The translations under genes and the position numbers were made by a program. From contig NZ_PVZV01000006.1 in the NCBI RefSeq assembly GCF_002995495.1, forward strand, positions 372,001 to 436,000: DNA of 64,000 nt, read 5' to 3'. Source of the DNA: Actinocorallia populi. Lineage in GTDB: Bacteria > Actinomycetota > Actinomycetes > Streptosporangiales > Streptosporangiaceae. Positions 1 through 64,000 of this stretch are shown in pieces (within the stretch, counting starts at the first letter, position 1; each line of letters opens with the position of its first letter). The notes under the pieces were generated by a model that worked only from the letters and a program-made list of their open reading frames with translations, searched no databases and was not told the DNA's origin.

Positions 1-521
1 GCGGCGGCCCGCCGGACGTCGTGGTGTCCGTCATGTCGGGCACCAAGCACAACGGCGGTTTCTACACCGCGCTGAAGAAGGCCGGCTACAAGGGCGCCAT
101 CACCGACGCGACCAGCTACGACCCCAAGGTCATGGCCGACCCGCAGAGCGTCGCGGCGCTCGAAGGCGTCTACGCCGCGCCGCAGCTCGAGCCGTTCGAG
201 TCCGATATCCCGGAGATCGTCCAGATGAAGGCCGACCTGCGGAAGGCCGGCGGCGGCGACCTGGTGTTCAGCCAGCACATGGCCACCGGCTACTGGGCGG
301 CGGACGTCTTCCTGAAGATGCTGGAGAAGACGGGCAAGGACCTCACCCGCGAGAACTTCCTCAGGGCCGCCGACGGCTTCTCCTACGAGAACCCCGGATT
401 CGGGCGCGTCGCCTACCCGCAGAACAAGACACAGCCCACCGGTTGCGGCGCGCTGGTGCGCATCAAGGGCGGCGGGTTCGAGCTCGCCCGGCACCTGGAG
501 TGCTTCGACAACGTCGGCTGA
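1..521 (+). CDS. Branched-chain amino-acid-type ABC transporter substrate-binding protein, C-terminal part
   Basis: The reading frame is open to the left edge of the window, so the N-terminus, including any lipoprotein signal, lies outside. The visible ~173 residues look like the second lobe of a periplasmic-binding-protein type I (LivJ/Leu-Ile-Val receptor) domain: a hinge segment followed by alternating helices and strands ending in a Cys-containing tail. Family membership is inferred mainly from context, because LivH/LivM/LivF and LivG components follow directly on the same strand with a 28-base gap. The protein would be tethered outside the membrane and deliver substrate to the permease. 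The substrate could be an amino acid, an amide, urea or an aromatic acid; the sequence does not say which. Confidence 0.85.
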   Translation, partial: GGPPDVVVSVMSGTKHNGGFYTALKKAGYKGAITDATSYDPKVMADPQSVAALEGVYAAPQLEPFESDIPEIVQMKADLRKAGGGDLVFSQHMATGYWAADVFLKMLEKTGKDLTRENFLRAADGFSYENPGFGRVAYPQNKTQPTGCGALVRIKGGGFELARHLECFDNVG

Positions 522-549
522 TCCCGTCCGCCGCGCCTTGAGGTGATCT

Positions 550-3297
550 ATGACGGAACTCATCGGCTACATCCTCAGCGGCCTGGTGACCGGGGCGGTC
601 TTCGCCCTCATGGGCTCGGGCCTGACCCTCACCTACGCCACCACCGGGGTGTTCAACTTCGCGCACGGCGCGGTCGGCTTCGTCGCCGCGCTGCTGTTCT
701 TCGAACTCACCGTCGGCGCCGGCTGGCCCACCTGGATCGCGGGGCCGGTCGCGGTCGCCGTCGCCGGCCCGCTGCTGGGCTACCTGCTGCACCTGACGAT
801 GTTCCGGCGGCTCTCCTCGGCGGGGGAGACCGCGCAGATCGTCGCGACCATCGGCCTGACCATCGCGCTGCCCGCACTCGGCCTGGGCGCCATCGACCTG
901 CTCAACGGCGTGTTCGGGCTCTCCCTGCCCGGCGTCACCGAGGGCGGCGCGGCCCGCGGCCTGGGACCGCGGCCCGTGGAGACCTGGGAGTTCGCCGGGA
1001 TCACCCTGGACTCCGACCAGCTCATCGCCTTCACCGTCGCGGCGCTGACGGCCGCGGCGCTGTGGGCGCTGATGCGCCGCACCCCGCTGGGGCTGCGGAT
1101 GCGCGCGGCGGTCGACCGCCGCACGCTGGCCGAACTGCGGGGCGTGGACGTCGACCGCGCCTCGGCCCAGGCATGGATGCTGGGTTCGACGCTGGCGGCG
1201 GTGGCGGGCGTGCTGATCGTGCCCGTCGTGGGCCTGGACTCGGCGGCCTTCCTCGTCCTGCTGTTCACCTCCGCGACCGCCGCGGTGTTCGGTCGCCTGG
1301 CTTCGATCCCGGTGACGTTCGCCGCCGGACTCGCGCTGGGCGTCCTGCAGAACCTCGTCGCCGGATACGGGGATTTCGCGCAGGACGTCACCGGGATCCG
1401 GACGGCTGTGCCGGTCCTGCTGCTGTTCGCCGGGCTGCTGGTCCTCAACCGCTCGCGCGACCGGGTGGCCGGCTCCATCGCCGAGGACCCGCCCCCGCCG
1501 GACTACCTGGCGGACCTGCCGCGCTGGCGGCGGGCCCTGCCCTGGGGCGTGTCGCCGGCGGTGCTGCTGGTGTGGATGTTCACCATCGGCGACACCTACT
1601 GGATCGGGGTCGTCTCCCAGGGGCTGCTGTTCGCGCTGATCTTCTGCTCGTTCGTGGTCGTCACCGGCATCGGCGGCATGGTCAATCTCGCCCAGGCCGC
1701 CTTCGCCACCCTGGCCGCCCTCACCGTGGGGCTCGCGCTCAGCAAGGGCCTGCCGTTCGGGCTCGCGCTCGTGCTGGGGATCGCGGCGGCAGCCGTGGCC
1801 GGGGTCGTGGTGGCGCTGCCCGCGCTGCGGCTGGGCGGCAAGGTGCTCACCCTGGCCACCCTCGCCCTGGCGCTCCTGGCCGACCAGGTGCTGTTCCAGA
1901 TCGACGGTTTCGGCAACGGCACCCTGGGCTGGCAGATGCCCGCGATCTCCCTGGGGTTCGCCGACACCAACGACCCCCGCACCCGGGTGGTGCTGCTGCT
2001 GGCGCTGATCGCCCTGGTCGGGCTGCTGATCCGCAACCTGGAGCGCTCGGCGTCGGGGCGGGCGATCCTGGCGGTGCGCTCGGCGCCGTCGGCCGCGCAG
2101 GTCATCGGGATCTCCGCGACCCGCACCAAGATCACTCTGTTCGTGATGTCCGCGGCGATCGCCGGGCTCGGCGGTGTGCTGTTCGGGGTCTTCAACGGGC
2201 TGATCACCACCACGGACCTGCCCGCGGCCACCGGTTTCGTCTGGCTCGCGGTCGTCGTCGTCCAGGGCGTGCGCAGGGTCGGCGGCGCCGTGCTGGGCGG
2301 CATGTTCATGGTGTTCGTACCGGAGGTCCTGCACCTGTTCACCGATTCCCAGCACGTGGGGTCGATCCTGTTCGGGCTGGGCGGCATCGCGCTGGCCATG
2401 CACCCCGACGGCGTCCTCTCCCAGGCCGCCGAACAGCGCTACCGGCGCCGCCGCGAACGCGAGCAGAGGGAACTGGCGCAGGCGGCGGCCGCGCAGGACG
2501 TCGCTCCCCTCGACCTGGCACGGCCGTCGAAGACGGAAGGCCCTTCCGCCACCGTCCGGGAGCCGTCGCCCGCCACGGGTGAGGAGCGGGCCCCGGTCGA
2601 GGCGCTGCGCCTGGAAGGCGCGGTCGCTGGCTACGGCGACACGACGGTGCTGCGCGGCGTCGACCTGGTCGTGGCCCCCGGACAGGTGGTGGCGCTGCTG
2701 GGCGCCAACGGCGCCGGGAAGTCCACGACATGCCTGGCGGCGGCCGGGATCGTGCCGCTGACCACCGGCCGGGTACGCCTCGACGGCGCCGACGTCACCG
2801 CGCTCCCCGCGCACCGGCGGGCGGGCGCGGGAGTCTTCCTCGCGCCCGAGGGACGGGGGGTGTTCCCCGGCCTGACGGTCGAGGAGAACCTCGCCCTCCG
2901 CCTCCCGGACGCCGCCTCCCGCGCCGAGGCCTACGACCGCCTCCCCGCGCTGGCCGACCGGCGGACGATCGCCGCGGGAGCCCTCTCCGGGGGCGAGCAG
3001 CAGATGCTGGCCCTCGCGCCCGCCCTCGTCCGCCCGCCGCGCGTCCTGATCGCCGACGAGCCCTCCCTGGGTCTGGCCCCGCGCGTCGTCGACCAGGTCT
3101 TCGAGCTGTTCGACGAGCTGCGGAGCGGGGGAGCGGCGCTGCTCGTGGTCGAGGAGAAGGCCACCGGGGTGCTCGCGCTGGCCGACACCGTGGCGTTCAT
3201 GCGGCTCGGCCGCGTCGTGTGGAGCGGGGCACGGGCCGAAGTCGACGACGATCTGCTGACCAGCGCCTACCTCGGCGCGTTGGAGGGCGCACGGTGA
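550..3297 (+). CDS. LivH-LivM-LivF fusion: two permease domains plus ATPase of a branched-chain amino-acid-type ABC importer
   Basis: One 915-residue polypeptide carries three parts that are usually separate. Residues ~1-300 are a LivH-type permease (start motif YATTGVFNFAHGA). Residues ~325-620 are a LivM-type permease (GGMVNLAQAAF, then the conserved AVRSAPSAAQVIGI segment). Residues ~675-915 are a LivF-type ATPase with Walker A GANGAGKST (~718-726), signature LSGGEQQM (~811) and Walker B VLIADEPSLGL (~831). A charged, Pro/Ala-rich linker (~625-675) joins membrane and ATPase parts. It overlaps livG by 4 bases (GTGA), so the two are probably translationally coupled. LivH-LivM fusions are known in actinobacteria; the added LivF makes this one unusually complete. 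The frame stays open across both junctions, so the fusion is real in this sequence. Confidence 0.93.
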   Translation: MTELIGYILSGLVTGAVFALMGSGLTLTYATTGVFNFAHGAVGFVAALLFFELTVGAGWPTWIAGPVAVAVAGPLLGYLLHLTMFRRLSSAGETAQIVATIGLTIALPALGLGAIDLLNGVFGLSLPGVTEGGAARGLGPRPVETWEFAGITLDSDQLIAFTVAALTAAALWALMRRTPLGLRMRAAVDRRTLAELRGVDVDRASAQAWMLGSTLAAVAGVLIVPVVGLDSAAFLVLLFTSATAAVFGRLASIPVTFAAGLALGVLQNLVAGYGDFAQDVTGIRTAVPVLLLFAGLLVLNRSRDRVAGSIAEDPPPPDYLADLPRWRRALPWGVSPAVLLVWMFTIGDTYWIGVVSQGLLFALIFCSFVVVTGIGGMVNLAQAAFATLAALTVGLALSKGLPFGLALVLGIAAAAVAGVVVALPALRLGGKVLTLATLALALLADQVLFQIDGFGNGTLGWQMPAISLGFADTNDPRTRVVLLLALIALVGLLIRNLERSASGRAILAVRSAPSAAQVIGISATRTKITLFVMSAAIAGLGGVLFGVFNGLITTTDLPAATGFVWLAVVVVQGVRRVGGAVLGGMFMVFVPEVLHLFTDSQHVGSILFGLGGIALAMHPDGVLSQAAEQRYRRRREREQRELAQAAAAQDVAPLDLARPSKTEGPSATVREPSPATGEERAPVEALRLEGAVAGYGDTTVLRGVDLVVAPGQVVALLGANGAGKSTTCLAAAGIVPLTTGRVRLDGADVTALPAHRRAGAGVFLAPEGRGVFPGLTVEENLALRLPDAASRAEAYDRLPALADRRTIAAGALSGGEQQMLALAPALVRPPRVLIADEPSLGLAPRVVDQVFELFDELRSGGAALLVVEEKATGVLALADTVAFMRLGRVVWSGARAEVDDDLLTSAYLGALEGAR

Positions 3298-4052
3298 AGA
3301 CGGCTGACCCGGCCATCCAGGTGCGGGGGGTGGGCGTCGACTTCGGCGGCGTCCGCGCCCTGAACGGCGTGACGTTCTCGGTGGAGGCCGGCCGGACCTG
3401 CGGGGTCATCGGCCCCAACGGGGCGGGCAAGACGACGCTCTTCGACGTGGTGACCGGCCTGCGCCGCCCCACGGCCGGCTCGGTCCTGCTGCACGGGTCG
3501 GACGTGACGGCCACCGGGGCGCTGGGCCGCTCCCGGCTGGGGGTGCGCCGGACCTTCCAGCGCCCGCAGGTGTTCGGGCGCCTGACCGTCCTGGACAACG
3601 TGCTCGCCGCCCTGGAATGGCACGGCGGCGGCGGAGGCCTCGCCGGCGACCTCCTGGCCCTGCCCGCCCGCGGGCGCCGCGAGAGGCGGCGGCGCGAGCG
3701 CGCCCTGGAGGCCCTGGACCGGTGCGGCCTCGCGGACCTGGCGGGAGCCCACGCCGCGGACCTGCCCATCGGCCGCCGCCGCATGGTCGAACTGGCCCGC
3801 GCGATCGTCGACGAGCCGTCCGTGCTGCTCCTGGACGAGCCCACCTCCGGCCTGGACGCCGACCAGAGCGCCCGCTTCGCCGCCGTCGTGGCCGGCCTGG
3901 ACACCACGGTCCTGCTGGTCGAGCACGACGTCGGGTTCGTCATGGACGCCTGCGAGCGCGTCATCGTCCTCGACCTGGGCGAGGTCATCGCCGAGGGGAC
4001 GCCCGCCGGGATCCGCGAGGACCCCGCCGTCCGCGCCGCCTACCTGGGCTGA
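3294..4052 (+). CDS. LivG-type ABC transporter ATP-binding protein
   Basis: A 252-residue ATPase with Walker A GPNGAGKTT (~40-48), the LivG-type signature variant LPIGRRRMVELARA, Walker B VLLLDEPTSGLD (~176) and a C-terminal tail ending REDPAVRAAYLG, typical of this branch. It would pair with the LivF domain fused to the permeases to give the ATPase heterodimer of the importer. The GTG start is chosen because it overlaps the TGA of the preceding gene (GTGA) and places the first strand directly before the nucleotide-binding domain. Its stop overlaps the tail of the convergent TetR gene by 13 bases. Confidence 0.92.
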   Translation: MKTADPAIQVRGVGVDFGGVRALNGVTFSVEAGRTCGVIGPNGAGKTTLFDVVTGLRRPTAGSVLLHGSDVTATGALGRSRLGVRRTFQRPQVFGRLTVLDNVLAALEWHGGGGGLAGDLLALPARGRRERRRRERALEALDRCGLADLAGAHAADLPIGRRRMVELARAIVDEPSVLLLDEPTSGLDADQSARFAAVVAGLDTTVLLVEHDVGFVMDACERVIVLDLGEVIAEGTPAGIREDPAVRAAYLG

Positions 4053-4693
4053 GCCCCACCGGGGGGCGGGGCGGCCCCGGGGCCGAGAATCCGGTCGACG
4101 GTGGTGTGCAGGAGGGAGCGGAAGATCTCCACCGCGGCCGGGTCGTCGGCGTACAGCATGCCGTGGCCGGGCGCGAGGATGCCGGAGCCGAGGAAGCCGA
4201 TCGCGGACCAGATCACGACGCCCATGAGGGGGTAGGCGCCGAACCCCTCCGGGGCCTCGTGCCCGATCTTGCGCGCGACCAGCCGCAGCACGGGCCGCGC
4301 GTACCGGTCCTCGATCTCGTCGATCTCGGCGGCGTCGGACACCTGGCGGTGGATCCACAACGCCATGAACTCGGGGTGCTCCACGTAGAAGTCGAGGAAG
4401 GCGTCCGCGAAGACGTGCGCCGCCGCGCGCCCGTCCCCGGCCCGGCCCACGGTCTCCTCGATCCGCGCGTACTTGGCCGCGGTGACCCGGTCCATGACCC
4501 GCAGGTAGAGCTCGCGTTTGCCCCCGGTCAGCCCGACGATCTCCCTGACGGAGGCCCCGGCCGCGTCGGCGATGGTCTCCAGCGAGGTCAGGTCGTAGCC
4601 CAGCCCCGCGAACAACCGCGTGGCCAGGCCGACGATCCGCTCTTCGGTGATCTCTTCCCCCATCCTCCTCACCCTAGGGAAAATCGACGGCAT
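4040..4693 (-). CDS. TetR-family transcriptional regulator
   Basis: The N-terminal helix-turn-helix runs RIVGLATRLFAGLGYDLTSLETIADAAGASVREIV, followed by the short GGKRELYLRV segment that replaces the usual Y-F-x-x-K motif, and a helical ligand-binding domain. It sits tail to tail with livG. Two starts are possible. The one given has an AGGAG-like site about 9 bases upstream. An internal ATG at 4663 (MGEEITEE) fits the HTH position better but has its GGAGG abutting the codon. The protein is clearly related to the TetR at 8350-8928 (shared pattern LF-x-x-LGYD-x-TS and IADAAG, then GGKR-x-LYL). Ligand and target are unknown; the importer or the secreted phosphodiesterase are the nearest candidates. 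Confidence 0.85.
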   Translation of the reverse strand: MPSIFPRVRRMGEEITEERIVGLATRLFAGLGYDLTSLETIADAAGASVREIVGLTGGKRELYLRVMDRVTAAKYARIEETVGRAGDGRAAAHVFADAFLDFYVEHPEFMALWIHRQVSDAAEIDEIEDRYARPVLRLVARKIGHEAPEGFGAYPLMGVVIWSAIGFLGSGILAPGHGMLYADDPAAVEIFRSLLHTTVDRILGPGAAPPPGGAQPR

Positions 4694-4793
4694 TCCGGAT
4701 ATGGCTCCTGTAAGGACTGTCCCAACGACCGGTTGCCCCGCGCCGCCCCCGTGGCGAAAAAGGGTCTTGCCGAAGAGGTGATCGCGTCGTCAG

Positions 4794-6143
4794 ATGGCGG
4801 TCATGGGAACGAAGTCGCGGTGCCTCGTCGCTTTGGCCGTCTCCGCCCTGCTCTCGGTGGCGGCTCCCGGCCCCGCCCTGCCCGCCCGCGCGGACCCGGG
4901 CGGCGCCTTCACCGTCCTCACCTACAACGTGGCGGGGCTGCCCGAGATCCTGTCCAGCGCCCCCACCGACCGCAGAACCGCCACCACCGCGATCGGCGAA
5001 CGCCTCGGCCCCTACGACATCGTCCACGTGCAGGAGGACTTCAACTACCACGCCTACCTGTACGCCGCCGACGGCCATCCGCACCGTACGCCCACCAGCG
5101 GCGGCGCCGGGCTGGGCAGCGGGCTGAACACGCTGTCCGGCCTTCCCTACGACACCGGCGACTTCGAGCGCGTCACCTGGGACGACTGCTCGCTCGGCTC
5201 CGGGGACTGCCTGACCCCCAAGGGCTTCACCTTCATGCGGGTCCGGCTCGCCGAGGGCGTCCACGTCGACCTCTACAACCTGCACGCGGACGCGGGGAGC
5301 GGGCCCGGCGACCTGAAGGCGCGCGCGGCGAACCTGGCGCAGCTCACCTCGTTCATCCGGTCCCGTTCGGCCGGCAGGGCCGTCGTGGTGATGGGCGACA
5401 CGAACACCCGCTACACCCGCGCCGGTGACACGATCGCCGAGTTCGCCGCCGCCAACGGACTCGCCGACCCGTGGGTGGACCTGGTCCGCGGGGGAGAGGC
5501 ACCCGCCAAGGGCGACCCCGCGCTGGTCTGCGACAAGGCGGCCCCCACCGCCGCCTGCGAGGTCGTCGACAAGGTCCTCTACCGGGGCGACAAGCAGATC
5601 TCGCTGACCGCGACCTCCTACGGCAACGACCACGCCGCGTTCCTGACCGGGGACGGCCTCATGCTGTCCGACCACCACCCGATCTCGGCGGGCCTCACCT
5701 GGCGGCAGAGCCCCGGCTTCCGGCTGAGCGACCCGTTCGGCGGCCCGCACGGCGGCCACTACAGCGACCTGCCGTCCGTGAAGGCCGGGTCCCGGGTCGC
5801 GGTCCTGTCGCTGCGCGCGGGCTCCCGCGTCGACCGGGTCGGCGCGACCCTGGAGGACGGCACGGTCCTGTCCCACGGCGGGACGGGCGGCACCCTGAGG
5901 ACCCTGGCACTGGACCGCGGCGAGTACGCGGTCTCGGCGAAGCTCTGCCGCGGCCGGAAGCACGGCCGCACCCGGATCTTCCACGTGGAGTTCACCACCG
6001 ACCGGGGCCGCACCCTGTCCGGCGGCACCGTCACACCGGACTGCGTGTCGCACACCGCCCCGCCGGGCTGGCAGATCGCCGGATACCACGGCAGGTCCGG
6101 CACCGAGGTGAACAAACTGGGCATGATCTACACCCGCCGCTGA
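4794..6143 (+). CDS. Secreted endonuclease/exonuclease/phosphatase-family enzyme (sphingomyelinase-like) with C-terminal jacalin-like lectin domain
   Basis: Residues 1-~33 form a Sec signal peptide (Lys/Arg start, Ala/Leu core, cleavage near ARA-DP). Residues ~37-300 carry the metal-dependent phosphodiesterase motifs of the DNase I/neutral sphingomyelinase fold: TYNVAGLP, VQEDFNYHAY (metal-binding Glu), NLHADAG, VVMGDTNTRY and the terminal SDHHPIS with its catalytic Asp-His. Residues ~310-449 match a jacalin-type beta-prism lectin (DGTVLSHGGTGGTLRTL, then RIFHVEFTTDRGR and a final GYHGRSG segment). The likely role is extracellular hydrolysis of a phosphodiester substrate, perhaps a phospholipid head group, with the lectin directing the enzyme to sugars. 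Whether the substrate is sphingomyelin, another phospholipid or nucleic acid cannot be told. An alternative ATG lies three codons in. Confidence 0.85.
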   Translation: MAVMGTKSRCLVALAVSALLSVAAPGPALPARADPGGAFTVLTYNVAGLPEILSSAPTDRRTATTAIGERLGPYDIVHVQEDFNYHAYLYAADGHPHRTPTSGGAGLGSGLNTLSGLPYDTGDFERVTWDDCSLGSGDCLTPKGFTFMRVRLAEGVHVDLYNLHADAGSGPGDLKARAANLAQLTSFIRSRSAGRAVVVMGDTNTRYTRAGDTIAEFAAANGLADPWVDLVRGGEAPAKGDPALVCDKAAPTAACEVVDKVLYRGDKQISLTATSYGNDHAAFLTGDGLMLSDHHPISAGLTWRQSPGFRLSDPFGGPHGGHYSDLPSVKAGSRVAVLSLRAGSRVDRVGATLEDGTVLSHGGTGGTLRTLALDRGEYAVSAKLCRGRKHGRTRIFHVEFTTDRGRTLSGGTVTPDCVSHTAPPGWQIAGYHGRSGTEVNKLGMIYTRR

Positions 6144-6251
6144 CCCGCCCGTCCCGCCGCGGCGCTCCTTCGGAGCCCGCGGCCCCTGCATCCTCCGGTG
6201 AGGGATATAAATGCGCCGAAGTCGTCCTTATCTCCGGAGAATGTGAGGGAC

Positions 6252-6683
6252 ATGGGAAAGAGACTGCCGCTCAAGGCGGCGCACGCCGCCGTGGACGCCG
6301 CGCTGGAGCGGGCCGCCGCGGACGGCCTCCGGATCGCGGTCGCCGTGGTCGACGCCAGGGGAGCCGACATCCTCGTCGCCCGCGGTGACGGAGCCCCCTG
6401 GTTCAGCCCCGGCGTGGCCCGCGCGAAGGCCGCCTCCTCGACGGCCTTCCGGGTTCCCAGCGACGCCATGCAGGGAATCCGCGAGACCTACCCCGACCTG
6501 TTCGCCCTCATCGACGATCAGGTCCCTCACCGCCTGACGACACTCCCCGGCGGCCTCCCCGTCCGGCACGACGGCGAACTGCTCGGCGCGATCGGCGTCA
6601 GCGGCGCGACCGCCGAACAGGACGTCGAGTGCGCACAGGCGGCGCTGGACGCCCTCGCCGTCCTCCTCGCGTCAGGCTCCTGA
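6252..6683 (+). CDS. HbpS/GlcG-family (haem-degrading/DUF336) small protein
   Basis: A 143-residue protein that fits the compact GlcG/HbpS fold: an N-terminal helix (AAHAAVDAALERAAADGLRIAVAVVDARG), a central segment ending in a DALFxLIDDQV-like stretch, and a C-terminal GAIGVSGATAEQDVECAQAAL helix. HbpS of Streptomyces binds haem and modulates an oxidative-stress sensor, but many relatives have unrelated or unknown ligands. No signal peptide is visible, so it is probably cytoplasmic. The ATG is preferred over an upstream GTG at 6198 because GAGGGA lies 4-5 bases upstream and it starts the conserved fold. A GC-rich hairpin follows the stop, consistent with a single-gene transcript. Confidence 0.75.
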   Translation: MGKRLPLKAAHAAVDAALERAAADGLRIAVAVVDARGADILVARGDGAPWFSPGVARAKAASSTAFRVPSDAMQGIRETYPDLFALIDDQVPHRLTTLPGGLPVRHDGELLGAIGVSGATAEQDVECAQAALDALAVLLASGS

Positions 6684-6690
6684 ACGAGGC

Positions 6691-6716
6691 GGCGGCCGGG
6701 ACGCCGCCCGGCCGCC
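6691..6716 (+). terminator. GC hairpin after the HbpS/GlcG-like gene
   Basis: Ten-base perfect arms (GGCGGCCGGG and CCCGGCCGCC) enclose a 6-base loop 8 bases after the stop codon. There is no U-tract, as is common for actinobacterial terminators. Confidence 0.5.
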
Positions 6717-6889
6717 GTCCGTGGGCGGAGGATTCCTTTTCGCCATGAACGAAATATTTATCCGCATTTGTTGAATCCCGTCTCAGGGAAGGAGCGAATT
6801 CCCCGGCCGCCCCTTGCGGTAGCCTCGGTGATCTTCGATTTCACTCGCCGTCGAGTGAATTTTTCGGGAAGGTGCCGGTCGGGGAGAAA

Positions 6890-8236
6890 ATGCGGATCAC
6901 TGGCGGAATTGCCATCACGTTCGGTATATCTGCTGTGTTCTTCGCGCTTTACGCCTCGTTCTCGTTGCTCGAGCACGCCCGGTTGAGGACGAGTGGGTAT
7001 GATCTCGGAATATTCCACCAGGCGGTGGCCTCGTATGCGGATTTCCGACCGCCGATCTCGCCGTTGAAGGGAGCCGACTACCACCTTCTCGGCGACCATT
7101 TCCACCCGATACTGGCGACGCTGGCGCCGCTGCACCGGATCTGGCCGGACGCCGGGTCGCTGCTGGTGGCGCAGGCCGCGCTGATCGCGCTGTCCGTCCT
7201 CGCGGTGGGGCGGTACGCGGTCCGGACGCTGGGGGCGAAAGGCCACGCGATCGCCGTCGCCTACGGGTCGTCGTGGGGTCTGCAGGGCCTGGCGGCCTTC
7301 GACTTCCACGAGGTGGCGTTCGCCGTGCCGCTGCTGGCGTTCGCGACGGCGGCGCTGGCCGAGGAGCGCTGGAAGGCCGCCGCGGCCTGGGCGCTGCCCC
7401 TCCTCCTGGTGAAGGAGGACATGGGATTCACGGTCGCGGCCGTCGGCGCCTACCTGGCGTGGAAAGGACGGCGCGGACTCGGCGCGGGGGTCGCCGCCGC
7501 CGGTGCGGCCGCCGTCCCCCTGACCGTCCTCGTGCTGATCCCCGCGTTCAACCGGACCGGGCGCTACCCCTACTCCGGCACTGAGCTCGGCCTCACCGAC
7601 CCGGTGGGCAAGGCGGCCCTGGTCGGCTGGCTCCTCCTGCTCACCCTCGGCCTCTGCCTGACATCCCCCCTGGTGTTGATCGCGGTGCCCTCCCTGGGAC
7701 TGCGGCTCCTGTCGGACAACCCGCTGTACTGGAGCACGGGCGAGGTCCACTACAACGCGATCCTCATGCCCGTCCTGTTCATCGCGATGACCGGCGGCCT
7801 GGCGGCTCTGCGCGCGGCACGCACGCGGCCGGCCCGCTCGCCCGTGGACCTCGCCCCGTACGCCGTGCTGCTGGTGGCGCTGGCCCTCCTGCCGTCGACC
7901 CCGATCGGCGACTGCTCCTGGCGTGCCGACCCGCGCGCGCGGGCCGCCAGGGGGCTCCTCGAGCGGATCCCGGACGGCGCGACCGTCGCCGCGGGCAACA
8001 ACCTCGTGCCGCAGCTCACGGGAAGGACCACCGTGGTGGCCTTCCCCGATCCCAGCGGCCGCCCCTACGACTGGGTCGCCCTCGACCTGGAGCGCCGCTC
8101 GAACACCCCCCGGACGGTCGGGGAGCAGGACGCGGCCCTGGCCGAGCTGCCCGGCAGGGGCTTCCGGCGGCTCGCCTCGAGCGGCGGCGTCGTGCTCTTC
8201 CACCGCCCGAGCGCCGCGAACAGACCTGCCTCGTAA
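6890..8236 (+). CDS. DUF2079 polytopic membrane protein
   Basis: The protein begins with a membrane anchor (GIAITFGISAVFFALYASFSL) followed by the DUF2079 signature region: SGYDLGIFHQAVASYADFRPPISPLKG, then LLGDHFHPILATLAPLHRIWP. About eight or nine further hydrophobic segments follow, with conserved FDFHEVAFAVPLLAF and LLVKEDMG motifs. The C-terminal ~110 residues are soluble and probably extracytoplasmic. DUF2079 proteins resemble GT-C glycosyltransferases/mannosyltransferases in layout, with acidic residues in the first loop, but no reaction is established. The ATG is preferred with GGGGAG three bases upstream; a GTG at 6872 is an alternative. Intergenic DNA on both sides is AT-richer than the surroundings, so it is probably transcribed alone. 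Confidence 0.85.
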   Translation: MRITGGIAITFGISAVFFALYASFSLLEHARLRTSGYDLGIFHQAVASYADFRPPISPLKGADYHLLGDHFHPILATLAPLHRIWPDAGSLLVAQAALIALSVLAVGRYAVRTLGAKGHAIAVAYGSSWGLQGLAAFDFHEVAFAVPLLAFATAALAEERWKAAAAWALPLLLVKEDMGFTVAAVGAYLAWKGRRGLGAGVAAAGAAAVPLTVLVLIPAFNRTGRYPYSGTELGLTDPVGKAALVGWLLLLTLGLCLTSPLVLIAVPSLGLRLLSDNPLYWSTGEVHYNAILMPVLFIAMTGGLAALRAARTRPARSPVDLAPYAVLLVALALLPSTPIGDCSWRADPRARAARGLLERIPDGATVAAGNNLVPQLTGRTTVVAFPDPSGRPYDWVALDLERRSNTPRTVGEQDAALAELPGRGFRRLASSGGVVLFHRPSAANRPAS

Positions 8237-8349
8237 GGCATTCCGGATTTTGCCTTTTCCACGGAAATTCGGGGTGAATATCTGAATCCAGGCATGGGAT
8301 GCCGCTTTCCGCGCGTGGTTAGAGTGGAGGGCCAGTGAGGTGGTGATCC

Positions 8350-8928
8350 ATGTCCATGTCCGAACCGTCCCCCCGCGACCGGCTGCTGGCCGTGGCCACG
8401 AAACTGTTCGCGGAACTGGGGTACGACCAGACGTCGAAAGAGCTGATCGCCGACGCGGCGGGACTTCCCGCGAGCTTCATCACGGAGGAATTCGGCGGTA
8501 AGCGCCAGCTGTACCTGGAGGTCTTCCGCCAGGTGAGCGCCGCGGAACTGGCGCTGGTCCGGAGATTCGCGGACGGGGGGATCACCAGGGGGAGATACCA
8601 CGACTTTCTCGACGACTATCTCGACTACCTGCAGGAGAACCCCGAACACGCGGCCCTGATGCTCCAGCGCTGGCTGAACGACGCGGCGGACATCCGGGAG
8701 ATAGAACAGGCCTATGTCACCCCGCAGGCGGTGGAGATCCGGATGCGGACCGCCGCTCTCTTCCGCGAGGGGATGGACGTCGAGATGATGACCTGGAGTT
8801 CGGCCTGGGCGGCCCAGGTCTTCACCCTCACCGGCCTCCCCGGCCACGGGGAGGGGGAGGCGCCCCGGGACCTCGAGCGGTTCCGCCGCTACCTCCACAC
8901 CCTGGCCGACCTGTACCTCAAGGACTGA
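8350..8928 (+). CDS. TetR-family transcriptional regulator
   Basis: A 192-residue regulator with an N-terminal HTH (RLLAVATKLFAELGYDQTSKELIADAAGLPASFI), then EEFGGKRQLYLEV and an all-helical ligand-binding half. It is a close relative of the TetR at 4040-4693, 4 kb away, and shares its unusual GGKR segment. It starts 58 bases before the TerD-fused protein on the same strand, which makes that gene a plausible target or operon partner. No convincing dyad operator was found in the 113 bases upstream beyond a short GGCAT-GGG-ATGCC. Confidence 0.88.
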   Translation: MSMSEPSPRDRLLAVATKLFAELGYDQTSKELIADAAGLPASFITEEFGGKRQLYLEVFRQVSAAELALVRRFADGGITRGRYHDFLDDYLDYLQENPEHAALMLQRWLNDAADIREIEQAYVTPQAVEIRMRTAALFREGMDVEMMTWSSAWAAQVFTLTGLPGHGEGEAPRDLERFRRYLHTLADLYLKD

Positions 8929-8985
8929 TCACGGGATTCCGGAAAATCACCGGAGAATGTCGGACATCGCTGAGATGATTCGGCG

Positions 8986-11145
8986 ATGTCCGATCTTGTA
9001 GAGCTGATCGTCCGGAAGGCCCGGCGGCTGCCGCGGCCCGAGGGCGGCACGGGGGAGTCCGAGGTCGTCGTCCGGCAGTTCGACGCGGTGCTGATGTCCG
9101 TCGGCTTCAAACTGTCACGGGAGGCCATGGAACGGCTGGCCGGACGGGACGAGGGGACCGTCATCGACTTCGCGGTGCGCGTCCTGGCGGCCGTGCGGCG
9201 AGAGGTCGGCGACCACGTCCGGCACAACGCCTACTTCAAGGACTTCCCGGCCGGAGTACCGGACACGATGGAGTTCTGGACGCGCTGCCTCACCGAGACC
9301 CTGCTGGACCCCGCCCTCGTGGAACGCGACGGGATCGACGGCGACGGCCTGAACCTGCTGGCGCTGCCGTCCTACGGCCGCTACCTGCACACCTACGAGG
9401 AGATGCTCGCCGCGCACGACGAACTGATCCCCTCGGCAGGGGACAGGGTCACGCTGCTGCACCTCGGCGGCACGCTGGAGGAGGAGGCGTCACGCCTGTA
9501 CCTCGCGCTCGCCGGAAGCACGGTGCCGCTCGGTGAAGGCGACACGGAAGCCCTGCGCCTCCTCGCCTCCCACTGCGCCGACGGCCCGCAGCCCGCGGCG
9601 ATCCCCGTCCGGGAACACCGGGCGTACGTCAACCAGGTGCGGATGGCGTCCGGCAAGGAACTGCTCGCCGACACCGTCACCGACGTCCTGCGGCTGGCGT
9701 TCGTCCTCTCGGGCGGCAGCGCGGACCTGGAACCGACCCGGCTCCGCTCCCCGTCCCGCCGCGAACGCAAGGCACTGCTGGCCGCGCTGGACGCCATCGT
9801 GGCCGCATCCCCGGCGAAACTCGGTGACGTCAACGCCCACCAAGAGCAGTGGAAGCGGCTTGGCGAGCGCCTCCACCCGCACGAGTACCCGCGCTGGCCG
9901 CACGCGGCCCGCGTCTTCGCCGTCGCCCGAGGCGAGGAGCGTGCCCCTTCGTTCGCCGCGCGGGTGCAGACGGCAGTTGACGCACGCGACGTGCTCCGCG
10001 CCGTGAAGGCGCTCACCGCCGCACCGGGCCTGCTGTTCCGCTCACTGGACTGGCTGGTGCGCTCCGCCGCCACGGAGGAGGAGGCCCACGCCATCCTGGA
10101 GGCCGTCGAAAGCACCGCCGAACACGTCTCGGGACGGGTTCTGCTGTCGCTGCGCGAGCACCTGGTCAACCGCATCGCCTCCCGCGGAGGCCACCGCATC
10201 TTCGTCAACCGCGAGAGCAAGGCCTGGACGGCACCCGACGGCAGGGCCCCCCTCGACAAGTCGCTGGCATGGCGCCTGTGCGAGATCCTGGACGCCGAGG
10301 TGACCCGCCGCCTCCCCGAGGTCGAGCACCTGGTGATCGACCGGGAGATCTGGTCCGTCGCCCTCCCGCTGTCCGGCAAGTCGTCCCCGTCCGGCTTCGA
10401 GGTGCTGCCGCGCGGTTCGTTCTCCCTGGTGGAGGGAAAACTGCTGCGCTTCTTCATCTACTGGCGCCAGCACGAGGAGGACACCGACCTCGACCTGTCG
10501 GCGCTCCTGCTCAACGACGACTACACGTACGGCTCCCAGCTGTCCTGGACGGAACTGACGGGCGTAGGAGGCGAGCACTCCGGCGACATCACGTCGGCCG
10601 AGGACGGCGCCAGCGAGTTCATCAACCTGACCCTCGCCAAGCTGCGTCACCGCGTCATCATCCCGCAGGTCCTCGTCTACAGCGGCGAAGGCTTCAACGA
10701 GCTCGCCGAATCCTTCTTCGGCTTCATGACCCGCGACGCCGACCAGGCGGGAGCCCCCTTCGAACCCGCCACGGTCCGCATGAAGTCCGACCTCCGCGGC
10801 TCCGGCCGCGTCGCCCTCCCGCTGGTCTTCCTCCGCGGCGAGGACGGCGAGTGGCGCGCCAAATGGCTGCACATCTTCCTCCGAGGCGAACCGAGGTTCA
10901 ACCGCGTGGAGACGACCGGCTCCACCGCGGTCCCCCTCGTCCGCGCGATCGTGGACCGCGAATACCTGCGCGTACGCCACCTGACCGACCTGTGGGCGAC
11001 CAAGGCCGCCAAGGTCACCTTCCTCGGCGAGGACGACCTCCCCTCCACCCCGGTCACCTTCGTCGGCCGAGAACACCCCGAAGCCCTCCCCGAAGGCTCC
11101 CAAGTCTTCGACCTGACCCGTCTGACCGACCTCATCCCCTCCTGA
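8986..11145 (+). CDS. Large protein with C-terminal TerD-like domain (SCO0854/MXAN_6230-type)
   Basis: A 719-residue soluble protein. The first ~480 residues are mostly helical and resemble large proteins found with tellurium-resistance-type (ter) genes in Streptomyces and myxobacteria. I recognise the pattern (GGHRIFVNRESKAWTAPDGR, then a paired Leu/Glu-rich helix) but cannot name a domain. No RING-like CxxC pairs are present. From about residue 490 the sequence turns into a TerD-type segment (DTDLDLSALLLNDDY, then FINLTLAKLRHRVIIPQVLVYSG and GFMTRD). TerD domains bind Ca2+ and operate in membrane-associated stress complexes; several Asp residues expected for binding remain. No other ter gene is visible in the window. 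The start is set by the MSDLVELI N-terminus. Confidence 0.7.
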   Translation: MSDLVELIVRKARRLPRPEGGTGESEVVVRQFDAVLMSVGFKLSREAMERLAGRDEGTVIDFAVRVLAAVRREVGDHVRHNAYFKDFPAGVPDTMEFWTRCLTETLLDPALVERDGIDGDGLNLLALPSYGRYLHTYEEMLAAHDELIPSAGDRVTLLHLGGTLEEEASRLYLALAGSTVPLGEGDTEALRLLASHCADGPQPAAIPVREHRAYVNQVRMASGKELLADTVTDVLRLAFVLSGGSADLEPTRLRSPSRRERKALLAALDAIVAASPAKLGDVNAHQEQWKRLGERLHPHEYPRWPHAARVFAVARGEERAPSFAARVQTAVDARDVLRAVKALTAAPGLLFRSLDWLVRSAATEEEAHAILEAVESTAEHVSGRVLLSLREHLVNRIASRGGHRIFVNRESKAWTAPDGRAPLDKSLAWRLCEILDAEVTRRLPEVEHLVIDREIWSVALPLSGKSSPSGFEVLPRGSFSLVEGKLLRFFIYWRQHEEDTDLDLSALLLNDDYTYGSQLSWTELTGVGGEHSGDITSAEDGASEFINLTLAKLRHRVIIPQVLVYSGEGFNELAESFFGFMTRDADQAGAPFEPATVRMKSDLRGSGRVALPLVFLRGEDGEWRAKWLHIFLRGEPRFNRVETTGSTAVPLVRAIVDREYLRVRHLTDLWATKAAKVTFLGEDDLPSTPVTFVGREHPEALPEGSQVFDLTRLTDLIPS

Positions 11146-11148
11146 AGC

Positions 11149-11167
11149 GCCCGTCACCGGTACGGGC
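11149..11167 (+). terminator. Short hairpin after the TerD-fused gene
   Basis: Arms GCCCGT and ACGGGC enclose a 7-base loop four bases after the stop codon. It is short and lacks a U-tract, so termination is only plausible. Confidence 0.35.
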
Positions 11168-11368
11168 ACAGCAGCGGCGACACAGGTCTTCCGCGTGGTG
11201 GAGGCGATCCCGCTCGCAGCGAGGGCGGACGGCGATACGGCCGGGCATCGCCGGCTTCACCCAGACCGGAGATCGCGGGGGAGTGTCGGGTCGGCGGCAG
11301 CCTGGTCACTCCGAAGACGAGACAAGCGAGGTGGGCGTTTCATCAAATCGCCGGATGAAAGGGGCACC

Positions 11369-11977
11369 GTGGCCAAGTCGAAGAAGAAGCAGCAGAAAGA
11401 CAAGGCGAAAGCGCTCGGCTGCGCGACAGGGGTGGTCATCCTCCTCGGATTCTCCGCATGCGACGCGATCTTCGGCGACGACGAACCCGAACCGCTCACC
11501 GTCGCGCCCCTCCGTACCACCGCCACCGCCAGCAGCGCTCCGCCGACCACCGACGCCGACTCCTTGACGGCGTGCAGCCGCACCGCCCAAGCCGCAGCCC
11601 TCCGCAAAGCGGGACAGAAGAAGCGTGCCATCAACCTGGAATCCGCCGCACTGGCCGCCGCCACCACGTCCGCCGCGCCCGATCTCGCACGCCTCGGACC
11701 GACCCGCACCCGCGCGAACATCAAACTGCTGCGCGGCTGGTGCGCGACCCACCACCCGGGGATCAAGGCCGGTCCGGTCGAACCCGAGCCGCAGAAGACC
11801 CGCAAGCCACGGCCGCAGAAGACCACGAGCAAACCGGCCGCCCCGTCCACCGACCCCCGCTTCCCGACATGCTCCGCAGCGAACGACGCCGGATACGGAC
11901 CGTACCGGGAAGGCGTCAACCCCGAGTACGCCTGGTACCAGGACCGTGACGGCGACGGCGTCGTCTGCGAAAGCTGA
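11369..11977 (+). CDS. Excalibur calcium-binding-domain protein, membrane-anchored
   Basis: The GTG start is preceded by AAAGGGG. A Lys-rich N-terminus (AKSKKKQQKDKAK) leads into one hydrophobic segment (CATGVVILLGFSAC) that could be a signal anchor or a weak lipobox ending at Cys. A Thr/Ser/Pro-rich linker, a ~75-residue helical stretch (LTACSRTAQAAALRKAGQKKRA) and a second Pro/Lys-rich linker follow. The last ~40 residues form an excalibur domain (FPTCSAANDAGYGPYREG, then the Ca2+-loop signature DRDGDGVVCE). Excalibur domains occur in actinobacterial and bacillar cell-surface proteins and resemble EF-hand-like Ca2+ loops. The protein should be exposed at the outer face of the membrane. Its function is unknown. 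Confidence 0.82.
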   Translation: MAKSKKKQQKDKAKALGCATGVVILLGFSACDAIFGDDEPEPLTVAPLRTTATASSAPPTTDADSLTACSRTAQAAALRKAGQKKRAINLESAALAAATTSAAPDLARLGPTRTRANIKLLRGWCATHHPGIKAGPVEPEPQKTRKPRPQKTTSKPAAPSTDPRFPTCSAANDAGYGPYREGVNPEYAWYQDRDGDGVVCES

Positions 11978-12006
11978 ACCGCCCCGACATCACACGAGAC
12001 GTGCTC

Positions 12007-12120
12007 TTAGAGCCTGGTGTCGGGGCGGGATGCGACGTCGGGGTCGGAGTCGGCGGCGGTGGGGTCGGTCGGTTTGTGTTCGATGCCGTTGAGGACCACA
12101 TCGAGCACCGTGCGGACCCG
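12007..12120 (-). pseudogene. Fragment resembling the C-terminal tail of a TetR-type regulator
   Basis: The reverse strand encodes RVRTVLDVVLNGIEHKPTDP and a Pro/Asp-rich tail ending at a TAA, reading like the last helix of a TetR-family protein. Coherent coding ends abruptly near 12120, where forward-strand dehydrogenase sequence begins soon after. It is interpreted as a deletion remnant; the family assignment is weak. Confidence 0.3.
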
Positions 12121-12166
12121 CCCGGTCGTCAGCGGGGCGCGGGCGAGGATCCGCCTGCCCGGCTCC

Positions 12167-12485
12167 GTCTCGTTCGTCCAGGGCGCCTCCGCCGTGGACG
12201 CGGGCGCGACGTCCTACGGCGGCGCCGTGCACTCCGCCGACCTGAAAGCGGGCGATCGCATCGGCATCGTCGGGCTGGGTGGTCTCGGCCTGACCGGAGC
12301 GCGACTCGCGGTCCTGCTGGGAGCCGAGGTCCATGCGGCCGAGCCGCGACGGGAAACATGGCCGATCGCCAAGGAACGCGGCGTCATCAGCATCGTCGAG
12401 GACGTACTGGAGCTCGCCCCGCTCCAGCTCGACACGATCGTCGACTTCGCCGGCTTCGGAACCACCACGGCCGGGGCGATCTCCG
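12167..12485 (+). pseudogene. Remnant of a zinc-type alcohol dehydrogenase (medium-chain dehydrogenase/reductase)
   Basis: About 105 codons encode the nucleotide-binding core of an MDR enzyme: DAGATSYGGAVHSADLKAGD, the Rossmann fingerprint GIVGLGGLGLTGARLAVLLGAEV, and DTIVDFAGFGTTTAGAIS. The N-terminal catalytic zinc domain (about 150 residues) and the C-terminal ~80 residues are missing, and the frame runs into unrelated sequence at both ends. The fragment sits next to a reverse-strand TetR-like tail, so the locus once probably held a TetR/dehydrogenase pair that collapsed by deletion. Confidence 0.7.
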
Positions 12486-12671
12486 CCGGTCATCGTCCGG
12501 AGCCGTCCCACCGCCCTGCCGGGTGCCGCGGAACCAGAGCCGACATCATCTCGGCAGATCACCCGAAAAGCCGTGTAAGACATGCTCTCAGCCCGGCTGA
12601 AGACCTGAACTCCGAACAGGGTCTGGTGGCTCGTCTCTCAGCGTTGCCGGGGTTTGATGCGGGACGAGCCG
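12486..12671. other. Gap after the dehydrogenase remnant
   Basis: This 186-base stretch lies between the dehydrogenase remnant and the ridA stop. I see no convincing gene, repeat or RNA. Reverse-strand translation gives a short Arg-rich frame without recognisable motifs. Confidence 0.4.
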
Positions 12672-13049
12672 CTAGCTCACGCTCGCCACGGCTTCGACCT
12701 CGAGCAGGACGTCCGGCCGGAACAGCCCGGCGACCTGGACCAGCGAACTCGTCGGCGGACGCTCGGTGTCCACGAACTCATCGCGCACCGCCCGCACGAC
12801 CGGCAGGTGCCCGGTATCGACGACGTACAGGGTGAGCTTGAAGACGTCGCGCCATCGCGCTCCACCTGCTGCCAGCGCTTCGGTCAGGTTCTGGAAGACC
12901 AGCCGCGACTGTTCCTCCCACCCTTGCGGCACGGAGCCGTCGGCGGCGACGGGCACCTGCCCGGACGTCCAGACCAGACGTCCGCCGGCGGGCACCGAGG
13001 CGACCTTGCTGTAGCCGTTGGCCGGTCCGATCAAGGCGATTTCGTCCAT
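12672..13049 (-). CDS. RidA-family (YjgF/YER057c/UK114) protein
   Basis: A 125-residue protein with the RidA layout: SKVASVPAGGRLVWTSGQVPVAADGSVP, a central helix (QSRLVFQNLTEALAAGGARWRDVFKLTLYVVD) and the C-terminal SSLVQVAGLFRPDVLLEVEAVA strand-helix. RidA proteins form trimers and many deaminate reactive enamine/imine intermediates. The catalytic Arg that marks the canonical RidA subfamily (in a 'P-x-R-x-x' context) reads here as ERPPTSSLVQVAGL without it, so this is more likely an Rid2-Rid7-type relative with an undetermined role. The start at MDEIALIG removes an upstream extension (a GTG/ATG at 13115) that reads into transposase-remnant DNA. Confidence 0.85.
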   Translation of the reverse strand: MDEIALIGPANGYSKVASVPAGGRLVWTSGQVPVAADGSVPQGWEEQSRLVFQNLTEALAAGGARWRDVFKLTLYVVDTGHLPVVRAVRDEFVDTERPPTSSLVQVAGLFRPDVLLEVEAVASVS

Positions 13050-13094
13050 GATCCCAAGCCTATGGCCGCCTCTCGGCGCACGGGGCCGTGCCTC

Positions 13095-13188
13095 TTGCCG
13101 AGCCTCCCGCTCCATTTCGGGTCCGACGCATCGAACCCTTGCTCGCTGAACGGGTGCATCACCTGACGCACGTAGCCGTCACCGGCCT
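13095..13188 (-). pseudogene. IS630-like transposase remnant (N-terminal HTH piece)
   Basis: The reverse strand between ridA and dinB reads GYVRQVMHPFSEQGFDASDP followed by KWSGR. This matches the first HTH region of IS630/Tc1-like transposases, where the usual pattern is VRxVIHAFNExGFDALDPKWSGGRP. Only about 30 codons survive, with no DDE catalytic residues and no terminal repeats. It supports this patch having been an insertion and rearrangement site. The remaining ~100 bases up to the dinB stop hold nothing I recognise. Confidence 0.5.
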
Positions 13189-13289
13189 GCGTCAACGACC
13201 TGATCGTGGAGGCAGACCGGGTCTGTGCACCACGCCCACCCCCGGGACCAGGCCGTCGCTGTGTCCGACCGCCTCGAAGTACAACGAGC

Positions 13290-13802
13290 TCAAAGCGGGT
13301 TGCCGGTCGTGCCGTCGAGCATCTCGCGCAGGATGTCCAGGTGGCCGTTGTGGCGGGCCGTCTCCTCGATGAGGTGGAGGAGGATCCAGCGCAGGTCGAC
13401 GTGGAGGTCGTCGCGAACGGCTCGCCGTGCCCGCTCGTCCAGACTGCACCCGGCGACCAGTTCGCGGTGGCGGGCGCTTTGCTCGGCGTACTCGTCGAGC
13501 AACCGCGTGAGGGGGAAGTCGACGGCGATGCGCATCTCGCGGTCGGGGTCCTCCTCGGTCCAGGGGCCCTGGTCCTCCTCGCCGCGGAAGACCACCTGGA
13601 ACCAGTAGTACTCGACCCAGCGGAGGTGGTTGATCACTCCGCTCAGGGTCATCAGCGGTGAGCCCGGCAGGAGCGCCTTGCGGGCGTTCTCCGCGGAGAC
13701 ACCGGCACACTTGGCGCGGGCGGTGTCACGTGCGTAGTCGAGAAAGGTGGTGAGTTGTGTGCGTTCGTCCCACGCGGGTGGTGTGTCGTCGATTGCGGTC
13801 AT
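13290..13802 (-). CDS. DinB-family (DUF664) protein
   Basis: A 170-residue four-helix-bundle protein of the DinB/YfiT type. The metal-ligand histidines appear as LSGVINHLRWVEYYWF (first helix pair) and LRWILLHLIEETARHNGHLDILREMLDG, where H-x3-E-x4-H-x-GH is the diagnostic C-terminal motif. DinB-like enzymes include thiol-dependent S-transferases (bacillithiol or mycothiol users), although many have no known substrate. In an actinobacterium mycothiol is the likely partner. The start MTAIDDTPPAWDERTQL is typical for the subfamily. It appears to be transcribed alone. Confidence 0.88.
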   Translation of the reverse strand: MTAIDDTPPAWDERTQLTTFLDYARDTARAKCAGVSAENARKALLPGSPLMTLSGVINHLRWVEYYWFQVVFRGEEDQGPWTEEDPDREMRIAVDFPLTRLLDEYAEQSARHRELVAGCSLDERARRAVRDDLHVDLRWILLHLIEETARHNGHLDILREMLDGTTGNPL

Positions 13803-14146
13803 CGCACGAAGTGTCCCCGATCGCCGCGACCGATGTCGAGGTATTTGACGGCGGGCACGACCTGCCCCGCCCGGCATGACACCGAATACCGGCCGCTGCT
13901 CCTCACCCCGGTGGCTCAAGGCGGTCCGACCCGGGCGGATCGGCTGGCCCGGTAGCGGTCGTCATGCTAGTGTGATCAATAGGCGAGGCCATGAGGGGGG
14001 TTCCTTCTCATATTTTTTACGATAAAAAAATTTACCCGTCTCGCTTTCCTCGCCTCAGCGAAAAGGCCCTCGGTTCCCGGGGGTCTTCGCCTTTTTTCGG
14101 CCATGGTCGTCTTTCACCAATCGAAGGAGGCGGACGGCCGGGGGAG
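13803..14146. other. Intergenic region with an AT-rich patch
   Basis: A 344-base gap between the divergent dinB and HEPN-type genes. Bases ~14008-14040 hold runs of T and A (TATTTTTTACGATAAAAAAAT) that are out of place in this genome and may mark foreign DNA or a promoter. A terminator-like hairpin follows. No protein or RNA gene was recognised. Confidence 0.5.
14059..14099 (+). terminator. Terminator-like hairpin in the leader of the HEPN-type gene
   Basis: Arms CGAAAAGGC and GCCTTTTTTCG enclose a GC-rich loop, giving a forward-strand stem ending in a T6 run. No gene lies immediately upstream on this strand, so it would act as an attenuator in the leader of the downstream gene, or it is a leftover of a lost gene. 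Confidence 0.4.
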
Positions 14147-15266
14147 CTGAAGGTCGGGGCGTTCGACGTCGAGGACCTGTACCGGGCGGCCTGGGCGCAG
14201 GCCGTCGCGGCGCTCGACCACTGGGTCACCAGGGAGCTCGTCGAGCGGGGGGCTGGCGCTGGCGTTGCGGCCGGAGGCCGACAGGCCGCCGAAGTTCGGC
14301 AGGCTGACGGTCTCGATGGAGCTGTTCGAGAGGGTGCACCATCGTGGTGGTTCGCTCGCCGAGGCGTTCCGGGAGCGGCTCGAGAAGGAATGGGCCTACC
14401 AGTCGTTCCAGCAGCCCAAGAAGATCGAAGACGCCTTCGCCCAGGTGAGCACGGTCAGGCTGTGGCCGAGGGTCGCCGGTGTGCTCAGCAGGGCGGGGCA
14501 GGCGGCCGTGACCGCGGACGAGGTGAGGGGCCGGCTCCAGCGGATCGCCGACCGCCGCAACCGGATCGCGCACACCGCGGACCGTGACCGGGAGAGCCCG
14601 ACCGGCCGCCGTCCCCTGACGGCCGACGAGGCGGCCGAGACCGTCGAGTGGCTCACCCGGATCGGTGGAGCGATGTCGGACGCCCTCGGCCCGGTGCCCG
14701 TGGCCGACTACGACTTTCCGCCCGAGGACGTGGGCGAGCCCGTCCTTCTCCGCTCGGGGAGGAGCCCGTCGCACTGGGACGAGGCGAGCGTCCTGGAGGC
14801 CATCGACGCCTACTGCCCGCCGGAGGTGGCCGCGACCCTGCTGGCCGTCTACCGGCATGCCGAGTCCCATCCGGCTTTCGTGCGGTTCTACTACGGCCAG
14901 GCCGCCTATCCGTCCGTCACCGCGTGGTTCGAGATCGGTGACGATCAGGCGGCGGCGTGGAGCATCTACACCGGTGAGAAGAAGACCGTCCTGTCGATCA
15001 ACTTCCAATGGATGCGCGACCGCGGCGTCCCCGCCGACCGGATGGATCCGCTCGTGGAGAGCCTGAGCGCCCTCCCCGGCTGGACTCACGTCCCCGGGAC
15101 CGTCCGCGCGTCCGCATACGGCAGGCGCCCGGCGCTCGAACCGAAGGCGCTCGCGGAACCTGCGGCGGCGAAGACCATCACGGACGCCTTCGACGTCCTT
15201 CTCGCCTCCTCCCGCCACGGTGCGGAGGGAGAAGGCGAGCTCCTGCGCGTGCCGGGGCGGGCCTGA
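14147..15266 (+). pseudogene. HEPN-domain protein (RiboL-PSP-HEPN-like), frameshifted in a G6 run
   Basis: The N-terminus (VEDLYRAAWAQAVAALDHWV, then TRELVERG) is in one frame and the rest (ALRPEADRPPKFGRLTVSMELFERV onward) in another. The switch falls in GAGC-GGGGGG-CTGG near 14246-14252. Removing one G joins them as LVERGLALALRPEADRPP, continuous with family logic. The first ~150 residues have the HEPN pattern: an N-terminal amphipathic helix and the R-x4-H nuclease signature as RRNRIAHTADRD. The C-terminal ~180 residues (AIDAYCPPEVAATLLAVYRH, then WSIYTGEKKTVLSINFQWM) are an unidentified alpha/beta domain. There is no ATG/GTG with correct spacing after AAGGAGG at 14124; CTG at 14147 is only a placeholder for the 5' end. 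This is either a sequencing error, a phase-variable G tract or a broken gene. HEPN proteins often act as RNases in defence or toxin systems. Confidence 0.65.
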
Positions 15267-15302
15267 CCACGTCCAGGACCCGGTGGCGGCTCTTCTGCGG
15301 TC

Positions 15303-15338
15303 GCCGGGCCGGCACGGTCTCTTCCGGACCGGCCCGGC
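15303..15338. terminator. Bidirectional hairpin between the HEPN-type gene and the small secreted protein gene
   Basis: Perfect 10-base arms (GCCGGGCCGG and CCGGCCCGGC) with a 16-base loop lie between two convergent genes, as expected for a shared terminator. Confidence 0.5.
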
Positions 15339-15377
15339 GGCCGCCGTCATTTCTTCAGGGGTTTTCGGAATCGCGGG

Positions 15378-15608
15378 TCAGGGGCGAAGGACCCACAGGT
15401 TCCAGTCGATGGCGCTGGACCGGCACTGGAAGTCGGTCCACTCCCCGCGCTTGAGGCCGTGGTGGCCTTCCTCGGTGCAGCCGGCGTGGGACCAGTAGTC
15501 GTCGAAGAACTCCCAGTGCGCGGCCTGCGCGGGGGTGGCGGTGAGCATGAGCGAGGCGGCCGCCCAGACGACCGCGAGTGCCAGAACGGCCGGGATACGC
15601 GTTTTCAT
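15378..15608 (-). CDS. Small secreted protein of unknown function
   Basis: A 76-residue protein. Residues 1-~29 form a classic Sec signal peptide (MKTR, then a hydrophobic core, and a TPAQA-AH cleavage site). The mature ~47 residues are Trp-, His- and Asp-rich (HWEFFDDYWSHAGCTEEGHHGLKRG) with two Cys that could form a disulphide. The upstream region is AT-rich with promoter-like boxes. I do not recognise a family. Secreted mini-proteins of this kind occur in many Streptomyces-like genomes; possible roles are surface protein, inhibitor or metal binding (His/Cys pattern), none supported further. Confidence 0.7.
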   Translation of the reverse strand: MKTRIPAVLALAVVWAAASLMLTATPAQAAHWEFFDDYWSHAGCTEEGHHGLKRGEWTDFQCRSSAIDWNLWVLRP

Positions 15609-15870
15609 GACACTGATTTTTACAAGCGAAAACGGCCCTGTCGCTGATCGCGGAGGGCCTGGTGTCGTTCCGTGCCGGACAGGAATTCCTGACCTGTGCG
15701 CAGCCGAAATATGCCTAAGTTAGACATAGGTCTCAAATGGTTCAATCGGCACAAAGGTATAAAGCAAATCCCTGTTTCCGTGCCTTCGCCCGCGCGACGG
15801 GAGGCCCCCGGCTCGGTCGGGCACCGGATCCCGCCGAGCCGCCGCCAAAATCTCATACCAGGTTCAAAAT

Positions 15871-15883
15871 CAGACCGGGTCTG
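15871..15883. promoter_or_regulatory. Probable TetR operator upstream of the TetR/GH-A-like pair
   Basis: CAGACCGGGTCTG is a perfect dyad around a central base, 14 bases before the TetR start, in an AT-richer promoter region. Self-control of the following operon is inferred. Confidence 0.5.
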
Positions 15884-15897
15884 GTTATAGTCCGGGT

Positions 15898-16506
15898 ATG
15901 ACAGGACTTCGTGAGCGTAAGAAGGAGCAGACGCGGCGGCGGATCGCCGCGGTGGCGTTGAGGCTGTTCGCCGAGCGCGGGTTCGACGGGGTGTCGGTCA
16001 ACGAGATCGCCGCGGCGGCCGAGGTGTCCAAGGCCACCTTCTTCGCGTACTTCCCCGGCAAGGAGTCGCTCGTGCTCCAGGGCGTGGGGGAGGAGGACAT
16101 GGCCGGGATCGTCGCGCGGCGGTCGCCGGAGCAGTCGCCTCTGCAGGCGTTGCGCGCCCACTACCGGGCGTTCGCCGCGGGGCCGATGGCGGAGGAGGAC
16201 TGGGGCGAGGTGACCGCCCGGATGAGAGTGGTCTTCGACAGCCCCGCGCTCAGCGGAGCCGCCAACGCCCTGCTCTACCGACAGCGCCAGGCGCTGGCAC
16301 GGGTGCTGGCCGAAGAGTACGGGCAGGCGGCGGCCGTGCTGGCGGCGGCCCAGATCGCCGCCACCGTGCTCACCCTCCAGGAGTCGTTCTTCCACCTCCT
16401 CGTCGGCGGTACTCCACCCCGAGAGGCCGCCCAGGCCATGGCCCGCGACACCGAACTCGCCTTCGACCTGCTGGAACACGGCATCACCCACGCGAAGGGG
16501 AAATGA
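15898..16506 (+). CDS. TetR-family transcriptional regulator paired with the GH-A-like gene
   Basis: A 202-residue regulator with HTH EQTRRRIAAVALRLFAERGF, then DGVSVNEIAAAAEVSKATFFAYFPGKE, where the FAYFPGKE segment is the usual HTH exit motif, followed by a helical sensor domain ending MARDTELAFDLLEHGI. Its stop is separated by one base from the ATG of the next gene (TGA-C-ATG), so the two are translationally coupled. The dyad just upstream is its likely autoregulatory site. The arrangement recalls the second TetR/GH-A-like pair at 33.5-35.3 kb, although there the genes are divergent. Confidence 0.92.
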   Translation: MTGLRERKKEQTRRRIAAVALRLFAERGFDGVSVNEIAAAAEVSKATFFAYFPGKESLVLQGVGEEDMAGIVARRSPEQSPLQALRAHYRAFAAGPMAEEDWGEVTARMRVVFDSPALSGAANALLYRQRQALARVLAEEYGQAAAVLAAAQIAATVLTLQESFFHLLVGGTPPREAAQAMARDTELAFDLLEHGITHAKGK

Positions 16507-16507
16507 C

Positions 16508-17446
16508 ATGCGCGCACGGGGCATCAACTACGACACGGGCTTCCTCCCGGGCGACGGGATCTCCCGCAAGGTCTTCACCCCCGAAGCGGTCCGGCACGAC
16601 ATGGAAGTGATTTCCGGTGCCCTGCGCTGCGACGCCGTGCGCGTCTCCGGCCGCGACCCCGAACGGCTGGGCACCGCCGCCCGGTGCGCCGCCGACGCCG
16701 GGCTCGAAGTCTGGTTCGCCCCCTTCCCCGTTGACCTCCCCTCCACCGAACTGCTCCCTTTCCTGGCCGACTGCGCCCGGCGAGCCGAGACCCTGCGCCT
16801 GACAGGGGCCGAGGTGGTGTTCGTGACCGGCTGCGAGATCAGCGCCTTCTGCGGCGGTTTCCTGCCGGGAGACACCTACGGCGACCGCCTGCACGCCATG
16901 GCGACCGCCGACATGGCGTGGTGGACGTCCCTCGGCCCGGTCCGGGAACGCCTCAACGCCTTCCTCGCCCGAGCCGCCGAGACGGTCCGCGCCCACTTCG
17001 GCGGCCGCATCACCTACGCCTCAGGCCCCTGGGAGTCCGTCGACTGGCGGCCGTTCGACATCGTCGGCATCGACGCCTACCGGGCCGCATACAACGCCGA
17101 CACCTTCCGTTCGGAGCTGCGCGGGCACCTCGCGCACGGCAAACCCGTCGCGGTGACCGAGTACGGGACCTGCGCCTACCGGGGCGCGGGCGACCGCGGG
17201 GGCTCGGCATGGCAGGTGCCGCAAGACGCGGTACCCGACGAGGACGAGCAGGTGCGCTACCTGACCGAACTGCTGGACGTCTTCGAAGAGGAGGGTGTGG
17301 ACACCGCGCTCTGGTTCACCTTCGCGGGCTACGGCAGGCCCGGTGACGAGGACCTCGGTTCCTACGGGGTGGTCCGGATGCTCGACGAGACCCGCTGGGA
17401 ACCGAAGAAGGTCTTCCACGCGATGGCGGCCAGGCACCGGCGCTGA
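16508..17446 (+). CDS. TIM-barrel protein resembling clan GH-A glycoside hydrolases (paralogue 1)
   Basis: A 312-residue protein without signal peptide. Its sequence alternates strands and helices as in a (beta/alpha)8 barrel: MRARGINYDTGF, CDAVRVSGRDPERL, GLEVWFAPFPVD. Two Glu lie where clan GH-A enzymes carry the acid/base and nucleophile: E110 in VVFVTGCEIS and E218 in KPVAVTEYGTCAYRGAGDRGG. The final part (VDTALWFTFAGYGRPGD, then LGSYGVVRMLDETRWEPKKVFHAMA) is typical of the last barrel strands of GH-A-like proteins. It is a clear paralogue of 34238-35281 (about 45-50% by eye). Relatives have sometimes been labelled 'abortive infection protein' in databases; I see nothing here supporting that. 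It could be an intracellular glycosidase. Substrate unknown. Confidence 0.78.
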   Translation: MRARGINYDTGFLPGDGISRKVFTPEAVRHDMEVISGALRCDAVRVSGRDPERLGTAARCAADAGLEVWFAPFPVDLPSTELLPFLADCARRAETLRLTGAEVVFVTGCEISAFCGGFLPGDTYGDRLHAMATADMAWWTSLGPVRERLNAFLARAAETVRAHFGGRITYASGPWESVDWRPFDIVGIDAYRAAYNADTFRSELRGHLAHGKPVAVTEYGTCAYRGAGDRGGSAWQVPQDAVPDEDEQVRYLTELLDVFEEEGVDTALWFTFAGYGRPGDEDLGSYGVVRMLDETRWEPKKVFHAMAARHRR

Positions 17447-17474
17447 GGCGACCGGTCCATCGGAGCGGCCGTGA

Positions 17475-19589
<2,115 letters not shown>

Positions 19590-19653
19590 CCACCGGCCCC
19601 GACGGCCCCGGTGACCCAAGGCCCCGTCCGGGCCGCCGGGCGAGCTCCTGCTC

Positions 19654-19811
19654 CCCTCCGGTCCGGAACCACCGCAGACCAGCCGGACGCGCGACGACAT
19701 GGTCTCCGTGCCCTCCGGTCCGGCGGGTCGGCCGGGCGCGTGAGGACGTGGTCTCCCGCGTGGCCCGGTCCACCGCGGATCAGCCGGGCGCGCGACGGCG
19801 TGCGGGTCGTG
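19654..19811 (+). repeat. Three degenerate tandem units before the MMPL gene
   Basis: Three ~50-57-base units start at about 19654, 19711 and 19764. They share CCGGTCC, a CAGCCGG or GGCCGGGCGCG block and GCGAcgaCATGGTCTCC-type tails. They occupy most of the 317-base gap between ligA and the MMPL gene. The function is unknown; it could be a leader structure or a regulator-binding array. Confidence 0.45.
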
Positions 19812-19824
19812 ATGCCCGTGCGGG

Positions 19825-19852
19825 CCGGGGTCCACCGGTCGGTGGACCCCGG
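19825..19852. promoter_or_regulatory. Perfect 12-bp hairpin upstream of the MMPL gene
   Basis: Arms CCGGGGTCCACC and GGTGGACCCCGG surround a 4-base loop, 54 bases before the MMPL start. It could be a terminator for ligA or an operator for the MMPL operon; the GGTCCACCG core also recurs in the third upstream repeat unit, which favours protein binding. Confidence 0.5.
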
Positions 19853-19906
19853 GTTCAACCGGTCGAGGCTGTCCGCGGGGAGGGTGCGACGGCCAGCATC
19901 GAAGAC

Positions 19907-22099
19907 ATGAACGATCTTCCTGTGCGGATGGCCCGGTGGAGTGCCGGGCACCCGTGGCGCGCCATCGCCGGCTGGTTCCTGTTCGTCGCCCTGTGCCTGG
20001 GGACCGGGCTCGCCGTCGGCGGGAACGCCGCCACCACCGAGGACTACCGCGTCGGCGAGGGGGGACGTGCCGAGGCCATGGCCGCCGAGGGCGGGCTGCA
20101 GCAGAAGCCCGTCGAACGCGTGCTGATCTCCGGCCGCCCCGGAGCCGGTCCCCTCGATCCCGCCTCCGCCGACGCCGCCGCGCGCGACGTCACCGAGCGG
20201 ATGCGGGCCCTGCCCGAGGTCGAGTCCGTCGCCGCGCCGGTCCGCTCGGCCGACGGCACCGTCCTGCGTGTCGACGTCACCCTGAAGGGCCCCGAACTCG
20301 ACGGCAAGAAGCACGTCGACCCGCTCCTCGCCCAGACCGCCGAGGTCCAGAAGACACACCCCGGCCTGCTCGTGGAGGAGACCGGCAGCCCCTCCATCAG
20401 CAAGGGAGTCGGGGAGCTGCGCGGCAGCGATCTGGCCCGCACCGAGGCGATCGCGCTGCCCATCACGCTGATCACCCTGCTGTTCGTCTTCGGCTCCATC
20501 GCCCTGGCCGTCGTGCCGCTGCTGCTGGCACTGTCCTCGATCGCCGCCTCCATCGGCCTGTCGATGCTCGCCTCGCACGCCTTCCCCGACGCGGGCGTCG
20601 GCACCAACGTGATCCTGCTGATCGGGCTGGCCGTCGGCGTCGACTACACGCTCTTCTACCTCAAGCGCGAACGCGAGGAACGCGCCCGCTCCGGCGGCGG
20701 CCTCTCCTCACAGGCCGTGGTCGAACTGGCCGCCGCCACCTCCGGACGCGCCGTCGTGCTGTCCGGCATCGCCGTCGCCGTCTCCAGCGCGACCCTCTAC
20801 CTGGCCGACGACGTCATCTTCTCCTCCATCGCCACCGGCGCGATCATCGTCTCGCTCGTCGCCGTGGCCAGTTCGCTGACCGTCCTGCCCGCCCTGCTGG
20901 CCGAGCTCGGCGACCGCGCCGAACGCAGGGCCGCACGCAAGGCCGCCCGACGCGGCGTCAAGCCCGCCCGGAGGCCGCGGAACGGCGGCGGCCGGATCAC
21001 CGCCGCGATGTTGCGCCTGACCAGTGCCCGTCCCGCCGCCACGCTCGGCGTCGCCACGGCCGCCATGCTCCTCCTGAGCGCTCCGCTCCTGAGCCTGAAC
21101 CTCACCGACATGGGCCGAGACACCCACCCCCGCGACATCCCCGCCATGCAGACCTACGACCGGCTCAACGCCGCGTTCCCCGAGCTGAAGTCCATGCACC
21201 AGGTCGTCGTGCACGCCGGACCCGGCCGCACCGCCGAGGCCACCGCCGCGCTGCGCGACCTCGCCGACCGCGTCGAGGACGACCCCCGGCTCACCGGGAC
21301 CGCGGACCTGCGCACCTCCGCCGACGGCCGCGTCCAGCTGCTGGAGCTCCCCGTACCCCACCATGTCAGCGAGCCCGAGGCCCGCACGTCCCTGCACGAT
21401 CTGCGGACCGAGCACATCCCCGCCGTCCTCGGCACGCTGGACGGCGTCGAGACCGCCGTCACCGGCGACGTCGCCCGCTACGCCGACTACCCCGAGCACC
21501 AGAAGGACAAGCTCCCCCTCATCATCGGGGCACTGCTCCTGGTGACGTTCGCCGTCACCGCACGGGCGTTCCGCTCCCTGGTCCTCGGTCTCGTCGGCGT
21601 CGTCCTCAACCTCCTGTCGGCCGGCGCCTCCCTCGGCCTGCTCGTCCTGGTCTTCCAGAACACCTGGGCCGAAGGCCTGCTCGACTTCACCTCCACCGGA
21701 TCCGTCGGCTCCCGCGTTCCGCTGTTCCTGTTCGTCATCCTCTTCGGCCTGTCCATGGACTACCAGGTGTTCGTCCTCAGCCGGATCCGGGAGGCCGTCC
21801 TGGACGGCGCGCCCACCCGCCGGGCCGTGCTCGACGGCATCGGACGGTCCGCGGGCGTCGTCACCAGCGCCGCGTTCGTCATGGTGACCGTGTTCGCCAG
21901 CTTCGTAGGCCTGCACATCATGGAGATGAAGCAGATGGGCTTCGCCCTGGCGGTCGCCGTCCTGCTGGACGCGGTCGTCATCCGGATCCTGATCCTGCCC
22001 GCCCTCCTGCTGATGCTCGGCGACCGGACCTGGTGGCCCTCCCGGGCCGCTCACCGCGACCGGTCCGGCATCGCCGCAACTCCGGCGAAAGTAGGCTGA
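19907..22099 (+). CDS. MMPL-family RND-type transporter
   Basis: A 730-residue membrane protein: one N-terminal membrane segment (WRAIAGWFLFVALCLGTGLAV), a large extracytoplasmic loop, five segments of the first MMPL half (ALPITLITLLFVFGSIALAV, then VDYTLFYLKREREER), a second long loop, and a second half ending in VFVLSRIREAVLDG plus hydrophobic segments. The GLAVGVDYTLFYLKR and LFGLSMDYQVFVLSR motifs carry the paired Asp-Tyr residues used for proton coupling in this family. MMPL proteins export lipids, lipoglycans or drugs. The start MNDLPVRMARWSAGHPW is typical. A sensor kinase follows after only 5 bases, so exporter and two-component system should be co-expressed. Confidence 0.93.
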   Translation: MNDLPVRMARWSAGHPWRAIAGWFLFVALCLGTGLAVGGNAATTEDYRVGEGGRAEAMAAEGGLQQKPVERVLISGRPGAGPLDPASADAAARDVTERMRALPEVESVAAPVRSADGTVLRVDVTLKGPELDGKKHVDPLLAQTAEVQKTHPGLLVEETGSPSISKGVGELRGSDLARTEAIALPITLITLLFVFGSIALAVVPLLLALSSIAASIGLSMLASHAFPDAGVGTNVILLIGLAVGVDYTLFYLKREREERARSGGGLSSQAVVELAAATSGRAVVLSGIAVAVSSATLYLADDVIFSSIATGAIIVSLVAVASSLTVLPALLAELGDRAERRAARKAARRGVKPARRPRNGGGRITAAMLRLTSARPAATLGVATAAMLLLSAPLLSLNLTDMGRDTHPRDIPAMQTYDRLNAAFPELKSMHQVVVHAGPGRTAEATAALRDLADRVEDDPRLTGTADLRTSADGRVQLLELPVPHHVSEPEARTSLHDLRTEHIPAVLGTLDGVETAVTGDVARYADYPEHQKDKLPLIIGALLLVTFAVTARAFRSLVLGLVGVVLNLLSAGASLGLLVLVFQNTWAEGLLDFTSTGSVGSRVPLFLFVILFGLSMDYQVFVLSRIREAVLDGAPTRRAVLDGIGRSAGVVTSAAFVMVTVFASFVGLHIMEMKQMGFALAVAVLLDAVVIRILILPALLLMLGDRTWWPSRAAHRDRSGIAATPAKVG

Positions 22100-22104
22100 T
22101 CAAT

Positions 22105-23265
22105 ATGAATCCGCAGCCCTCCGGCCGGCCCGGAGCACTCCACTGGTGGTACGCCGTCGGCTGGACGTTCCTGGGGCTGTGCCCGCCGGTGATCGCCGTG
22201 TGGGACCAGCCGGGCGTGACCCGGTACTGGTCGGTGGGGCTGTCGGCGGCCGCCGCCGTCTGCTACGCGCTCACCGACGCACGCCTGCTGCGCCCCTACG
22301 CGTTCCTGTGCGCGCTCGTCTCCTTCATCGGCGCGATGTCCTTCCTGCTCGGCGGCGGCGCGGCCCTTTACATCGTGTCCCTGCCGCTGTTCTGGATATA
22401 CGCCCGCCGCCTTCGGCACGCGGTCGCCCTCAGCGGTGCCGCGGCAGCGGTGACCGTCGGCGGCGGTGCCCTTCGGCACGGTTGGAACGCCGACTTCCTC
22501 ACCGGCAACGCCGTCTTCACGCTCATCGGCTACGTCGCCGGAGCGTTCCTGGGCGCCTGGATGCACCGCATGCTGGAACAACGCGACGAGCGCGCCCGCC
22601 ACCTCAGCGCCGAACTCGAAGCCGCCCAGCGGGAGCTGACCGAGGCCCACCAGCGCCAGGGCGCCGCCGACGAACGTGAACGGATCGCCCGGGAGATCCA
22701 CGACACCCTCGCCCAGGGGTTCGCCTCCATCATCGCCCTGGCCGAGGCCGCCCGCGAAGGCATCGCCGCCGATCCCGACCGCAGCTCCCGGCAGCTGCTG
22801 TCCATCGAACGCACCGCCCGTGACAACCTCGCCGAGGCCCGTGCCCTCGTCGGGTCCGCCCCGGCCGTCGCGGCCGGTTCCGTCTCCCTCACCCTGCGCC
22901 GCGCGCTGGACCGCTTCGCCGAGGACACCGGCCTCACCGTCACCGCGGACCTCCCCGATCTCGACTGCGATCAGCCCACCCGGATCGCGTTGTTGCGCTG
23001 CACCCAGGAATCCCTGGCCAACGTGCGCAAACACGCCGCCGCCACCACCGTGAGCGTCGTCCTGACCCGCCACTCCGACGCCGTCGAACTGGAGATCACC
23101 GACGACGGCCGGGGCTTTCGCACCGCCGAGGCCCGCGGTTTCGGCCTCGACGGCATGCGGCGACGCCTGGCCGAACTCGGCGGCGAGCTCACCGTCACCA
23201 GCTCCCTCGGAGACGGCACCCGGATTCTGGCCGCGATCCCCACCGACGAGAGGTGCCTGACATGA
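22105..23265 (+). CDS. NarL-type two-component sensor histidine kinase
   Basis: A 386-residue kinase. The N-terminal ~165 residues contain five or six membrane helices without a sizeable extracytoplasmic sensor. A coiled linker (HRMLEQRDERARHLSAELEAAQRELTEAHQRQ) leads to the HisKA_3 dimerisation helix with phosphoacceptor His in ERERIAREIHDTLAQGFASI. The HATPase_c domain has TQESLANVRKHA (N box) and ITDDGRGF (G1 box). It ends overlapping the response-regulator gene by ATGA, and starts 5 bases after the MMPL gene. Sensing is probably within the membrane, perhaps of the MMPL substrate or of envelope stress. Confidence 0.93.
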   Translation: MNPQPSGRPGALHWWYAVGWTFLGLCPPVIAVWDQPGVTRYWSVGLSAAAAVCYALTDARLLRPYAFLCALVSFIGAMSFLLGGGAALYIVSLPLFWIYARRLRHAVALSGAAAAVTVGGGALRHGWNADFLTGNAVFTLIGYVAGAFLGAWMHRMLEQRDERARHLSAELEAAQRELTEAHQRQGAADERERIAREIHDTLAQGFASIIALAEAAREGIAADPDRSSRQLLSIERTARDNLAEARALVGSAPAVAAGSVSLTLRRALDRFAEDTGLTVTADLPDLDCDQPTRIALLRCTQESLANVRKHAAATTVSVVLTRHSDAVELEITDDGRGFRTAEARGFGLDGMRRRLAELGGELTVTSSLGDGTRILAAIPTDERCLT

Positions 23266-23909
23266 CCGAGCCCCTCCGCGTCATCGTGGTCGACGACCAC
23301 CCCGTCATGCGGGCGGGCGTCGTCGCCCTCCTGGCGTCCGAACCGACGCTCGCCATCATCGGAGAGGCCGCCGACGGCCGCGAGGCGGTCGAACTCGTCG
23401 AACGCCTGGCCCCCGACGTCGCGCTCGTCGACCTGCGGATGCCCGTCATGGACGGCGTCGCCGCCACGACCTCGATCCTGGCGCTCCCCACCGGGACGCG
23501 GGTGCTGATCCTCACCACCTACGACACCGACACCGACATCGAACGCGCCGTCGAGGCAGGCGCCATCGGCTACCTCCTCAAGGACGCCACCCGTGAACAG
23601 CTCGTCGCCGCCGTCCATGCCGCCGCCCGCGGTGAGACCGTTCTGGCGCCCCGCGTCGCCGAACGCCTCGTCGCCCGCATGCGGCGTCCCACGGAGACGC
23701 CACTGACCGCCCGCGAGGCCGACGTCCTGAACGCAGTCGCCGACGGCCTGTCCAACGCCGAGATCGGCGAACGGCTCTTCATCGCCGAAGCCACCGTCAA
23801 GACGCACCTGCTGCGCGTCTTTGCCAAGCTCGATGTCAGCGACCGCACCCATGCCGTCGTGGTGGCCCTCGACCGCGGCCTCCTGACCCGTCCCCCGAGG
23901 CCCCGCTGA
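23262..23909 (+). CDS. NarL/LuxR-type response regulator
   Basis: A 215-residue regulator with an N-terminal receiver domain (VIVVDDHPVMRAGV; phosphoacceptor Asp in PDVALVDLRMPVMDGV; Lys in YLLKDATREQL) and a C-terminal LuxR-type HTH (LTAREADVLNAVADGLSNAE, then IGERLFIAEATVKTHLLRVF). The start is chosen at the ATGA overlap with the kinase. It is the partner of the preceding kinase and probably controls the MMPL operon; the repeats and hairpin upstream of the MMPL gene are candidate sites. Confidence 0.95.
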   Translation: MTEPLRVIVVDDHPVMRAGVVALLASEPTLAIIGEAADGREAVELVERLAPDVALVDLRMPVMDGVAATTSILALPTGTRVLILTTYDTDTDIERAVEAGAIGYLLKDATREQLVAAVHAAARGETVLAPRVAERLVARMRRPTETPLTAREADVLNAVADGLSNAEIGERLFIAEATVKTHLLRVFAKLDVSDRTHAVVVALDRGLLTRPPRPR

Positions 23910-23943
23910 CCGCGGCGGAGCGTTCGGCCGTCTTCGAGGGAGT

Positions 23944-23978
23944 CATCCACCTAGGCCGGTACCTGTCCTAGGTGGATG
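23944..23978. promoter_or_regulatory. Inverted repeat in the promoter of the WYL regulator
   Basis: Perfect 12-base arms (CATCCACCTAGG and CCTAGGTGGATG) flank an 11-base spacer, ending 13 bases before the WYL gene start. Size and position fit an autoregulatory operator. No other target gene is near, so matching copies elsewhere in the genome would reveal the regulon. Confidence 0.7.
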
Positions 23979-23991
23979 GCATAGTGAAGGC

Positions 23992-24957
23992 ATGTTGGAG
24001 ACCTCGGCCCGCCTGCTCCGCTTGTTGTCGCTGCTGCAGACACCCCGCTCCTGGTCGGGCCCGGAGCTGGCCGACCGGCTCGACGTGAGCCCGCGCACCA
24101 TCCGCCGCGACGTCGACCGGCTGCGCGAGCTCGGGTACACCGTGCACGCCGTCGCGGGAGCGTCCGGGTACAGGCTCGGCGCCGGCGCCGACCTGCCGCC
24201 GCTGCTGCTGGACGACGAGGAGGCGGTGGCGGTCGCCCTGGGGCTGCGCACCGCCGCGGGCCTGGCGGTGACCGGTATCGAGGACAGCTCGGTGCGGGCA
24301 CTGGCCAAGCTGGAGCGGGTGCTGCCGTCCCGGCTGCGCCACCGCGTCCACGCGCTGCAGTCGATGACCGTTCCCCTGGCGGCGGGCGGGTCCGCGGTCG
24401 ATCCGGACGTCCTGACCGCGATCACGGCCGCCTGCCGCGACCACGAGACCCTGCGGTTCGTCTACCGCGCGCACGACGGGGCGCAGAGCAGGCGCCTGGC
24501 GGAGCCGCACCGCCTCGTGGCCACCGGCCGCCGCTGGTACCTGGTCGCCTACGACGTCGAGCGCGCGGACTGGCGCACCTTCCGCCTCGACCGACTCACC
24601 CTCCGCACACCCAACGGTCCCCGCTTCGTCCCCCGCGACCCGCCCGCCACCGATCTCGCCGGATACACCTCCCGTGCGATATCGAGCTCGCCCTACCGCT
24701 ACCAGGGCCGCTTCACCATGGACGCGCCCGCCGAGGCCGTGAGCCGGCACATCGCCCCGACGACGGGCACGGTCGAACCCGTCGACGAGCGGACCTGCAC
24801 GTTGACGTGCGGCTCCAACTCGCTCGACGAACTGGCCTTGTGGGTGGCGCTGGCAGGGGTGCCCTTCACCGTTCACGAACCGCCTGAGCTGATCGAGCAC
24901 ATCCGCACGCTCACCACACGGCTCACCGAGGCGCTTCCCTCGCCTTCCGCCGGGTGA
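23992..24957 (+). CDS. YafY-type HTH/WYL-domain transcriptional regulator
   Basis: A 321-residue protein: N-terminal HTH_11 winged helix (LRLLSLLQTPRSWSGPELADRL, then VSPRTIRRDVDRLRELGY), a linker, and a WYL domain at ~135-215 (LRFVYRAHDGAQSRRLAEPH, then RRWYLVAYDVERADWRTFRLDR). A WCX-type C-terminus follows (FTMDAPAEAVSRHI ... LDELALWVALAGVPFTV). WYL regulators sense small molecules or nucleic-acid ligands through the WYL pocket; single-domain relatives control DNA-damage or defence genes. Here the neighbours are a response regulator (same strand) and a convergent TetR gene, so there is no obvious adjacent target beyond itself. Confidence 0.93.
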   Translation: MLETSARLLRLLSLLQTPRSWSGPELADRLDVSPRTIRRDVDRLRELGYTVHAVAGASGYRLGAGADLPPLLLDDEEAVAVALGLRTAAGLAVTGIEDSSVRALAKLERVLPSRLRHRVHALQSMTVPLAAGGSAVDPDVLTAITAACRDHETLRFVYRAHDGAQSRRLAEPHRLVATGRRWYLVAYDVERADWRTFRLDRLTLRTPNGPRFVPRDPPATDLAGYTSRAISSSPYRYQGRFTMDAPAEAVSRHIAPTTGTVEPVDERTCTLTCGSNSLDELALWVALAGVPFTVHEPPELIEHIRTLTTRLTEALPSPSAG

Positions 24958-24977
24958 CCCCGGCGGGCCCGGCGAGT

Positions 24978-25643
24978 TCAGCCGGGTTCGCCGAGGATGC
25001 CGCGGAGCGCGGGCAGGATCGCGTCGAGGTTCTCGGTGGTGCGGAACACGACGATCGATCCGCTGTCGCCTTCGGCGGCGGGTTCGGTGAAGAGCGCGAT
25101 GGTGGGGGCCATGGCGGCGTCGAACTCCGCTTCGGGCCGCTTCGTCAGGCCGCGCAGCCAGCGGCGGAGCACGTGGTTGTGGGCGGTCACCACGGCGGCC
25201 GCCATGAGTTCGGCCCGCAGGGCGGTGTCCTCGCCGCCGCCCATCCAGGTGTGGGCGAACTCGCGGAACGCCCGCTGGTACTGCAGGGTGCCGGTGCTCT
25301 CCCGGTCCCGTAGCGCGGGGACGCTGCGGGTCAGCCGGTACCGGGCCAGCGCCAGTTCCCCTTCGTCGAGGTAGTGCAGGAGCACCAGCCGCGCCGCCTC
25401 GCGGATCGCCACGAGGGCGGTCTCCCGCGTGGATCCGGCCAGGCGGGCCCGGACGGCGGTGATCAGCGCGTCGTGGTCGGGGAAGACGACGTCTTCCTTG
25501 GACCGGAAGGTGCGGAAGAACGTCGAGCGGCCCACCCCGGCCCGCTCGGTGATGTCGTCGACCGTCGTGCGTTCGTAACCGCGCTCCTCGAACAGCGCGA
25601 AGGCGGCCTCCCTGAGGCGTTCCCGGGCGGTGTGCTCTGCCAT
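24978..25643 (-). CDS. TetR-family regulator divergent from the acyl-CoA dehydrogenase
   Basis: A 221-residue regulator with HTH LREAAFALFEERGYERTTVD, then DITERAGVGRSTFFRTFRSKEDVVF, and a helical C-terminal domain. It is transcribed away from the acyl-CoA dehydrogenase, and two palindromic sites lie in the 142-base gap. By family precedent (FadR-, KstR2- and PsrA-like TetRs) it should repress the dehydrogenase and itself and be released by an acyl-CoA. The ligand is inferred only from the neighbour. Confidence 0.92.
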   Translation of the reverse strand: MAEHTARERLREAAFALFEERGYERTTVDDITERAGVGRSTFFRTFRSKEDVVFPDHDALITAVRARLAGSTRETALVAIREAARLVLLHYLDEGELALARYRLTRSVPALRDRESTGTLQYQRAFREFAHTWMGGGEDTALRAELMAAAVVTAHNHVLRRWLRGLTKRPEAEFDAAMAPTIALFTEPAAEGDSGSIVVFRTTENLDAILPALRGILGEPG

Positions 25644-25715
25644 CTGCTGCTCCTCGACTCTGCCGCCGCGACCTTACGGGAGGGCGACGGCGGCGGAGAG
25701 GTTGCCATCCGTCAT

Positions 25716-25749
25716 GGTACTGAGTACCTTAATTATGGTACTCAGTATC
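25716..25749. promoter_or_regulatory. Double operator between the TetR and acyl-CoA dehydrogenase genes
   Basis: Two 13-base dyads, GGTACTGAGTACC (perfect) and GGTACTCAGTATC (one mismatch), start 21 bases apart, i.e. two helical turns. This suits two TetR dimers binding the same face of the divergent promoter. Confidence 0.75.
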
Positions 25750-25785
25750 GGCAGCCGGACGCCTTCCGATCCGAAGGGAATCCCG

Positions 25786-26946
25786 ATGAACGACGCAGGC
25801 TTCGACCTGTTCCGCATCTCCGAGGACCACGAGGCGCTGCGGGAGGCCGTGAGCGCGGTGGCCCGCGACAAGATCGCCCCGCACGCCGCGGAGGCCGACG
25901 AGCGGGCGGAGTTCCCGCAGGCCGCCTACGAGGCCCTGATCGCCTCGGACTTCCACGCGCCGCACGTGCCCGAGGAGTACGGAGGGGTCGGCGCGGACGC
26001 CCTGGCGACCTGCATCGTCATCGAGGAGGTCGCCCGTGCCTGCGCGTCGTCCTCCCTCATCCCCGCGGTGAACAAGCTCGGCAGCCTGCCGCTGATCCTT
26101 GCCGCCTCGGAGGAGGTCAAGCAGAAGTACCTGCCGCCGCTGGCGCGCGGCGAGGCGGCGTTCTCCTACGGCTTGTCCGAGCGCGAGGCGGGCTCCGACA
26201 CCGCGTCCATGAAGTGCCGGGCGGTCGCCGACGGCGATGACTGGATCCTGTCCGGCCACAAGGCGTGGATCACCAACGCCGGCGTCTCCGACTACTACAC
26301 CGTGCTCGCGGTCACCGACCCCGACGGCAGGCGCGGCGCGAACGTCAGCGCGTTCGTCGTGGAGAAGTCCGACCCCGGTTTCGGGTTCGGCGCCCCCGAG
26401 CACAAGCTGGGCATCAAGGGCTCCCCGACCCGCGAACTGCACTTCGACGACGTCCGCATCCCCGGCGACCGCATGGTCGGCAAGCCCGGCGAAGGCCTCA
26501 AGATCGCGCTGCGCACCCTCGACCACACCCGGATCACCATCGGCGCCCAGGCCGTCGGCATCGCCCAGGGTGCGCTGGACGTCGCCGTGGACTACGTCAA
26601 GGAGCGCAAGCAGTTCGGCAAGGCCATCGCCGAGTTCCAGGGCCTGCAGTTCATGCTCGCCGACATGGCCATGGCCGTCGAGACGGCCCGCCAGATGGTC
26701 TACGTCGCCGCCGCCAAGTCCGAACGCGGCGACGACGACCTCACCTTCTTCGGTGCAGCGGCCAAGTGCCACGCCTCCGACGTCGCCATGCGCGTGACCG
26801 TCGACGCCGTCCAGGCCCTCGGCGGCGCCGGCTACACCCGCGACTTCCCCGTCGAACGCATGATGCGCGACGCCAAGATCACCCAGATCTACGAGGGCAC
26901 CAACCAGATCCAGCGCCTCGTCATGGCCCGCCAACTCCTCAAATAG
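25786..26946 (+). CDS. Acyl-CoA dehydrogenase
   Basis: A 386-residue flavoenzyme with the complete family architecture: an N-terminal helical domain, the FAD-contacting strand motif FSYGLSEREAGSD, WILSGHKAWITNAGVSDYY, and C-terminal helices with RKQFGKAIAEFQGLQFMLADMA and ALGGAGYTRDFPVERMMRDAKI. The catalytic Glu is in IYEGTNQIQRLV (E~370), as in short/medium-chain and branched-chain acyl-CoA dehydrogenases. It oxidises a fatty or branched acyl-CoA to the enoyl-CoA, passing electrons to ETF. The start follows GAAGGGA with suitable spacing. It is controlled by the divergent TetR through the double operator; no other beta-oxidation genes adjoin. Confidence 0.95.
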   Translation: MNDAGFDLFRISEDHEALREAVSAVARDKIAPHAAEADERAEFPQAAYEALIASDFHAPHVPEEYGGVGADALATCIVIEEVARACASSSLIPAVNKLGSLPLILAASEEVKQKYLPPLARGEAAFSYGLSEREAGSDTASMKCRAVADGDDWILSGHKAWITNAGVSDYYTVLAVTDPDGRRGANVSAFVVEKSDPGFGFGAPEHKLGIKGSPTRELHFDDVRIPGDRMVGKPGEGLKIALRTLDHTRITIGAQAVGIAQGALDVAVDYVKERKQFGKAIAEFQGLQFMLADMAMAVETARQMVYVAAAKSERGDDDLTFFGAAAKCHASDVAMRVTVDAVQALGGAGYTRDFPVERMMRDAKITQIYEGTNQIQRLVMARQLLK

Positions 26947-26958
26947 TCCCGGAAGGCC

Positions 26959-28800
26959 TCACCGTCGGCCGTCTGCTCCGGCTGCTGCGCGCGGCAGATG
27001 TTCCAACAGCCCGCGGGCGGCCTCGGGGGACCGGTTCGCGGCGGTGAGCAGGGCCGGTGCCGCCGCCTCCCAGAAGGCGGCGGACGCGTTCGCCGCGGAG
27101 GGCAGCGCCGAGAACGTCTCCCAGGGGCGGTCGGTCTCGGCCGGTGGCAGACCGGCCGCCTTGGCGAACGCGGCGAGCAGGGGCGGCAGGGACGGTGCGG
27201 GCATCACGCCTGCGGCGGCGGACCTCACCATGAGGGCCGACAACTCGGCGTGCGCGGCCGCGGGGTCGGTGCGTTTGAGCGTGCGCGCGTACGCGGCCAG
27301 CGCCGAAGGCTTGATTCCTCCGTATGCCGCGAACGCCGCATACACGCGTCGGCGCGGCTCTGCGTCGAGCGTGATTCCTGCCGCCTTCTCGCTCTCACGA
27401 GCCCTGGCGAACAGTCTGGCGGCCAGCGAGGCGTTTCGGGTTTCCAGCACCATCCGCCCTGCCCTGTCCCAGAACGCCGGCAGGTGGTGGGAGGGCAGTC
27501 GTCCGGCGATCTCCTCGAACTCCGCGAGCAATGCCGAGGGCTTCAGGTGCGCCGGATAGTGCCGGGACAGGCGGACCTGCTGCTCCACTCGCCCGAGCGT
27601 GTTCATGGCGGCGAACGCGAGACCGGCGTTCTTCTGGTCGTGCACGACGGCCCACAGCGGGTAGAGCGGCTCCGCGCCGACCCCGCGTCCGACGGGATCG
27701 CCGACGGTCGGCGTGCCGAAACCCCGCGAAGCCAGGAGCGCGTCCAGGGCCGCCGCGATCCCGTCATCGACCAGCCGCACCATCGGCTCATCGCCCAGCA
27801 GGGGGTGCGGGTACGCGCGCGGTCGCACCAGGACGCCCTCGGTCTCGGCCACCGGCAGCAGACCCGCCGCCAGGGCGGCGGCCGGACCCGGCGGCCGGAC
27901 GTCCTCCCGCTGCGGCCGCCACGGACGCCCGACGGGCTCGCCTTCGCCCTCCTGCAGGTACCGGTCGCGGTCGTGGACGCGCTCGGCCATCCGGACGCCC
28001 TCGGACCAGGCGACGGCATCCACCTCTTCCAGCGCCAGGATCCGCTCTCCCGCGCCGACCCAGATCAGGTGCCCCGTCACGGTACGGGCGTTGTGTCTGC
28101 CCGTACCGATCCAGTAGCGTGCCTGGACGGGCTCGCCCCGGTTCACCAGGTCCAGGACGACGTACCCGCCGACCACGCGGTAGCGGCCGGGCCGCTGCCA
28201 AGCCCTCGCCAGCCTGGGGATCTCCAGGCCCGCGTAGTCGGTGACGGCGTTCCCCTCGAGCGTCCGCGGCCTGCGGTGCACGTCCCGACCGAGCTGGCGG
28301 AGGAATTGGCCGATCCCGAGCCGGGACGCGGTCTCGCGCAGCTCGTCGAGGTCGTCCAGCAGGACCGGGTGGGTGATGACGGCCGCCGTCCAGCCCACCG
28401 TGACCTCCCTGCCGTCCGTCCCCGTCAGGTGGACGCCCCCGGCGTCGATGCGGCGCAGGAACCCGCGGCCGCCGTCCGGACCGGTGACGAACACCCCGTC
28501 GAGCGACTCGCGCCAGTACCGGTCGGGCCACAGCGCGGCCAGCAGCGCCGACGGAAGGGCATGGCCGCCGGTCATCCACGCCTCGACGACGTCCCAGCAG
28601 TTCCAGCGATGCCGCCAGACGTCGTCCGAAAGCCAGCGGAAACGCCGTCCCACCGGAGTGTCCTCGACCTTCGACGGCAGGTGGTTCAGCGGTCGTCCTC
28701 CGACCGGCCGGGCGTTCACCCGCTCCCCGTCGAAGACCACCTCATGTCCGTCCCCCGTGGGGAGCCACACCCCGGGCGCTTCCGCGAGCTCCTCGATCAC
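26959..28800 (-). CDS. Large actinobacterial protein of unknown function
   Basis: A 613-residue soluble protein, convergent with the acyl-CoA dehydrogenase (12-base gap). I do not recognise a named domain with certainty. Residues ~1-330 are beta-rich with conserved Trp clusters (RFRWLSDDVWRHRWNCWDVV) and a WGxAVITHPV-type patch faintly like DUF4132-region proteins. Residues ~380-560 are helical (AFAAMNTLGRVEQQVRLSRHYPA, then AGRLPSHHLPAFWDRAGRMVLE) and look like the N-terminal region of much larger actinomycete proteins of unknown function. The order of these parts may be rearranged relative to those relatives. The ATG gives a sensible N-terminus (MIEELAEAPGVWLPTGDGHE). Confidence 0.65.
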   Translation of the reverse strand: MIEELAEAPGVWLPTGDGHEVVFDGERVNARPVGGRPLNHLPSKVEDTPVGRRFRWLSDDVWRHRWNCWDVVEAWMTGGHALPSALLAALWPDRYWRESLDGVFVTGPDGGRGFLRRIDAGGVHLTGTDGREVTVGWTAAVITHPVLLDDLDELRETASRLGIGQFLRQLGRDVHRRPRTLEGNAVTDYAGLEIPRLARAWQRPGRYRVVGGYVVLDLVNRGEPVQARYWIGTGRHNARTVTGHLIWVGAGERILALEEVDAVAWSEGVRMAERVHDRDRYLQEGEGEPVGRPWRPQREDVRPPGPAAALAAGLLPVAETEGVLVRPRAYPHPLLGDEPMVRLVDDGIAAALDALLASRGFGTPTVGDPVGRGVGAEPLYPLWAVVHDQKNAGLAFAAMNTLGRVEQQVRLSRHYPAHLKPSALLAEFEEIAGRLPSHHLPAFWDRAGRMVLETRNASLAARLFARARESEKAAGITLDAEPRRRVYAAFAAYGGIKPSALAAYARTLKRTDPAAAHAELSALMVRSAAAGVMPAPSLPPLLAAFAKAAGLPPAETDRPWETFSALPSAANASAAFWEAAAPALLTAANRSPEAARGLLEHLPRAAAGADGRR

Positions 28801-28869
28801 ACGGACATCCTCGCGACCCGGTACGACATTCTGCGAGCGGCCCGATCCCGCGTCCTCCGCCGCCCGACT

Positions 28870-31800
28870 TCATGCTCCGCCGATCGCGTCGGAGCCGAGC
28901 AGTGCTTTGACGTCGCCGTAGAAGGAGGGGTCGGGCGTGACCTGGAAGGGCTCCAGGTCCAGCAGCACGCTCTTGGCGTTGTGGCGGTGCACGAGCATGT
29001 GGACGGGAGCACGGCCCGGGTGGGTGGTCAGGATGTGCTTGAGCTCCTGGACGAGCCGGGCGCTCACCCGGGCCTCTTGGATGGAGATCACCACGGGGGG
29101 TTCGGCGCCGGCCGGGGAGACGTCGATCGGGGTGATCTCCTCGACGTAGAGGCTCACCGTCTCGTCGCGGGTGTTGATCCGGCCCCGCGCGGAGATCACG
29201 CGGTCCTCGGCGAGGGCCTCGCCGTACAGCATGTAGGCCTTGGGGAAGACCAGGCACTCCACCGAGGCGTCGTGGTCCTCCAGGACGGCGATCGCCCACG
29301 GGTTGCCCTGCTTGGTGACCTTGCGCTGCAGGCCTGAGACGATCCCGGCCACCTTGACGAAACCGTCCGTACGGCCGGAGGCCAGGAGGCGGGCGATCGT
29401 GGTGTCGCGGTTGGCCTCCAGGACCCGCTCGACGCCGTCCAGAGGGTGGGCGGAGACGTACAGGCCGAGCATCTCGCGTTCGAGGGACAGCAGAGTGTTC
29501 TTGTCCCACTCCTCCGCGGGGACCGTGATCGAGAACGCGTCGCCGGCGCCGCCACCGGGCCCGTCGGAGGCGCCGAAGAGGCAGTCCTGGCCGCGCGCCT
29601 CGTTGCGTTTGACGTCGATGATCGCGTCGATGGCCTGTTCATGGACCAGGACGAGGGCCTTGCGCCGGTGGCCGAGCCCGTCGAACGCACCGGCCTTCGC
29701 CAGCGATTCGATGACGCGCTTGTTGCAGACGACCGGTGGGACCTTGGCCAGGAAGTCGCCGAAGTCGGTGTAGCCGCCCTTCGCGCGGCGGGCCTCCACG
29801 ATGGCGTCGATGACGCCCGTGCCGACGTTGCGGATCGCGCCGAGACCGAAGCGGATGTCCTGCCCGACGGCGGTGAAGTCCTGCGCGCTCTCGTTGACGT
29901 CCGGGGGCAGCACCTTGATGCCGAGGCGGCGGCAGTCCGACAGGTAGACCGCCATCTTGTCCTTGTCGTCGCCGACCGAGGTGAGCAGCGCGGCGAGGTA
30001 CTCGGCGGGATGGTTGGCCTTGAGGTAGGCCGTCCAGTAGGACACGAGGCCGTACCCGGCGGTGTGGGACTTGTTGAAGCCGTATCCGGAGAACGGGACG
30101 AGGACGTCCCATACGGCCTTGACGGCCTCGTCGGAGAAGCCTCGCTCCCGCATGCCCGCGGAGAACCTGCCCCATTCGGCGTCCAGGACGTCCTTCTTCT
30201 TCTTGCCCATCGCGCGGCGCAGCATGTCGGCGCCGCCGAGGGAGTAGCCGGCGAGCTGCTGGGCGATCGCCATGACCTGCTCCTGGAAGACCACGAGGTG
30301 GTAGGTGTCGCCCAGGATCGGCTCCAGCGCCTCCGCGAGCTCCGGGTGGATCGGCTCGACCTTCTGCTTGCCGGTCTTGCGGAGCGCGTAGTTGGTGTGG
30401 GCGTTCATCTCCATCGGTCCCGGCCGGTACAGGGCGGAGACCGCGGCGATGTCGGTGAACACCGTCGGCTGCATCAGCCGCAGCAGGGTCCGCATCCCGC
30501 CGCTGTCGAGCTGGAACACCCCGAGCGTGTCGCCGCGCGCGAGGAGCCTGTAGGTCCGCTCGTCGTCGAGGGGGACGTCGAGGATGTCGATCTCGACGCC
30601 CTTGTTCGCCCTGACGTTGGCGATCGCGTCATTGATGACGGTGAGGTTGCGCAGTCCGAGGAAGTCCATCTTGAGCAGGCCCATGTCCTCGGCCTGCGTG
30701 AAGGGGAAACCGGTGACGACCGGGCCGTCCTGTTTCGGCTTCGCCAGGGGGAGCACGCCGATCAGCGGTTCGGCCGACAGGATCACGCCGGCGGCGTGGA
30801 CGCCGGTGCCGCGGGTCAGGCCCTCCACGCCCACGGCCGTGTCGATGATCCGCCTGACGTCGGCTTCCTCCTCGTACATCCTCCGCAGCTCGGCGGCCTC
30901 GCCGTGGCGGGGGTGGCTCTCGTCGCGGATGGCCGACAGCGGGATCTCCTTGCCGCCGACGGCCGCGGGGAACGCCTTGGTGATGCGGTCGCCGAGCGCG
31001 TACGGGTAGCCCAGGACCCGGCAGGAGTCCTTCACGGCGGCCTTCGCCTTGATGGTGCCGAAGGTGACGATCTGGCACACCCGGTCGTCCCCGTACTTCT
31101 GCGTGACGTAATGGATCATCTCGTCCCGGCGGCGGTCGTCGAAGTCCAGGTCGACGTCGGGCATCGTGACGCGCTCGGGGTTGAGGAAGCGTTCGAAGAT
31201 CAGCTTGTGCTCGATCGGGTCGAGTTCGGTGATGCCCGTGCAGTAGGAGACCATCGACCCGGTCGCCGACCCGCGGCCCGGACCGAGGCCGATGCCGTTC
31301 GCACGGGCGTACCGGCAGATGTCGGCGACCACGAGGAAGTAACCCGGGAAGCCCATGCCGTCGATCACCGACAGTTCGTAGTCGATGCGGTCCAGGACCT
31401 CCTGCGGCGGGTCGCCCTTGTAGCGGCGGTGCGCGCCCGCCAGGGCCTCCTTCCGCAGCCAGGAGGACTCGCTCTCCCCTTCGGGGACGGGGAATCTCGG
31501 CATCAGGTTCCGGTGGGCGAACACCTCGCCGTAATCGCCGACGCGCTCGGCGATGAGGAGTGTGTTGTCGCACGCGCCAGGGACCTCCGCGTCCCACAGG
31601 GTCCTCATCTGCTCTGCGGTCTTGATGAAGTAGCCGCTCCCGGAGAACCGGAACCGCTTCTGATCGGCGAGCTGCTTGCCGGTGCCGATGCACAGGAGCG
31701 CGTCGTGCGCCTCCGCCTGGCTCTCGGTCACGTAGTGGGAGTCGTTGGTGGCCAGCGGCGGCAGGTCCAGCTCCTTCCCGATCCGCAGCAGGTCGTCGCG

Positions 31801-32427
31801 GACCCGGCGCTCGATGGCGATGCCGTGGTCCATCAGCTCCAGGAAGTAGTTCTCCTTCCCGAAGACGTCCCGGTATCCGGCGGCCGTCGAGAGGGCCTCC
31901 TCGTACTGGCCCAGACGCAGCCGGGTCTGCACCGCGCCCGAGGGGCAGCCGGTCGTGGCGATGATGCCCTCGCCGTGCTCGGCGAGCAGCTCGTCGTCCA
32001 TCCGGGGATACTTCTGCACGTGGCCTTCGAGCCACGCCAGGGACTGGAGCCGGAACAGGTTCCGCAGCCCCCCGGCGTCCGCGGCCCACATCGTCATATG
32101 GGTGTAGAGGCCGCGGCCCGAGACGTCACCGCCCTTGCCGGTGTCGTCGTCGGACCTGCGCAGCGCGGGGTCGTCGCTCCAGTACACCGCTTCCCTGCGG
32201 AACCGGGACGCGGGCGCGACATAGGCCTCGATGCCGATGACCGGCTTGACGCCGGCCCTGCCCGCCGAGCGGTAGAACTCGTACGCGCCGTGCACGTTGC
32301 CGTGGTCGCTCATCGCCACGGCGGGCATCCCCTGCCGGGCCACCTCCTCCATCAGCGGGCCGATCTTGGCGGCGCCGTCGAGCATGCTGTACTCGGTGTG
32401 CACGTGGAGATGCACGAAGGAGCGCAC
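28870..32427 (-). CDS. dnaE: DNA polymerase III alpha subunit (DnaE-type)
   Basis: A 1185-residue replicative-type polymerase. It has an N-terminal PHP domain (HLHVHTEYSMLDGAAKIG, SDHGNVHGAYEF, the later NDSHY) with metal ligands apparently intact, consistent with the active proofreading PHP exonuclease known in mycobacterial DnaE1. The polymerase core has catalytic Asp residues in PDVDLDFDDRRR (~D420-424), GPGRGSATGSMVSY and FQLDSGGMRTLL. Fingers, HhH and OB regions end in the conserved MLGLYVSAHPLDG. The GTG at 32427 is preferred (AGAGG 11 bases upstream; VRSFVHLHVHTEY start). It differs clearly from Streptomyces-type DnaE1 and lies among accessory genes, divergent from a LysR regulator, so a second, regulated DnaE is possible. 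Confidence 0.92.
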   Translation of the reverse strand: MRSFVHLHVHTEYSMLDGAAKIGPLMEEVARQGMPAVAMSDHGNVHGAYEFYRSAGRAGVKPVIGIEAYVAPASRFRREAVYWSDDPALRRSDDDTGKGGDVSGRGLYTHMTMWAADAGGLRNLFRLQSLAWLEGHVQKYPRMDDELLAEHGEGIIATTGCPSGAVQTRLRLGQYEEALSTAAGYRDVFGKENYFLELMDHGIAIERRVRDDLLRIGKELDLPPLATNDSHYVTESQAEAHDALLCIGTGKQLADQKRFRFSGSGYFIKTAEQMRTLWDAEVPGACDNTLLIAERVGDYGEVFAHRNLMPRFPVPEGESESSWLRKEALAGAHRRYKGDPPQEVLDRIDYELSVIDGMGFPGYFLVVADICRYARANGIGLGPGRGSATGSMVSYCTGITELDPIEHKLIFERFLNPERVTMPDVDLDFDDRRRDEMIHYVTQKYGDDRVCQIVTFGTIKAKAAVKDSCRVLGYPYALGDRITKAFPAAVGGKEIPLSAIRDESHPRHGEAAELRRMYEEEADVRRIIDTAVGVEGLTRGTGVHAAGVILSAEPLIGVLPLAKPKQDGPVVTGFPFTQAEDMGLLKMDFLGLRNLTVINDAIANVRANKGVEIDILDVPLDDERTYRLLARGDTLGVFQLDSGGMRTLLRLMQPTVFTDIAAVSALYRPGPMEMNAHTNYALRKTGKQKVEPIHPELAEALEPILGDTYHLVVFQEQVMAIAQQLAGYSLGGADMLRRAMGKKKKDVLDAEWGRFSAGMRERGFSDEAVKAVWDVLVPFSGYGFNKSHTAGYGLVSYWTAYLKANHPAEYLAALLTSVGDDKDKMAVYLSDCRRLGIKVLPPDVNESAQDFTAVGQDIRFGLGAIRNVGTGVIDAIVEARRAKGGYTDFGDFLAKVPPVVCNKRVIESLAKAGAFDGLGHRRKALVLVHEQAIDAIIDVKRNEARGQDCLFGASDGPGGGAGDAFSITVPAEEWDKNTLLSLEREMLGLYVSAHPLDGVERVLEANRDTTIARLLASGRTDGFVKVAGIVSGLQRKVTKQGNPWAIAVLEDHDASVECLVFPKAYMLYGEALAEDRVISARGRINTRDETVSLYVEEITPIDVSPAGAEPPVVISIQEARVSARLVQELKHILTTHPGRAPVHMLVHRHNAKSVLLDLEPFQVTPDPSFYGDVKALLGSDAIGGA

Positions 32428-32453
32428 TGTAAACACATCCTCTGGTTGTAGAT

Positions 32454-32538
32454 TGCTCGGGAACCCGAGCATTCGACCCGAGGTGTGATGCACTTGTCCA
32501 ACAATCGACACGCCGATCCAACACAACCGTCAGTTGTG
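32454..32538. promoter_or_regulatory. Dyad cluster between dnaE and the LysR gene
   Basis: Three dyads lie in the shared promoter: TGCTCGGG-AA-CCCGAGCA (32454-32471), TTGT-CCA-ACAA (32494-32504) and CACAAC-CGTCA-GTTGTG (32522-32538). The last two contain T-N-A style LysR-box symmetry. Together they suggest that the LysR protein controls both directions. Confidence 0.6.
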
Positions 32539-32550
32539 CAAGAGGGGGCG

Positions 32551-33495
32551 GTGGATCTTGATCTGGCGGCGGTGCGCGCCTTCGTCGCCGTCACCGAGGA
32601 CAGGTACTTCAGCGAGGCCGCGGCCAGGCTGGGGATCAGCCAGCAGGCCGTCTCCAAACGCATCGCGAAACTGGAATCGGACCTCGGCATGCGGCTGCTG
32701 TCCCGCTCCCGCACGGGAGCGGACCTCACCGAGGACGGCAGGGCGTTCCTCACCCACGCGCGCGCCCTCGTCGGCGCCGCCGACCAGGCCCTCTCCCTGC
32801 TGCGCGGACGGCGCCGCGCGCTTCGGGTCGACGTGCTGGACACCCGCACGGCGGCCATCGACCTGGTCCAGGGCTTCTACGAGTCCGTCGAGGAGGCGAA
32901 GATCGAGATCATCACCTCGGAAGGGCTCAGGTCCGCACGTGACACGCTCAGCCGCGGATCCGTGGACGCGGCCTTCTGCCGCGTCAGCGGAGTGATGGAA
33001 GAGGACCTCGTGTGCCTGTCGGCATACCTGGAACCGGTGCACCTCCTGGTCGGCCGCGACCATCCGTTCGCCGGCCGGCGGAAGGTGGAGACGGCGCAGC
33101 TGTCCGGCTCCACCGTGTGGATGCCCGGCAACGCCGCTGGAAGCGAATGGGCCGAATACCACTGCCTCCTCGGCGAGGCCTTCGACATCCGGATCGACAC
33201 GTCCGGTCCCAACTTCGGCTACGAGCACTTCGTGGCGGGAGTCGGCACCGGCGGGCTGGTGAGCCTCGTCGGGGAGAGGTCGCGGCTCCCCTGGCACCCG
33301 GACACCGTCCGGATCCCCCTCGTCGACCCCGTTCCCGTCTACCCCTGGTCGCTGCTCCGCCACCGCCAGAACCGGCACCCGGTCCTGGACCTGCTCGCCC
33401 GCCACATCAAGGACGGCTACCGGCCGTTCGACCCACGACGCCAGTGGCTTCCGGCTCCCGACCACGCGCTCTTCGCCGCACCCCCGTCACGATGA
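32551..33495 (+). CDS. LysR-family transcriptional regulator
   Basis: A 314-residue regulator with N-terminal winged HTH (VDLDLAAVRAFVAVTEDRYFSEAA, then ARLGISQQAVSKRIAKLESDLG) and a two-lobe effector-binding domain. The GTG at 32551 is preferred because AGAGGG precedes it and it begins the HTH as in the family; a longer ATG frame from 32485 would run through the operator dyads. It is divergent from dnaE, overlaps the convergent TetR gene tail by 9 bases, and probably activates or represses the divergent unit. The effector is unknown. Confidence 0.9.
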   Translation: MDLDLAAVRAFVAVTEDRYFSEAAARLGISQQAVSKRIAKLESDLGMRLLSRSRTGADLTEDGRAFLTHARALVGAADQALSLLRGRRRALRVDVLDTRTAAIDLVQGFYESVEEAKIEIITSEGLRSARDTLSRGSVDAAFCRVSGVMEEDLVCLSAYLEPVHLLVGRDHPFAGRRKVETAQLSGSTVWMPGNAAGSEWAEYHCLLGEAFDIRIDTSGPNFGYEHFVAGVGTGGLVSLVGERSRLPWHPDTVRIPLVDPVPVYPWSLLRHRQNRHPVLDLLARHIKDGYRPFDPRRQWLPAPDHALFAAPPSR

Positions 33496-34119
33496 GCGGG
33501 TGACCGCCCCGGCGGGGGCGGGGCCCCTGCGGCGCACCAGCGGCAGGTACACCTCGTCGACGATCTCGACGAGGACCTCGTCGGGGGCGGTGGGGACGCC
33601 TCGTACGACGAACTCGTTGCGCAGCAGGACGATGGCCACGGTGGCGACGCGCGGATGGAGCGCTTCGGGAGAGGCCTCTCCGCGCGCGACCGCGCGCCCC
33701 AGGACGGTCAGCCATGTGGCGGCCACGGTGTCGGCGGACTGTTCCGGGAACTGGGACAACATCTCCGAGGCGCCCCCCGCCGCGGCTATCAGTTCGCGCA
33801 GGATCCCCCCGAGCGGGGAACTCCAGTGGCGGTTCGCCATACGGAGCAGCTCGAGGGCGTCCTCGCGCAGGACGCCGGTGTCGGGAGGCCGGACCGCGGT
33901 GGTCAGCCGCCGGTAGGCGGCGGCGCCGAGCGCGAGGCGGTCGGGCCAGCGGCGGTATATCGCGTTCTTGTTCGTGCCGGCGCGCCGGGCGACCCGGTCC
34001 ATGGTCAGCCCGGCGTACCCGGATTCGGTGAGCTCCTCGGCCGCGGCGCGCAGGATCGCCTCCTCCAGGGCGGCGCCGCGCCGCCGGGAACCCGGCCGTC
34101 TCGTGGGGTCGTCCGCCAT
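33487..34119 (-). CDS. TetR-family regulator divergent from GH-A-like paralogue 2
   Basis: A 210-residue regulator with an Arg-rich N-terminus (RRPGSRRRGAALEEAILRAA), HTH ESGYAGLTMDRVARRAGTNK, then NAIYRRWPDRLAL, and a helical sensor domain. The start follows GGGAGAGAGG. It is divergently arranged with the GH-A-like gene, and one 27-bp dyad lies between them, 64 bases from this start. It likely represses both genes. It is only distantly related to the TetR at 15898-16506 although both pair with a GH-A-like protein. Confidence 0.93.
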   Translation of the reverse strand: MADDPTRRPGSRRRGAALEEAILRAAAEELTESGYAGLTMDRVARRAGTNKNAIYRRWPDRLALGAAAYRRLTTAVRPPDTGVLREDALELLRMANRHWSSPLGGILRELIAAAGGASEMLSQFPEQSADTVAATWLTVLGRAVARGEASPEALHPRVATVAIVLLRNEFVVRGVPTAPDEVLVEIVDEVYLPLVRRRGPAPAGAVTRSS

Positions 34120-34183
34120 GGCCTCTCTCCCGTTCGGTACCCGCCGTTCCTTCCCATGCTGGACTTGACGTAGCGCACGGGGC

Positions 34184-34210
34184 AAATAAGGTACGTTACG
34201 TACCTTATTT
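34184..34210. promoter_or_regulatory. 27-bp palindromic operator between TetR and GH-A-like gene
   Basis: Thirteen-base arms (AAATAAGGTACGT and its complement ACGTACCTTATTT) flank a single central T; the dyad is otherwise perfect. It sits 27 bases before the GH-A-like start, where a repressor would block transcription. Confidence 0.85.
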
Positions 34211-34237
34211 CTGAAGCGCCTCCGGAAGGGCGGACCT

Positions 34238-35281
34238 ATGCGCGCCAAGGGCATCACCTACGACACCGGCTTCGTCGTCGACGGGAGGAACTCCCGCGAG
34301 CGCTTCGACCCGCAGACCGTCGAGCGCGAACTGCGCATCATCCGCGACGACCTGCACTGCACCGCGGTCCGCGTCATCGGCGGCGACCCGGAGCGGATGG
34401 AGCTCGCCGCGTCGTTCGCCGTCGATCTGGGCCTGGAGGTCTGGTTCTCGCCCTATCCGCTCGAACTGACCGCCCGGGAGATGCTGCCGCTGTTCGCCGA
34501 CTGCGCCGAACGGGCGGAGCGGCTCCGGCGGCGGGGCGGCCGGATCGTGTTCGTGACCGGCGCCGAGCTGAGCCTGATGAGCAGGGAGTTCCTGCCCGGG
34601 GACACACTGGCGAAGCGGCTCGAGCCGCTGACCCGGTCGGATCTCCCGCGCGAGCGGATCGCCGGGATCGGCGCGCGGGTCAACGGCTTCCTCGGCGAGG
34701 CCGTCGCCCTCGTCCGCGGACACTTCGCCGGGAAGGTCACCTACGCCGCCGTACCGCTGGACTCTGTCGACTGGACGCCCTTCGACATCGTGTCCATGGA
34801 CCTCTACCGGTCCGCCGAGATCGCCGACCGGTTCACCGAGGGCGTCCGCACCCTCGTCGCGCAGGGGAAACCGGTCGCGATCACCGAGTTCGGGTCCGCC
34901 TGCTTCCGCGGCGCGGGCGACAGGGGAGCCCGCGGCCTGGAGATCGTCGAGTACGCCGCGGGCACCGGCGCGCCGCTGCGCCTGGTCGGGGAGTACGCCC
35001 GCGACGAGGACGGCCAGGCCGCGTACCTGCGTGAACTGCTGGAGGTCTTCGAAACCGAGGGCGTCGACAGCGCCTTCGTGTTCCTCTTCGCGCTCTACGA
35101 CCACCCGCACCGCCCCGGCGGCGACCCCCGCGACGACCTCGACCTGGCGAGCTACGGCATCGTCAAGGTCTTCGAGGACCGCCGCGGGGACACCTACCCC
35201 GACATGCCGTGGGAACCCAAGTCCGCGTTCGCGGCCCTCGCCGAGTTCTACCGGGAGGTGCGTGCGTCCGCCGTTCCCTAG
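34238..35281 (+). CDS. TIM-barrel protein resembling clan GH-A glycoside hydrolases (paralogue 2)
   Basis: A 347-residue paralogue of the 16508 gene with the same landmarks: MRAKGITYDTGFVVDGRNSR, GLEVWFSPYPLEL, first catalytic-type Glu in IVFVTGAELS (E110), and second in KPVAITEFGSACFRGAGDRG (E217). It is longer near the end (FALYDHPHRPGGDPRDDLDLASYG). It has no signal peptide. The conserved RGAGDRG after the second Glu is shared and may mark a family-specific substrate loop. The gene is under the 27-bp operator and its stop overlaps the convergent ABC permease gene by 4 bases. An intracellular glycosidase acting on a cell-derived or imported glycoside is plausible; the substrate is unknown. 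Confidence 0.78.
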   Translation: MRAKGITYDTGFVVDGRNSRERFDPQTVERELRIIRDDLHCTAVRVIGGDPERMELAASFAVDLGLEVWFSPYPLELTAREMLPLFADCAERAERLRRRGGRIVFVTGAELSLMSREFLPGDTLAKRLEPLTRSDLPRERIAGIGARVNGFLGEAVALVRGHFAGKVTYAAVPLDSVDWTPFDIVSMDLYRSAEIADRFTEGVRTLVAQGKPVAITEFGSACFRGAGDRGARGLEIVEYAAGTGAPLRLVGEYARDEDGQAAYLRELLEVFETEGVDSAFVFLFALYDHPHRPGGDPRDDLDLASYGIVKVFEDRRGDTYPDMPWEPKSAFAALAEFYREVRASAVP

Positions 35282-36054
35282 GCGGAGGTCCTGCGGCGGA
35301 ACAGGAACGCCGCGATCGGCGCGCTGAGCAGCACCGTGCCCGCGAGCCAGGCCGCGGTCACGGCTCCGGACGAGCCCATCGGCTGGTCGAGGAGCAGGGA
35401 GCGGAGCGTCTCCACGATCGGCGTGACCGGCTGGTTGTAGGCGAAGTCGCGCAGCACGCCCGGCATGGTCTCGGCCGGCACGATGCCGTCCGACAGGTAC
35501 GGCAGGAAGAGCACGACGAAGCTGAACGCGCCGGCGGCCTGGGACGAATCGACCAGCAGCCCCCAGAGCACCGCCAGCGACGACATCGCCAGGACGTACC
35601 CCGCCACCACGGCCAGTACCAGGATCCAGTCGACGGGCGCGGCGTCCGGCCGGAAACCCAGGAGGATCGCGGCGACCAGGGAGAATCCGCACGCCGCCAC
35701 GTTGCGGACCACCGAGGCGACCACGTGCCCGGCGGGGACCACCCAGCCGCCGACCGGCAGGGTGCGGAAGCGGTCGATCATGCCTCCGGTCATGTCCTCG
35801 GAGATGTTCACCGCGGTCAGCGCGGCGCCGTACCCGCCGGCCATCAGCAGGACGGCGGGCACCACGAAGTCGATGTAGTCCAGCCCGCTGGAGCCGGTGG
35901 TGATCGCCCCGCCGAAGACGTACACGAACAGCACCATGATGATCACGGGCAGGGCCATGTTCACGATGAGGCCGTCGATGAGGCGCGCCTCGCGGCGCAG
36001 GTTGCGGACGACGAGGAGGCGCAGGTCTCCTGCGGAGATGAGGGCGGTGCTCAT
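35278..36054 (-). CDS. ABC-2 type exporter permease (DrrB-like)
   Basis: A 258-residue protein with a cytoplasmic N-terminus (MSTALISAGDLRLLVVRNLRRE), six membrane segments and the ABC-2 loop motif (MTGGMIDRFRTLPVGGWVV). The C-terminal NQPVTPIVETLRSLL segment is typical of DrrB-like drug or lipid exporters. It overlaps the ATPase gene by ATGA and would form a homodimeric channel with it. Its stop overlaps the GH-A-like gene from the other strand by 4 bases. Confidence 0.92.
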   Translation of the reverse strand: MSTALISAGDLRLLVVRNLRREARLIDGLIVNMALPVIIMVLFVYVFGGAITTGSSGLDYIDFVVPAVLLMAGGYGAALTAVNISEDMTGGMIDRFRTLPVGGWVVPAGHVVASVVRNVAACGFSLVAAILLGFRPDAAPVDWILVLAVVAGYVLAMSSLAVLWGLLVDSSQAAGAFSFVVLFLPYLSDGIVPAETMPGVLRDFAYNQPVTPIVETLRSLLLDQPMGSSGAVTAAWLAGTVLLSAPIAAFLFRRRTSA

Positions 36055-37019
36055 GCCGCGGCCTCCGTGAACTCGAAGAAGACGTCGTCGAGGGTGGGGG
36101 TGCGCAGCGCCACGTGCTCGACGGCGATGTCCGCGCGGTGCAGCAGGTCCAGCGTGTGGCGCAGGTGGTCGGGGCCCTGGACGGCCAGCGTGACCTCGCG
36201 CGCCCCCGTGTCCGGGGGTGCTCCGGCCGCGCCGCCGGCCGCCGTCTCGCCGAGCGCGGACCTGGCGCGCGATACGTCCTCGGGCCGGGCCAGGCGCAGG
36301 ACCAGGCGTTCGGTGCCGACCTGGCGCTTCAGGGCGGCGGGGGAGTCGTCGGCCACGACGCGGCCGCCGTTGATGACCACGACGCGGTCGGCGAGCTGGT
36401 CGGCCTCCTCCAGGTACTGCGTGGTGAGCAGGATGGTGGTGCCGGAGGCCAGCAGTTCGCGGATCACCGACCACAGCTCGGCCCTGCTGCGCGGGTCGAG
36501 CCCGGTCGTGGGCTCGTCGAGGAAGAGGATCCGCGGCTGCGACACCATGCTCGCCGCCAGGTCGAGCCGCCGCCGCATCCCGCCGGAGTAGGCCGCGACC
36601 CGCCGGTTCGCGGCCGCGGCCAGGTCGAAGCGCTCCAGGAGCTCCTGCGCCCGCTGCCGCGCCTGCCGCCGGCCCAGGTGGTACAGGCCCGCGAACAGCT
36701 CCAGGTTCTCCCGCCCCGTGAGCAGATCGTCCACCGTGGCCTGCTGGGAGGTCAGGCCGATCACCCGGCGCACTGCCGCGCCCTCGCGCGTGACGTCGTG
36801 CCCGCCCACCGCGGCGGTGCCGCCGTCGGGGGCGAGCAGCGTGGTCAGGATGCGCACCGTGGTGGTCTTGCCCGAGCCGTTGGGGCCGAGCAGGGCCAGC
36901 AGCGAGCCGGTGGGCACGGTCAGGTCGATCCCGGCCAGCACCCGGGTCGTGCCGAAGGACTTCGTCAGTCCCCGGGCGTGAACGCCATCTGTGAATGTCG
37001 TACTGTGTATGAGCGTCAT
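36051..37019 (-). CDS. DrrA-like ABC exporter ATP-binding protein
   Basis: A 322-residue ATPase with Walker A GPNGSGKTTTVR, a Q loop in GLTSQQATVDDLLTG, signature YSGGMRRRLDLAASM and Walker B ILFLDEPTTGLD. The DrrA-type C-terminal extension ends TPTLDDVFFEFTEAAA. With the permease it exports a hydrophobic drug or lipid, as DrrAB does for daunorubicin. The ATG lies inside a short dyad, and a TAAAACT box stands just upstream, suggesting a leaderless transcript under the divergent TetR. An alternative upstream ATG at 37037 (MHYFKTMTL) adds six residues. Confidence 0.92.
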   Translation of the reverse strand: MTLIHSTTFTDGVHARGLTKSFGTTRVLAGIDLTVPTGSLLALLGPNGSGKTTTVRILTTLLAPDGGTAAVGGHDVTREGAAVRRVIGLTSQQATVDDLLTGRENLELFAGLYHLGRRQARQRAQELLERFDLAAAANRRVAAYSGGMRRRLDLAASMVSQPRILFLDEPTTGLDPRSRAELWSVIRELLASGTTILLTTQYLEEADQLADRVVVINGGRVVADDSPAALKRQVGTERLVLRLARPEDVSRARSALGETAAGGAAGAPPDTGAREVTLAVQGPDHLRHTLDLLHRADIAVEHVALRTPTLDDVFFEFTEAAA

Positions 37020-37020
37020 A
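37008..37020. promoter_or_regulatory. Short dyad over the DrrA-like start codon
   Basis: TATGA-GCG-TCATA lies across the first codons of the ATPase gene, next to TTTTAAA, in the 49-base gap shared with the divergent TetR gene. It is a candidate TetR operator but only 13 bases long. Confidence 0.4.
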
Positions 37021-37068
37021 GTTTTAAAGTAGTGCACAATCCTGGGAGCCGGTCAAGGAGGAATCTCG

Positions 37069-37824
37069 ATGGCGCAGGAGCGGCGGTTGCCGTCCGTGTT
37101 GGAGCGCATGTGGGGGCGCGAGCCGGTGACGCGCCGGGGGCCGCGGCCGCGGCTGGACCTGGCCGCGATCACCGCCGCCGCCATCGAGATCGCCGACGCC
37201 GAGGGCCTGGCCGGTGTCTCCATGGCGGCCGTCGCCTCACGGGTCGGGGTGGCGGCGACGGCGCTCTACCGGTACGTGGACAGCAAGGAGGACCTGCTCA
37301 CCGCCATGGCCGACGGCGTCGCCCCGCCGCCGCCCGAGCCGGCGGGCATGCACTGGCGCGACTACCTCGCCCTGTGGACCCGGACCCACCGCGACCTCGT
37401 GCTGGAGCACCCGTGGGTGCTGTCCGTCGGCGCGTTCGTCCCGCCGCTGGGCCCGCGGAGGCTGCTGTGGCTCGACCGCGTGCTGGCCTCCCTCGACGGC
37501 ACGGGGCTCGACGACGGCGAGAAGATCAACGTGGCCACCACCCTGACCGGGTACGCGCTCACCGACGCCGCGATCATCCACAGCGCCAGGAGCGGTGACC
37601 CGCAGATGGAGGACGCGGCGATCACCGGAGCCGCCGACTACGGCGAGGTGCTCGCCGGCCTGCTCGACCCCGAGGCCTACCCGGCCCTGTCGGCCGCGAT
37701 GCGCTCGGGCGCCATGCGCGGCGCCGAAGGCTGGGTGGACGACGCCGACTTCGTCTTCGGCCTCGACCTGCTGCTCGACGGCGTCGAGGCCCTGATCAGG
37801 CGAAGGGCGCCGGGCCCGGCCTAG
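37069..37824 (+). CDS. TetR-family regulator (TetR_C type) divergent from the DrrAB-like exporter
   Basis: A 251-residue regulator with HTH LDLAAITAAAIEIADAEGLA, then GVSMAAVASRVGVAATALYRYVDSKEDLL, and a TetR_C-like helical domain (WRDYLALWTRTHRDLVLEHPWV). It is preceded by AAGGAGGAA, a strong ribosome site. The N-terminal extension (LPSVLERMWGREPVTRRGPRPRLD) is typical of regulators beside DrrAB-type pumps. It probably represses the divergent exporter and is released by the exported compound. Confidence 0.93.
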   Translation: MAQERRLPSVLERMWGREPVTRRGPRPRLDLAAITAAAIEIADAEGLAGVSMAAVASRVGVAATALYRYVDSKEDLLTAMADGVAPPPPEPAGMHWRDYLALWTRTHRDLVLEHPWVLSVGAFVPPLGPRRLLWLDRVLASLDGTGLDDGEKINVATTLTGYALTDAAIIHSARSGDPQMEDAAITGAADYGEVLAGLLDPEAYPALSAAMRSGAMRGAEGWVDDADFVFGLDLLLDGVEALIRRRAPGPA

Positions 37825-37844
37825 CCTGCCGAGGCAGGCGATCG

Positions 37845-38873
37845 TCAGTCGTGTGCCGTCGCCCGGTCGGGGGTCGTGCCTCCGGGTTCTTTCTGGAAGG
37901 TGGCGTACAGCCACCACAGGGAGGGCAGCAGGAGGAGGGAGCCCACGGCCAGGGAGCCGAGGGTGGCGGCCAGGACGGCGTCGGTCGCGGCGGCGTCCCG
38001 GACGGTGACGCCCGGCAGGAGCCGCGGGTACTGGCCCAGGGCCCAGCCCCACAGCAGGCCGGTGACGGCGAGGGCGGCCGTGACGCGCACGGCGCGGTAG
38101 GCGCGCCACCACAGCAGGGGGAGTGAGACGATCCCGGCCGCGACCGACAGGAGCAGCAGGGGCAGTGCCTTGCCGGAGGTCAGCTCGGTGAACAGCCGGG
38201 GGGCGTCGGCGTGCAGCACCAGCAGTCCCGCGGCCGACAGCAGCCCGGTGACGGTCCCGGCGAGCAGGGCGCGGTGGCGGAAGGTCTCGGCCAGCTCCTC
38301 GTCCCCGCCCCGCTGCGCGTCGCGGGTCAGGTAGACGGCGGCCAGGTAGGCGGCGGTGCCCACGGCCAGGGCGCCGCTGATGAGCGAGGTGGGGTTGAGC
38401 CAGCTGGTGAGCAGGTCGCCCGCCGCGATGCCGGGCGGCACCCGTCCGGAGGCGATCGCGCCGGCGACGGTGCCCAGGAAGAAGGGGGTGAACACGGAGG
38501 AGAACGCGAACGCGGCGCCGAACAGGCGCTGCTGCCACAGCAGGGTGCTGGCCTTGCGGAAGGCGAACGCGGCGCCGCGGGCGATGATGCCCAGCGCCGC
38601 CAGGGTCAGCGGGATGTAGAGGGTCGAGGCGATCGCGGCGAACACCGCGGGCACGCCCGTCCAGGCCATCACGATGACGAAGATCAGCCAGACGTGGTTG
38701 GTCTCCCAGACGGGGCCGATGGAGTGCTCGATCGTGTCGCGTTGCGGCCGCCCCCGTTCGGCGGTTCCCGCCAGCAGGTCCCATATCCCGCCGCCGAAGT
38801 CGGCGCCCCCGAACAGCACGTAGGCGGTCAGCCCGATCCAAAGTACGACCAGCAGGATCTCGGCCAGCGGCAT
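37845..38873 (-). CDS. cydB: Cytochrome bd ubiquinol/menaquinol oxidase subunit II
   Basis: A 342-residue membrane protein with the CydB N-terminus (LLVVLWIGLTAYVLFGGADF, then GGGIWDLLAG), HSIGPVWETNHVWLIFV with its conserved Trp and His, and about eight helices. It follows cydA after 2 bases. It supports the high-affinity menaquinol oxidase that reduces oxygen without proton pumping. No cydDC genes follow in this window, so the ABC-type assembly factors would have to be elsewhere. Confidence 0.95.
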   Translation of the reverse strand: MPLAEILLVVLWIGLTAYVLFGGADFGGGIWDLLAGTAERGRPQRDTIEHSIGPVWETNHVWLIFVIVMAWTGVPAVFAAIASTLYIPLTLAALGIIARGAAFAFRKASTLLWQQRLFGAAFAFSSVFTPFFLGTVAGAIASGRVPPGIAAGDLLTSWLNPTSLISGALAVGTAAYLAAVYLTRDAQRGGDEELAETFRHRALLAGTVTGLLSAAGLLVLHADAPRLFTELTSGKALPLLLLSVAAGIVSLPLLWWRAYRAVRVTAALAVTGLLWGWALGQYPRLLPGVTVRDAAATDAVLAATLGSLAVGSLLLLPSLWWLYATFQKEPGGTTPDRATAHD

Positions 38874-38875
38874 GG

Positions 38876-40255
38876 TCAGATCACCTTGAACTCTGCGACG
38901 TCGCGTTCCTGCGGGGCGAGCGGCACGGGCCTGTCGCGCACCATGCGCCGCAGCACGTACACGGTCGCCGCGGTCAGCACGACGTAGACGGCGCTGACGA
39001 GGACGAACCCCCAGACCAGCCCGGGGGCGGGGTTGACCGCCTCGGAGGTGCGCATGATCCCGTAGACGATCCAGGGCTGGCGGCCGACCTCGGTGACGAC
39101 CCAGCCGGCCTCCAGCGCCAGGACGGCGGCGACACCGGACAGCGCGGCGCCGCGCAGGAACCACGGGGTGGCGGGCAGGTCGCGGCGGCGCCACCAGGAC
39201 AGGGCGAGCCAGGCCGACAGGAGCAGCAGCGCGAAACCGAGACCCACCATGATCTGGAAAGCCCAGTGCACCACGTTGACCGGCGGCCGGTCGGCGGGGG
39301 GAGTCTCGTTCAGCCCGATGATCTCGGCGTGGGGGTCCCAGTGCGCCAGCAGCGACAATCCGTAGGGGATCTCCAGCGAGTAGCGCAGCTCGCCGTCGAC
39401 GGCGATGCCGCCCAGATGCAGCGGGACGCCGCGGGCGGTTTCGAAGACGCCTTCCATGGCGGCCAGCTTGACCGGCTGGCTCTCGGCGACGAAGTGCGCG
39501 GCCCAGTCCCCGACGCCGATCTGCACGGGGGTGATGACCGCGGCGACGGTGAAGGGGAGGAGGAAGCCCAGGCGGTGGTAGCGGTCGCGCCGCCCGCGCA
39601 GCATCGCCACCGCGTAGACGCCGGCGATGCCGAACCCGGCGACCATGAACGCGGCCAGGATCATGTGGACGGTCTGCGGGGGAGTGGCGGGGTTGAACAT
39701 CGCCGCCCACGGGCTGACCGCCACGACGCGCCCGTCCCGCACGTCGAATCCGGTGGGGTACTGCATCCAGGCGTTGGCGGTGACGACGAAGAAGGCGCTG
39801 GCGACTCCGGCCAGCACGATGGGGATGCCCGTGAGGAGGTGCTTGCCGGGGGAGAGGCGGTCCCAGGCGTACAGGTAGACGCCCAGGAAGATGGCCTCGA
39901 TGAAGAACGCGATGCCCTCGAGCGCGAACGGCAGCCCGATGACCTGGCCGTAGACGCCCATCAGGCCGGGCCACAGCAGTCCCATCTCGAACGAGAGGAT
40001 GGTGCCCGAGACCGCGCCGACGGCGAAGAGCACGCCCATCGCCCTGCCCCAGCGGCGGGCCAGCAGCCGGTAGTTCACGTCCCCGGTGCGGTGCCCGCGC
40101 CATTCGGCGAGCAGGGTGATGGCCGGCATGCCCACGCCGAGGCAGGCGACGACGATGTGCCAGCCGAGGGAGAGGGCCATCTGCATGCGGGCCGCGCCGA
40201 GATCGGCCGCGGCGACGGCCGCCAGGCCGTGGTGATCGAGCACAGCGGTCTGCAT
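38876..40255 (-). CDS. cydA: Cytochrome bd ubiquinol/menaquinol oxidase subunit I
   Basis: The haem-bearing subunit: haem b595 His in MQMALSLGWHIVVACLGVGM, haem b558 ligands (the later His/Met pair), the quinol-loop segment with GLSLLAHWDPHAEIIGLNE, and the GRQPW motif (EVGRQPWIVYGIMRT). The Q loop is short, as in Gram-positive CydA. The start at 40255 is preferred for N-terminal length; an upstream ATG at 40303 adds 16 residues. A 15-base dyad CTTTAC-TGC-GTAAAG at 40310-40324 lies just beyond and may be the promoter-proximal operator. With cydB it forms a two-gene unit transcribed after the PhyH gene. Confidence 0.94.
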   Translation of the reverse strand: MQTAVLDHHGLAAVAAADLGAARMQMALSLGWHIVVACLGVGMPAITLLAEWRGHRTGDVNYRLLARRWGRAMGVLFAVGAVSGTILSFEMGLLWPGLMGVYGQVIGLPFALEGIAFFIEAIFLGVYLYAWDRLSPGKHLLTGIPIVLAGVASAFFVVTANAWMQYPTGFDVRDGRVVAVSPWAAMFNPATPPQTVHMILAAFMVAGFGIAGVYAVAMLRGRRDRYHRLGFLLPFTVAAVITPVQIGVGDWAAHFVAESQPVKLAAMEGVFETARGVPLHLGGIAVDGELRYSLEIPYGLSLLAHWDPHAEIIGLNETPPADRPPVNVVHWAFQIMVGLGFALLLLSAWLALSWWRRRDLPATPWFLRGAALSGVAAVLALEAGWVVTEVGRQPWIVYGIMRTSEAVNPAPGLVWGFVLVSAVYVVLTAATVYVLRRMVRDRPVPLAPQERDVAEFKVI

Positions 40256-40374
40256 TGCCGCTGCGGGCGCGCTGACACGTGCGGCCGGGAAACCTCGACC
40301 CATCCCTTACTTTACTGCGTAAAGGCGCCGGGCGGATTTCACCGCTGAGAATCAGACCAAAAAGGACTGAAGAC

Positions 40375-41118
40375 TCATCTACCCAGATGGCCCTCCTCGG
40401 CGATGGCGCGGGCCAGCGCACTGCGTCCTTGCGGGGTCAGGGGTTCGGCCAGCGGAACGGGGGCCTGGGACATGAACCTCGGCTCGTGGCCCCGGTGCTC
40501 GTCGGCGGCGTGGACGGTGAAGGGGTGCACCAGGTACATGTCGCCCGCCCGGCCCGTCGCGTAGGCCGACGGCCGGTGGGAGCTGGCCGCGTCCACCAGC
40601 GGCCCGGCCTCGAACGGGTCGAGGACGCGGCCGGCCATGGCCGCGGCCGCGTCGCGGTGCGATCCGATCCGGATGCGGGTCGGCGCGTCGTCGGGGCCGA
40701 CGTCCGACAGCAGGGTCAGCAGCAGCATCGTCTCCGGTTCCCCGCTGCACAGGTAGGTGCCGTCCGGTTGCGGCGCGTTGGCGTCGATGTGCCATCCCCG
40801 GTCGTCGGCGACGGGGGGCAGGGGGAACCGGACGGGCGTCATGCCGAGTGAGCCGCGGGGGTGCCAGCCGCCGGCCCCGCAGAGCCCGTCCAGCGCCTCG
40901 GCCAGCCGCGGGCTTCGGACGATCTGTCCGAAGGGCCCTTCGCCGGTGAGGTCCGAGGTCCAGACGACCGGCTCCTTCCAGCCGGAGGGATCCTGCGGCG
41001 ACAGGCCGATCCGCCGCCACAGCAGCGCCCTGGCGGCGTCGGCGGTCTCCGGGGGGACCGCCGCCTCCAGCTTGACGAATCCGTCGGTGATGAATCGATC
41101 GATGTCGATGACACTCAT
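40375..41118 (-). CDS. Phytanoyl-CoA dioxygenase (PhyH)-family protein
   Basis: A 247-residue Fe(II)/2-oxoglutarate oxygenase-like protein: a double-stranded beta-helix with the metal triad H-x-D in DRGWHIDANAP and the distal His in YLVHPFTVHAA, and a C-terminal Arg (HEPRFMSQAP) for 2-oxoglutarate. Relatives hydroxylate small acids, CoA esters or secondary metabolites. It lies just upstream of cydA on the same strand (about 120 bases). A ribosome site is weak; the ATG gives MSVIDIDRFITDGFVKLE, the usual N-terminus. Confidence 0.85.
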   Translation of the reverse strand: MSVIDIDRFITDGFVKLEAAVPPETADAARALLWRRIGLSPQDPSGWKEPVVWTSDLTGEGPFGQIVRSPRLAEALDGLCGAGGWHPRGSLGMTPVRFPLPPVADDRGWHIDANAPQPDGTYLCSGEPETMLLLTLLSDVGPDDAPTRIRIGSHRDAAAAMAGRVLDPFEAGPLVDAASSHRPSAYATGRAGDMYLVHPFTVHAADEHRGHEPRFMSQAPVPLAEPLTPQGRSALARAIAEEGHLGR

Positions 41119-41219
41119 ATCCGACACGTTAACGACCGTGTCCACTGAAAAAACGGGGTGATCGCGGCCGGTGCCGCGTAGGCCGTCGGGGTCCGGGATC
41201 CTCGAGCGCGCGGCGAGGC

Positions 41220-41252
41220 GCCGCCGCGCCGCTCCGCAGGCGGCGCGGCGGC
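41220..41252 (-). terminator. Strong GC hairpin after helR
   Basis: Thirteen-base perfect arms (GCCGCCGCGCCGC and its complement) surround a 7-base loop, 15 bases beyond the helR stop on its strand. Confidence 0.65.
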
Positions 41253-41267
41253 ACTTCGCCGGTGGGG

Positions 41268-43433
41268 TCAGGGGGTCGTGAGGATGGCGAGGCGCTGGGT
41301 CGCGCGTGTCATCGCGACATAGCGGTCGACCGCTCCTTCGATTCCTTCGCCGAGGTTCTGCGGGTCGACGAGGACGACCAGGTCGAACTCGAGTCCCTTG
41401 GCCAGCTCGGGGGTCAGCGACCGGACGCGGGACGTCTCCCGGAACGCGGGGTCGCCGATGACGCAGGCGGTGCCGTCGGCGTGTTCGGCGAGCCAGCCGT
41501 CGAGGAGGGGCGCCAGGTCCGATGCGGGTCCGTGGTGGACGGGGACGCCGGAGCTGCGGATGGAGGTCGGCACGTTGGCGTCGGGGAGCGCGGCCCGGAT
41601 GACCGGCTCGGCTTCGGCCATGACCTCCTCCGGGGTCCGGTAGTTGATGCTCAGGGAGGCCAGTTCGATCTGGTCGAGTCCGATCCGCTCGAGCCTCTCG
41701 CGCCACGACTCGGTGAACCCGTGCCTGGCCTGGGCGCGGTCGCCGACGATGGTGAAGCTCCGGGACGGGCAGCGGAGCAGCAGCATCTGCCACTGCGCGT
41801 CGGTGAGCTCCTGGGCCTCGTCCACGACGATGTGCGCGAACGGGCCGGCGAGCAGGTCCGGGTCGGCGTCGGGCAGCACGGTCTCGTCGATCAGGCTGAT
41901 CTGCGCGTCCTGCCCGCGCAGCATCGTCACCAGTCCTTCGCCGCTCTCGTCCGGGTCGGCTCTTTCGGCGGCTTCGACGAGGGTCTCGACGACCTGGGCC
42001 ATGTGCTCGCGCTGGGCGGTGAGGGCCGCCTCGCGCCGGCGCCTGTGCCGTGCCGCCTCGGGGTCGCCGAGCCGTTGGCGGGCGGCGTCCAGGAGGGGCA
42101 GGTCGGACACCGTCCAGGCCTGGGCGTTCTCGCGCTGTAGTTTGCGTACCTCGTCGGGGCTGAGCCAGGGGGCGCACATCCGCAGGTAGGCGGGTACGGT
42201 CCACAGGTCTCCGACGAGGTCGGACGCTTCGATCAGCGGCCATGCGTTGTTGAGGGCGGTGAGCAGTTCCCTGTTCTGCAGCAGGGACTTGCGGAGCAGT
42301 CCGGGCGGGGCGTCGCCGTCGTGGTTGTCCGTCAGGATGGTGACCAGTTCTTCCAGGATCCGGTCGCGTGCCTGGTTGTGGGGGGTGCCGGGGTCGGGTG
42401 CGGCGAACGCCTCGGCCCAGTCCTCGGCGCTCAGCCGGACGTCGGACCAGGGGGTGGTGATCGTCAGCGCCTTGGCGGGCGGGTTCTCGTAGAACCTGAC
42501 GGCCTTCTCGATCGCCTTCACCAGGTCCGCGGAGGCCTTGAGGGCGGCGACGTCCGGGTCGGTCTCCTCGGTCGCGGCGGCTCCTTCGGCGACGAGGTCG
42601 CGCAGGGTGCAGGTCTGCACGCCCTCTTCGCCGAGGCTGGGCAGGACGTCGGCGACGTAGGCGAGGTAGGGCTGGTGGGGGCCGACGAACAGCACGCCGC
42701 CGCGGCGGTGGCCGAGGCGGGGGTCGGAGTACAGGAGGTAGGCGGAGCGGTGCAGGGCGACGACGGTCTTGCCCGTGCCGGGGCCGCCGTCGACGACGAG
42801 GGCGCCGCGGGATCCCGCGCGGATGATGGCGTCCTGGTCGGCCTGGATGGTGCCGAGCACGTCCCGCATCCGGGCCGACCGGTGGGCGCCCAGGCTGGCG
42901 ATGAAGGCGGACTGGTCGTCGAGCGCGGTGTGGCCCTGGAGTCCTTCGGGGGTGAACACCTCGTCCCAGTAGTCGCTGATCCTTCCGCGGGTCCAGCGGT
43001 ACCTGCGGCGGCTGGCCAGGCCCATCGGGCGGGCGTGGGTCGCGCCGAAGAACGGTTCGGCGGCGGGGGAGCGCCAGTCGAGCAGGAGGCGGCGGCCGGT
43101 GTCGTCGGTGAGGCCGAGCCGTCCGACGTACACGGGTTCGGGGTCGTCCGCGCCGACCATGTGGCCGAGGCACAGGTCGAGGCCGAAGCGGCGCAGGGTG
43201 CGCAGGCGGGCGGTCAGCCGGTGGATCTCCATGTCGCGGTCCATGGCGGCCTGTCCGGTGCCGCCGGGTGTTCTGCGCAGGGCGTCGAGGCGGTCGGACA
43301 GGGCGGCGATCGAACGTTCGAGGCTTTGCGCGATGGCCGCGAAGTGGCGTTCGTCTCCGGTGATCAGCGCGGGGTCGGCTTTGGGGGCGAGGTGTTCGGG
43401 AAGGTCGAACGCGCTGGTGTGCAGAGGGTTCAT
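41268..43433 (-). CDS. helR: HelR-type RNA polymerase-recycling UvrD-like helicase (rifamycin protection)
   Basis: A 721-residue superfamily 1 protein of the HelD/HelR branch. It has an N-terminal coiled segment (TGQAAMDRDMEIHRLTARLR), YVGRLGLTDDTGRRLLLDWR, SPAAEPFFGATHARPMGL, Walker A GGPGTGKTVVALHRSAY, Walker B HIVVDEAQELTDAQWQML, and C-terminal motifs SINYRTPEEV and YVAMTRATQRLAIL. HelR displaces rifamycins from RNA polymerase in Streptomyces. The call rests on length and layout plus the RAE motif in its leader (see that entry), which is characteristic of rifamycin-inducible genes. It works in the cytoplasm on stalled or inhibited polymerase. A HelD-like general function cannot be excluded. 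Confidence 0.88.
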   Translation of the reverse strand: MNPLHTSAFDLPEHLAPKADPALITGDERHFAAIAQSLERSIAALSDRLDALRRTPGGTGQAAMDRDMEIHRLTARLRTLRRFGLDLCLGHMVGADDPEPVYVGRLGLTDDTGRRLLLDWRSPAAEPFFGATHARPMGLASRRRYRWTRGRISDYWDEVFTPEGLQGHTALDDQSAFIASLGAHRSARMRDVLGTIQADQDAIIRAGSRGALVVDGGPGTGKTVVALHRSAYLLYSDPRLGHRRGGVLFVGPHQPYLAYVADVLPSLGEEGVQTCTLRDLVAEGAAATEETDPDVAALKASADLVKAIEKAVRFYENPPAKALTITTPWSDVRLSAEDWAEAFAAPDPGTPHNQARDRILEELVTILTDNHDGDAPPGLLRKSLLQNRELLTALNNAWPLIEASDLVGDLWTVPAYLRMCAPWLSPDEVRKLQRENAQAWTVSDLPLLDAARQRLGDPEAARHRRRREAALTAQREHMAQVVETLVEAAERADPDESGEGLVTMLRGQDAQISLIDETVLPDADPDLLAGPFAHIVVDEAQELTDAQWQMLLLRCPSRSFTIVGDRAQARHGFTESWRERLERIGLDQIELASLSINYRTPEEVMAEAEPVIRAALPDANVPTSIRSSGVPVHHGPASDLAPLLDGWLAEHADGTACVIGDPAFRETSRVRSLTPELAKGLEFDLVVLVDPQNLGEGIEGAVDRYVAMTRATQRLAILTTP

Positions 43434-43804
43434 GTCAGTGGTTCCGATCTGTGGTTCGTGGTTCTTCGGCGCGTCCGGCGCGTCCGGCGCGTCCGGGTCG
43501 TACGGGAGGGGGAGCGGGGCGCGTTCGCGGCCGTGGCGCGCGGCGCGGCGGCGTCTGCCGGGAACGGTCAGCCGTTCGGGCTCCCCGGGCGTGGTGCTCG
43601 ACCGGTGTCTCCCCGCGGCGGCTCGGCGGGGCCGCGGTCGGGGGGCTGCGGGCGGCCGTACGTCGGGGCGGTGCCGTCGCCTTCTGGCGTGCCGGCGGGG
43701 CCCGCCGCCGGCACGGCGTTCCCGTTCGACCCGGATGGCGATGGCATCGCATCCCCCCTGTTTCTTCGGTGCTCCGGCCTCGGCCGGTCATTCTGCGGTA
43801 CGAC
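43434..43804 (-). other. Long helR leader region with 9-bp tandem repeats
   Basis: About 370 bases separate the helR start from its RAE. Three perfect copies of GGACGCGCC (reading the helR strand) lie at 43468-43494, about 35-60 bases before the helR ATG. The region is Arg/Pro-coding in every frame with no recognisable small protein, although an open 118-codon frame (MTGRGRSTEE, 43435-43791) would read to within a base of helR and could be a leader peptide. Confidence 0.4.
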
Positions 43805-43827
43805 GGGGGTCTTGCCGCAAGCCCCCC
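43805..43827. promoter_or_regulatory. Rifamycin-associated element (RAE)
   Basis: Reading towards helR, the site is a run of G, the core CTTGCGGCAAG, and a run of C: GGGGGG-CTTGCGGCAAG-A-CCCCC. The conserved RAE found upstream of rifamycin-inactivating and helR genes in actinobacteria has this inverted-repeat form with the same core. It should confer rifamycin-responsive transcription on helR. Recognised from memory; exact consensus not checked. Confidence 0.85.
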
Positions 43828-43933
43828 TGTGCGCTATAAGTTGAGAGTGGAGAGGAGTGGGTACTCCTCCCTCCCCTTGATCACCCGCTGTGGACGGCTG
43901 TTTCGCCGGTCCGGGTGGATCCGTCGCCCGCTC

Positions 43934-44347
43934 CTAAGCCCGCTCTGCGGTCGCCTCGTCTTCGGGCCGTCCGGCCAGGGTACGGGCGGCCGCCGCCTCG
44001 TCGCCGTCCCATCCCCAGTGCCCGTCCTCGGGCTGCCGGGCCTGTTCGTCGATCCACCGGTTGTGCGCCTCCCAGGCGGCCTGCTTGGTGGTTCCCAGGG
44101 CGGCGCCGATCTGCGTCCACGAGGCACCGGCCCTGCGGGCCGACCGCACGGTGAGCTGGCGTCCCTGCGCCGCCTTGCGCGCGATCACCTCACCGAGCGC
44201 CAGCAGTTCCAGGGCCTCCTCCCGGGTCAACGGCTCGATGCCGTCATCGTCCGGGGAGGCCAGCGCTTCGCGGGTGCGCAGCACGTCGTGCCGGGCGACC
44301 GCGGTCGACAACGTGAACCGGCGTTCGAGGTCTTCGGGGGTCGGCAT
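43934..44347 (-). CDS. Small HTH-containing protein of unknown function
   Basis: A 137-residue protein with an N-terminal helical region (PEDLERRFTLSTAVARHDVL) and a central helix-turn-helix (LTVRSARRAGASWTQIGAAL, then GTTKQAAWEAHNRWIDEQ) that resembles sigma-like or Sir2-type small DNA-binding proteins common in actinobacteria. The acidic tail (DGHWGWDGDEAAAAR) is probably disordered. The start is 14 bases from a 34-bp palindrome that it may bind itself. No family name is certain. It lies codirectionally after an ECF41 sigma gene, 78 bases beyond its stop. Confidence 0.6.
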   Translation of the reverse strand: MPTPEDLERRFTLSTAVARHDVLRTREALASPDDDGIEPLTREEALELLALGEVIARKAAQGRQLTVRSARRAGASWTQIGAALGTTKQAAWEAHNRWIDEQARQPEDGHWGWDGDEAAAARTLAGRPEDEATAERA

Positions 44348-44360
44348 GCCCCGAGTATTT

Positions 44361-44394
44361 CGTCAAGCCAGCTTGACGTCAAGCTGGCTTGACG
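44361..44394. promoter_or_regulatory. 34-bp perfect palindrome before the small HTH gene
   Basis: Each 17-base arm is CGTCAAGCCAGCTTGAC (and complement), with no mismatch and no spacer, 13 bases before the HTH start. The arms also carry TTGACG boxes, so promoter and operator overlap. No other copy was found in the window. Confidence 0.8.
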
Positions 44395-44425
44395 CTCGGA
44401 TGCTCCGGCAGCACGGGAGCAGGGC

Positions 44426-45295
44426 TCATCGCCGCCTCTCCCCGATGGGGAGAAAGACGATGTCGAGGTCGAGGACCCGGTCCGGGTCGGCGTTGACGGC
44501 GATGCGGGTGATCTTCCCGTTGCCGATGGTGAACGTGAGGACGGCCTTCGGCCTGCCGCGGTGCGACCAGACGGCCGCCGGTGCGCCGTCGACCAGGGCG
44601 AGCCGGGCGGCCTGGGCCCGTCCGGCGAAGAAGGCCGCCACCGCGTGGGCGCCGCGGATCTCGCCGGTCGCGGCGTCCGGGTCGAGCAGCTCGAGCAGGG
44701 AGGCGAAGTCCCCGCTCCGGGAGGCGGCGAGGAAGGCGGCGACGATCTCCCGATCAGCCGATCTCGCGGCGTCGGACGCCTCGGCCGCTCCCCGCACCCG
44801 GCGCCGGGCACGGCTGGCGAGCTGCCGGGCCGCGGTCGGGGAACGTCCGATGACGGCGCCGATCTCGCCGAACGGCACGGCGAAGACGTCGTGCAGGACG
44901 AACGCGAGCCGTTCGGCGGGGGTCAGCGTGTCCAGCACCACCGTCAGCGCGGTGCCGATCGCGTCGGCCAGCAGCGCCTCGTCCTCGGGTCCGGCCCCTC
45001 CGGCCGGGTGGACGCCCGCGTGCGGCACGGCCGGCTCGGGCGGCAGCGCCCCGGCCGGGTCCTCACGGCGGGCCCGGCGCGCCTCGAGCATGTTCAGGCA
45101 GACCCGGGCGACGACCGTGGTCAGCCATCCGGCCGGGTTCTCCACCCGTCCCGTGTCGGCGCGGCCGGCGCGCAGCCAGGCCTCCTGCACCGCGTCCTCG
45201 GCCTCCCCGGGCGAGCCGAGCATCCGGTAGGCCACCGCGCGCAGGCGGTCCTGGTGCTCGGTGAACCGCTCGCTCAGCCAATCCTGCTCGACCAT
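44426..45295 (-). CDS. ECF41-type sigma factor (SigJ-like) with SnoaL-like C-terminal domain
   Basis: A 289-residue sigma factor: region 2 (HQDRLRAVAYRMLGSPGEAEDAVQEAWLRAG), region 4 (LTPAERLAFVLHDVFAVPFGEIGAVIG, then RSPTAARQLASRARRRV), and a fused ~110-residue SnoaL-like regulatory domain ending DLDIVFLPIGERRR. ECF41 sigmas are held in check by this extension rather than a separate anti-sigma. A TGTCACA-N16-GGTC element starting 58 bases upstream fits autoregulation. The VOC gene is divergent and is a candidate target. Confidence 0.93.
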   Translation of the reverse strand: MVEQDWLSERFTEHQDRLRAVAYRMLGSPGEAEDAVQEAWLRAGRADTGRVENPAGWLTTVVARVCLNMLEARRARREDPAGALPPEPAVPHAGVHPAGGAGPEDEALLADAIGTALTVVLDTLTPAERLAFVLHDVFAVPFGEIGAVIGRSPTAARQLASRARRRVRGAAEASDAARSADREIVAAFLAASRSGDFASLLELLDPDAATGEIRGAHAVAAFFAGRAQAARLALVDGAPAAVWSHRGRPKAVLTFTIGNGKITRIAVNADPDRVLDLDIVFLPIGERRR

Positions 45296-45332
45296 CCGTC
45301 ACATTCCTCCGTCCGGGCCTGTCATACCGATT

Positions 45333-45359
45333 GACCGGCGGAACCACGCCGATGTGACA
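45333..45359 (-). promoter_or_regulatory. ECF41-type promoter of the first sigma gene
   Basis: On the reverse strand the sequence reads TGTCACA, 16 bases, GGTC, about 38 bases before the sigma start. The ECF41 consensus is TGTCACA about 15-16 bases from CGTC, so the -10 half deviates at one position. Confidence 0.5.
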
Positions 45360-45422
45360 TCCGGGCCCGGACGGCCGGGCCCGGATCCGGCGGCACCCAC
45401 CTCGAACACAAGGGAACAAGGC

Positions 45423-45836
45423 ATGAAAGCGCACGTGAGCTCGATCCTGCTCGGCGTCCGGGACCTGGACCGGGCCAAGCGGTTCTACACCGAGGGCCTC
45501 GGCTGGAAGATCAAGAACGACTGGGGCGTCTCGGTGTTCTTCGAGTCCGACGGAGCCTCGCCCGTCGGCTTCTACGACCGCGAGGGCCTGGCCGCCCAGG
45601 TGGGCACCGGCCCCGAGGGCAGCGGTTTCGGCGGGCTGGTCCTGACCTACGTCGTCCGCGGCCAGGCGCGGGTCGACGAGATCGTCGCGGAGGCCGGCAA
45701 GGCCGGTGCCACGATCCTCAAGCCCGCAGGCACCCTGCCGTGGGGCGGCTACGGCGCCACCTTCGCCGACCCCGACGGCTACATCTGGAGCCTCGGCTAC
45801 AGCGACCGGGGCAAGGACCAGCCCTACGCGGAATGA
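45423..45836 (+). CDS. VOC-family (glyoxalase/bleomycin resistance-like) protein
   Basis: A 137-residue protein of two beta-alpha-beta-beta-beta units: KAHVSSILLGVRDLDRAKRF, then YTEGLGWKIKND, and the second half GATILKPAGTLPWGGYGATFADPDGYIWSLGY. The candidate metal ligands (His near the start; Glu in the C-terminal part) are only partly conserved, so it may be a binding protein rather than a glyoxalase. It is divergent from the ECF41 sigma; ECF41 clusters often include a target gene of this size, typically an oxidoreductase or carboxymuconolactone decarboxylase-like protein. The start has an AAGGG site. Confidence 0.88.
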   Translation: MKAHVSSILLGVRDLDRAKRFYTEGLGWKIKNDWGVSVFFESDGASPVGFYDREGLAAQVGTGPEGSGFGGLVLTYVVRGQARVDEIVAEAGKAGATILKPAGTLPWGGYGATFADPDGYIWSLGYSDRGKDQPYAE

Positions 45837-45952
45837 CCGCAGGGAAGACCATCGGCCGGGCCCTGCCGGGCCCGACCGGAACGGGCTGCCCCGCGGCGTG
45901 ACCGGCATCGCCGGACCACCGGGGTCTTCGCGGTGCCCGGCCCCGCGCCGTC

Positions 45953-46837
45953 TCAGCCGGCGTGGGGCCTGCTGAACTCCTCGATCAGCACGGGGTACTG
46001 CTCCCCGCCGTGCCCGGCGGCGATCGAGCGGTCGGCCATCGCCTTGATCAGCTTGGGGAGCTCGGCGTTGACGCCCACCGCCTCGCTCTCCTCGACCAGG
46101 TGGGCCATCGCCCGCGCGTCGGTCTCCAGTGCGGACACCTCGGCGGGGAAGGAGCCGTTGTCGATCTGCTCGGCGTATCCGGGCAGCCATTCGGCCACGC
46201 CGGCGGCGATCTGCCGGGCGAACGGCGCGTACGCGGCGGCGTCGACACCGGCGGTCTTGAGCAGGGCGGTGCCCTGGAGCCAGGCGTTCAGGACGCTCCA
46301 CATCATGGCCAGGCCGGCCACGTCGTACAGGGACGCCAGCCCGTGGTCGGCGCCGAGGTAGGTGACGGTGCCGAGCACGCCGAGCGTCGACCTGTGCGCC
46401 TCGAAGTCGGCCTGCGGGCCGCTGTGCAGGATGACCGCCTCGGCGGTCCCGATCGCGGGAGGGACGGCCATGATGGCGCCGTCCAGGTAGCGGGCGCCGT
46501 GCTGCTCGGCCCACCGGGCGGTGTCCCGGGCCTGTGCCGAGTCGCCCGAGGTCAGGTTGATCAGGGTCGTGCCGGCCAGTTCGCCGCCGTTCGCGTCGAG
46601 CAGCTCGCGTACGGCCCGGTAGTCGGTGACGCAGAGGATCGTCAGGGGGCTCGCCTTGAGCGCGTCGCCGGCCGTCGGGGCCGCCAGGGCGCCCGCGGCC
46701 ACCAGCCGGTCGGCCTTGGCGGCCGTACGGTTCCACACGGTCGTGGGGTGCCCGGCCTTCAGGAAGGCCTCGGCGAGCGCCCGGCCCATCAGTCCGAGTC
46801 CGATGATCGTCACAGGTGTAGCGGTGTCGTGGTTCAT
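45953..46837 (-). CDS. 6-phosphogluconate-dehydrogenase-like NAD(P)-dependent oxidoreductase (imine-reductase type)
   Basis: A 294-residue enzyme with an N-terminal Rossmann fold (TPVTIIGLGLMGRALAEAFL), ALKASPLTILCVTDYRAVREL, then GTTLINLTSGDSAQARDTARWAEQ, and a C-terminal helical dimerisation domain. The usual catalytic Lys of beta-hydroxyacid dehydrogenases is not present (SLYDVAGLAMMWSVLNA replaces the GAKxx segment), which favours the imine-reductase-like group. It would reduce an imine or keto compound with NADPH. It is divergent from a MerR gene with a shared operator. The ATG at 46837 (MNHDTATP) is chosen; another at 46858 would start inside the operator. Confidence 0.88.
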   Translation of the reverse strand: MNHDTATPVTIIGLGLMGRALAEAFLKAGHPTTVWNRTAAKADRLVAAGALAAPTAGDALKASPLTILCVTDYRAVRELLDANGGELAGTTLINLTSGDSAQARDTARWAEQHGARYLDGAIMAVPPAIGTAEAVILHSGPQADFEAHRSTLGVLGTVTYLGADHGLASLYDVAGLAMMWSVLNAWLQGTALLKTAGVDAAAYAPFARQIAAGVAEWLPGYAEQIDNGSFPAEVSALETDARAMAHLVEESEAVGVNAELPKLIKAMADRSIAAGHGGEQYPVLIEEFSRPHAG

Positions 46838-46853
46838 GGCACCATCGTCAACG

Positions 46854-46869
46854 TTCATACCGGTATGAA
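46854..46869. promoter_or_regulatory. MerR operator between the oxidoreductase and MerR genes
   Basis: TTCATACCGGTATGAA is a perfect 16-base palindrome, with TTGACC next to it on the oxidoreductase strand as a -35 box. A 19-base spacer then reaches a weak TGACGA box. Long spacers of this kind are what MerR-type activators untwist. Confidence 0.75.
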
Positions 46870-46886
46870 GGTCAAGTGAGGTTGCG

Positions 46887-47294
46887 ATGCGGATCGGGGA
46901 ATTGAGCCGCCGGACGGGCGTCAACGCCCACCAGCTGCGCTACTACGAGGCGCAGGGCCTGCTGGAGGCCGACCGCGGCACGAACGGTTACCGCGAGTAC
47001 GGCGAGGACGCCGTGCTGCGGGTGAGGCAGATCCGGCACCTGCTCGGCGCCGGCCTGTCCTCCGAGGACATCGCGTACCTGCTGCCCTGCGCGATCGGAG
47101 AGGCTCCGGAGCTGCTCGGGTGTCCTGAACTGCTGGCCGCGATGCGTTCACGGCTGCAGCGGCTGGACGATCAGATGGACAGGCTCGCCGAGTCCCGCAG
47201 AGCCCTCGCCGAATACATCGACGCGGCCGATCGCATGAGCGGTGAGAACTACCCGCCCTTCGACGGTGCCGGCCAGGAGCCCGTCCCCGCCTGA
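46887..47294 (+). CDS. MerR-family transcriptional regulator
   Basis: A 135-residue regulator with N-terminal winged HTH (MRIGELSRRTGVNAHQLRYYEAQGLLEADR) and a coiled dimerisation helix (LLAAMRSRLQRLDDQMDRLAES). There are two Cys (LLPCAIGE and LLGCPEL), which could sense electrophiles or metals. It is divergent from the imine-reductase-type gene and the palindrome lies between. It probably activates that gene in response to a reactive carbonyl or aromatic compound. Confidence 0.92.
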   Translation: MRIGELSRRTGVNAHQLRYYEAQGLLEADRGTNGYREYGEDAVLRVRQIRHLLGAGLSSEDIAYLLPCAIGEAPELLGCPELLAAMRSRLQRLDDQMDRLAESRRALAEYIDAADRMSGENYPPFDGAGQEPVPA

Positions 47295-47376
47295 CCGGCG
47301 CCCCGCCCGGTGGGGAGCGCGGAGGCCGGAGCAGCGTGCGGCGGCCTCCGCAGGTGCGCGGGCGCAGGGGTTGCGG

Positions 47377-48429
47377 TCAGACGGCTTGCCGTGACCAGGC
47401 GCGGTGGAGCAGGGCGGTCAGGTCGGTGCGGGTGACGGGACGCGGGTTGGAATAGGGGCGGGCCAGGACCTCCGCGGCGACGCGCGGGAGGTCCGATTCG
47501 CGGACGCCGAGCCGGCGGAGGTCCCGGGGGGCGCCCAGGGCGTCGGCGAGGGCGCCCAGGGCGCGGGCCGGGTCGGCGGCGCCGAGCGCTCGGGCGAGCG
47601 CGTGGCGGGCGGCGGGGGCGGACGGCAGGTTGAAGGCGGCCACGTGCGGGAGCACGACCGCGTGCGTCTCGGCATGGGGGAGGTCGAGCATGCCGCCCAG
47701 CGTGTGGCACAGCTTGTGGTGCAGGCCCATCGTGGTCGCGCCGAGGCAGGCGCCGGACAGCCACGCGCCCTGGAGCGCCGTGGTGCGGGCGGCGAGATCC
47801 GCGGGGGTCTCCAGAAGGCGCGGCAGGGCGGTCGCGAGGTCGCGCACGCCCTGCTCGGCCATCGCGGCGACGACGGGCGATCCGTCGGGCGCGTAGAGCG
47901 CCTCGACGGCGTGGGCCATGGCGTTGAGTCCGCTCGTCATCGACATCTGTACGGGGAGCGCCACGGTGAGCTCGGGGTCGTACAGGACGGTCCGCGGCAG
48001 GACCTCGCGGTCTCGGCCGGTCTGCTTGCGGGCGTTGTCGGTGATGCCCCAGATGGGGGTCATCTCGGAACCGGCGTAGGTCGTCGGCACCGCCAGGGTC
48101 GCGCGCCCGCTCCGCAGGGCGAGGGCCTTGGCGAGCCCGACGGTCGAGCCGCCGCCGATCGCCACGTAGCCGTCGGCGTCCACCCGGGCGGCCCGGTCGA
48201 GGGCGTCCGCCACGGTCGTCGCCGGGACGTGCATGCGGGCACCGGTGAACACGCCGGCGGCGAGGTCCCCCAGGAGGGACGCCGCCCGCTCGGCGAGGTC
48301 GCGTTGCCCGGGAGTGCTCAGCACCAGGGCCCGCCGCACGCCGAGGCGCGCGGTCTCGGCGGGCAGCGCCGACAACTTTCCGGGGCCGAAGACGACCCGC
48401 ATGGGAAGGGCTTCGTAGGTGAAGGACAT
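47377..48429 (-). CDS. Maleylacetate reductase
   Basis: A 350-residue iron-containing alcohol-dehydrogenase-like enzyme: MSFTYEALPMRVVFGPGKL, the nucleotide site GGGSTVGLAKAL, VPTTYAGSEMTPIWGITDN and the metal-binding His region GLHHKLCHTLGGMLDLPHAETHAVVLPH. It reduces maleylacetate to 3-oxoadipate with NAD(P)H, the step after hydroxyquinol ring cleavage by the preceding gene. The ATG is used; a GTG at 48435 (GTGATC) would overlap the dioxygenase stop by 4 bases (GTGA) and is equally plausible, in which case every junction in the operon is an overlap. It is the last gene of the operon; a convergent MerR gene ends 82 bases away. Confidence 0.93.
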   Translation of the reverse strand: MSFTYEALPMRVVFGPGKLSALPAETARLGVRRALVLSTPGQRDLAERAASLLGDLAAGVFTGARMHVPATTVADALDRAARVDADGYVAIGGGSTVGLAKALALRSGRATLAVPTTYAGSEMTPIWGITDNARKQTGRDREVLPRTVLYDPELTVALPVQMSMTSGLNAMAHAVEALYAPDGSPVVAAMAEQGVRDLATALPRLLETPADLAARTTALQGAWLSGACLGATTMGLHHKLCHTLGGMLDLPHAETHAVVLPHVAAFNLPSAPAARHALARALGAADPARALGALADALGAPRDLRRLGVRESDLPRVAAEVLARPYSNPRPVTRTDLTALLHRAWSRQAV

Positions 48430-48431
48430 GA

Positions 48432-49298
48432 TCACGCGTCTTCCCTGGTGAGCCGGACGGGGAAGTCGGCGTGCCGGAAGGGCGAGGGCACGCCGTGACG
48501 CCGGGCCTCGTCCGGGTCGGCGACCTCGGTGAACTCGACGATGAGACCGCTCTTGACGGCGAACACCGCGTCACCGTCGATGTAGGGGCTGTCGGCCACG
48601 AACAGGTGCGTGGTCAGCGGGCGCATGCCGGGGGCCTCGGCGATGAGGTGGATGTGCGCCGGCCGGTAGGGGTGGCGCCGGGCGGCCTGGAGCAGTCCGC
48701 CGACGGGGCCGTCGGTGGGGATCGGGTAGTGGCTGGGCACGACGGTCCGGAACCGGAAGCGGCCGTGCTCGTCTGCGGTGAAGAGGCCTCGGCCGTTCCC
48801 GGGCGGCTGCTCGTCCGGCCGCTGCACGTCGTAGAAGCCGTGCTCGTCGCACTGCCACACGTCGAGTGAGGCGCCGGGCACGGGGGCGCCGGTCTCGTCG
48901 GTGACGCGGCCGGTCACCACGCACGGCGTCCCGGTCCCGATGAGGTCGATCGTGTCGCCGAGCGCGCGGCGGGGTGATTCGGTCATGTGGAACGGGCCGA
49001 GGACGGTGCCCTGGGTGCCGCGCGGATCGGTGTTGATCGTCTCGACCAGGGTGGAGATTCCGAGTACGTCGGACAGCAGCACGAACTCCTGCCGGGTCGG
49101 GGTGCAGGCGTGCCCGACGGCGGTGAGGAAGTCGACGGCCTGCTCCCACTCCCGCTGGGTCGGCCGCAGCTCCCGCACGAGGGCGTGCAGGTGGCGGGTC
49201 ACCGCCTGGAGCACCTGGCGGGTTCGCGCGTCGGGCGTGCCGTCGAAGCTGGCGGCGGCTTCTTCGACCACTCCCGTCTCGGTGGCGTCCATGCTCAT
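48432..49298 (-). CDS. Intradiol ring-cleavage dioxygenase, hydroxyquinol 1,2-dioxygenase type
   Basis: A 288-residue Fe(III) enzyme: an N-terminal helical dimerisation domain (REWEQAVDFLTAVGHACTPT), SLDVWQCDEHGFYDVQ with the first Tyr ligand, SHYPIPTDGPVG with the second, and the paired His ligands in YRPAHIHLIAEAPG. The substitution pattern and neighbouring maleylacetate reductase indicate hydroxyquinol (benzene-1,2,4-triol) as substrate, giving maleylacetate. It overlaps the hydrolase gene by ATGA. Confidence 0.93.
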   Translation of the reverse strand: MSMDATETGVVEEAAASFDGTPDARTRQVLQAVTRHLHALVRELRPTQREWEQAVDFLTAVGHACTPTRQEFVLLSDVLGISTLVETINTDPRGTQGTVLGPFHMTESPRRALGDTIDLIGTGTPCVVTGRVTDETGAPVPGASLDVWQCDEHGFYDVQRPDEQPPGNGRGLFTADEHGRFRFRTVVPSHYPIPTDGPVGGLLQAARRHPYRPAHIHLIAEAPGMRPLTTHLFVADSPYIDGDAVFAVKSGLIVEFTEVADPDEARRHGVPSPFRHADFPVRLTREDA

Positions 49299-50386
49299 GA
49301 TCGCTCTCCCATCTCGGCGAATCGGTCGGCGAACCAGTCCGCGACGTAGGCGGTGCGTTCGTCGGCGTGGTTGTAGAGGGTGTGCTCGCCGTCCTCCCAG
49401 ACGCGCAGTGTCGCATCGCCGTGGTCGGCGGCGTCGAGGAACGGGCGCTGCTCGTCGAGGGCGACGATCTGGTCGGCTCCGCCGTGGAGCACCAGGACCG
49501 GGCAGGAGATCCGGTCTTCGGGCCGCAGCGCGATCCGGTCGAAGTTGCGCCGGACCGCCTCGGGGTCGGTGGTGCCGAGCATCGCGGCGGCCTGCTCGGC
49601 GAAGGCGCGGAACGCCAGCAGCCGCGGCCGTGCGGGGGCGCCGTTGACGCACACCGCGTTCACCCGCCGGTCGGACGCCGCGGTCGTCGCGGCGAACAGG
49701 CCGCCCATGCTGTTGCCCCACAGGCCGATGCCCGTGCCGAGGCCGGGACGCGCGGCCGCCTCGTCGACGAAGCCGCTGTAGGCGGCGCGCACATCGACGT
49801 CGAGGTGGATCCCGCCGGTCAGCCGGGGTTCCCCCTGTCCGGGGCCTTCGGCGAGCAGGGCGGCGATCCCCCGCCGGTTGAGGGCCTCGGCCTGGCGCGT
49901 GTAGGCCGCGCCCCAGCCGCTCTGCCCGCCGAATATCACGACGGTGCCGCGCGCCGGTCCGGCCGGCCGGACCAGCCAGCCGGTGAGGCGACCGCCTTCG
50001 AAGGGCGGCTCGATCCGCTCCCAGGCCGGAGTCGCCACCCGTCCCGCGCCGGCCGCGGCGTCGCTCATCCGCGCGTACAGCTCGCGTTTGCGGGCGTCGT
50101 CGAAGTTGAAGGCCATCTGCGCGAACAGGTAGCAGGCGATCGCGGCGCGGTAGGCCTCGCCGGAGGTGACGTGCCGTCCGTCGGCCTCGGCCGCCGCGGC
50201 CCGCTCGGTCTGGGCGTCGCCGAGCCGTTCGGCCGCGATGTCCCAGGGCACCCCCTCGCCGGTGAGCCTGCGCAGCGCGAGCGCGTCGGCGTGGTCCATG
50301 CCGCAGTCCAGGAGCCTCGTCATCGGCATGGCACGCCAGAGGACGTCGGCTGGGGGGAGGCCGGCCGCCGGGTTCGCGTTCTTCAT
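49295..50386 (-). CDS. FrsA/DHPON-hydrolase-like alpha/beta hydrolase
   Basis: A 363-residue alpha/beta hydrolase with a ~130-residue helical N-terminal part (PPADVLWRAMPMTRLLDCGMDHADALALRR), nucleophile elbow GLWGNSMGG, the acid in VLVLHGGADQIV and the His in DGEHTLYNHADER. It resembles FrsA/DUF1100-type and 2,6-dihydroxypseudooxynicotine hydrolases, some of which cleave aryl ketone C-C bonds. In this operon it could release a dihydroxyaromatic such as resorcinol from an acyl side chain before hydroxylation. It overlaps both neighbours by ATGA. Confidence 0.85.
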   Translation of the reverse strand: MKNANPAAGLPPADVLWRAMPMTRLLDCGMDHADALALRRLTGEGVPWDIAAERLGDAQTERAAAAEADGRHVTSGEAYRAAIACYLFAQMAFNFDDARKRELYARMSDAAAGAGRVATPAWERIEPPFEGGRLTGWLVRPAGPARGTVVIFGGQSGWGAAYTRQAEALNRRGIAALLAEGPGQGEPRLTGGIHLDVDVRAAYSGFVDEAAARPGLGTGIGLWGNSMGGLFAATTAASDRRVNAVCVNGAPARPRLLAFRAFAEQAAAMLGTTDPEAVRRNFDRIALRPEDRISCPVLVLHGGADQIVALDEQRPFLDAADHGDATLRVWEDGEHTLYNHADERTAYVADWFADRFAEMGERS

Positions 50387-51972
50387 GCCGGGGTCCTTTC
50401 GGTGGTCCAGGCGAGCCGGTCGCGCAGCGCGTCGACGGCCGCCGGGAGTTCGGCGAGGGAGCCCGCCCAGAACAGGTGGAAGTCGGGTCGCCCGATGAAG
50501 GCCTGCACTCCCTCGGCGGCGAAGTAGGCGGCGTAGGCGCCCTCGACGTCCTCGACCGAGTCGGGGGCGCCGGGCGCGACCGTCGCGGTGACCGCGGGCA
50601 GGTCGGCGAGGAACGCGAGCTGCCCGGGGGAGAGGAGGCTGCGCACGTCGGCGGAGGCCACGACGCTGAACCCTGCGCCGACGACGTCGTCGAAGAGCCC
50701 TTCGGCCGCACCGCGCCGCACGACGCCCTGGGGGGTGAGCGTGCCGGCCTGCGGCGACGGAACGCCGTCGGCGGTCCGGTGCACCACCCCGTCCGTCAGC
50801 GTGGGAAACGGCGGCGGCGGCGCGGCCTGTCCGGAACGGAAGGCGGCGTCGCGTGCGGCGGCCTCCCGCGGGTCGTGGGTGTTGGCGACCTTGCCCAGCG
50901 CCGACGAGATCTCGGTGATCGCGGTCGCGTGCGGGCGGCGTTCGGCCTCGTAGGTGTCCAGGAGCGCGTCGCCGGCCCTGCCGCGCAGGACGAGGTCGAG
51001 CTTCCAGGCCAGCGTGATGCCGTCGCGCATGCCGGAGCAGGCGCCCTGGCCCATGTACGGCGGGGTGGTGTGGGCGGCGTCTCCGGCCAGGAAGACGCGG
51101 CCGCGGCGCCACGACTCGGCGATCCGTCCTTCGAAGGTGTAGACGACCTGGCGCAGGATCCTGACGTCGTCGGGGCCCAGTCCGTGGGTTCGGCCGAGCC
51201 ACTTCCAGGCGAACGCGGGGTCCTCGTAGTCGTGCTGGTCCTCGCCGTCGAGCACGGCGAGTTCGAACCGCTGGCGGCTCCTGCCGATCGGCATGTGCAT
51301 GTGGCCGCGTTCGGGGTCGCAGTACTGGGTCGTGCGGGCGAACCGCTCGGGCAGCGGCCGCAGCCGTTCGGTGTCGATGTTGAGCCAGCGGTCGGCCACC
51401 CCGTTGTCGCTGCGCCCGATGCCGAGGGAGGCGCGTACGAAGCTGTTCGCGCCGTCCGCTCCGACCAGGTACTTCGCGGTGACGGTGCGTTCCTCTGCCG
51501 CGTGCGACCACTGGCCGGTGCGGGACTGCGTCCAGGGGCGGACGGTCACCTCGACCCGGTCGCCGTCCGGCTGGACCCGCACGACGGACCGGCCCTGGTG
51601 GACCTCGACGTTGCCGGTGGCCCGCACGTGCGCGTCGATGGCGTCCTCGATGTCGGGCTGGTACATGGAGATGTGGGCGGGATGGCCCGCGGAGGAGCCG
51701 CTCCAGTCGAGTTCGAGCAGCTGCTCGCCCGCGCCGTTGAGGTAGCGGTAGTCCGACACCGGGAGGGCGTCCCGCATGGCGTGCTCCAAATCGCCCGCCG
51801 ACTGGATGATCCGCGCCGTCTCGCCGTCGATGTGCGTCAGCCGCGGCAGGCCGTACAGGCTGGGCCAGCGCTCGAACACCACGACGCGGTGCCCCCGCTT
51901 GCCCAGGGCCGACGCCAGGACGAGGCCGGTCGGTCCGTAACCGACGATCGCGACGTCGTACTCGTTGTTCAT
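50383..51972 (-). CDS. FAD-dependent aromatic hydroxylase (MhpA/PHBH-like)
   Basis: A 529-residue flavoprotein monooxygenase: the dinucleotide fold DVAIVGYGPTGLVLASALGKRGH, then VVVFERWP; the DG motif KYLVGADGANSFVRASLG; and the second FAD motif GRVFLAGDAAHTTPPYMGQG, then ACSGMRDGITLAWKL. It would hydroxylate a phenolic ring ortho to an OH with NAD(P)H and O2, for example resorcinol to hydroxyquinol. It is first in the four-gene operon, which is transcribed away from an AraC regulator on the same strand 132 bases upstream. Confidence 0.93.
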   Translation of the reverse strand: MNNEYDVAIVGYGPTGLVLASALGKRGHRVVVFERWPSLYGLPRLTHIDGETARIIQSAGDLEHAMRDALPVSDYRYLNGAGEQLLELDWSGSSAGHPAHISMYQPDIEDAIDAHVRATGNVEVHQGRSVVRVQPDGDRVEVTVRPWTQSRTGQWSHAAEERTVTAKYLVGADGANSFVRASLGIGRSDNGVADRWLNIDTERLRPLPERFARTTQYCDPERGHMHMPIGRSRQRFELAVLDGEDQHDYEDPAFAWKWLGRTHGLGPDDVRILRQVVYTFEGRIAESWRRGRVFLAGDAAHTTPPYMGQGACSGMRDGITLAWKLDLVLRGRAGDALLDTYEAERRPHATAITEISSALGKVANTHDPREAAARDAAFRSGQAAPPPPFPTLTDGVVHRTADGVPSPQAGTLTPQGVVRRGAAEGLFDDVVGAGFSVVASADVRSLLSPGQLAFLADLPAVTATVAPGAPDSVEDVEGAYAAYFAAEGVQAFIGRPDFHLFWAGSLAELPAAVDALRDRLAWTTERTPA

Positions 51973-52104
51973 GGTCTCTCCCGTTCGAAGGAGCCTGCGC
52001 TCCTGATGACGGGATCGACGCTAGGCAACATCACCGTTTCGTCCGATCCGGTACCCGACAGGGTGATCCGGGGCACGCCACGGGTTGTGCCGGCGGTCAC
52101 ATGA

Positions 52105-53082
52105 TCAGGACCGGAGGGTCTCCGACGGCGGGACGCCGTAGTGCTCGCGGTAGCTTCCCGCGAAGCGCGGCACGTGGGTGAAACCCCAGCGCAGCGCGAT
52201 GTCGGCCACCGTCGCGCCGCCGGGCCGCGCCGCCTGCAGGTCCCGATGGGCGCGTTCCAGGCGCGTCCTGAGCAGGAACTCCCTGGGGCTGACGCCCGTG
52301 TGCTCCTTGAAGTACCGCTGGAGGGAGCGCTGCGAGACCCCCGTCTTCGCGGCCAGCCGTTCGACGGTGTGCTCCTTCTCGGGGCTCGCCTCGATCAGGT
52401 CGATGGCGCGCTTGAGCGGGCCCGGCCGGCTGGGGCCGATCCGCCGCGCCGCGAGCTGCTCGGAGTAGTCGTGCGGTTGCGCCAGGAGCAGCCCGGTCAT
52501 GAGGAAACGCGCCCACGGGCTGTGCTCTCCCATCATCGCCAGCCCGCCGGAGCCCTCCAGGTCGCGCACCAGCAGCCGCACGGCCCGCGCCCACGAGGCG
52601 GCCGCGGGAACGGTCAGGTCCATGGCGGGACGGAACCCGATGGGCCCGGGGACCGTCCGCTCGAGGAGCTCCTCCAGATGGCGCTCCAGGGCGTGCCGTT
52701 CGATGCGCACGTGGAGCTGGCGGTAGCCGTCGCTGAGCCGCATCTTCGCCAGCATGCGCGGCGAGATGATCCCCGCGGTCCGCTCCGCGACCAGGACGTC
52801 GGCGTCACCGGCGCTCAGCAGGTTGCGTCCCGCCAGCGCCAGATTCACGTCGTAGTACGACACCTGCTCGGTGAGCTCCGCCCCGAGCGCGCCTCCCGTG
52901 CTGCTCCCGTACACCAGGGTGACGGGCCCCAGCGACACCGCGGCCAGATCGGACCTGACGTCGCCGCGGTCCGCGGGTACCAGGCGGTGCGGGGTCAAGA
53001 ACGCCGAAACCCCGGCGCAGAACTCCTCGACGCCCGCCGATCGCAAGATCGTGTGCCGCTCCAGCACCCCGAATCGCGACAT
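52105..53082 (-). CDS. AraC-family transcriptional regulator
   Basis: A 325-residue regulator with an N-terminal AraC-binding-domain-2-like half and a C-terminal double HTH (ERLAAKTGVSQRSLQRYFKEHTGVSPREFL, then TVADIALRWGFTHVPRFAGSYRE). The ATG is preceded by GAGGTGG. It lies directly upstream of the hydroxyquinol operon on the same strand. A short hairpin (AGGAGC...GCTCCT) stands in the gap. It probably activates the operon in response to the aromatic substrate, as AraC/NphR-type regulators do. Confidence 0.9.
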   Translation of the reverse strand: MSRFGVLERHTILRSAGVEEFCAGVSAFLTPHRLVPADRGDVRSDLAAVSLGPVTLVYGSSTGGALGAELTEQVSYYDVNLALAGRNLLSAGDADVLVAERTAGIISPRMLAKMRLSDGYRQLHVRIERHALERHLEELLERTVPGPIGFRPAMDLTVPAAASWARAVRLLVRDLEGSGGLAMMGEHSPWARFLMTGLLLAQPHDYSEQLAARRIGPSRPGPLKRAIDLIEASPEKEHTVERLAAKTGVSQRSLQRYFKEHTGVSPREFLLRTRLERAHRDLQAARPGGATVADIALRWGFTHVPRFAGSYREHYGVPPSETLRS

Positions 53083-53210
53083 CCCCACCTCGCAACCATG
53101 GAATCGGCCCTGTCGCTTCGCACCGAATGCTACCCGCGCCCTGTGGCGAAGCGTGCTCGTCCGCATCGAGAATCCGGTTCTCGATGTGCGGCCCGACGGT
53201 GCGGCCCGGC

Positions 53211-54149
53211 TCAGCGGCTCACGGCGGTCTCCCGCCCCACACACGACAACTTCTCGGGATTGCGCACGTGGTAGAGGCCGGTGATGCCGCCGTTCCCGAC
53301 CCGCACCGCCAGCACGCCGTCGATCTCCCCGTTGATCCGGACGAGCAGGCCGGGGCCGCCGTTGACCTGCACCGGCTCGACCGATCTTGCGATGCCATGC
53401 CTGTACCAGCCGTTGGCCAGCAGGCGAGCCACCTTCGCGGCCCCCACGATGGGCCGCAGCAGGGCGCGTTTGACTCCGCCGCCGTCGCTCAGGGCGACGA
53501 CGTCCGGCGCGAGGACGTCGAGCAGGCGCTGCAGATCGCCGGTTTCGACCGCTCGCTGGAAGGCCTGGAGCACGGCCCGGGTCTCGGCCGGGGAGACGGT
53601 GCCGCGCGGCCGGCGCGCGGCGACGTGCGCCCGTGCCCGATGGGCGATCTGGCGTACGGCGGCGGGGGTCTTGTCGACGGCTTCGGCGATCTCGCCGTAC
53701 TCCAGGTCGAACACCTCGCGCAGCACGAACACCGCCCGCTCGGTCGGTGCGAGCGTCTCCAGCACCAGCATCATCGCCATCGAGACGCTGTCGGCGAGCT
53801 CGACGTCCTCGGCCACATCGGGCGCGGTCAGCAACGGCTCGGGCAGCCACGGCCCGACGTAGGACTCCCTGCGCCGGCCGAGCGCACGCAGCCGGTCCAG
53901 CGCCTGCCGGGTGACGATCCGCACCAGGTAGGCGCGCTCCTCCCGTACGGTGCCGAGATCCACGCCCACCCACCGCAGCCAGGTCTCCTGCAGGACGTCC
54001 TCGGCGTCGGCGGCCGAGCCGAGCATCTCGTAGGCGACGGTGAAGAGCAGGTTGCGGTGGGCGACGAACGCCCCGGTGGCGCGGTCCACGCGCTCTGCAC
54101 GGCCGGGCGGTCCGGCTGCGTCTGCGATCGGTTCACTGCGCTCGCTCAT
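53211..54149 (-). CDS. ECF41-type sigma factor (SigJ-like) with SnoaL-like C-terminal domain
   Basis: A 312-residue paralogue of the sigma factor at 44426-45295: region 2 (AFVAHRNLLFTVAYEMLGSA, then ADAEDVLQETWLRW), region 4 (LAPTERAVFVLREVFDLEYG, then EIAEAVDKTPAAVRQIAHRAR), and a SnoaL-like extension ending LYHVRNPEKLSCVGRE. It is divergent from an MFS drug-efflux gene, and both promoters carry ECF41 elements. This gives a strong prediction that the sigma factor transcribes itself and the pump. The start MSERSEPIA is set by the shared promoter. Confidence 0.94.
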   Translation of the reverse strand: MSERSEPIADAAGPPGRAERVDRATGAFVAHRNLLFTVAYEMLGSAADAEDVLQETWLRWVGVDLGTVREERAYLVRIVTRQALDRLRALGRRRESYVGPWLPEPLLTAPDVAEDVELADSVSMAMMLVLETLAPTERAVFVLREVFDLEYGEIAEAVDKTPAAVRQIAHRARAHVAARRPRGTVSPAETRAVLQAFQRAVETGDLQRLLDVLAPDVVALSDGGGVKRALLRPIVGAAKVARLLANGWYRHGIARSVEPVQVNGGPGLLVRINGEIDGVLAVRVGNGGITGLYHVRNPEKLSCVGRETAVSR

Positions 54150-54193
54150 GCCCGGCTCCCGCCCCTTCGCCCTCGGTCCTGCCACACGCACAA

Positions 54194-54282
54194 GACGCCG
54201 GTCCCCGCCGTTCTGTGACACCCGCGGCCGGTGGCCCACGTCACACGATCGCGGGTGTCACAGGGGCCGGGACGCCGGCGTC
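54194..54282. promoter_or_regulatory. Bidirectional ECF41 promoters between sigma factor and MFS genes
   Basis: A 14-base inverted repeat (CTGTGACACCCGCG at 54213-54226 and its complement at 54250-54263, 23-base spacer) contains TGTCACA in both directions. Forward: TGTCACA at 54256, 16 bases, CGTC at 54279. Reverse: TGTCACA (complement of 54214-54220), 16 bases, CGTC (complement of 54194-54197). Both match the published ECF41 promoter form TGTCACA plus a downstream CGTC. Confidence 0.85.
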
Positions 54283-54368
54283 TGGTGTTCGTCAGGACGC
54301 CACGAGCCGGGACCGGGAAGGAAAGGCCTCCGGTCCCGGGCGCTCACACGGAGAAGGTAGCCCGGTAC

Positions 54369-55883
54369 ATGAACGACACAGCTCTGCCCGACCCCCGCCG
54401 CTGGTGGGGGCTGGTGGTCATCGCCCTCGCCCAGTTGATCGTGGTGCTGGACATGACCATCGTCAACATCGCCCTGCCGTCCGCCCAGCAGGACCTCGGC
54501 ATGACCGACGGGAACCGGCAGTGGGCCATCACCGCCTACACCCTGGCCTTCGGCGGTCTGCTGCTGCTCGGCGGCCGCCTCGGCGACCTGTTCGGACGCA
54601 GGCGCAGCTTCATCATCGGCCTGATCGGCTTCGCCGGCGCCTCCGCGCTCGGCGGCGCCGCCACCGGCCCCGGCATGCTCTTCGCGGCCCGCGCCCTGCA
54701 GGGCGTCTTCGCCGCGCTGCTGGCCCCCGCCGCGCTGTCCCTGCTGAACACGACCTTCACCGACCCGCGCGAACGCGGCAAGGCGCTCGGCGTGTTCGGA
54801 GCCCTCGCGGGCGCCGGCGGTGCCGTCGGCATGCTGGTCGGCGGCTTCCTGACCGAGTACCTGGACTGGCGCTGGTGCCTGTACGTCAACGCCCCGGTGG
54901 CCGCCGTCGCGGTGGTCGGCGCGCTCGTGACGCTCAAGGACCCGGGCCGCGGCACCGGTGCCCGGCTGGACGTCCCGGGCGCCGTGCTGGGCACCGCCGG
55001 CGTGCTGTCCGTCGTCTACGGCTTCGGCGAGGCCGAGTCCCGCGGCTGGGACGACACCCGGGTACTGGCCCTGCTGATCGGCGGCGTGGTGGTCCTCGGG
55101 GTCTTCTGGCTGTGGCAGACCCGCGCCCGGACGCCGCTGCTGCCCCTGCACATCGTCAAGGACCGCCAGCGGGCGGGCGCCTTCCTGACGATGGTCCTGG
55201 TCACCGTCACCATGTTCGGCGTCTTCCTGTTCCTGACCTACTACCTGCAGGGCATCAAGGGCTGGTCGCCGCTGGAGACCGGGGTGGCCTACCTGCCGAT
55301 GACCGCCTGCATGATCATCGGTTCCACGCAGATCTCGGCGCGGCTGCTGCACCGGGTGCCGGCCCGCGCGCTGATGGTGCCCGGCCTGGTACTGGCCGCC
55401 GGAGGCCTGGCCTTCCTGGCCTCCATGGGCGTCGACGCCACCTACTCCGGGCACGTCCTGCCGGGCATCTGCATGATGGGCCTCGGCATGGGCGTCACCT
55501 TCATGGCGGCCATCTCCACGGCCACCGGCCGCGTCGCCCCGCACGAGCAGGGGGCGGCCTCGGCCACCCTCAACACCATGCAGCAGGTGGGCGGTTCGGT
55601 CGGCATCGCGCTGCTCAACACGATCGCGGCCGGCGCGACCGCGGACCGGCTGGCCGACCACCGGGTCGACCCCGCCGGGCAGGCGCCGCAGGTGAGGGCG
55701 GCGCTGGCGGAGGCGACGGTGCACGGCTACTCCGTGGCGACCTGGCTCTCCGCGGGCATCATCCTGCTGGCCGCGGTGGTCGCGGGCGTCCTCATCAACG
55801 CCAAGGCGCCCGACCGGCAGACCGGTGCGGCGGGCGGCGACCACGAGGCCGGGACCGTCGAGGAGCCGGTCCCGGCGGGCTGA
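54369..55883 (+). CDS. MFS drug transporter, DHA2 (14-TM) family
   Basis: A 504-residue pump with 14 predicted membrane segments: WWGLVVIALAQLIVVLDMTI, then VNIALPSAQQDLGM; GGRLGDLFGRRRSFIIGLIG (motif A); ALQGVFAALLAPAALSLL; and a GAGGAVGMLVGGFL (motif C) segment. It exports drugs or dyes by proton antiport. It is divergent from an ECF41 sigma factor and has an ECF41 promoter, so expression should follow that sigma. GAGAAGG precedes the ATG. A strong hairpin ends the transcript. Confidence 0.94.
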   Translation: MNDTALPDPRRWWGLVVIALAQLIVVLDMTIVNIALPSAQQDLGMTDGNRQWAITAYTLAFGGLLLLGGRLGDLFGRRRSFIIGLIGFAGASALGGAATGPGMLFAARALQGVFAALLAPAALSLLNTTFTDPRERGKALGVFGALAGAGGAVGMLVGGFLTEYLDWRWCLYVNAPVAAVAVVGALVTLKDPGRGTGARLDVPGAVLGTAGVLSVVYGFGEAESRGWDDTRVLALLIGGVVVLGVFWLWQTRARTPLLPLHIVKDRQRAGAFLTMVLVTVTMFGVFLFLTYYLQGIKGWSPLETGVAYLPMTACMIIGSTQISARLLHRVPARALMVPGLVLAAGGLAFLASMGVDATYSGHVLPGICMMGLGMGVTFMAAISTATGRVAPHEQGAASATLNTMQQVGGSVGIALLNTIAAGATADRLADHRVDPAGQAPQVRAALAEATVHGYSVATWLSAGIILLAAVVAGVLINAKAPDRQTGAAGGDHEAGTVEEPVPAG

Positions 55884-55945
55884 CCGCCGGCGCGCCGGCC
55901 GGCTACGAGCCCGCCCGGGGGCCGACCGCGCAGAGGCCTGCCCGT

Positions 55946-55982
55946 GCCGTTCGGCCGGAGCCGATGGCTCCGGCCGAACGGC
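55946..55982. terminator. Long bidirectional hairpin between MFS and sulfatase genes
   Basis: Seventeen-base perfect arms (GCCGTTCGGCCGGAGCC and its complement) flank a 3-base loop between two convergent genes. Confidence 0.75.
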
Positions 55983-56020
55983 GGTGCACCGGTTCGCCCT
56001 CCGGCCGGGAGGGGTTCGGG

Positions 56021-57880
56021 TCACAGGGGGAAGTAGACCCGGACGCCGGGGCGGTAGGCGTCGCGCAGGACGAGCCAGAGATAGCGTCCGGCGTTGCGCA
56101 GGTAGGCGTCGTCGGAGAACGCGGCGCGCCTGATCGCGGGGAGGGCGGGCTCGGCGGCGTCGCCGAGGTAGGTGAGGGAGTTGAGGGCCTGCAGCCGGAC
56201 TCCGGGGTCGGGGTGGCGGTCCAGGGTGTCGGCCAGGAAGGGCACCGCCTGCGCGGTGCGGCCCAGGAGCGCCAGGGTCTCGGCGACCACGACGCGGACC
56301 TGGGGCGACGGTTCGTCCTTCAGGCGTCCGGCGAGGGTCTTCGCCGCCGGAGCGGCGTCCTTGCCGAGCATGAGCAGCCCGGAGGCCGCCCAGTAGCGGA
56401 CGACCTCGTTGCCGTCGTCCAGGTCGCGGACGAGCAGGGGCAGCCGGGCGGGGTCGCGCCGGATGGCGGTCGCGGCGACGTCCAGGACGCGGCGCAGCGG
56501 GTAGGCGCCGGGGGCGCGGCTCTGGTCGTAGCCTTCCAGCGGGGAGCCTTCGGGGATGAACCCGTTGTCGTTGACGTCCAGGAGATGCGCGTCGAGGGCC
56601 TTGCGGAGCCGGTCGAGGACGGCGCGGTGGGCGGGGTCGCGTGCGAGGTCGGCCACCTCGTCGGGGTCGGCGCGCAGGTCGTAGAGCTCCTCGGCGGGCT
56701 TGGTGCGCCAGAAGCGGTCCTGGACGTCGGTGAGGGTGCCGTCGAGGTGCGCCTGCTCCCAGTCCTGGTAGCCCTTCTGCTGCCAGGCGTAGGCCTGGTG
56801 CTGGCCCCAGGGGCGGTGCGGGCTGTAGTTGCGGATGTAGCGGTAGCGCTCGTCGCGCACGGTGCGGACCATGTCATAGCGCTCGTCCATGCGGTTGCGC
56901 ACGGCGAAGGCGTAGGCGGGCCGGCTCCGGCGGGTCAGGGGGGTGCCGCGCATGTGGGCGGGAGGCCGGATCCCGGCCAGGGCGAGCACGGTGGGGGCCA
57001 GGTCGAGGGAGGTGACGGGCTCGGTGACGGCGGAGCCGGGTGCGGCCGGTGCCAGGTGGGCCCACTTGTCGGGGAATCGGACGATCAGGGCGGTGCGCAG
57101 GCCGCTGTCGTAGCAGTGGCGTTTGCTGCGCGGCAGGGCGCCGCCGTTGTCGGAGTAGTAGAAGACGATCGTGTCGTCGGCCAGGCCGTCCTTCTCCAGC
57201 TCGTCCAGGCGCGCGGCGACCCAGGAGTCCATCTCGGCCATGCGGTCGTGGTAGCGGGCCCGGTCGGCCCTGATCCGCGGGGTGTCGGGCAGGTAGGCGG
57301 GCACCCGCACGTCCTCGGGCCGGGTCCGCCCCGCGCCGGTGAGGAACAGGCTGGTCTCGTGGGTGATCCTCGTGTTGAACACCGAAAGGAACGGTTTGCC
57401 CTTCGGCCGCCGCCTCCAGTGCGCGAAGGGCCCGGACAGGTCCCACACCTCGGCGGGGCGGAAGGGCGCGTTGTAGTCGGTCTTCTCGTTGTTCGTGCAG
57501 AAGTAGCCCGCCTGGCGCAGGTACTCGGGGTACCCGCGCAGGAAGGCGGGGATGTTCCCCTCGGCCCGCATGTGCTGCGCGGGTCCGCAGCTCTCCGGCG
57601 GCATCCCGGTCAGGATCGCGAACCGCGACGGCGCGCAGACAGGGGCGCTGGAGAAGGCGTTCTCGTACCGCACGCCTTCGCGGGCGAGGCGGTCGAGCGT
57701 GGGCGTGCGCGCCAGCGGGTCCCCGTAAGCGCCGATGAACGGGTTGTTGTCCTCGCTCACCAGCCACAGGATGTTCGGCCCCCGCGCCTCCTGCGCACCG
57801 GCTTGGTCCGCCAGGCCCGCGGTGAGCAGGCCCCCCGCGCTCGCGGCCAGCATCCTTCTGCGCGACATCCACGAAACCAT
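56021..57880 (-). CDS. Tat-exported sulfatase with C-terminal HEAT-like repeats
   Basis: A 619-residue protein. Residues 1-~30 form a Tat signal (MSRRRMLAASAGGLLTAGLA, twin Arg after a short lead). The sulfatase core has ILWLVSEDNNPFIGAYGDPL, the formylglycine motif CAPSR (C82), THETSLFLTG and the SDNGG metal site. Residues ~480-619 are HEAT-like helical repeats (RLPLLVRDLDDGNEVVRYWA, then ALLGRTAQAVPFLADTL) that could bind a partner. Cytoplasmic folding and formylglycine formation before Tat export are consistent. The substrate is an exported sulfate ester, identity unknown. AGAGGT precedes the ATG. The 237 bases upstream hold no gene. Confidence 0.9.
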   Translation of the reverse strand: MVSWMSRRRMLAASAGGLLTAGLADQAGAQEARGPNILWLVSEDNNPFIGAYGDPLARTPTLDRLAREGVRYENAFSSAPVCAPSRFAILTGMPPESCGPAQHMRAEGNIPAFLRGYPEYLRQAGYFCTNNEKTDYNAPFRPAEVWDLSGPFAHWRRRPKGKPFLSVFNTRITHETSLFLTGAGRTRPEDVRVPAYLPDTPRIRADRARYHDRMAEMDSWVAARLDELEKDGLADDTIVFYYSDNGGALPRSKRHCYDSGLRTALIVRFPDKWAHLAPAAPGSAVTEPVTSLDLAPTVLALAGIRPPAHMRGTPLTRRSRPAYAFAVRNRMDERYDMVRTVRDERYRYIRNYSPHRPWGQHQAYAWQQKGYQDWEQAHLDGTLTDVQDRFWRTKPAEELYDLRADPDEVADLARDPAHRAVLDRLRKALDAHLLDVNDNGFIPEGSPLEGYDQSRAPGAYPLRRVLDVAATAIRRDPARLPLLVRDLDDGNEVVRYWAASGLLMLGKDAAPAAKTLAGRLKDEPSPQVRVVVAETLALLGRTAQAVPFLADTLDRHPDPGVRLQALNSLTYLGDAAEPALPAIRRAAFSDDAYLRNAGRYLWLVLRDAYRPGVRVYFPL

Positions 57881-58117
57881 CTGTTTCTACCTCTTGCAGG
57901 CGACTGGTGATGATCTCAGATGCCGTGCGGCGGCCATGGATGTCAACCGCCGCATGTGGCCACGCGAAGGGAGGCGGCCTGCCGCGCTCACCGAGGGGTC
58001 TCATGAGTCCTCGCCCGGAAAGGGCCGCGCACGCCGCACCCCGTGCCCCCCCGAGACCGCGCCGGGCGGGCGGCGGGACGCCGCCGCTCGCCGAGCCCGG
58101 TCCTGCGACGTGGGCGG
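57881..58117. other. Gap between sulfatase and erythromycin-esterase-family genes
   Basis: This holds the sulfatase promoter region. I see no gene, only GC-rich DNA with short inverted segments. Confidence 0.4.
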
Positions 58118-59338
58118 TCATGCCTCCCCGTCAGGGTCGGTCCGCGGGACGTCCCTGACGAACACGATCCCGTCGTTTCCGGGCAGGTGGGCCGGGTCCA
58201 GCGGGGAGTAGCCGTAGTAGGGGGACACGCGGGGGACGGGCCGCGCGTCACCGAGGGCGGTGGCCAGCCGGGAGGCGTCGACGACGTAGCGGTCCTCCGG
58301 CAGCGCGTACAGGAGCCCTTCGAGGGTCTCCGGCGGCGGGGCGTGCACTCCCCGGTGCCGGATCGTGCCGAGGGCCGTGGCCAGGAAGGAGTACTCCCCG
58401 CCCAGGCGGGCGCTCACGATCGCGCCGGCGCTCCACCAGCTCACCGGCAGCCCTCCCATGCTCATCGTGAGCTTGTGGCGCTGGAGATGGCCGTTGTGGG
58501 CGTGGACCAGCACGGGGCCCTGCTCGGCGACGGCGAAGAGGTTGTCGGCCATCATCGAGTCCCGCAGGCCCCCCAGCCGCGCCAGGCGGCTCGGCGACGT
58601 GTCGGCCATCCAGAAGTGGTAGCGCAGCAGGCCGGTGGCGGTGCGCCCGTACAGGCGCGCCCTGTTCCAGCCGTCCCGCGAGGGCTCCTCGATCAGGTCC
58701 GGCGTCTGCGCGTCGAGCAGCGCCACCAGGTCGTCGGCGAGCAGCCGCAGCCGCCCGGCCTCGGCCGACTGCCCCACCGACCGGGACGGGTCCATCATCG
58801 CGGCGGGGTTCGTCCACCGCTCGTCGGCGCCGAGCAGGCGCTCGAGCGTCTCCGCGGTGCAGGGCAGCAGCCCCGCGTCCACCCTGGCCGCCAGGTGATC
58901 GTGGAGCGCGGTCAGGGACTGCCGGGGGCTCGCGGCGGCGGTGATCTCCAGCGGCCCGTCGAAACCGGCGAAGCGGACCATTTCTGAGGCGGGCCGGCCG
59001 TCGTTGTAGGCGCGCATCCAGCGCACGAGCTCGCGGTTGGCCGCGGACGCCCCCCACCCGTGGCTGAACCCGCCCGCCATGACCTCGTCGAGGCTCCCCG
59101 TGCCCGAGATGACGTGGTCGTCCACGACCAGCCCCATCATGCAGTCGCTCTCGATCGCGATCCACCGGTACCCCTCCTGCTCGACGAGCTGCCGGAAGAG
59201 CTCGTTGCGCAGGTCGAGCAGGGTGTCCTCGCCGTGGGTCGGCTCGCCCAGCGCGAGCATCCGCGGCCGGGCCGGGAGCAGCCCCATGACGGCTGCGGCA
59301 TCGACGGAACGAACGGCGTCTTTGATGTCAGTGACCAT
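58118..59338 (-). CDS. Erythromycin esterase-family protein
   Basis: A 406-residue protein of the Ere fold: LALGEPTHGEDTLLDLRNEL with the catalytic His-Glu (H35 and the nearby Glu), IAIESDCMMGLVVDD, and VLVHAHNGHLQR with a second His. Ere enzymes hydrolyse macrolide lactones, but most family members have no known substrate. The ATG at 59338 follows an unimpressive ribosome site; a GTG at 59362 adds MFKDTVAC and is possible. Next to the start is a CTCAATTGAG palindrome. It reads towards the sulfatase gene (237-base gap). Confidence 0.85.
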   Translation of the reverse strand: MVTDIKDAVRSVDAAAVMGLLPARPRMLALGEPTHGEDTLLDLRNELFRQLVEQEGYRWIAIESDCMMGLVVDDHVISGTGSLDEVMAGGFSHGWGASAANRELVRWMRAYNDGRPASEMVRFAGFDGPLEITAAASPRQSLTALHDHLAARVDAGLLPCTAETLERLLGADERWTNPAAMMDPSRSVGQSAEAGRLRLLADDLVALLDAQTPDLIEEPSRDGWNRARLYGRTATGLLRYHFWMADTSPSRLARLGGLRDSMMADNLFAVAEQGPVLVHAHNGHLQRHKLTMSMGGLPVSWWSAGAIVSARLGGEYSFLATALGTIRHRGVHAPPPETLEGLLYALPEDRYVVDASRLATALGDARPVPRVSPYYGYSPLDPAHLPGNDGIVFVRDVPRTDPDGEA

Positions 59339-59495
59339 GCATGCAACGGTATCTTTGAACACTCAATTGAGACTTTTCCTAAACTTCAGCCGGGTTATGA
59401 GGCAAAACCCTCAAAAGGCTGATCAGCCCCGGTCGGCTGCGGGCCTCTCCGGTGAAGAACTCTCGGAGCACGAGAAATCCTCGTAGGCTCACCTC

Positions 59496-60431
59496 GTGCG
59501 AGAACACCCTCTGCGTATCGTCACCCGTTCCTCTCCCATGGCGATGGCGCAGGCCCGCCTCGTGGCGGCCCGCCTGCGAAGCGCGTATCCCGGCCTCGCC
59601 GTCGAACTGCTTCCGGTGACGACCGCGGGCGACCGGTGGTCCGGCGCGCTCAGCCGACCGGGAGACAAGGGGGCGTTCACGAAGGAGGTCGACGCCGCGC
59701 TCCTGACCGGGGAGGCCGACCTGGCCGTCCACTGCCTCAAAGACGTCCCCGCCGACCGACCCCTGCCGCCGGGGACGGCCTTCGCGGCCTTCCTTCCGCG
59801 CGAGGACCTGCGTGACGCCCTCGTCCACCGCGGCGGCCTTACCTTGGACGAGCTGGAGGAGGCGGGAGCACGGGTCGGAACGTCATCGGTCCGGCGCGTC
59901 GCCCAGCTGGCGGCCTCCCATCCGGGGCTGCGCTGCGTGCCGATCCGCGGCAACGCCGACCGCCGGCTGGAGAAGTACGACGCGTTCGAGTGCGACGCGT
60001 TGATCCTCGCCGTGTGCGGGCTACGGCGGATCGGACGGCAGGAGCGAATCAGCCACATCCTCGACCTCGAGATGATGTGCCCGCCGCTCGGCGCGGGCGT
60101 CCTGGTCCTCCAGTGCCGCCAGGACGACGAGGAGACGGCCACCGCGGCGGGCGCGCTGAACGATCCCGCCGCGTGGCGGGAGGCCACCGCCGAGCGGACG
60201 CTGCTGCACGTCCTGCGAGGGCACTGCAACTCGCCCGTCGCCGGGTACGCCAGTCACGGTGCCGACGGGCGGCTCTCCCTGCGTGCCAAGGTCTTCAGCC
60301 CGGACGGCAGGACCGTCCTGAACGCCCACGAACAGGCAGGGGCGTCGGACCCCGAGGCCCTCGGCACGGCCGTGGCCCTCGCCTTGCTCCGCCAGGGGGC
60401 ACGGGAGGTCATCGACGCCATCCCGCACTGA
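59496..60431 (+). CDS. hemC: Hydroxymethylbilane synthase (porphobilinogen deaminase)
   Basis: A 311-residue enzyme that joins four porphobilinogen units. It has [20 protein letters not shown], the catalytic Asp in [37 protein letters not shown] and the dipyrromethane cofactor Cys in [11 protein letters not shown] (C~244). The usual DLAVHSLKD reads DLAVHCLKD here. It is not in a hemACDB cluster: neighbours are an esterase-type gene (divergent) and an oxidoreductase (convergent), so it is likely a second copy or belongs to a separate tetrapyrrole need. The GTG start has no strong ribosome site. Confidence 0.93.
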
Positions 60432-60489
60432 AGGGCGGCGGTTCCGGCGCCGTTTCGAAGCCCGCTCGGCGGTCTCGGCCACAGAAGTC

Positions 60490-60535
60490 GGCCGCTCTCC
60501 ACGGGCTTCCCGCGACGCCCGTCGGCGGAGCGGCC
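60490..60535. terminator. Bidirectional hairpin between hemC and the oxidoreductase gene
   Basis: Outer arms GGCCGCTC and GAGCGGCC plus inner arms ACGGGC and GCCCGT form a two-part stem between convergent genes. Confidence 0.55.
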
Positions 60536-60540
60536 CGTTC

Positions 60541-61551
60541 CTAGGCGACCGTGAGTACGATCTTGCCCTGGATGTGGCCTCGGGAGGCGCGCTCGTGCGC
60601 TGCCCGGGCGTCCGCGAGCGCGAACGTGCTGTCGATCGCGACGCGGACCGTGCCCGCGTCGAGCAGGCGCCCCAGGTCGGCGAGCTGCGCGCCGTTCGAG
60701 CGGACCTGGGTGATGGAGACCGTGACGCCCAGCTTCGCGTTCTCTTCTTCGTCGAATCGGCCGGGGAACACGGGGAACTGGGAGCCGCCGCGCTTGAGGG
60801 TGTGCAGGAGGCGTCTGCTGTCGGGGCCGCCGACGGTGTCGAGAACGAGGTCGACATCGCGTACGACCTCCTCGGGACGGTGCCGGGTGTAGTCGATGAA
60901 CTCGTCGGCGCCCAGTTCTCTCAGGAACGGTTCGTGGGTGCCCGATGCCACCGCGATGACACGCGCGCCCTTCCATTTCGCCAGTTGCAGCGCGAAGTGG
61001 CCCACGCCGCCCGCGGCGCCGTTGATGAGCACCGTCATGCCGGCGTCGAGGGGCACCGGACGGTGCTTCGCCGCCTGGAAGGTGGGCGGGTGGTCGTGTC
61101 CGAGCTCGATCAGGAACTGCCACGCGGTGAGCCCGGCCATGGGCGCCCCGGCGGCGTGCACGTGATCGATGCCGGCCGGCTTGAGCGCGAGGTCCGACGC
61201 GGGCGCGGCCGCGTACTCGGCATAGGCGCTGCCGTCGAAGCCGGGGAAGCGAAGGAGGCCGAAGACCTCGTCGCCGACGGAGAGGCCGTCCACGTCCGCG
61301 GCGACCGCCTCGACGACGCCCGACAGGTCGGTCCCCGGAATCACGGGCAGGTCGAACTTCGGCCTCGTCTCCGGAGGCAGGCCGGACATCCCGGCGCGCA
61401 GGTACCAGTCGGGGGGGTTGACGCCGGCCGCGTGCACGCGGACGAGCACCTCGCCCGGCCCCGGCTCGGGAACCGGCACCTCGTCGTCACGCAGGACCTC
61501 GGGGCCGCCGTGCTCGTGGAGCCGGATCGCCCTCATCGTGTGTGTCGGCAT
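60541..61551 (-). CDS. NADP-dependent quinone-oxidoreductase-like enzyme (zinc-free MDR)
   Basis: A 336-residue medium-chain reductase: RAIRLHEHGGPEVLRDDEVP, VPGTDLSGVVEAVAADVDGL-like GTDLSG segment, the NADPH motif VLINGAAGGVGHFALQLAK, and no catalytic zinc Cys cluster. It would reduce quinones, enones or aldehydes with NADPH. AAGGAG precedes the ATG with a 6-base gap. The gene is divergent from a TetR with a large operator in the 109-base gap and is probably repressed by it. Confidence 0.92.
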   Translation of the reverse strand: MPTHTMRAIRLHEHGGPEVLRDDEVPVPEPGPGEVLVRVHAAGVNPPDWYLRAGMSGLPPETRPKFDLPVIPGTDLSGVVEAVAADVDGLSVGDEVFGLLRFPGFDGSAYAEYAAAPASDLALKPAGIDHVHAAGAPMAGLTAWQFLIELGHDHPPTFQAAKHRPVPLDAGMTVLINGAAGGVGHFALQLAKWKGARVIAVASGTHEPFLRELGADEFIDYTRHRPEEVVRDVDLVLDTVGGPDSRRLLHTLKRGGSQFPVFPGRFDEEENAKLGVTVSITQVRSNGAQLADLGRLLDAGTVRVAIDSTFALADARAAHERASRGHIQGKIVLTVA

Positions 61552-61582
61552 CGTCTCTCCTTCCCGCACCGCGGGATAGGCT

Positions 61583-61643
61583 TATTCGGATCAGTGGTCC
61601 ACCTATATGGACCACTGATCCGAATATATGGACCACCGATCCG
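61583..61643. promoter_or_regulatory. Operator with three TetR half-site copies
   Basis: Nineteen-base perfect arms (61583-61601 and 61608-61626, core CGGATCAGTGGTCCA) with a 6-base loop form one dyad. A third copy, TGGACCACCGATCCG, follows at 61629-61643, 21 bases (two turns) after the second. This is a likely TetR autorepression site that also controls the oxidoreductase. Confidence 0.85.
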
Positions 61644-61660
61644 TTTAGTCAAGGGGACGT

Positions 61661-62230
61661 ATGCGGGCAGACGCCAGGAAGAACCGCGACCACCTGCTCG
61701 CGGTCGCGGGCACCGCCATCACCGAGCAGGGCGCCGACGTGTCGCTGCGCGATATCGCACGCAGGGCCAATGTGGGGCTCGCGACGCTGCTCCGCCACTT
61801 CCCCACGCGCGAGGCGCTGCTCGACGCCCTGCTCCGCACGAGCTTCGACGAGCTGACGGCGAAGGCGGACGGGCTCGAGAAGTCGAACTCACCCGCAGAC
61901 GCGCTGGTGTCGTGGCTGCGGGACTTCGTCGCCTGCGCCCGGGACTATCGCGGCGCCATCACGTCGATGATGACGGCCATCGAAGACGAGGAGTCCGCGC
62001 TGCACGCTTCGTGCGTCACGATGCGCGCGTCCGGCGCGCGGCTCCTCGCCCGCGCTCAGGCCGGGGGCGTGGCGCGAACCGACATCGACGGCGCCGACCT
62101 GTTCGCCCTGGCCGGGTCGCTCGCCTGGCTCGGCGAACAGCCCTCGTCCGCGCCGCGCGCCGACCACCTCTTCCACGTCGTCGTGAGCGCGATCCTGACG
62201 AGCGAGGGGAGCGGAGGCGCCGAGCCGTGA
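61661..62230 (+). CDS. TetR-family regulator divergent from the quinone-oxidoreductase-like gene
   Basis: A 189-residue regulator with HTH RKNRDHLLAVAGTAITEQGA, then DVSLRDIARRANVGLATLLRHFPTREALLD, and a SbtR/TetR-type C-terminal domain with Cys in FVACARDYRG. The ATG is preceded by AAGGGGAC. Its operator stands 18 bases upstream. Ligand unknown; reactive quinone or aldehyde sensing fits the partner enzyme. Confidence 0.93.
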   Translation: MRADARKNRDHLLAVAGTAITEQGADVSLRDIARRANVGLATLLRHFPTREALLDALLRTSFDELTAKADGLEKSNSPADALVSWLRDFVACARDYRGAITSMMTAIEDEESALHASCVTMRASGARLLARAQAGGVARTDIDGADLFALAGSLAWLGEQPSSAPRADHLFHVVVSAILTSEGSGGAEP

Positions 62231-62321
62231 ACCTGGTCCGCGGAGGCGGGCGCGTGCGTCCGCCCGCGAACCGGGAGGGGCATCCACCGGCGGTCCGCAG
62301 GCCGACGAAGGCCCACCCCTG

Positions 62322-62747
62322 TCAGGGGGTTTCCGGCAGGGGCGTCCAGCGTGCCGATCCGGCTTCTCCGTCGGGAATGCCCCAGCTGCGGATGCGGCGG
62401 GGGCGGATGCGGATGACCTCGCCGCTGAGGAAGTCCTCCGCGCCGCGCGGCACTCCGGTGACGGCCTCGGCACGGCCCCGGATCTCCATGCCGCGGACGG
62501 TCCAGGGCTGGAGGGAGGCGATGTCGTCCACCACGAAGGAGACTTCGGGGTTCTGCCGGATGTTGGCGAACTTGCGGCTCCCGCCCATGCGCCATCCTCC
62601 GATGTCGATGAACCCCTCCTCCGCGTTCACCTCGAAGCCGACCGGATTGTTCTGGAGGGTCCCGTCGGGGGCGAGGGTGGCCAGGCGGCCGAGGGGCTGG
62701 GCGGCGAGGTAGGCGAGTTCCTCTGCTGTGAAGATCATGCCGTTCAT
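62322..62747 (-). CDS. PPOX-class F420-dependent oxidoreductase (split beta-barrel)
   Basis: A ~141-residue split-barrel protein: MIFTAEELAYLAAQPLGRLA, then TLAPDGTLQNNPVGFEV, FANIRQNPEVSFVVDDIASL and EIRGRAEAVTG. The pattern matches actinobacterial F420H2-dependent reductases of the Rv1155/Rv2074 group, acting on biliverdin, nitroimidazoles or unsaturated compounds; no substrate can be assigned. Starts at 62747 (MNGM) or 62738 (MIFTAEE) are both possible. A perfect dyad lies 10 bases before the ATG. It lies downstream of the TetR remnant on the same strand. Confidence 0.85.
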   Translation of the reverse strand: MNGMIFTAEELAYLAAQPLGRLATLAPDGTLQNNPVGFEVNAEEGFIDIGGWRMGGSRKFANIRQNPEVSFVVDDIASLQPWTVRGMEIRGRAEAVTGVPRGAEDFLSGEVIRIRPRRIRSWGIPDGEAGSARWTPLPETP

Positions 62748-62756
62748 CGTGCGACT

Positions 62757-62770
62757 TGAAGTGCACTTCA
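62757..62770. promoter_or_regulatory. Palindrome in the promoter of the PPOX gene
   Basis: TGAAGTGCACTTCA is a perfect 14-base palindrome with TTGACG overlapping on the PPOX strand. The TetR remnant just upstream may once have used it. Confidence 0.6.
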
Positions 62771-62825
62771 CGTCAAGGGCCGCCGAGCATCTTCAAAGGG
62801 AGGACCGGACGGCTCCAAGGCGGTG

Positions 62826-63130
62826 TCACGGGACGGCGTGCGCCGCGATCCCGTCGTACATCACACGCAGCGCGGCCTCGCTGAGCCGGCGCTGGTCGGC
62901 GGGCTCCGGGTGCCGGAGCATCGCGATCGCCAAAGAGAGGATCATCCCGTTGACGGCGCGGGCGGTGCCGTCGACGTCGAGGTCGGCGCGCATGCTGCCG
63001 AGGTCGACGCCGTGCGTCAGGTAGGCGGCGGTCAGGTGGGCGGCCGACTCGAAGAAGTCGAGCACGCGCTCGGCCATGGCCCTGTCGATGCCGGGCGCCT
63101 CGAACAGCAGCAGGCGCGGGACGCGGGGGT
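62826..63130 (-). pseudogene. 5'-truncated TetR-family regulator
   Basis: The reverse strand encodes the C-terminal domain of a TetR regulator (DPRVPRLLLFEAPGIDRAMA, then ERVLDFFESAAHLTAAYLTHG and LRVMYDGIAAHAVP) ending in TGA. The N-terminal ~80-100 residues with the HTH are absent. Upstream, coding sequence switches abruptly at about 63126-63135 to a TnpB reading frame on the other strand, so the gene was cut by an IS200/IS605-type element or a deletion involving it. Confidence 0.85.
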
Positions 63131-63905
63131 CCGTACCGTCTCCATCTGGACCGTCTGCAGCCGCCTGCGGGGCATCGCGTTCCAGTGCTCGCCCGCCCAG
63201 CTGAAGATGCTCACCGAGCACCGGCGCGGGGAGTCCGACCTGGTGTTGCGGGGTGGTAACTGGTACCTGTACGCGACCTGCGACGTCCCCGAGCCCGAGC
63301 AGTTCGATCCGGCTGCCTTCCTGGGTGTGGATCTGGGCATCGTGAACATCGCCACCACCAGCGACGGCGACCGCCACGCAGGCAGGCACCTCAACCAGGT
63401 CCGGCACAAGAACCGGCGGCTGCGCGCCAGGCTGCAGAAGAAGGGCACCAAGTCCGCGAAACGCCTCCTGCGCAAGCTGTCGGGCCGGGAGGCGCGGTTC
63501 GCGGCCGACACCAACCACCGCATCACCAAGCAGCTGGTGACCGAGGCTCAACGCACCTGCCGCGGCATCGCCCTGGAAGACCTGGGCGGCATCCGCGACA
63601 GGGTACGGCTCCGCAAGCCCCAGCGGGTCACCCTGCACTCCTGGTCCTTCGCCCAACTCGGCGGATTCGTCCCCTACAAGGCCACCCTGGCGGGGGTGCC
63701 GGTGGTGTTCGTCGACCCCCGCCACACCTCTCAGGAATGCAGCCGCTGCCACCACATCAGCCGGAGCAACCGGCCTGATCAATCCACTTTTCTTTGCACG
63801 TCGTGCGGCTTCGCTGAGCACGCCGACGCGAACGCAGGCCGCACCATCGCCCAACGCGGTGGAGTGGTCTGGGCAGTGAGTCACGCTGCCGACGACGCGG
63901 CCTGA
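63126..63905 (+). pseudogene. 5'-truncated TnpB (IS200/IS605-family RNA-guided nuclease)
   Basis: About 258 codons of the C-terminal half of TnpB. All three RuvC acidic residues survive: D in FLGVDLGIVNIATTSDGD, E in GIALEDLGGIRDRV and D in HADANAGRTIAQ. The zinc ribbon (CSRCHH ... CTSCGF) and the YKATLAGVPVVFVDPRHTS segment are intact. The usual first ~120-150 residues (wedge and RNA-binding parts) are missing; the frame opens into antisense TetR sequence at 63126. No TnpA is visible. It is unlikely to work as an RNA-guided nuclease without the N-terminal domain, although all catalytic residues remain. Confidence 0.85.
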
Positions 63906-63940
63906 ACCACACCGGCCAGGTGCCGGGGAAGAGCTGCAAG

Positions 63941-63960
63941 CTCGGTCCTTCAGGGCCGAG
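63941..63960 (+). ncRNA. Right-end hairpin (omega-RNA 3' stem candidate) of the TnpB element
   Basis: CTCGGTCC-TTCA-GGGCCGAG follows the TnpB stop by 35 bases. A GC stem with a TTCA(G) loop just before the right end is typical of the omega-RNA scaffold of actinobacterial TnpB elements. The element probably ends at about 63961-63968; bases after that would be guide or target-flank sequence. Confidence 0.5.
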
Positions 63961-64000
63961 AAGCTGACCCAGCACGGCGAAGCCACCCTGCTGCGCCCCA

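Follow-up and report, generated by a model that had tools for sequence, protein, structure and literature searches.

A TetR-barrel gene pair in Actinocorallia populi, probably an inducible antibiotic-resistance cassette

In Actinocorallia populi, a gene for a TetR-family repressor and a gene for a barrel-fold protein lie on the same strand and one base apart, which raises the question of what the barrel protein acts on and what its neighbor might sense. We addressed this question in a 64,000-nucleotide stretch of the genome (hereafter the window), for which a first-pass annotation had proposed an intracellular system that senses and cleaves a glycoside. Re-reading of the open reading frames (ORFs) confirmed both genes and the single base between them. 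The regulator (P0003, 202 aa; 15898-16506, + strand) scores 62.5 bits against Pfam TetR_N, for which the cut-off is 24, and thus carries the helix-turn-helix domain of the TetR family, while its C-terminal domain is of the TetR_C_14 type (29.4 bits, above the Pfam cut-off). An identity as MftR, the mycofactocin regulator, was rejected, the score against NCBIfam TIGR03968 (79.8 bits) being far below the equivalog cut-off of 224.9. At least 150 TetR domains are encoded in the same genome.

Relatives, fold and catalytic residues of the barrel protein

The sole strong solved relative returned by sequence for the barrel protein (312 aa; 16508-17446, + strand) is AcvX from Actinomadura viridis (PDB 7y4h; E = 3.2e-82, residues 1-311), with 45-51% identity over the full length (51% in structural alignment). 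The PDB title credits AcvX with deglycosylation activity on lobophorins, and its activity is taken here from that title and from a 2023 paper in Nature Chemical Biology, which reportedly describes KijX as a widespread lobophorin glycosidase, together with the AcvX structure; AcvX is presumably a lobophorin glycosidase of the KijX type. The earlier description of the barrel as uncharacterized and devoid of a known substrate is hard to maintain next to such a relative; judged from its sequence, the protein is no orphan and belongs with a structurally solved family of antibiotic-deglycosylating enzymes.

An AlphaFold2 model of the barrel protein, computed from an alignment of 79 family members (mean pLDDT 97.1, pTM 0.94), is a (beta/alpha)8 barrel in which E110 is placed just past strand 4 and E218 within strand 7. 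The predicted strands 103-109 and 214-219 bear the putative catalytic glutamates at their ends, as in the 4/7 barrels of clan GH-A. In a structure search (Foldseek, VIA-align 2), 7y4h was the top match (Z 44.7, rmsd 1.6, 302 residues aligned), followed by GH113 mannanases (Z about 25), which the family profile also reached in the sequence search (best E 6.2e-06). These beta-1,4-mannanases (AaManA 4cd6, 5ylh, BaMan113A) have the same barrel fold and the same GCE and nucleophile Glu positions as the window barrel, in line with the GH-A-like fold first proposed for it, but are only 17-20% identical to it over aligned residues. Membership of GH113 itself was rejected, with a Pfam GH113 score of 18.6 bits against a curated cut-off of 27. 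The window barrel reaches no Pfam or NCBIfam cut-off, and Pfam GH113 matches at E up to 0.1 were obtained for 48 of 79 relatives (best 4.9e-06). When aligned through the family profile to the mannanase 4cd6, E110 corresponds to residue 151, in a weak and non-significant stretch, and E218 to residue 231, which we take to be the acid/base and the nucleophile of that enzyme, respectively.

Conservation of the glutamate pair, which the first-pass annotation had emphasized, is borne out by 157 near-full-length homologues: E110 is kept in all of them and E218 in 155, and AcvX has both. The two exceptions (L115 and L156) concern E218 only, where they carry Gly together with an altered Tyr191. They are sister homologues located beside divergent TetR genes (L115:2495-3526 and L156:1498-2520, both - strand) and possibly represent non-catalytic versions. 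Inspection of the N terminus of the window barrel revealed no hydrophobic leader, strand 1 beginning at residue 3, which supports the earlier view that a signal peptide is absent. Homology and the model point to an AcvX-like cytosolic glycosidase, with E110 and E218 in the places of the GH113 catalytic pair.

AcvX and the window barrel are alike in full-length homology, fold, Glu pair and an aligned, leaderless N terminus. They differ in that the window barrel falls into a separate clade (clade A, defined below), is shorter in three loop regions of the alignment and has a TetR gene upstream on the same strand. As about half of the residues differ and three loops are shorter, the substrate of the window barrel may not be that of AcvX, and it is quite possible, from the sequence comparison, that it acts on a related but different compound.

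AcvX rather resembles the barrel of a second module in the window, which is of the type with a divergent TetR. The second barrel (P0002, 347 aa; 34238-35281, + strand) is a paralogous glycosidase, 17.7 kb from the first and 49% identical to it, and a closer relative of AcvX (554 bits to 7y4h, residues 1-339). Its TetR gene (P0004; 33487-34119, - strand, with the start codon at 34119 being our choice) encodes a TetR_C_11-type protein, and a 27-bp dyad, AAATAAGGTACGTTACGTACCTTATTT, lies between the two genes at 34184-34210. The module had been read as independent of the first; it does exist and has a dyad of its own, but its enzyme is a paralogue and its TetR is divergent and of a different type. 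By ORF reading, an ABC exporter-like pair (- strand) and a further TetR-like ORF (37069) adjoin it at 35278-37824, and its surroundings suggest a drug-resistance neighborhood. A third, more distant barrel copy (37% identity) lies in another part of the genome, and 3.9 kb around it yielded no TetR.

Predicted operator and promoter

Upstream of the TetR gene, a half-site matrix built from 15 relatives (half-site consensus AAAAACCATACCGGGTT; calling threshold 20 bits) identified a 42-bp imperfect dyad of 17-8-17 architecture, AAATCTCATACCAGGTT-caaaatca-GACCGGGTCTGGTTATA, at 15848-15889 (+ strand). With 36.4 bits, it is the only site in the window at which both half-sites score positive. All 61 clade-A loci with an adjacent TetR carry a site above 20 bits, including the 46 outside the matrix training set. 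Among the 34 clade-A loci where no TetR was called, two (L007 and L049) have such a site, as does one (L149) of the 54 loci outside clade A; shuffling of the 149 loci left none. This dyad is, on the evidence of sequence, the probable operator of the adjacent TetR. Its 28-bp core has one mismatch-free match in the A. populi genome, which fits a local autorepressor, and a wider regulon was left unsupported by this single exact match; the five further matches all have 3 mismatches, one of them overlapping the operator, and a reversed control gave one match.

A promoter-like element (TTCAAA-17-TATAGT; 9 of 12 consensus matches) lies inside the operator at 15863-15891 (+ strand), and two such sites were found in the stretch searched, compared with 0.1 expected from shuffles. 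Only 6 nt separate its -10 hexamer from the ATG at 15898, hence the TetR message is probably leaderless.

The perfect dyad that had first drawn attention to this region, CAGACC-G-GGTCTG (CAGACCGGGTCTG), is present at 15871-15883 (+ strand), but it is an off-centre piece of the 42-bp operator, overlapping only the spacer and the right half-site. It occurs twice in the window (mean 0.00 over 100 window shuffles) and at two places in the 8.25-Mb genome, a count close to chance, since the control pattern read backwards matches as rarely (one place per strand). We rejected this 13-bp sequence as the entire operator because relatives conserve the 42-bp dyad instead. Its other occurrence, at 13213-13225, falls between ORFs, upstream of a small one (12672-13115, - strand) and 2.7 kb from the operator, and has no second half-site.

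Association with TetR, transfer as a unit and loss of the switch

To what extent the barrel is accompanied by a regulator was assessed in a non-random sample of 160 loci (161 barrel ORF rows), comprising the three copies of A. populi, the best 80 of 141, 29 and 8 loci from genome surveys, and 40 hand-picked stretches. Four partial rows (L075, both L076 rows and L160) and eight identical copies were dropped, leaving 149. An upstream TetR within 300 nt is present in 95 of these, on the same strand in 69 and divergent in 26, and absent from 54. Clade A, to which the window barrel belongs, was defined by a profile score of at least 450 bits, and the tree used here is a quick one. A same-strand TetR is found in 61 of its 95 members, and in 38 of these 61 pairs the two genes are 2 or 4 nt apart by the measure of our script, which gives 4 for the window pair. 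The association that the first-pass annotation had inferred from two modules thus holds for most of clade A and for the sample overall, the remainder being without a nearby TetR. In the clade of the second module, the TetR is divergent in 24 of 27 loci, on the same strand in one and missing from two, whereas in the most distant clade a same-strand TetR, belonging to a third BLAST group, accompanies the barrel at 7 of 18 loci. These arrangements cluster on the tree (21 changes versus a shuffled mean of 63.5), and the 61 clade-A pairs largely represent one inherited association rather than 61 independent events. When linked by BLAST at 100 bits, the clade-B TetRs form one group of 25, in which Pfam nevertheless shows both TetR_C_11 and TetR_C_14, so that any count of regulator types should be taken as approximate.

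The most widely shared flanking gene is TetR, which recurs at 43 loci in at least six genera (including Streptomyces, Actinomadura, Actinocrispum, Nocardia, Micromonospora, Amycolatopsis and Nonomuraea); the next gene reaches 22 loci. Other recurring neighbors (22 loci at most) are confined almost entirely to Nonomuraea and relatives such as Microtetraspora, or to one Streptomyces group, with few members outside.

Operator, TetR and barrel move together between families. A block of 1749 bp, from shortly before the operator to just past the barrel gene, is 91.4% identical between Streptomyces sp. TP-A0874 and Actinomadura violacea, and no further similarity was detected between the two loci in about 6.9 kb (blastn, E 1e-10). 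In 8 of 11 compared pairs, including the window against three relatives, similarity forms a single block that begins at or within the operator and ends with the barrel; the remaining three pairs involve TetR-less loci.

The TetR-less loci retain traces of the regulator. At 14 of the 34 clade-A loci in which no TetR was called, a remnant of the TetR 3' end is recognizable in the nucleotide sequence directly before the barrel, a remnant being scored when the local score was more than 2 above the highest obtained from 60 mononucleotide shuffles. At one of these (L025) a large part of TetR is still present but with its frame broken, perhaps through a sequencing error. Three loci (L033, L034 and L049) have TetR-like sequence farther upstream, and Streptomyces ardesiacus (L007) keeps the operator and both the start and the end of TetR, with about 470 bp missing in between. 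The barrel is an open frame of 312-342 codons in all 34. The median dN/dS was 0.20 in TetR-less Streptomyces barrels versus 0.28 in relatives with TetR (66 of 78 pairs, 13 barrels per group), with codons compared by position, unaligned, and 12 of 78 pairs per group lost mostly or wholly to a 30% difference limit. From these values, selection on the enzyme seems to persist after TetR has been lost. With no TetR called at 34 of 95 clade-A loci, induction would seem dispensable.

Candidate functions and distribution

We consider it fairly probable that the pair is a mobile, TetR-repressed and inducible resistance cassette whose glycosidase inactivates a glycosylated antibiotic, most likely a lobophorin-like spirotetronate. 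This view builds on computed evidence of homology and fold, the conserved Glu pair, the co-occurrence of operator and TetR, and joint transfer, whereas repression, inducer, catalysis and substrate are deduced. In the mechanism that we infer, TetR would bind the 42-bp dyad that covers the promoter of its own, probably leaderless message and keep both genes off until a glycosylated antibiotic, or a derivative of it, enters the cell and releases TetR from the operator. The barrel, probably translated from the TetR message one base past the TetR stop codon, would work as an AcvX-like retaining glycosidase, with E110 as acid/base and E218 as nucleophile, and would cut the sugar chain of the antibiotic in the cytosol, thereby inactivating it.

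A catabolic or housekeeping glycosidase that cleaves a plant or microbial glycoside for carbon after the glycoside has been sensed by TetR, a reading in line with the glycoside sensing and cleavage first offered for this locus, accounts for the GH113-like fold and catalytic pair, the cytosolic location and the presence of a regulator. We regard it as unlikely, because the nearest characterized relative acts on an antibiotic, because presence is patchy and the two-gene unit is transferred without a transporter, and because TetR alone recurs so widely as a neighbor. Antibiotic inactivation is the likelier role, since the title of the AcvX entry names lobophorins as the compounds deglycosylated.

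Of the 150 family genomes sampled, 78 have a homologue of the barrel, of any clade, compared with 8 of 296 genomes across the phylum, A. populi being counted in both; matches were also found in 18 of 72,556 plasmid records and in none of 50,697 phages. In three genomes (G065, G096 and G122) the matches lie in adjacent pieces that resemble broken copies or assembly errors. FkbH, a rough marker of tetronate pathways only, was found in 32 of the 78 family genomes with a barrel and in 24 of the 72 without (p 0.40), that is, with no association; the two surveys were taken to cover the same 150 genomes since their handles agree. FkbH matches were accepted at E up to 0.001, so that two of the 56 genomes with a match fall under the family cut-off, and A. 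populi has no match. Independence of the barrel from FkbH and the lack of FkbH in the host fit a defence against the compounds of others over self-resistance.

That the enzyme serves instead as self-resistance or as a pathway enzyme for the host's own glycosylated product, within a biosynthetic cluster, is on these grounds quite improbable, and the ORF after the barrel, which we take from its sequence to be DNA-ligase-like, also speaks against it. In its favor, kijX is reported from a lobophorin pathway context, and the barrel lies 46 kb from FkbH in one of the 32 sampled genomes with both. This genome (G126) holds the only same-contig pair of a clade-A cassette and FkbH within 50 kb, as judged by a script for 22 of the 32 genomes and from the matches themselves for the other 10, which place the two genes on different contigs; many assemblies are drafts, in which distances can be read only within a contig. 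On contig C94 of G126, barrel L089 lies at 156597 and FkbH at 202524, and this region could be a producer cluster.

It is highly improbable that the barrel is a degenerate binding or signaling protein, for example a co-sensor of TetR, that has lost catalysis: the two homologues with Gly in place of E218 indicate that non-catalytic versions may exist, but both glutamates are intact in the window protein, E218 is near-invariant, and the barrel remains under purifying selection at the many loci that lost TetR. A role in abortive infection or phage defence was rejected, as it goes back to one database label ('Abortive infection protein', on the 30.5% identical homologue WP_185303152.1 of Streptomyces finlayi) and the phage collection gave no match.

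At several loci the barrel has enzymes for neighbors. FAD-binding monooxygenase-type genes adjoin the TetR-less L038, L042 and L043, and also L011; the same holds for two Streptomyces plasmid copies (H1 and H6; L167 and L168) of the 18 plasmid matches. Next to L038, L042, L043 and the two plasmid copies these are flavin aromatic-ring hydroxylases, and at none of the six loci is a TetR called or listed. The FAD-binding monooxygenase superfamily includes antibiotic monooxygenases, and these six loci are possibly multi-enzyme drug-inactivation islands. The other seven upstream ORFs scanned comprise a CoA-transferase, an enolase, a P450, a radical SAM protein, an inositol-phosphate synthase and two without a match.

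As an antibiotic-inactivating cassette, the pair is probably an inducible resistance device of a largely known kind. Antibiotic-responsive TetR repressors beside resistance genes are familiar from TetR/tetA, SimR and the like, and the window TetR resembles them in that it seems to repress its own gene from a dyad covering the promoter and adjoins one candidate resistance gene; it differs in that its target is a hydrolase and not an efflux pump, and in that the dyad is long (42 bp, 17-8-17). To our knowledge, resistance by removal of sugar from a glycosylated polyketide has rarely been described. In open-license literature we found no description of a cassette of operator, TetR and enzyme, of its transfer as a unit or of the loss of its switch, and a term search of PMC10143065 gave no occurrence of glycosidase, hydrolase or resistance.

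It is tempting to speculate, and we do so tentatively, that an operator, a dedicated TetR and a GH113-like glycosidase together constitute a mobile and widespread actinobacterial system for inducible antibiotic deglycosylation, in which at least three enzyme lineages are each paired with a different TetR type, from which Streptomyces lost the switch more than once while keeping the enzyme, and whose TetR senses intact glycosylated antibiotics of the spirotetronate type. If this is true, the TetR would be a ready-made biosensor for the discovery of glycosylated antibiotics. With a homologue in more than half of the family genomes sampled and a unit that is mobile between families, such cassettes could make up a sizeable environmental reservoir of resistance.
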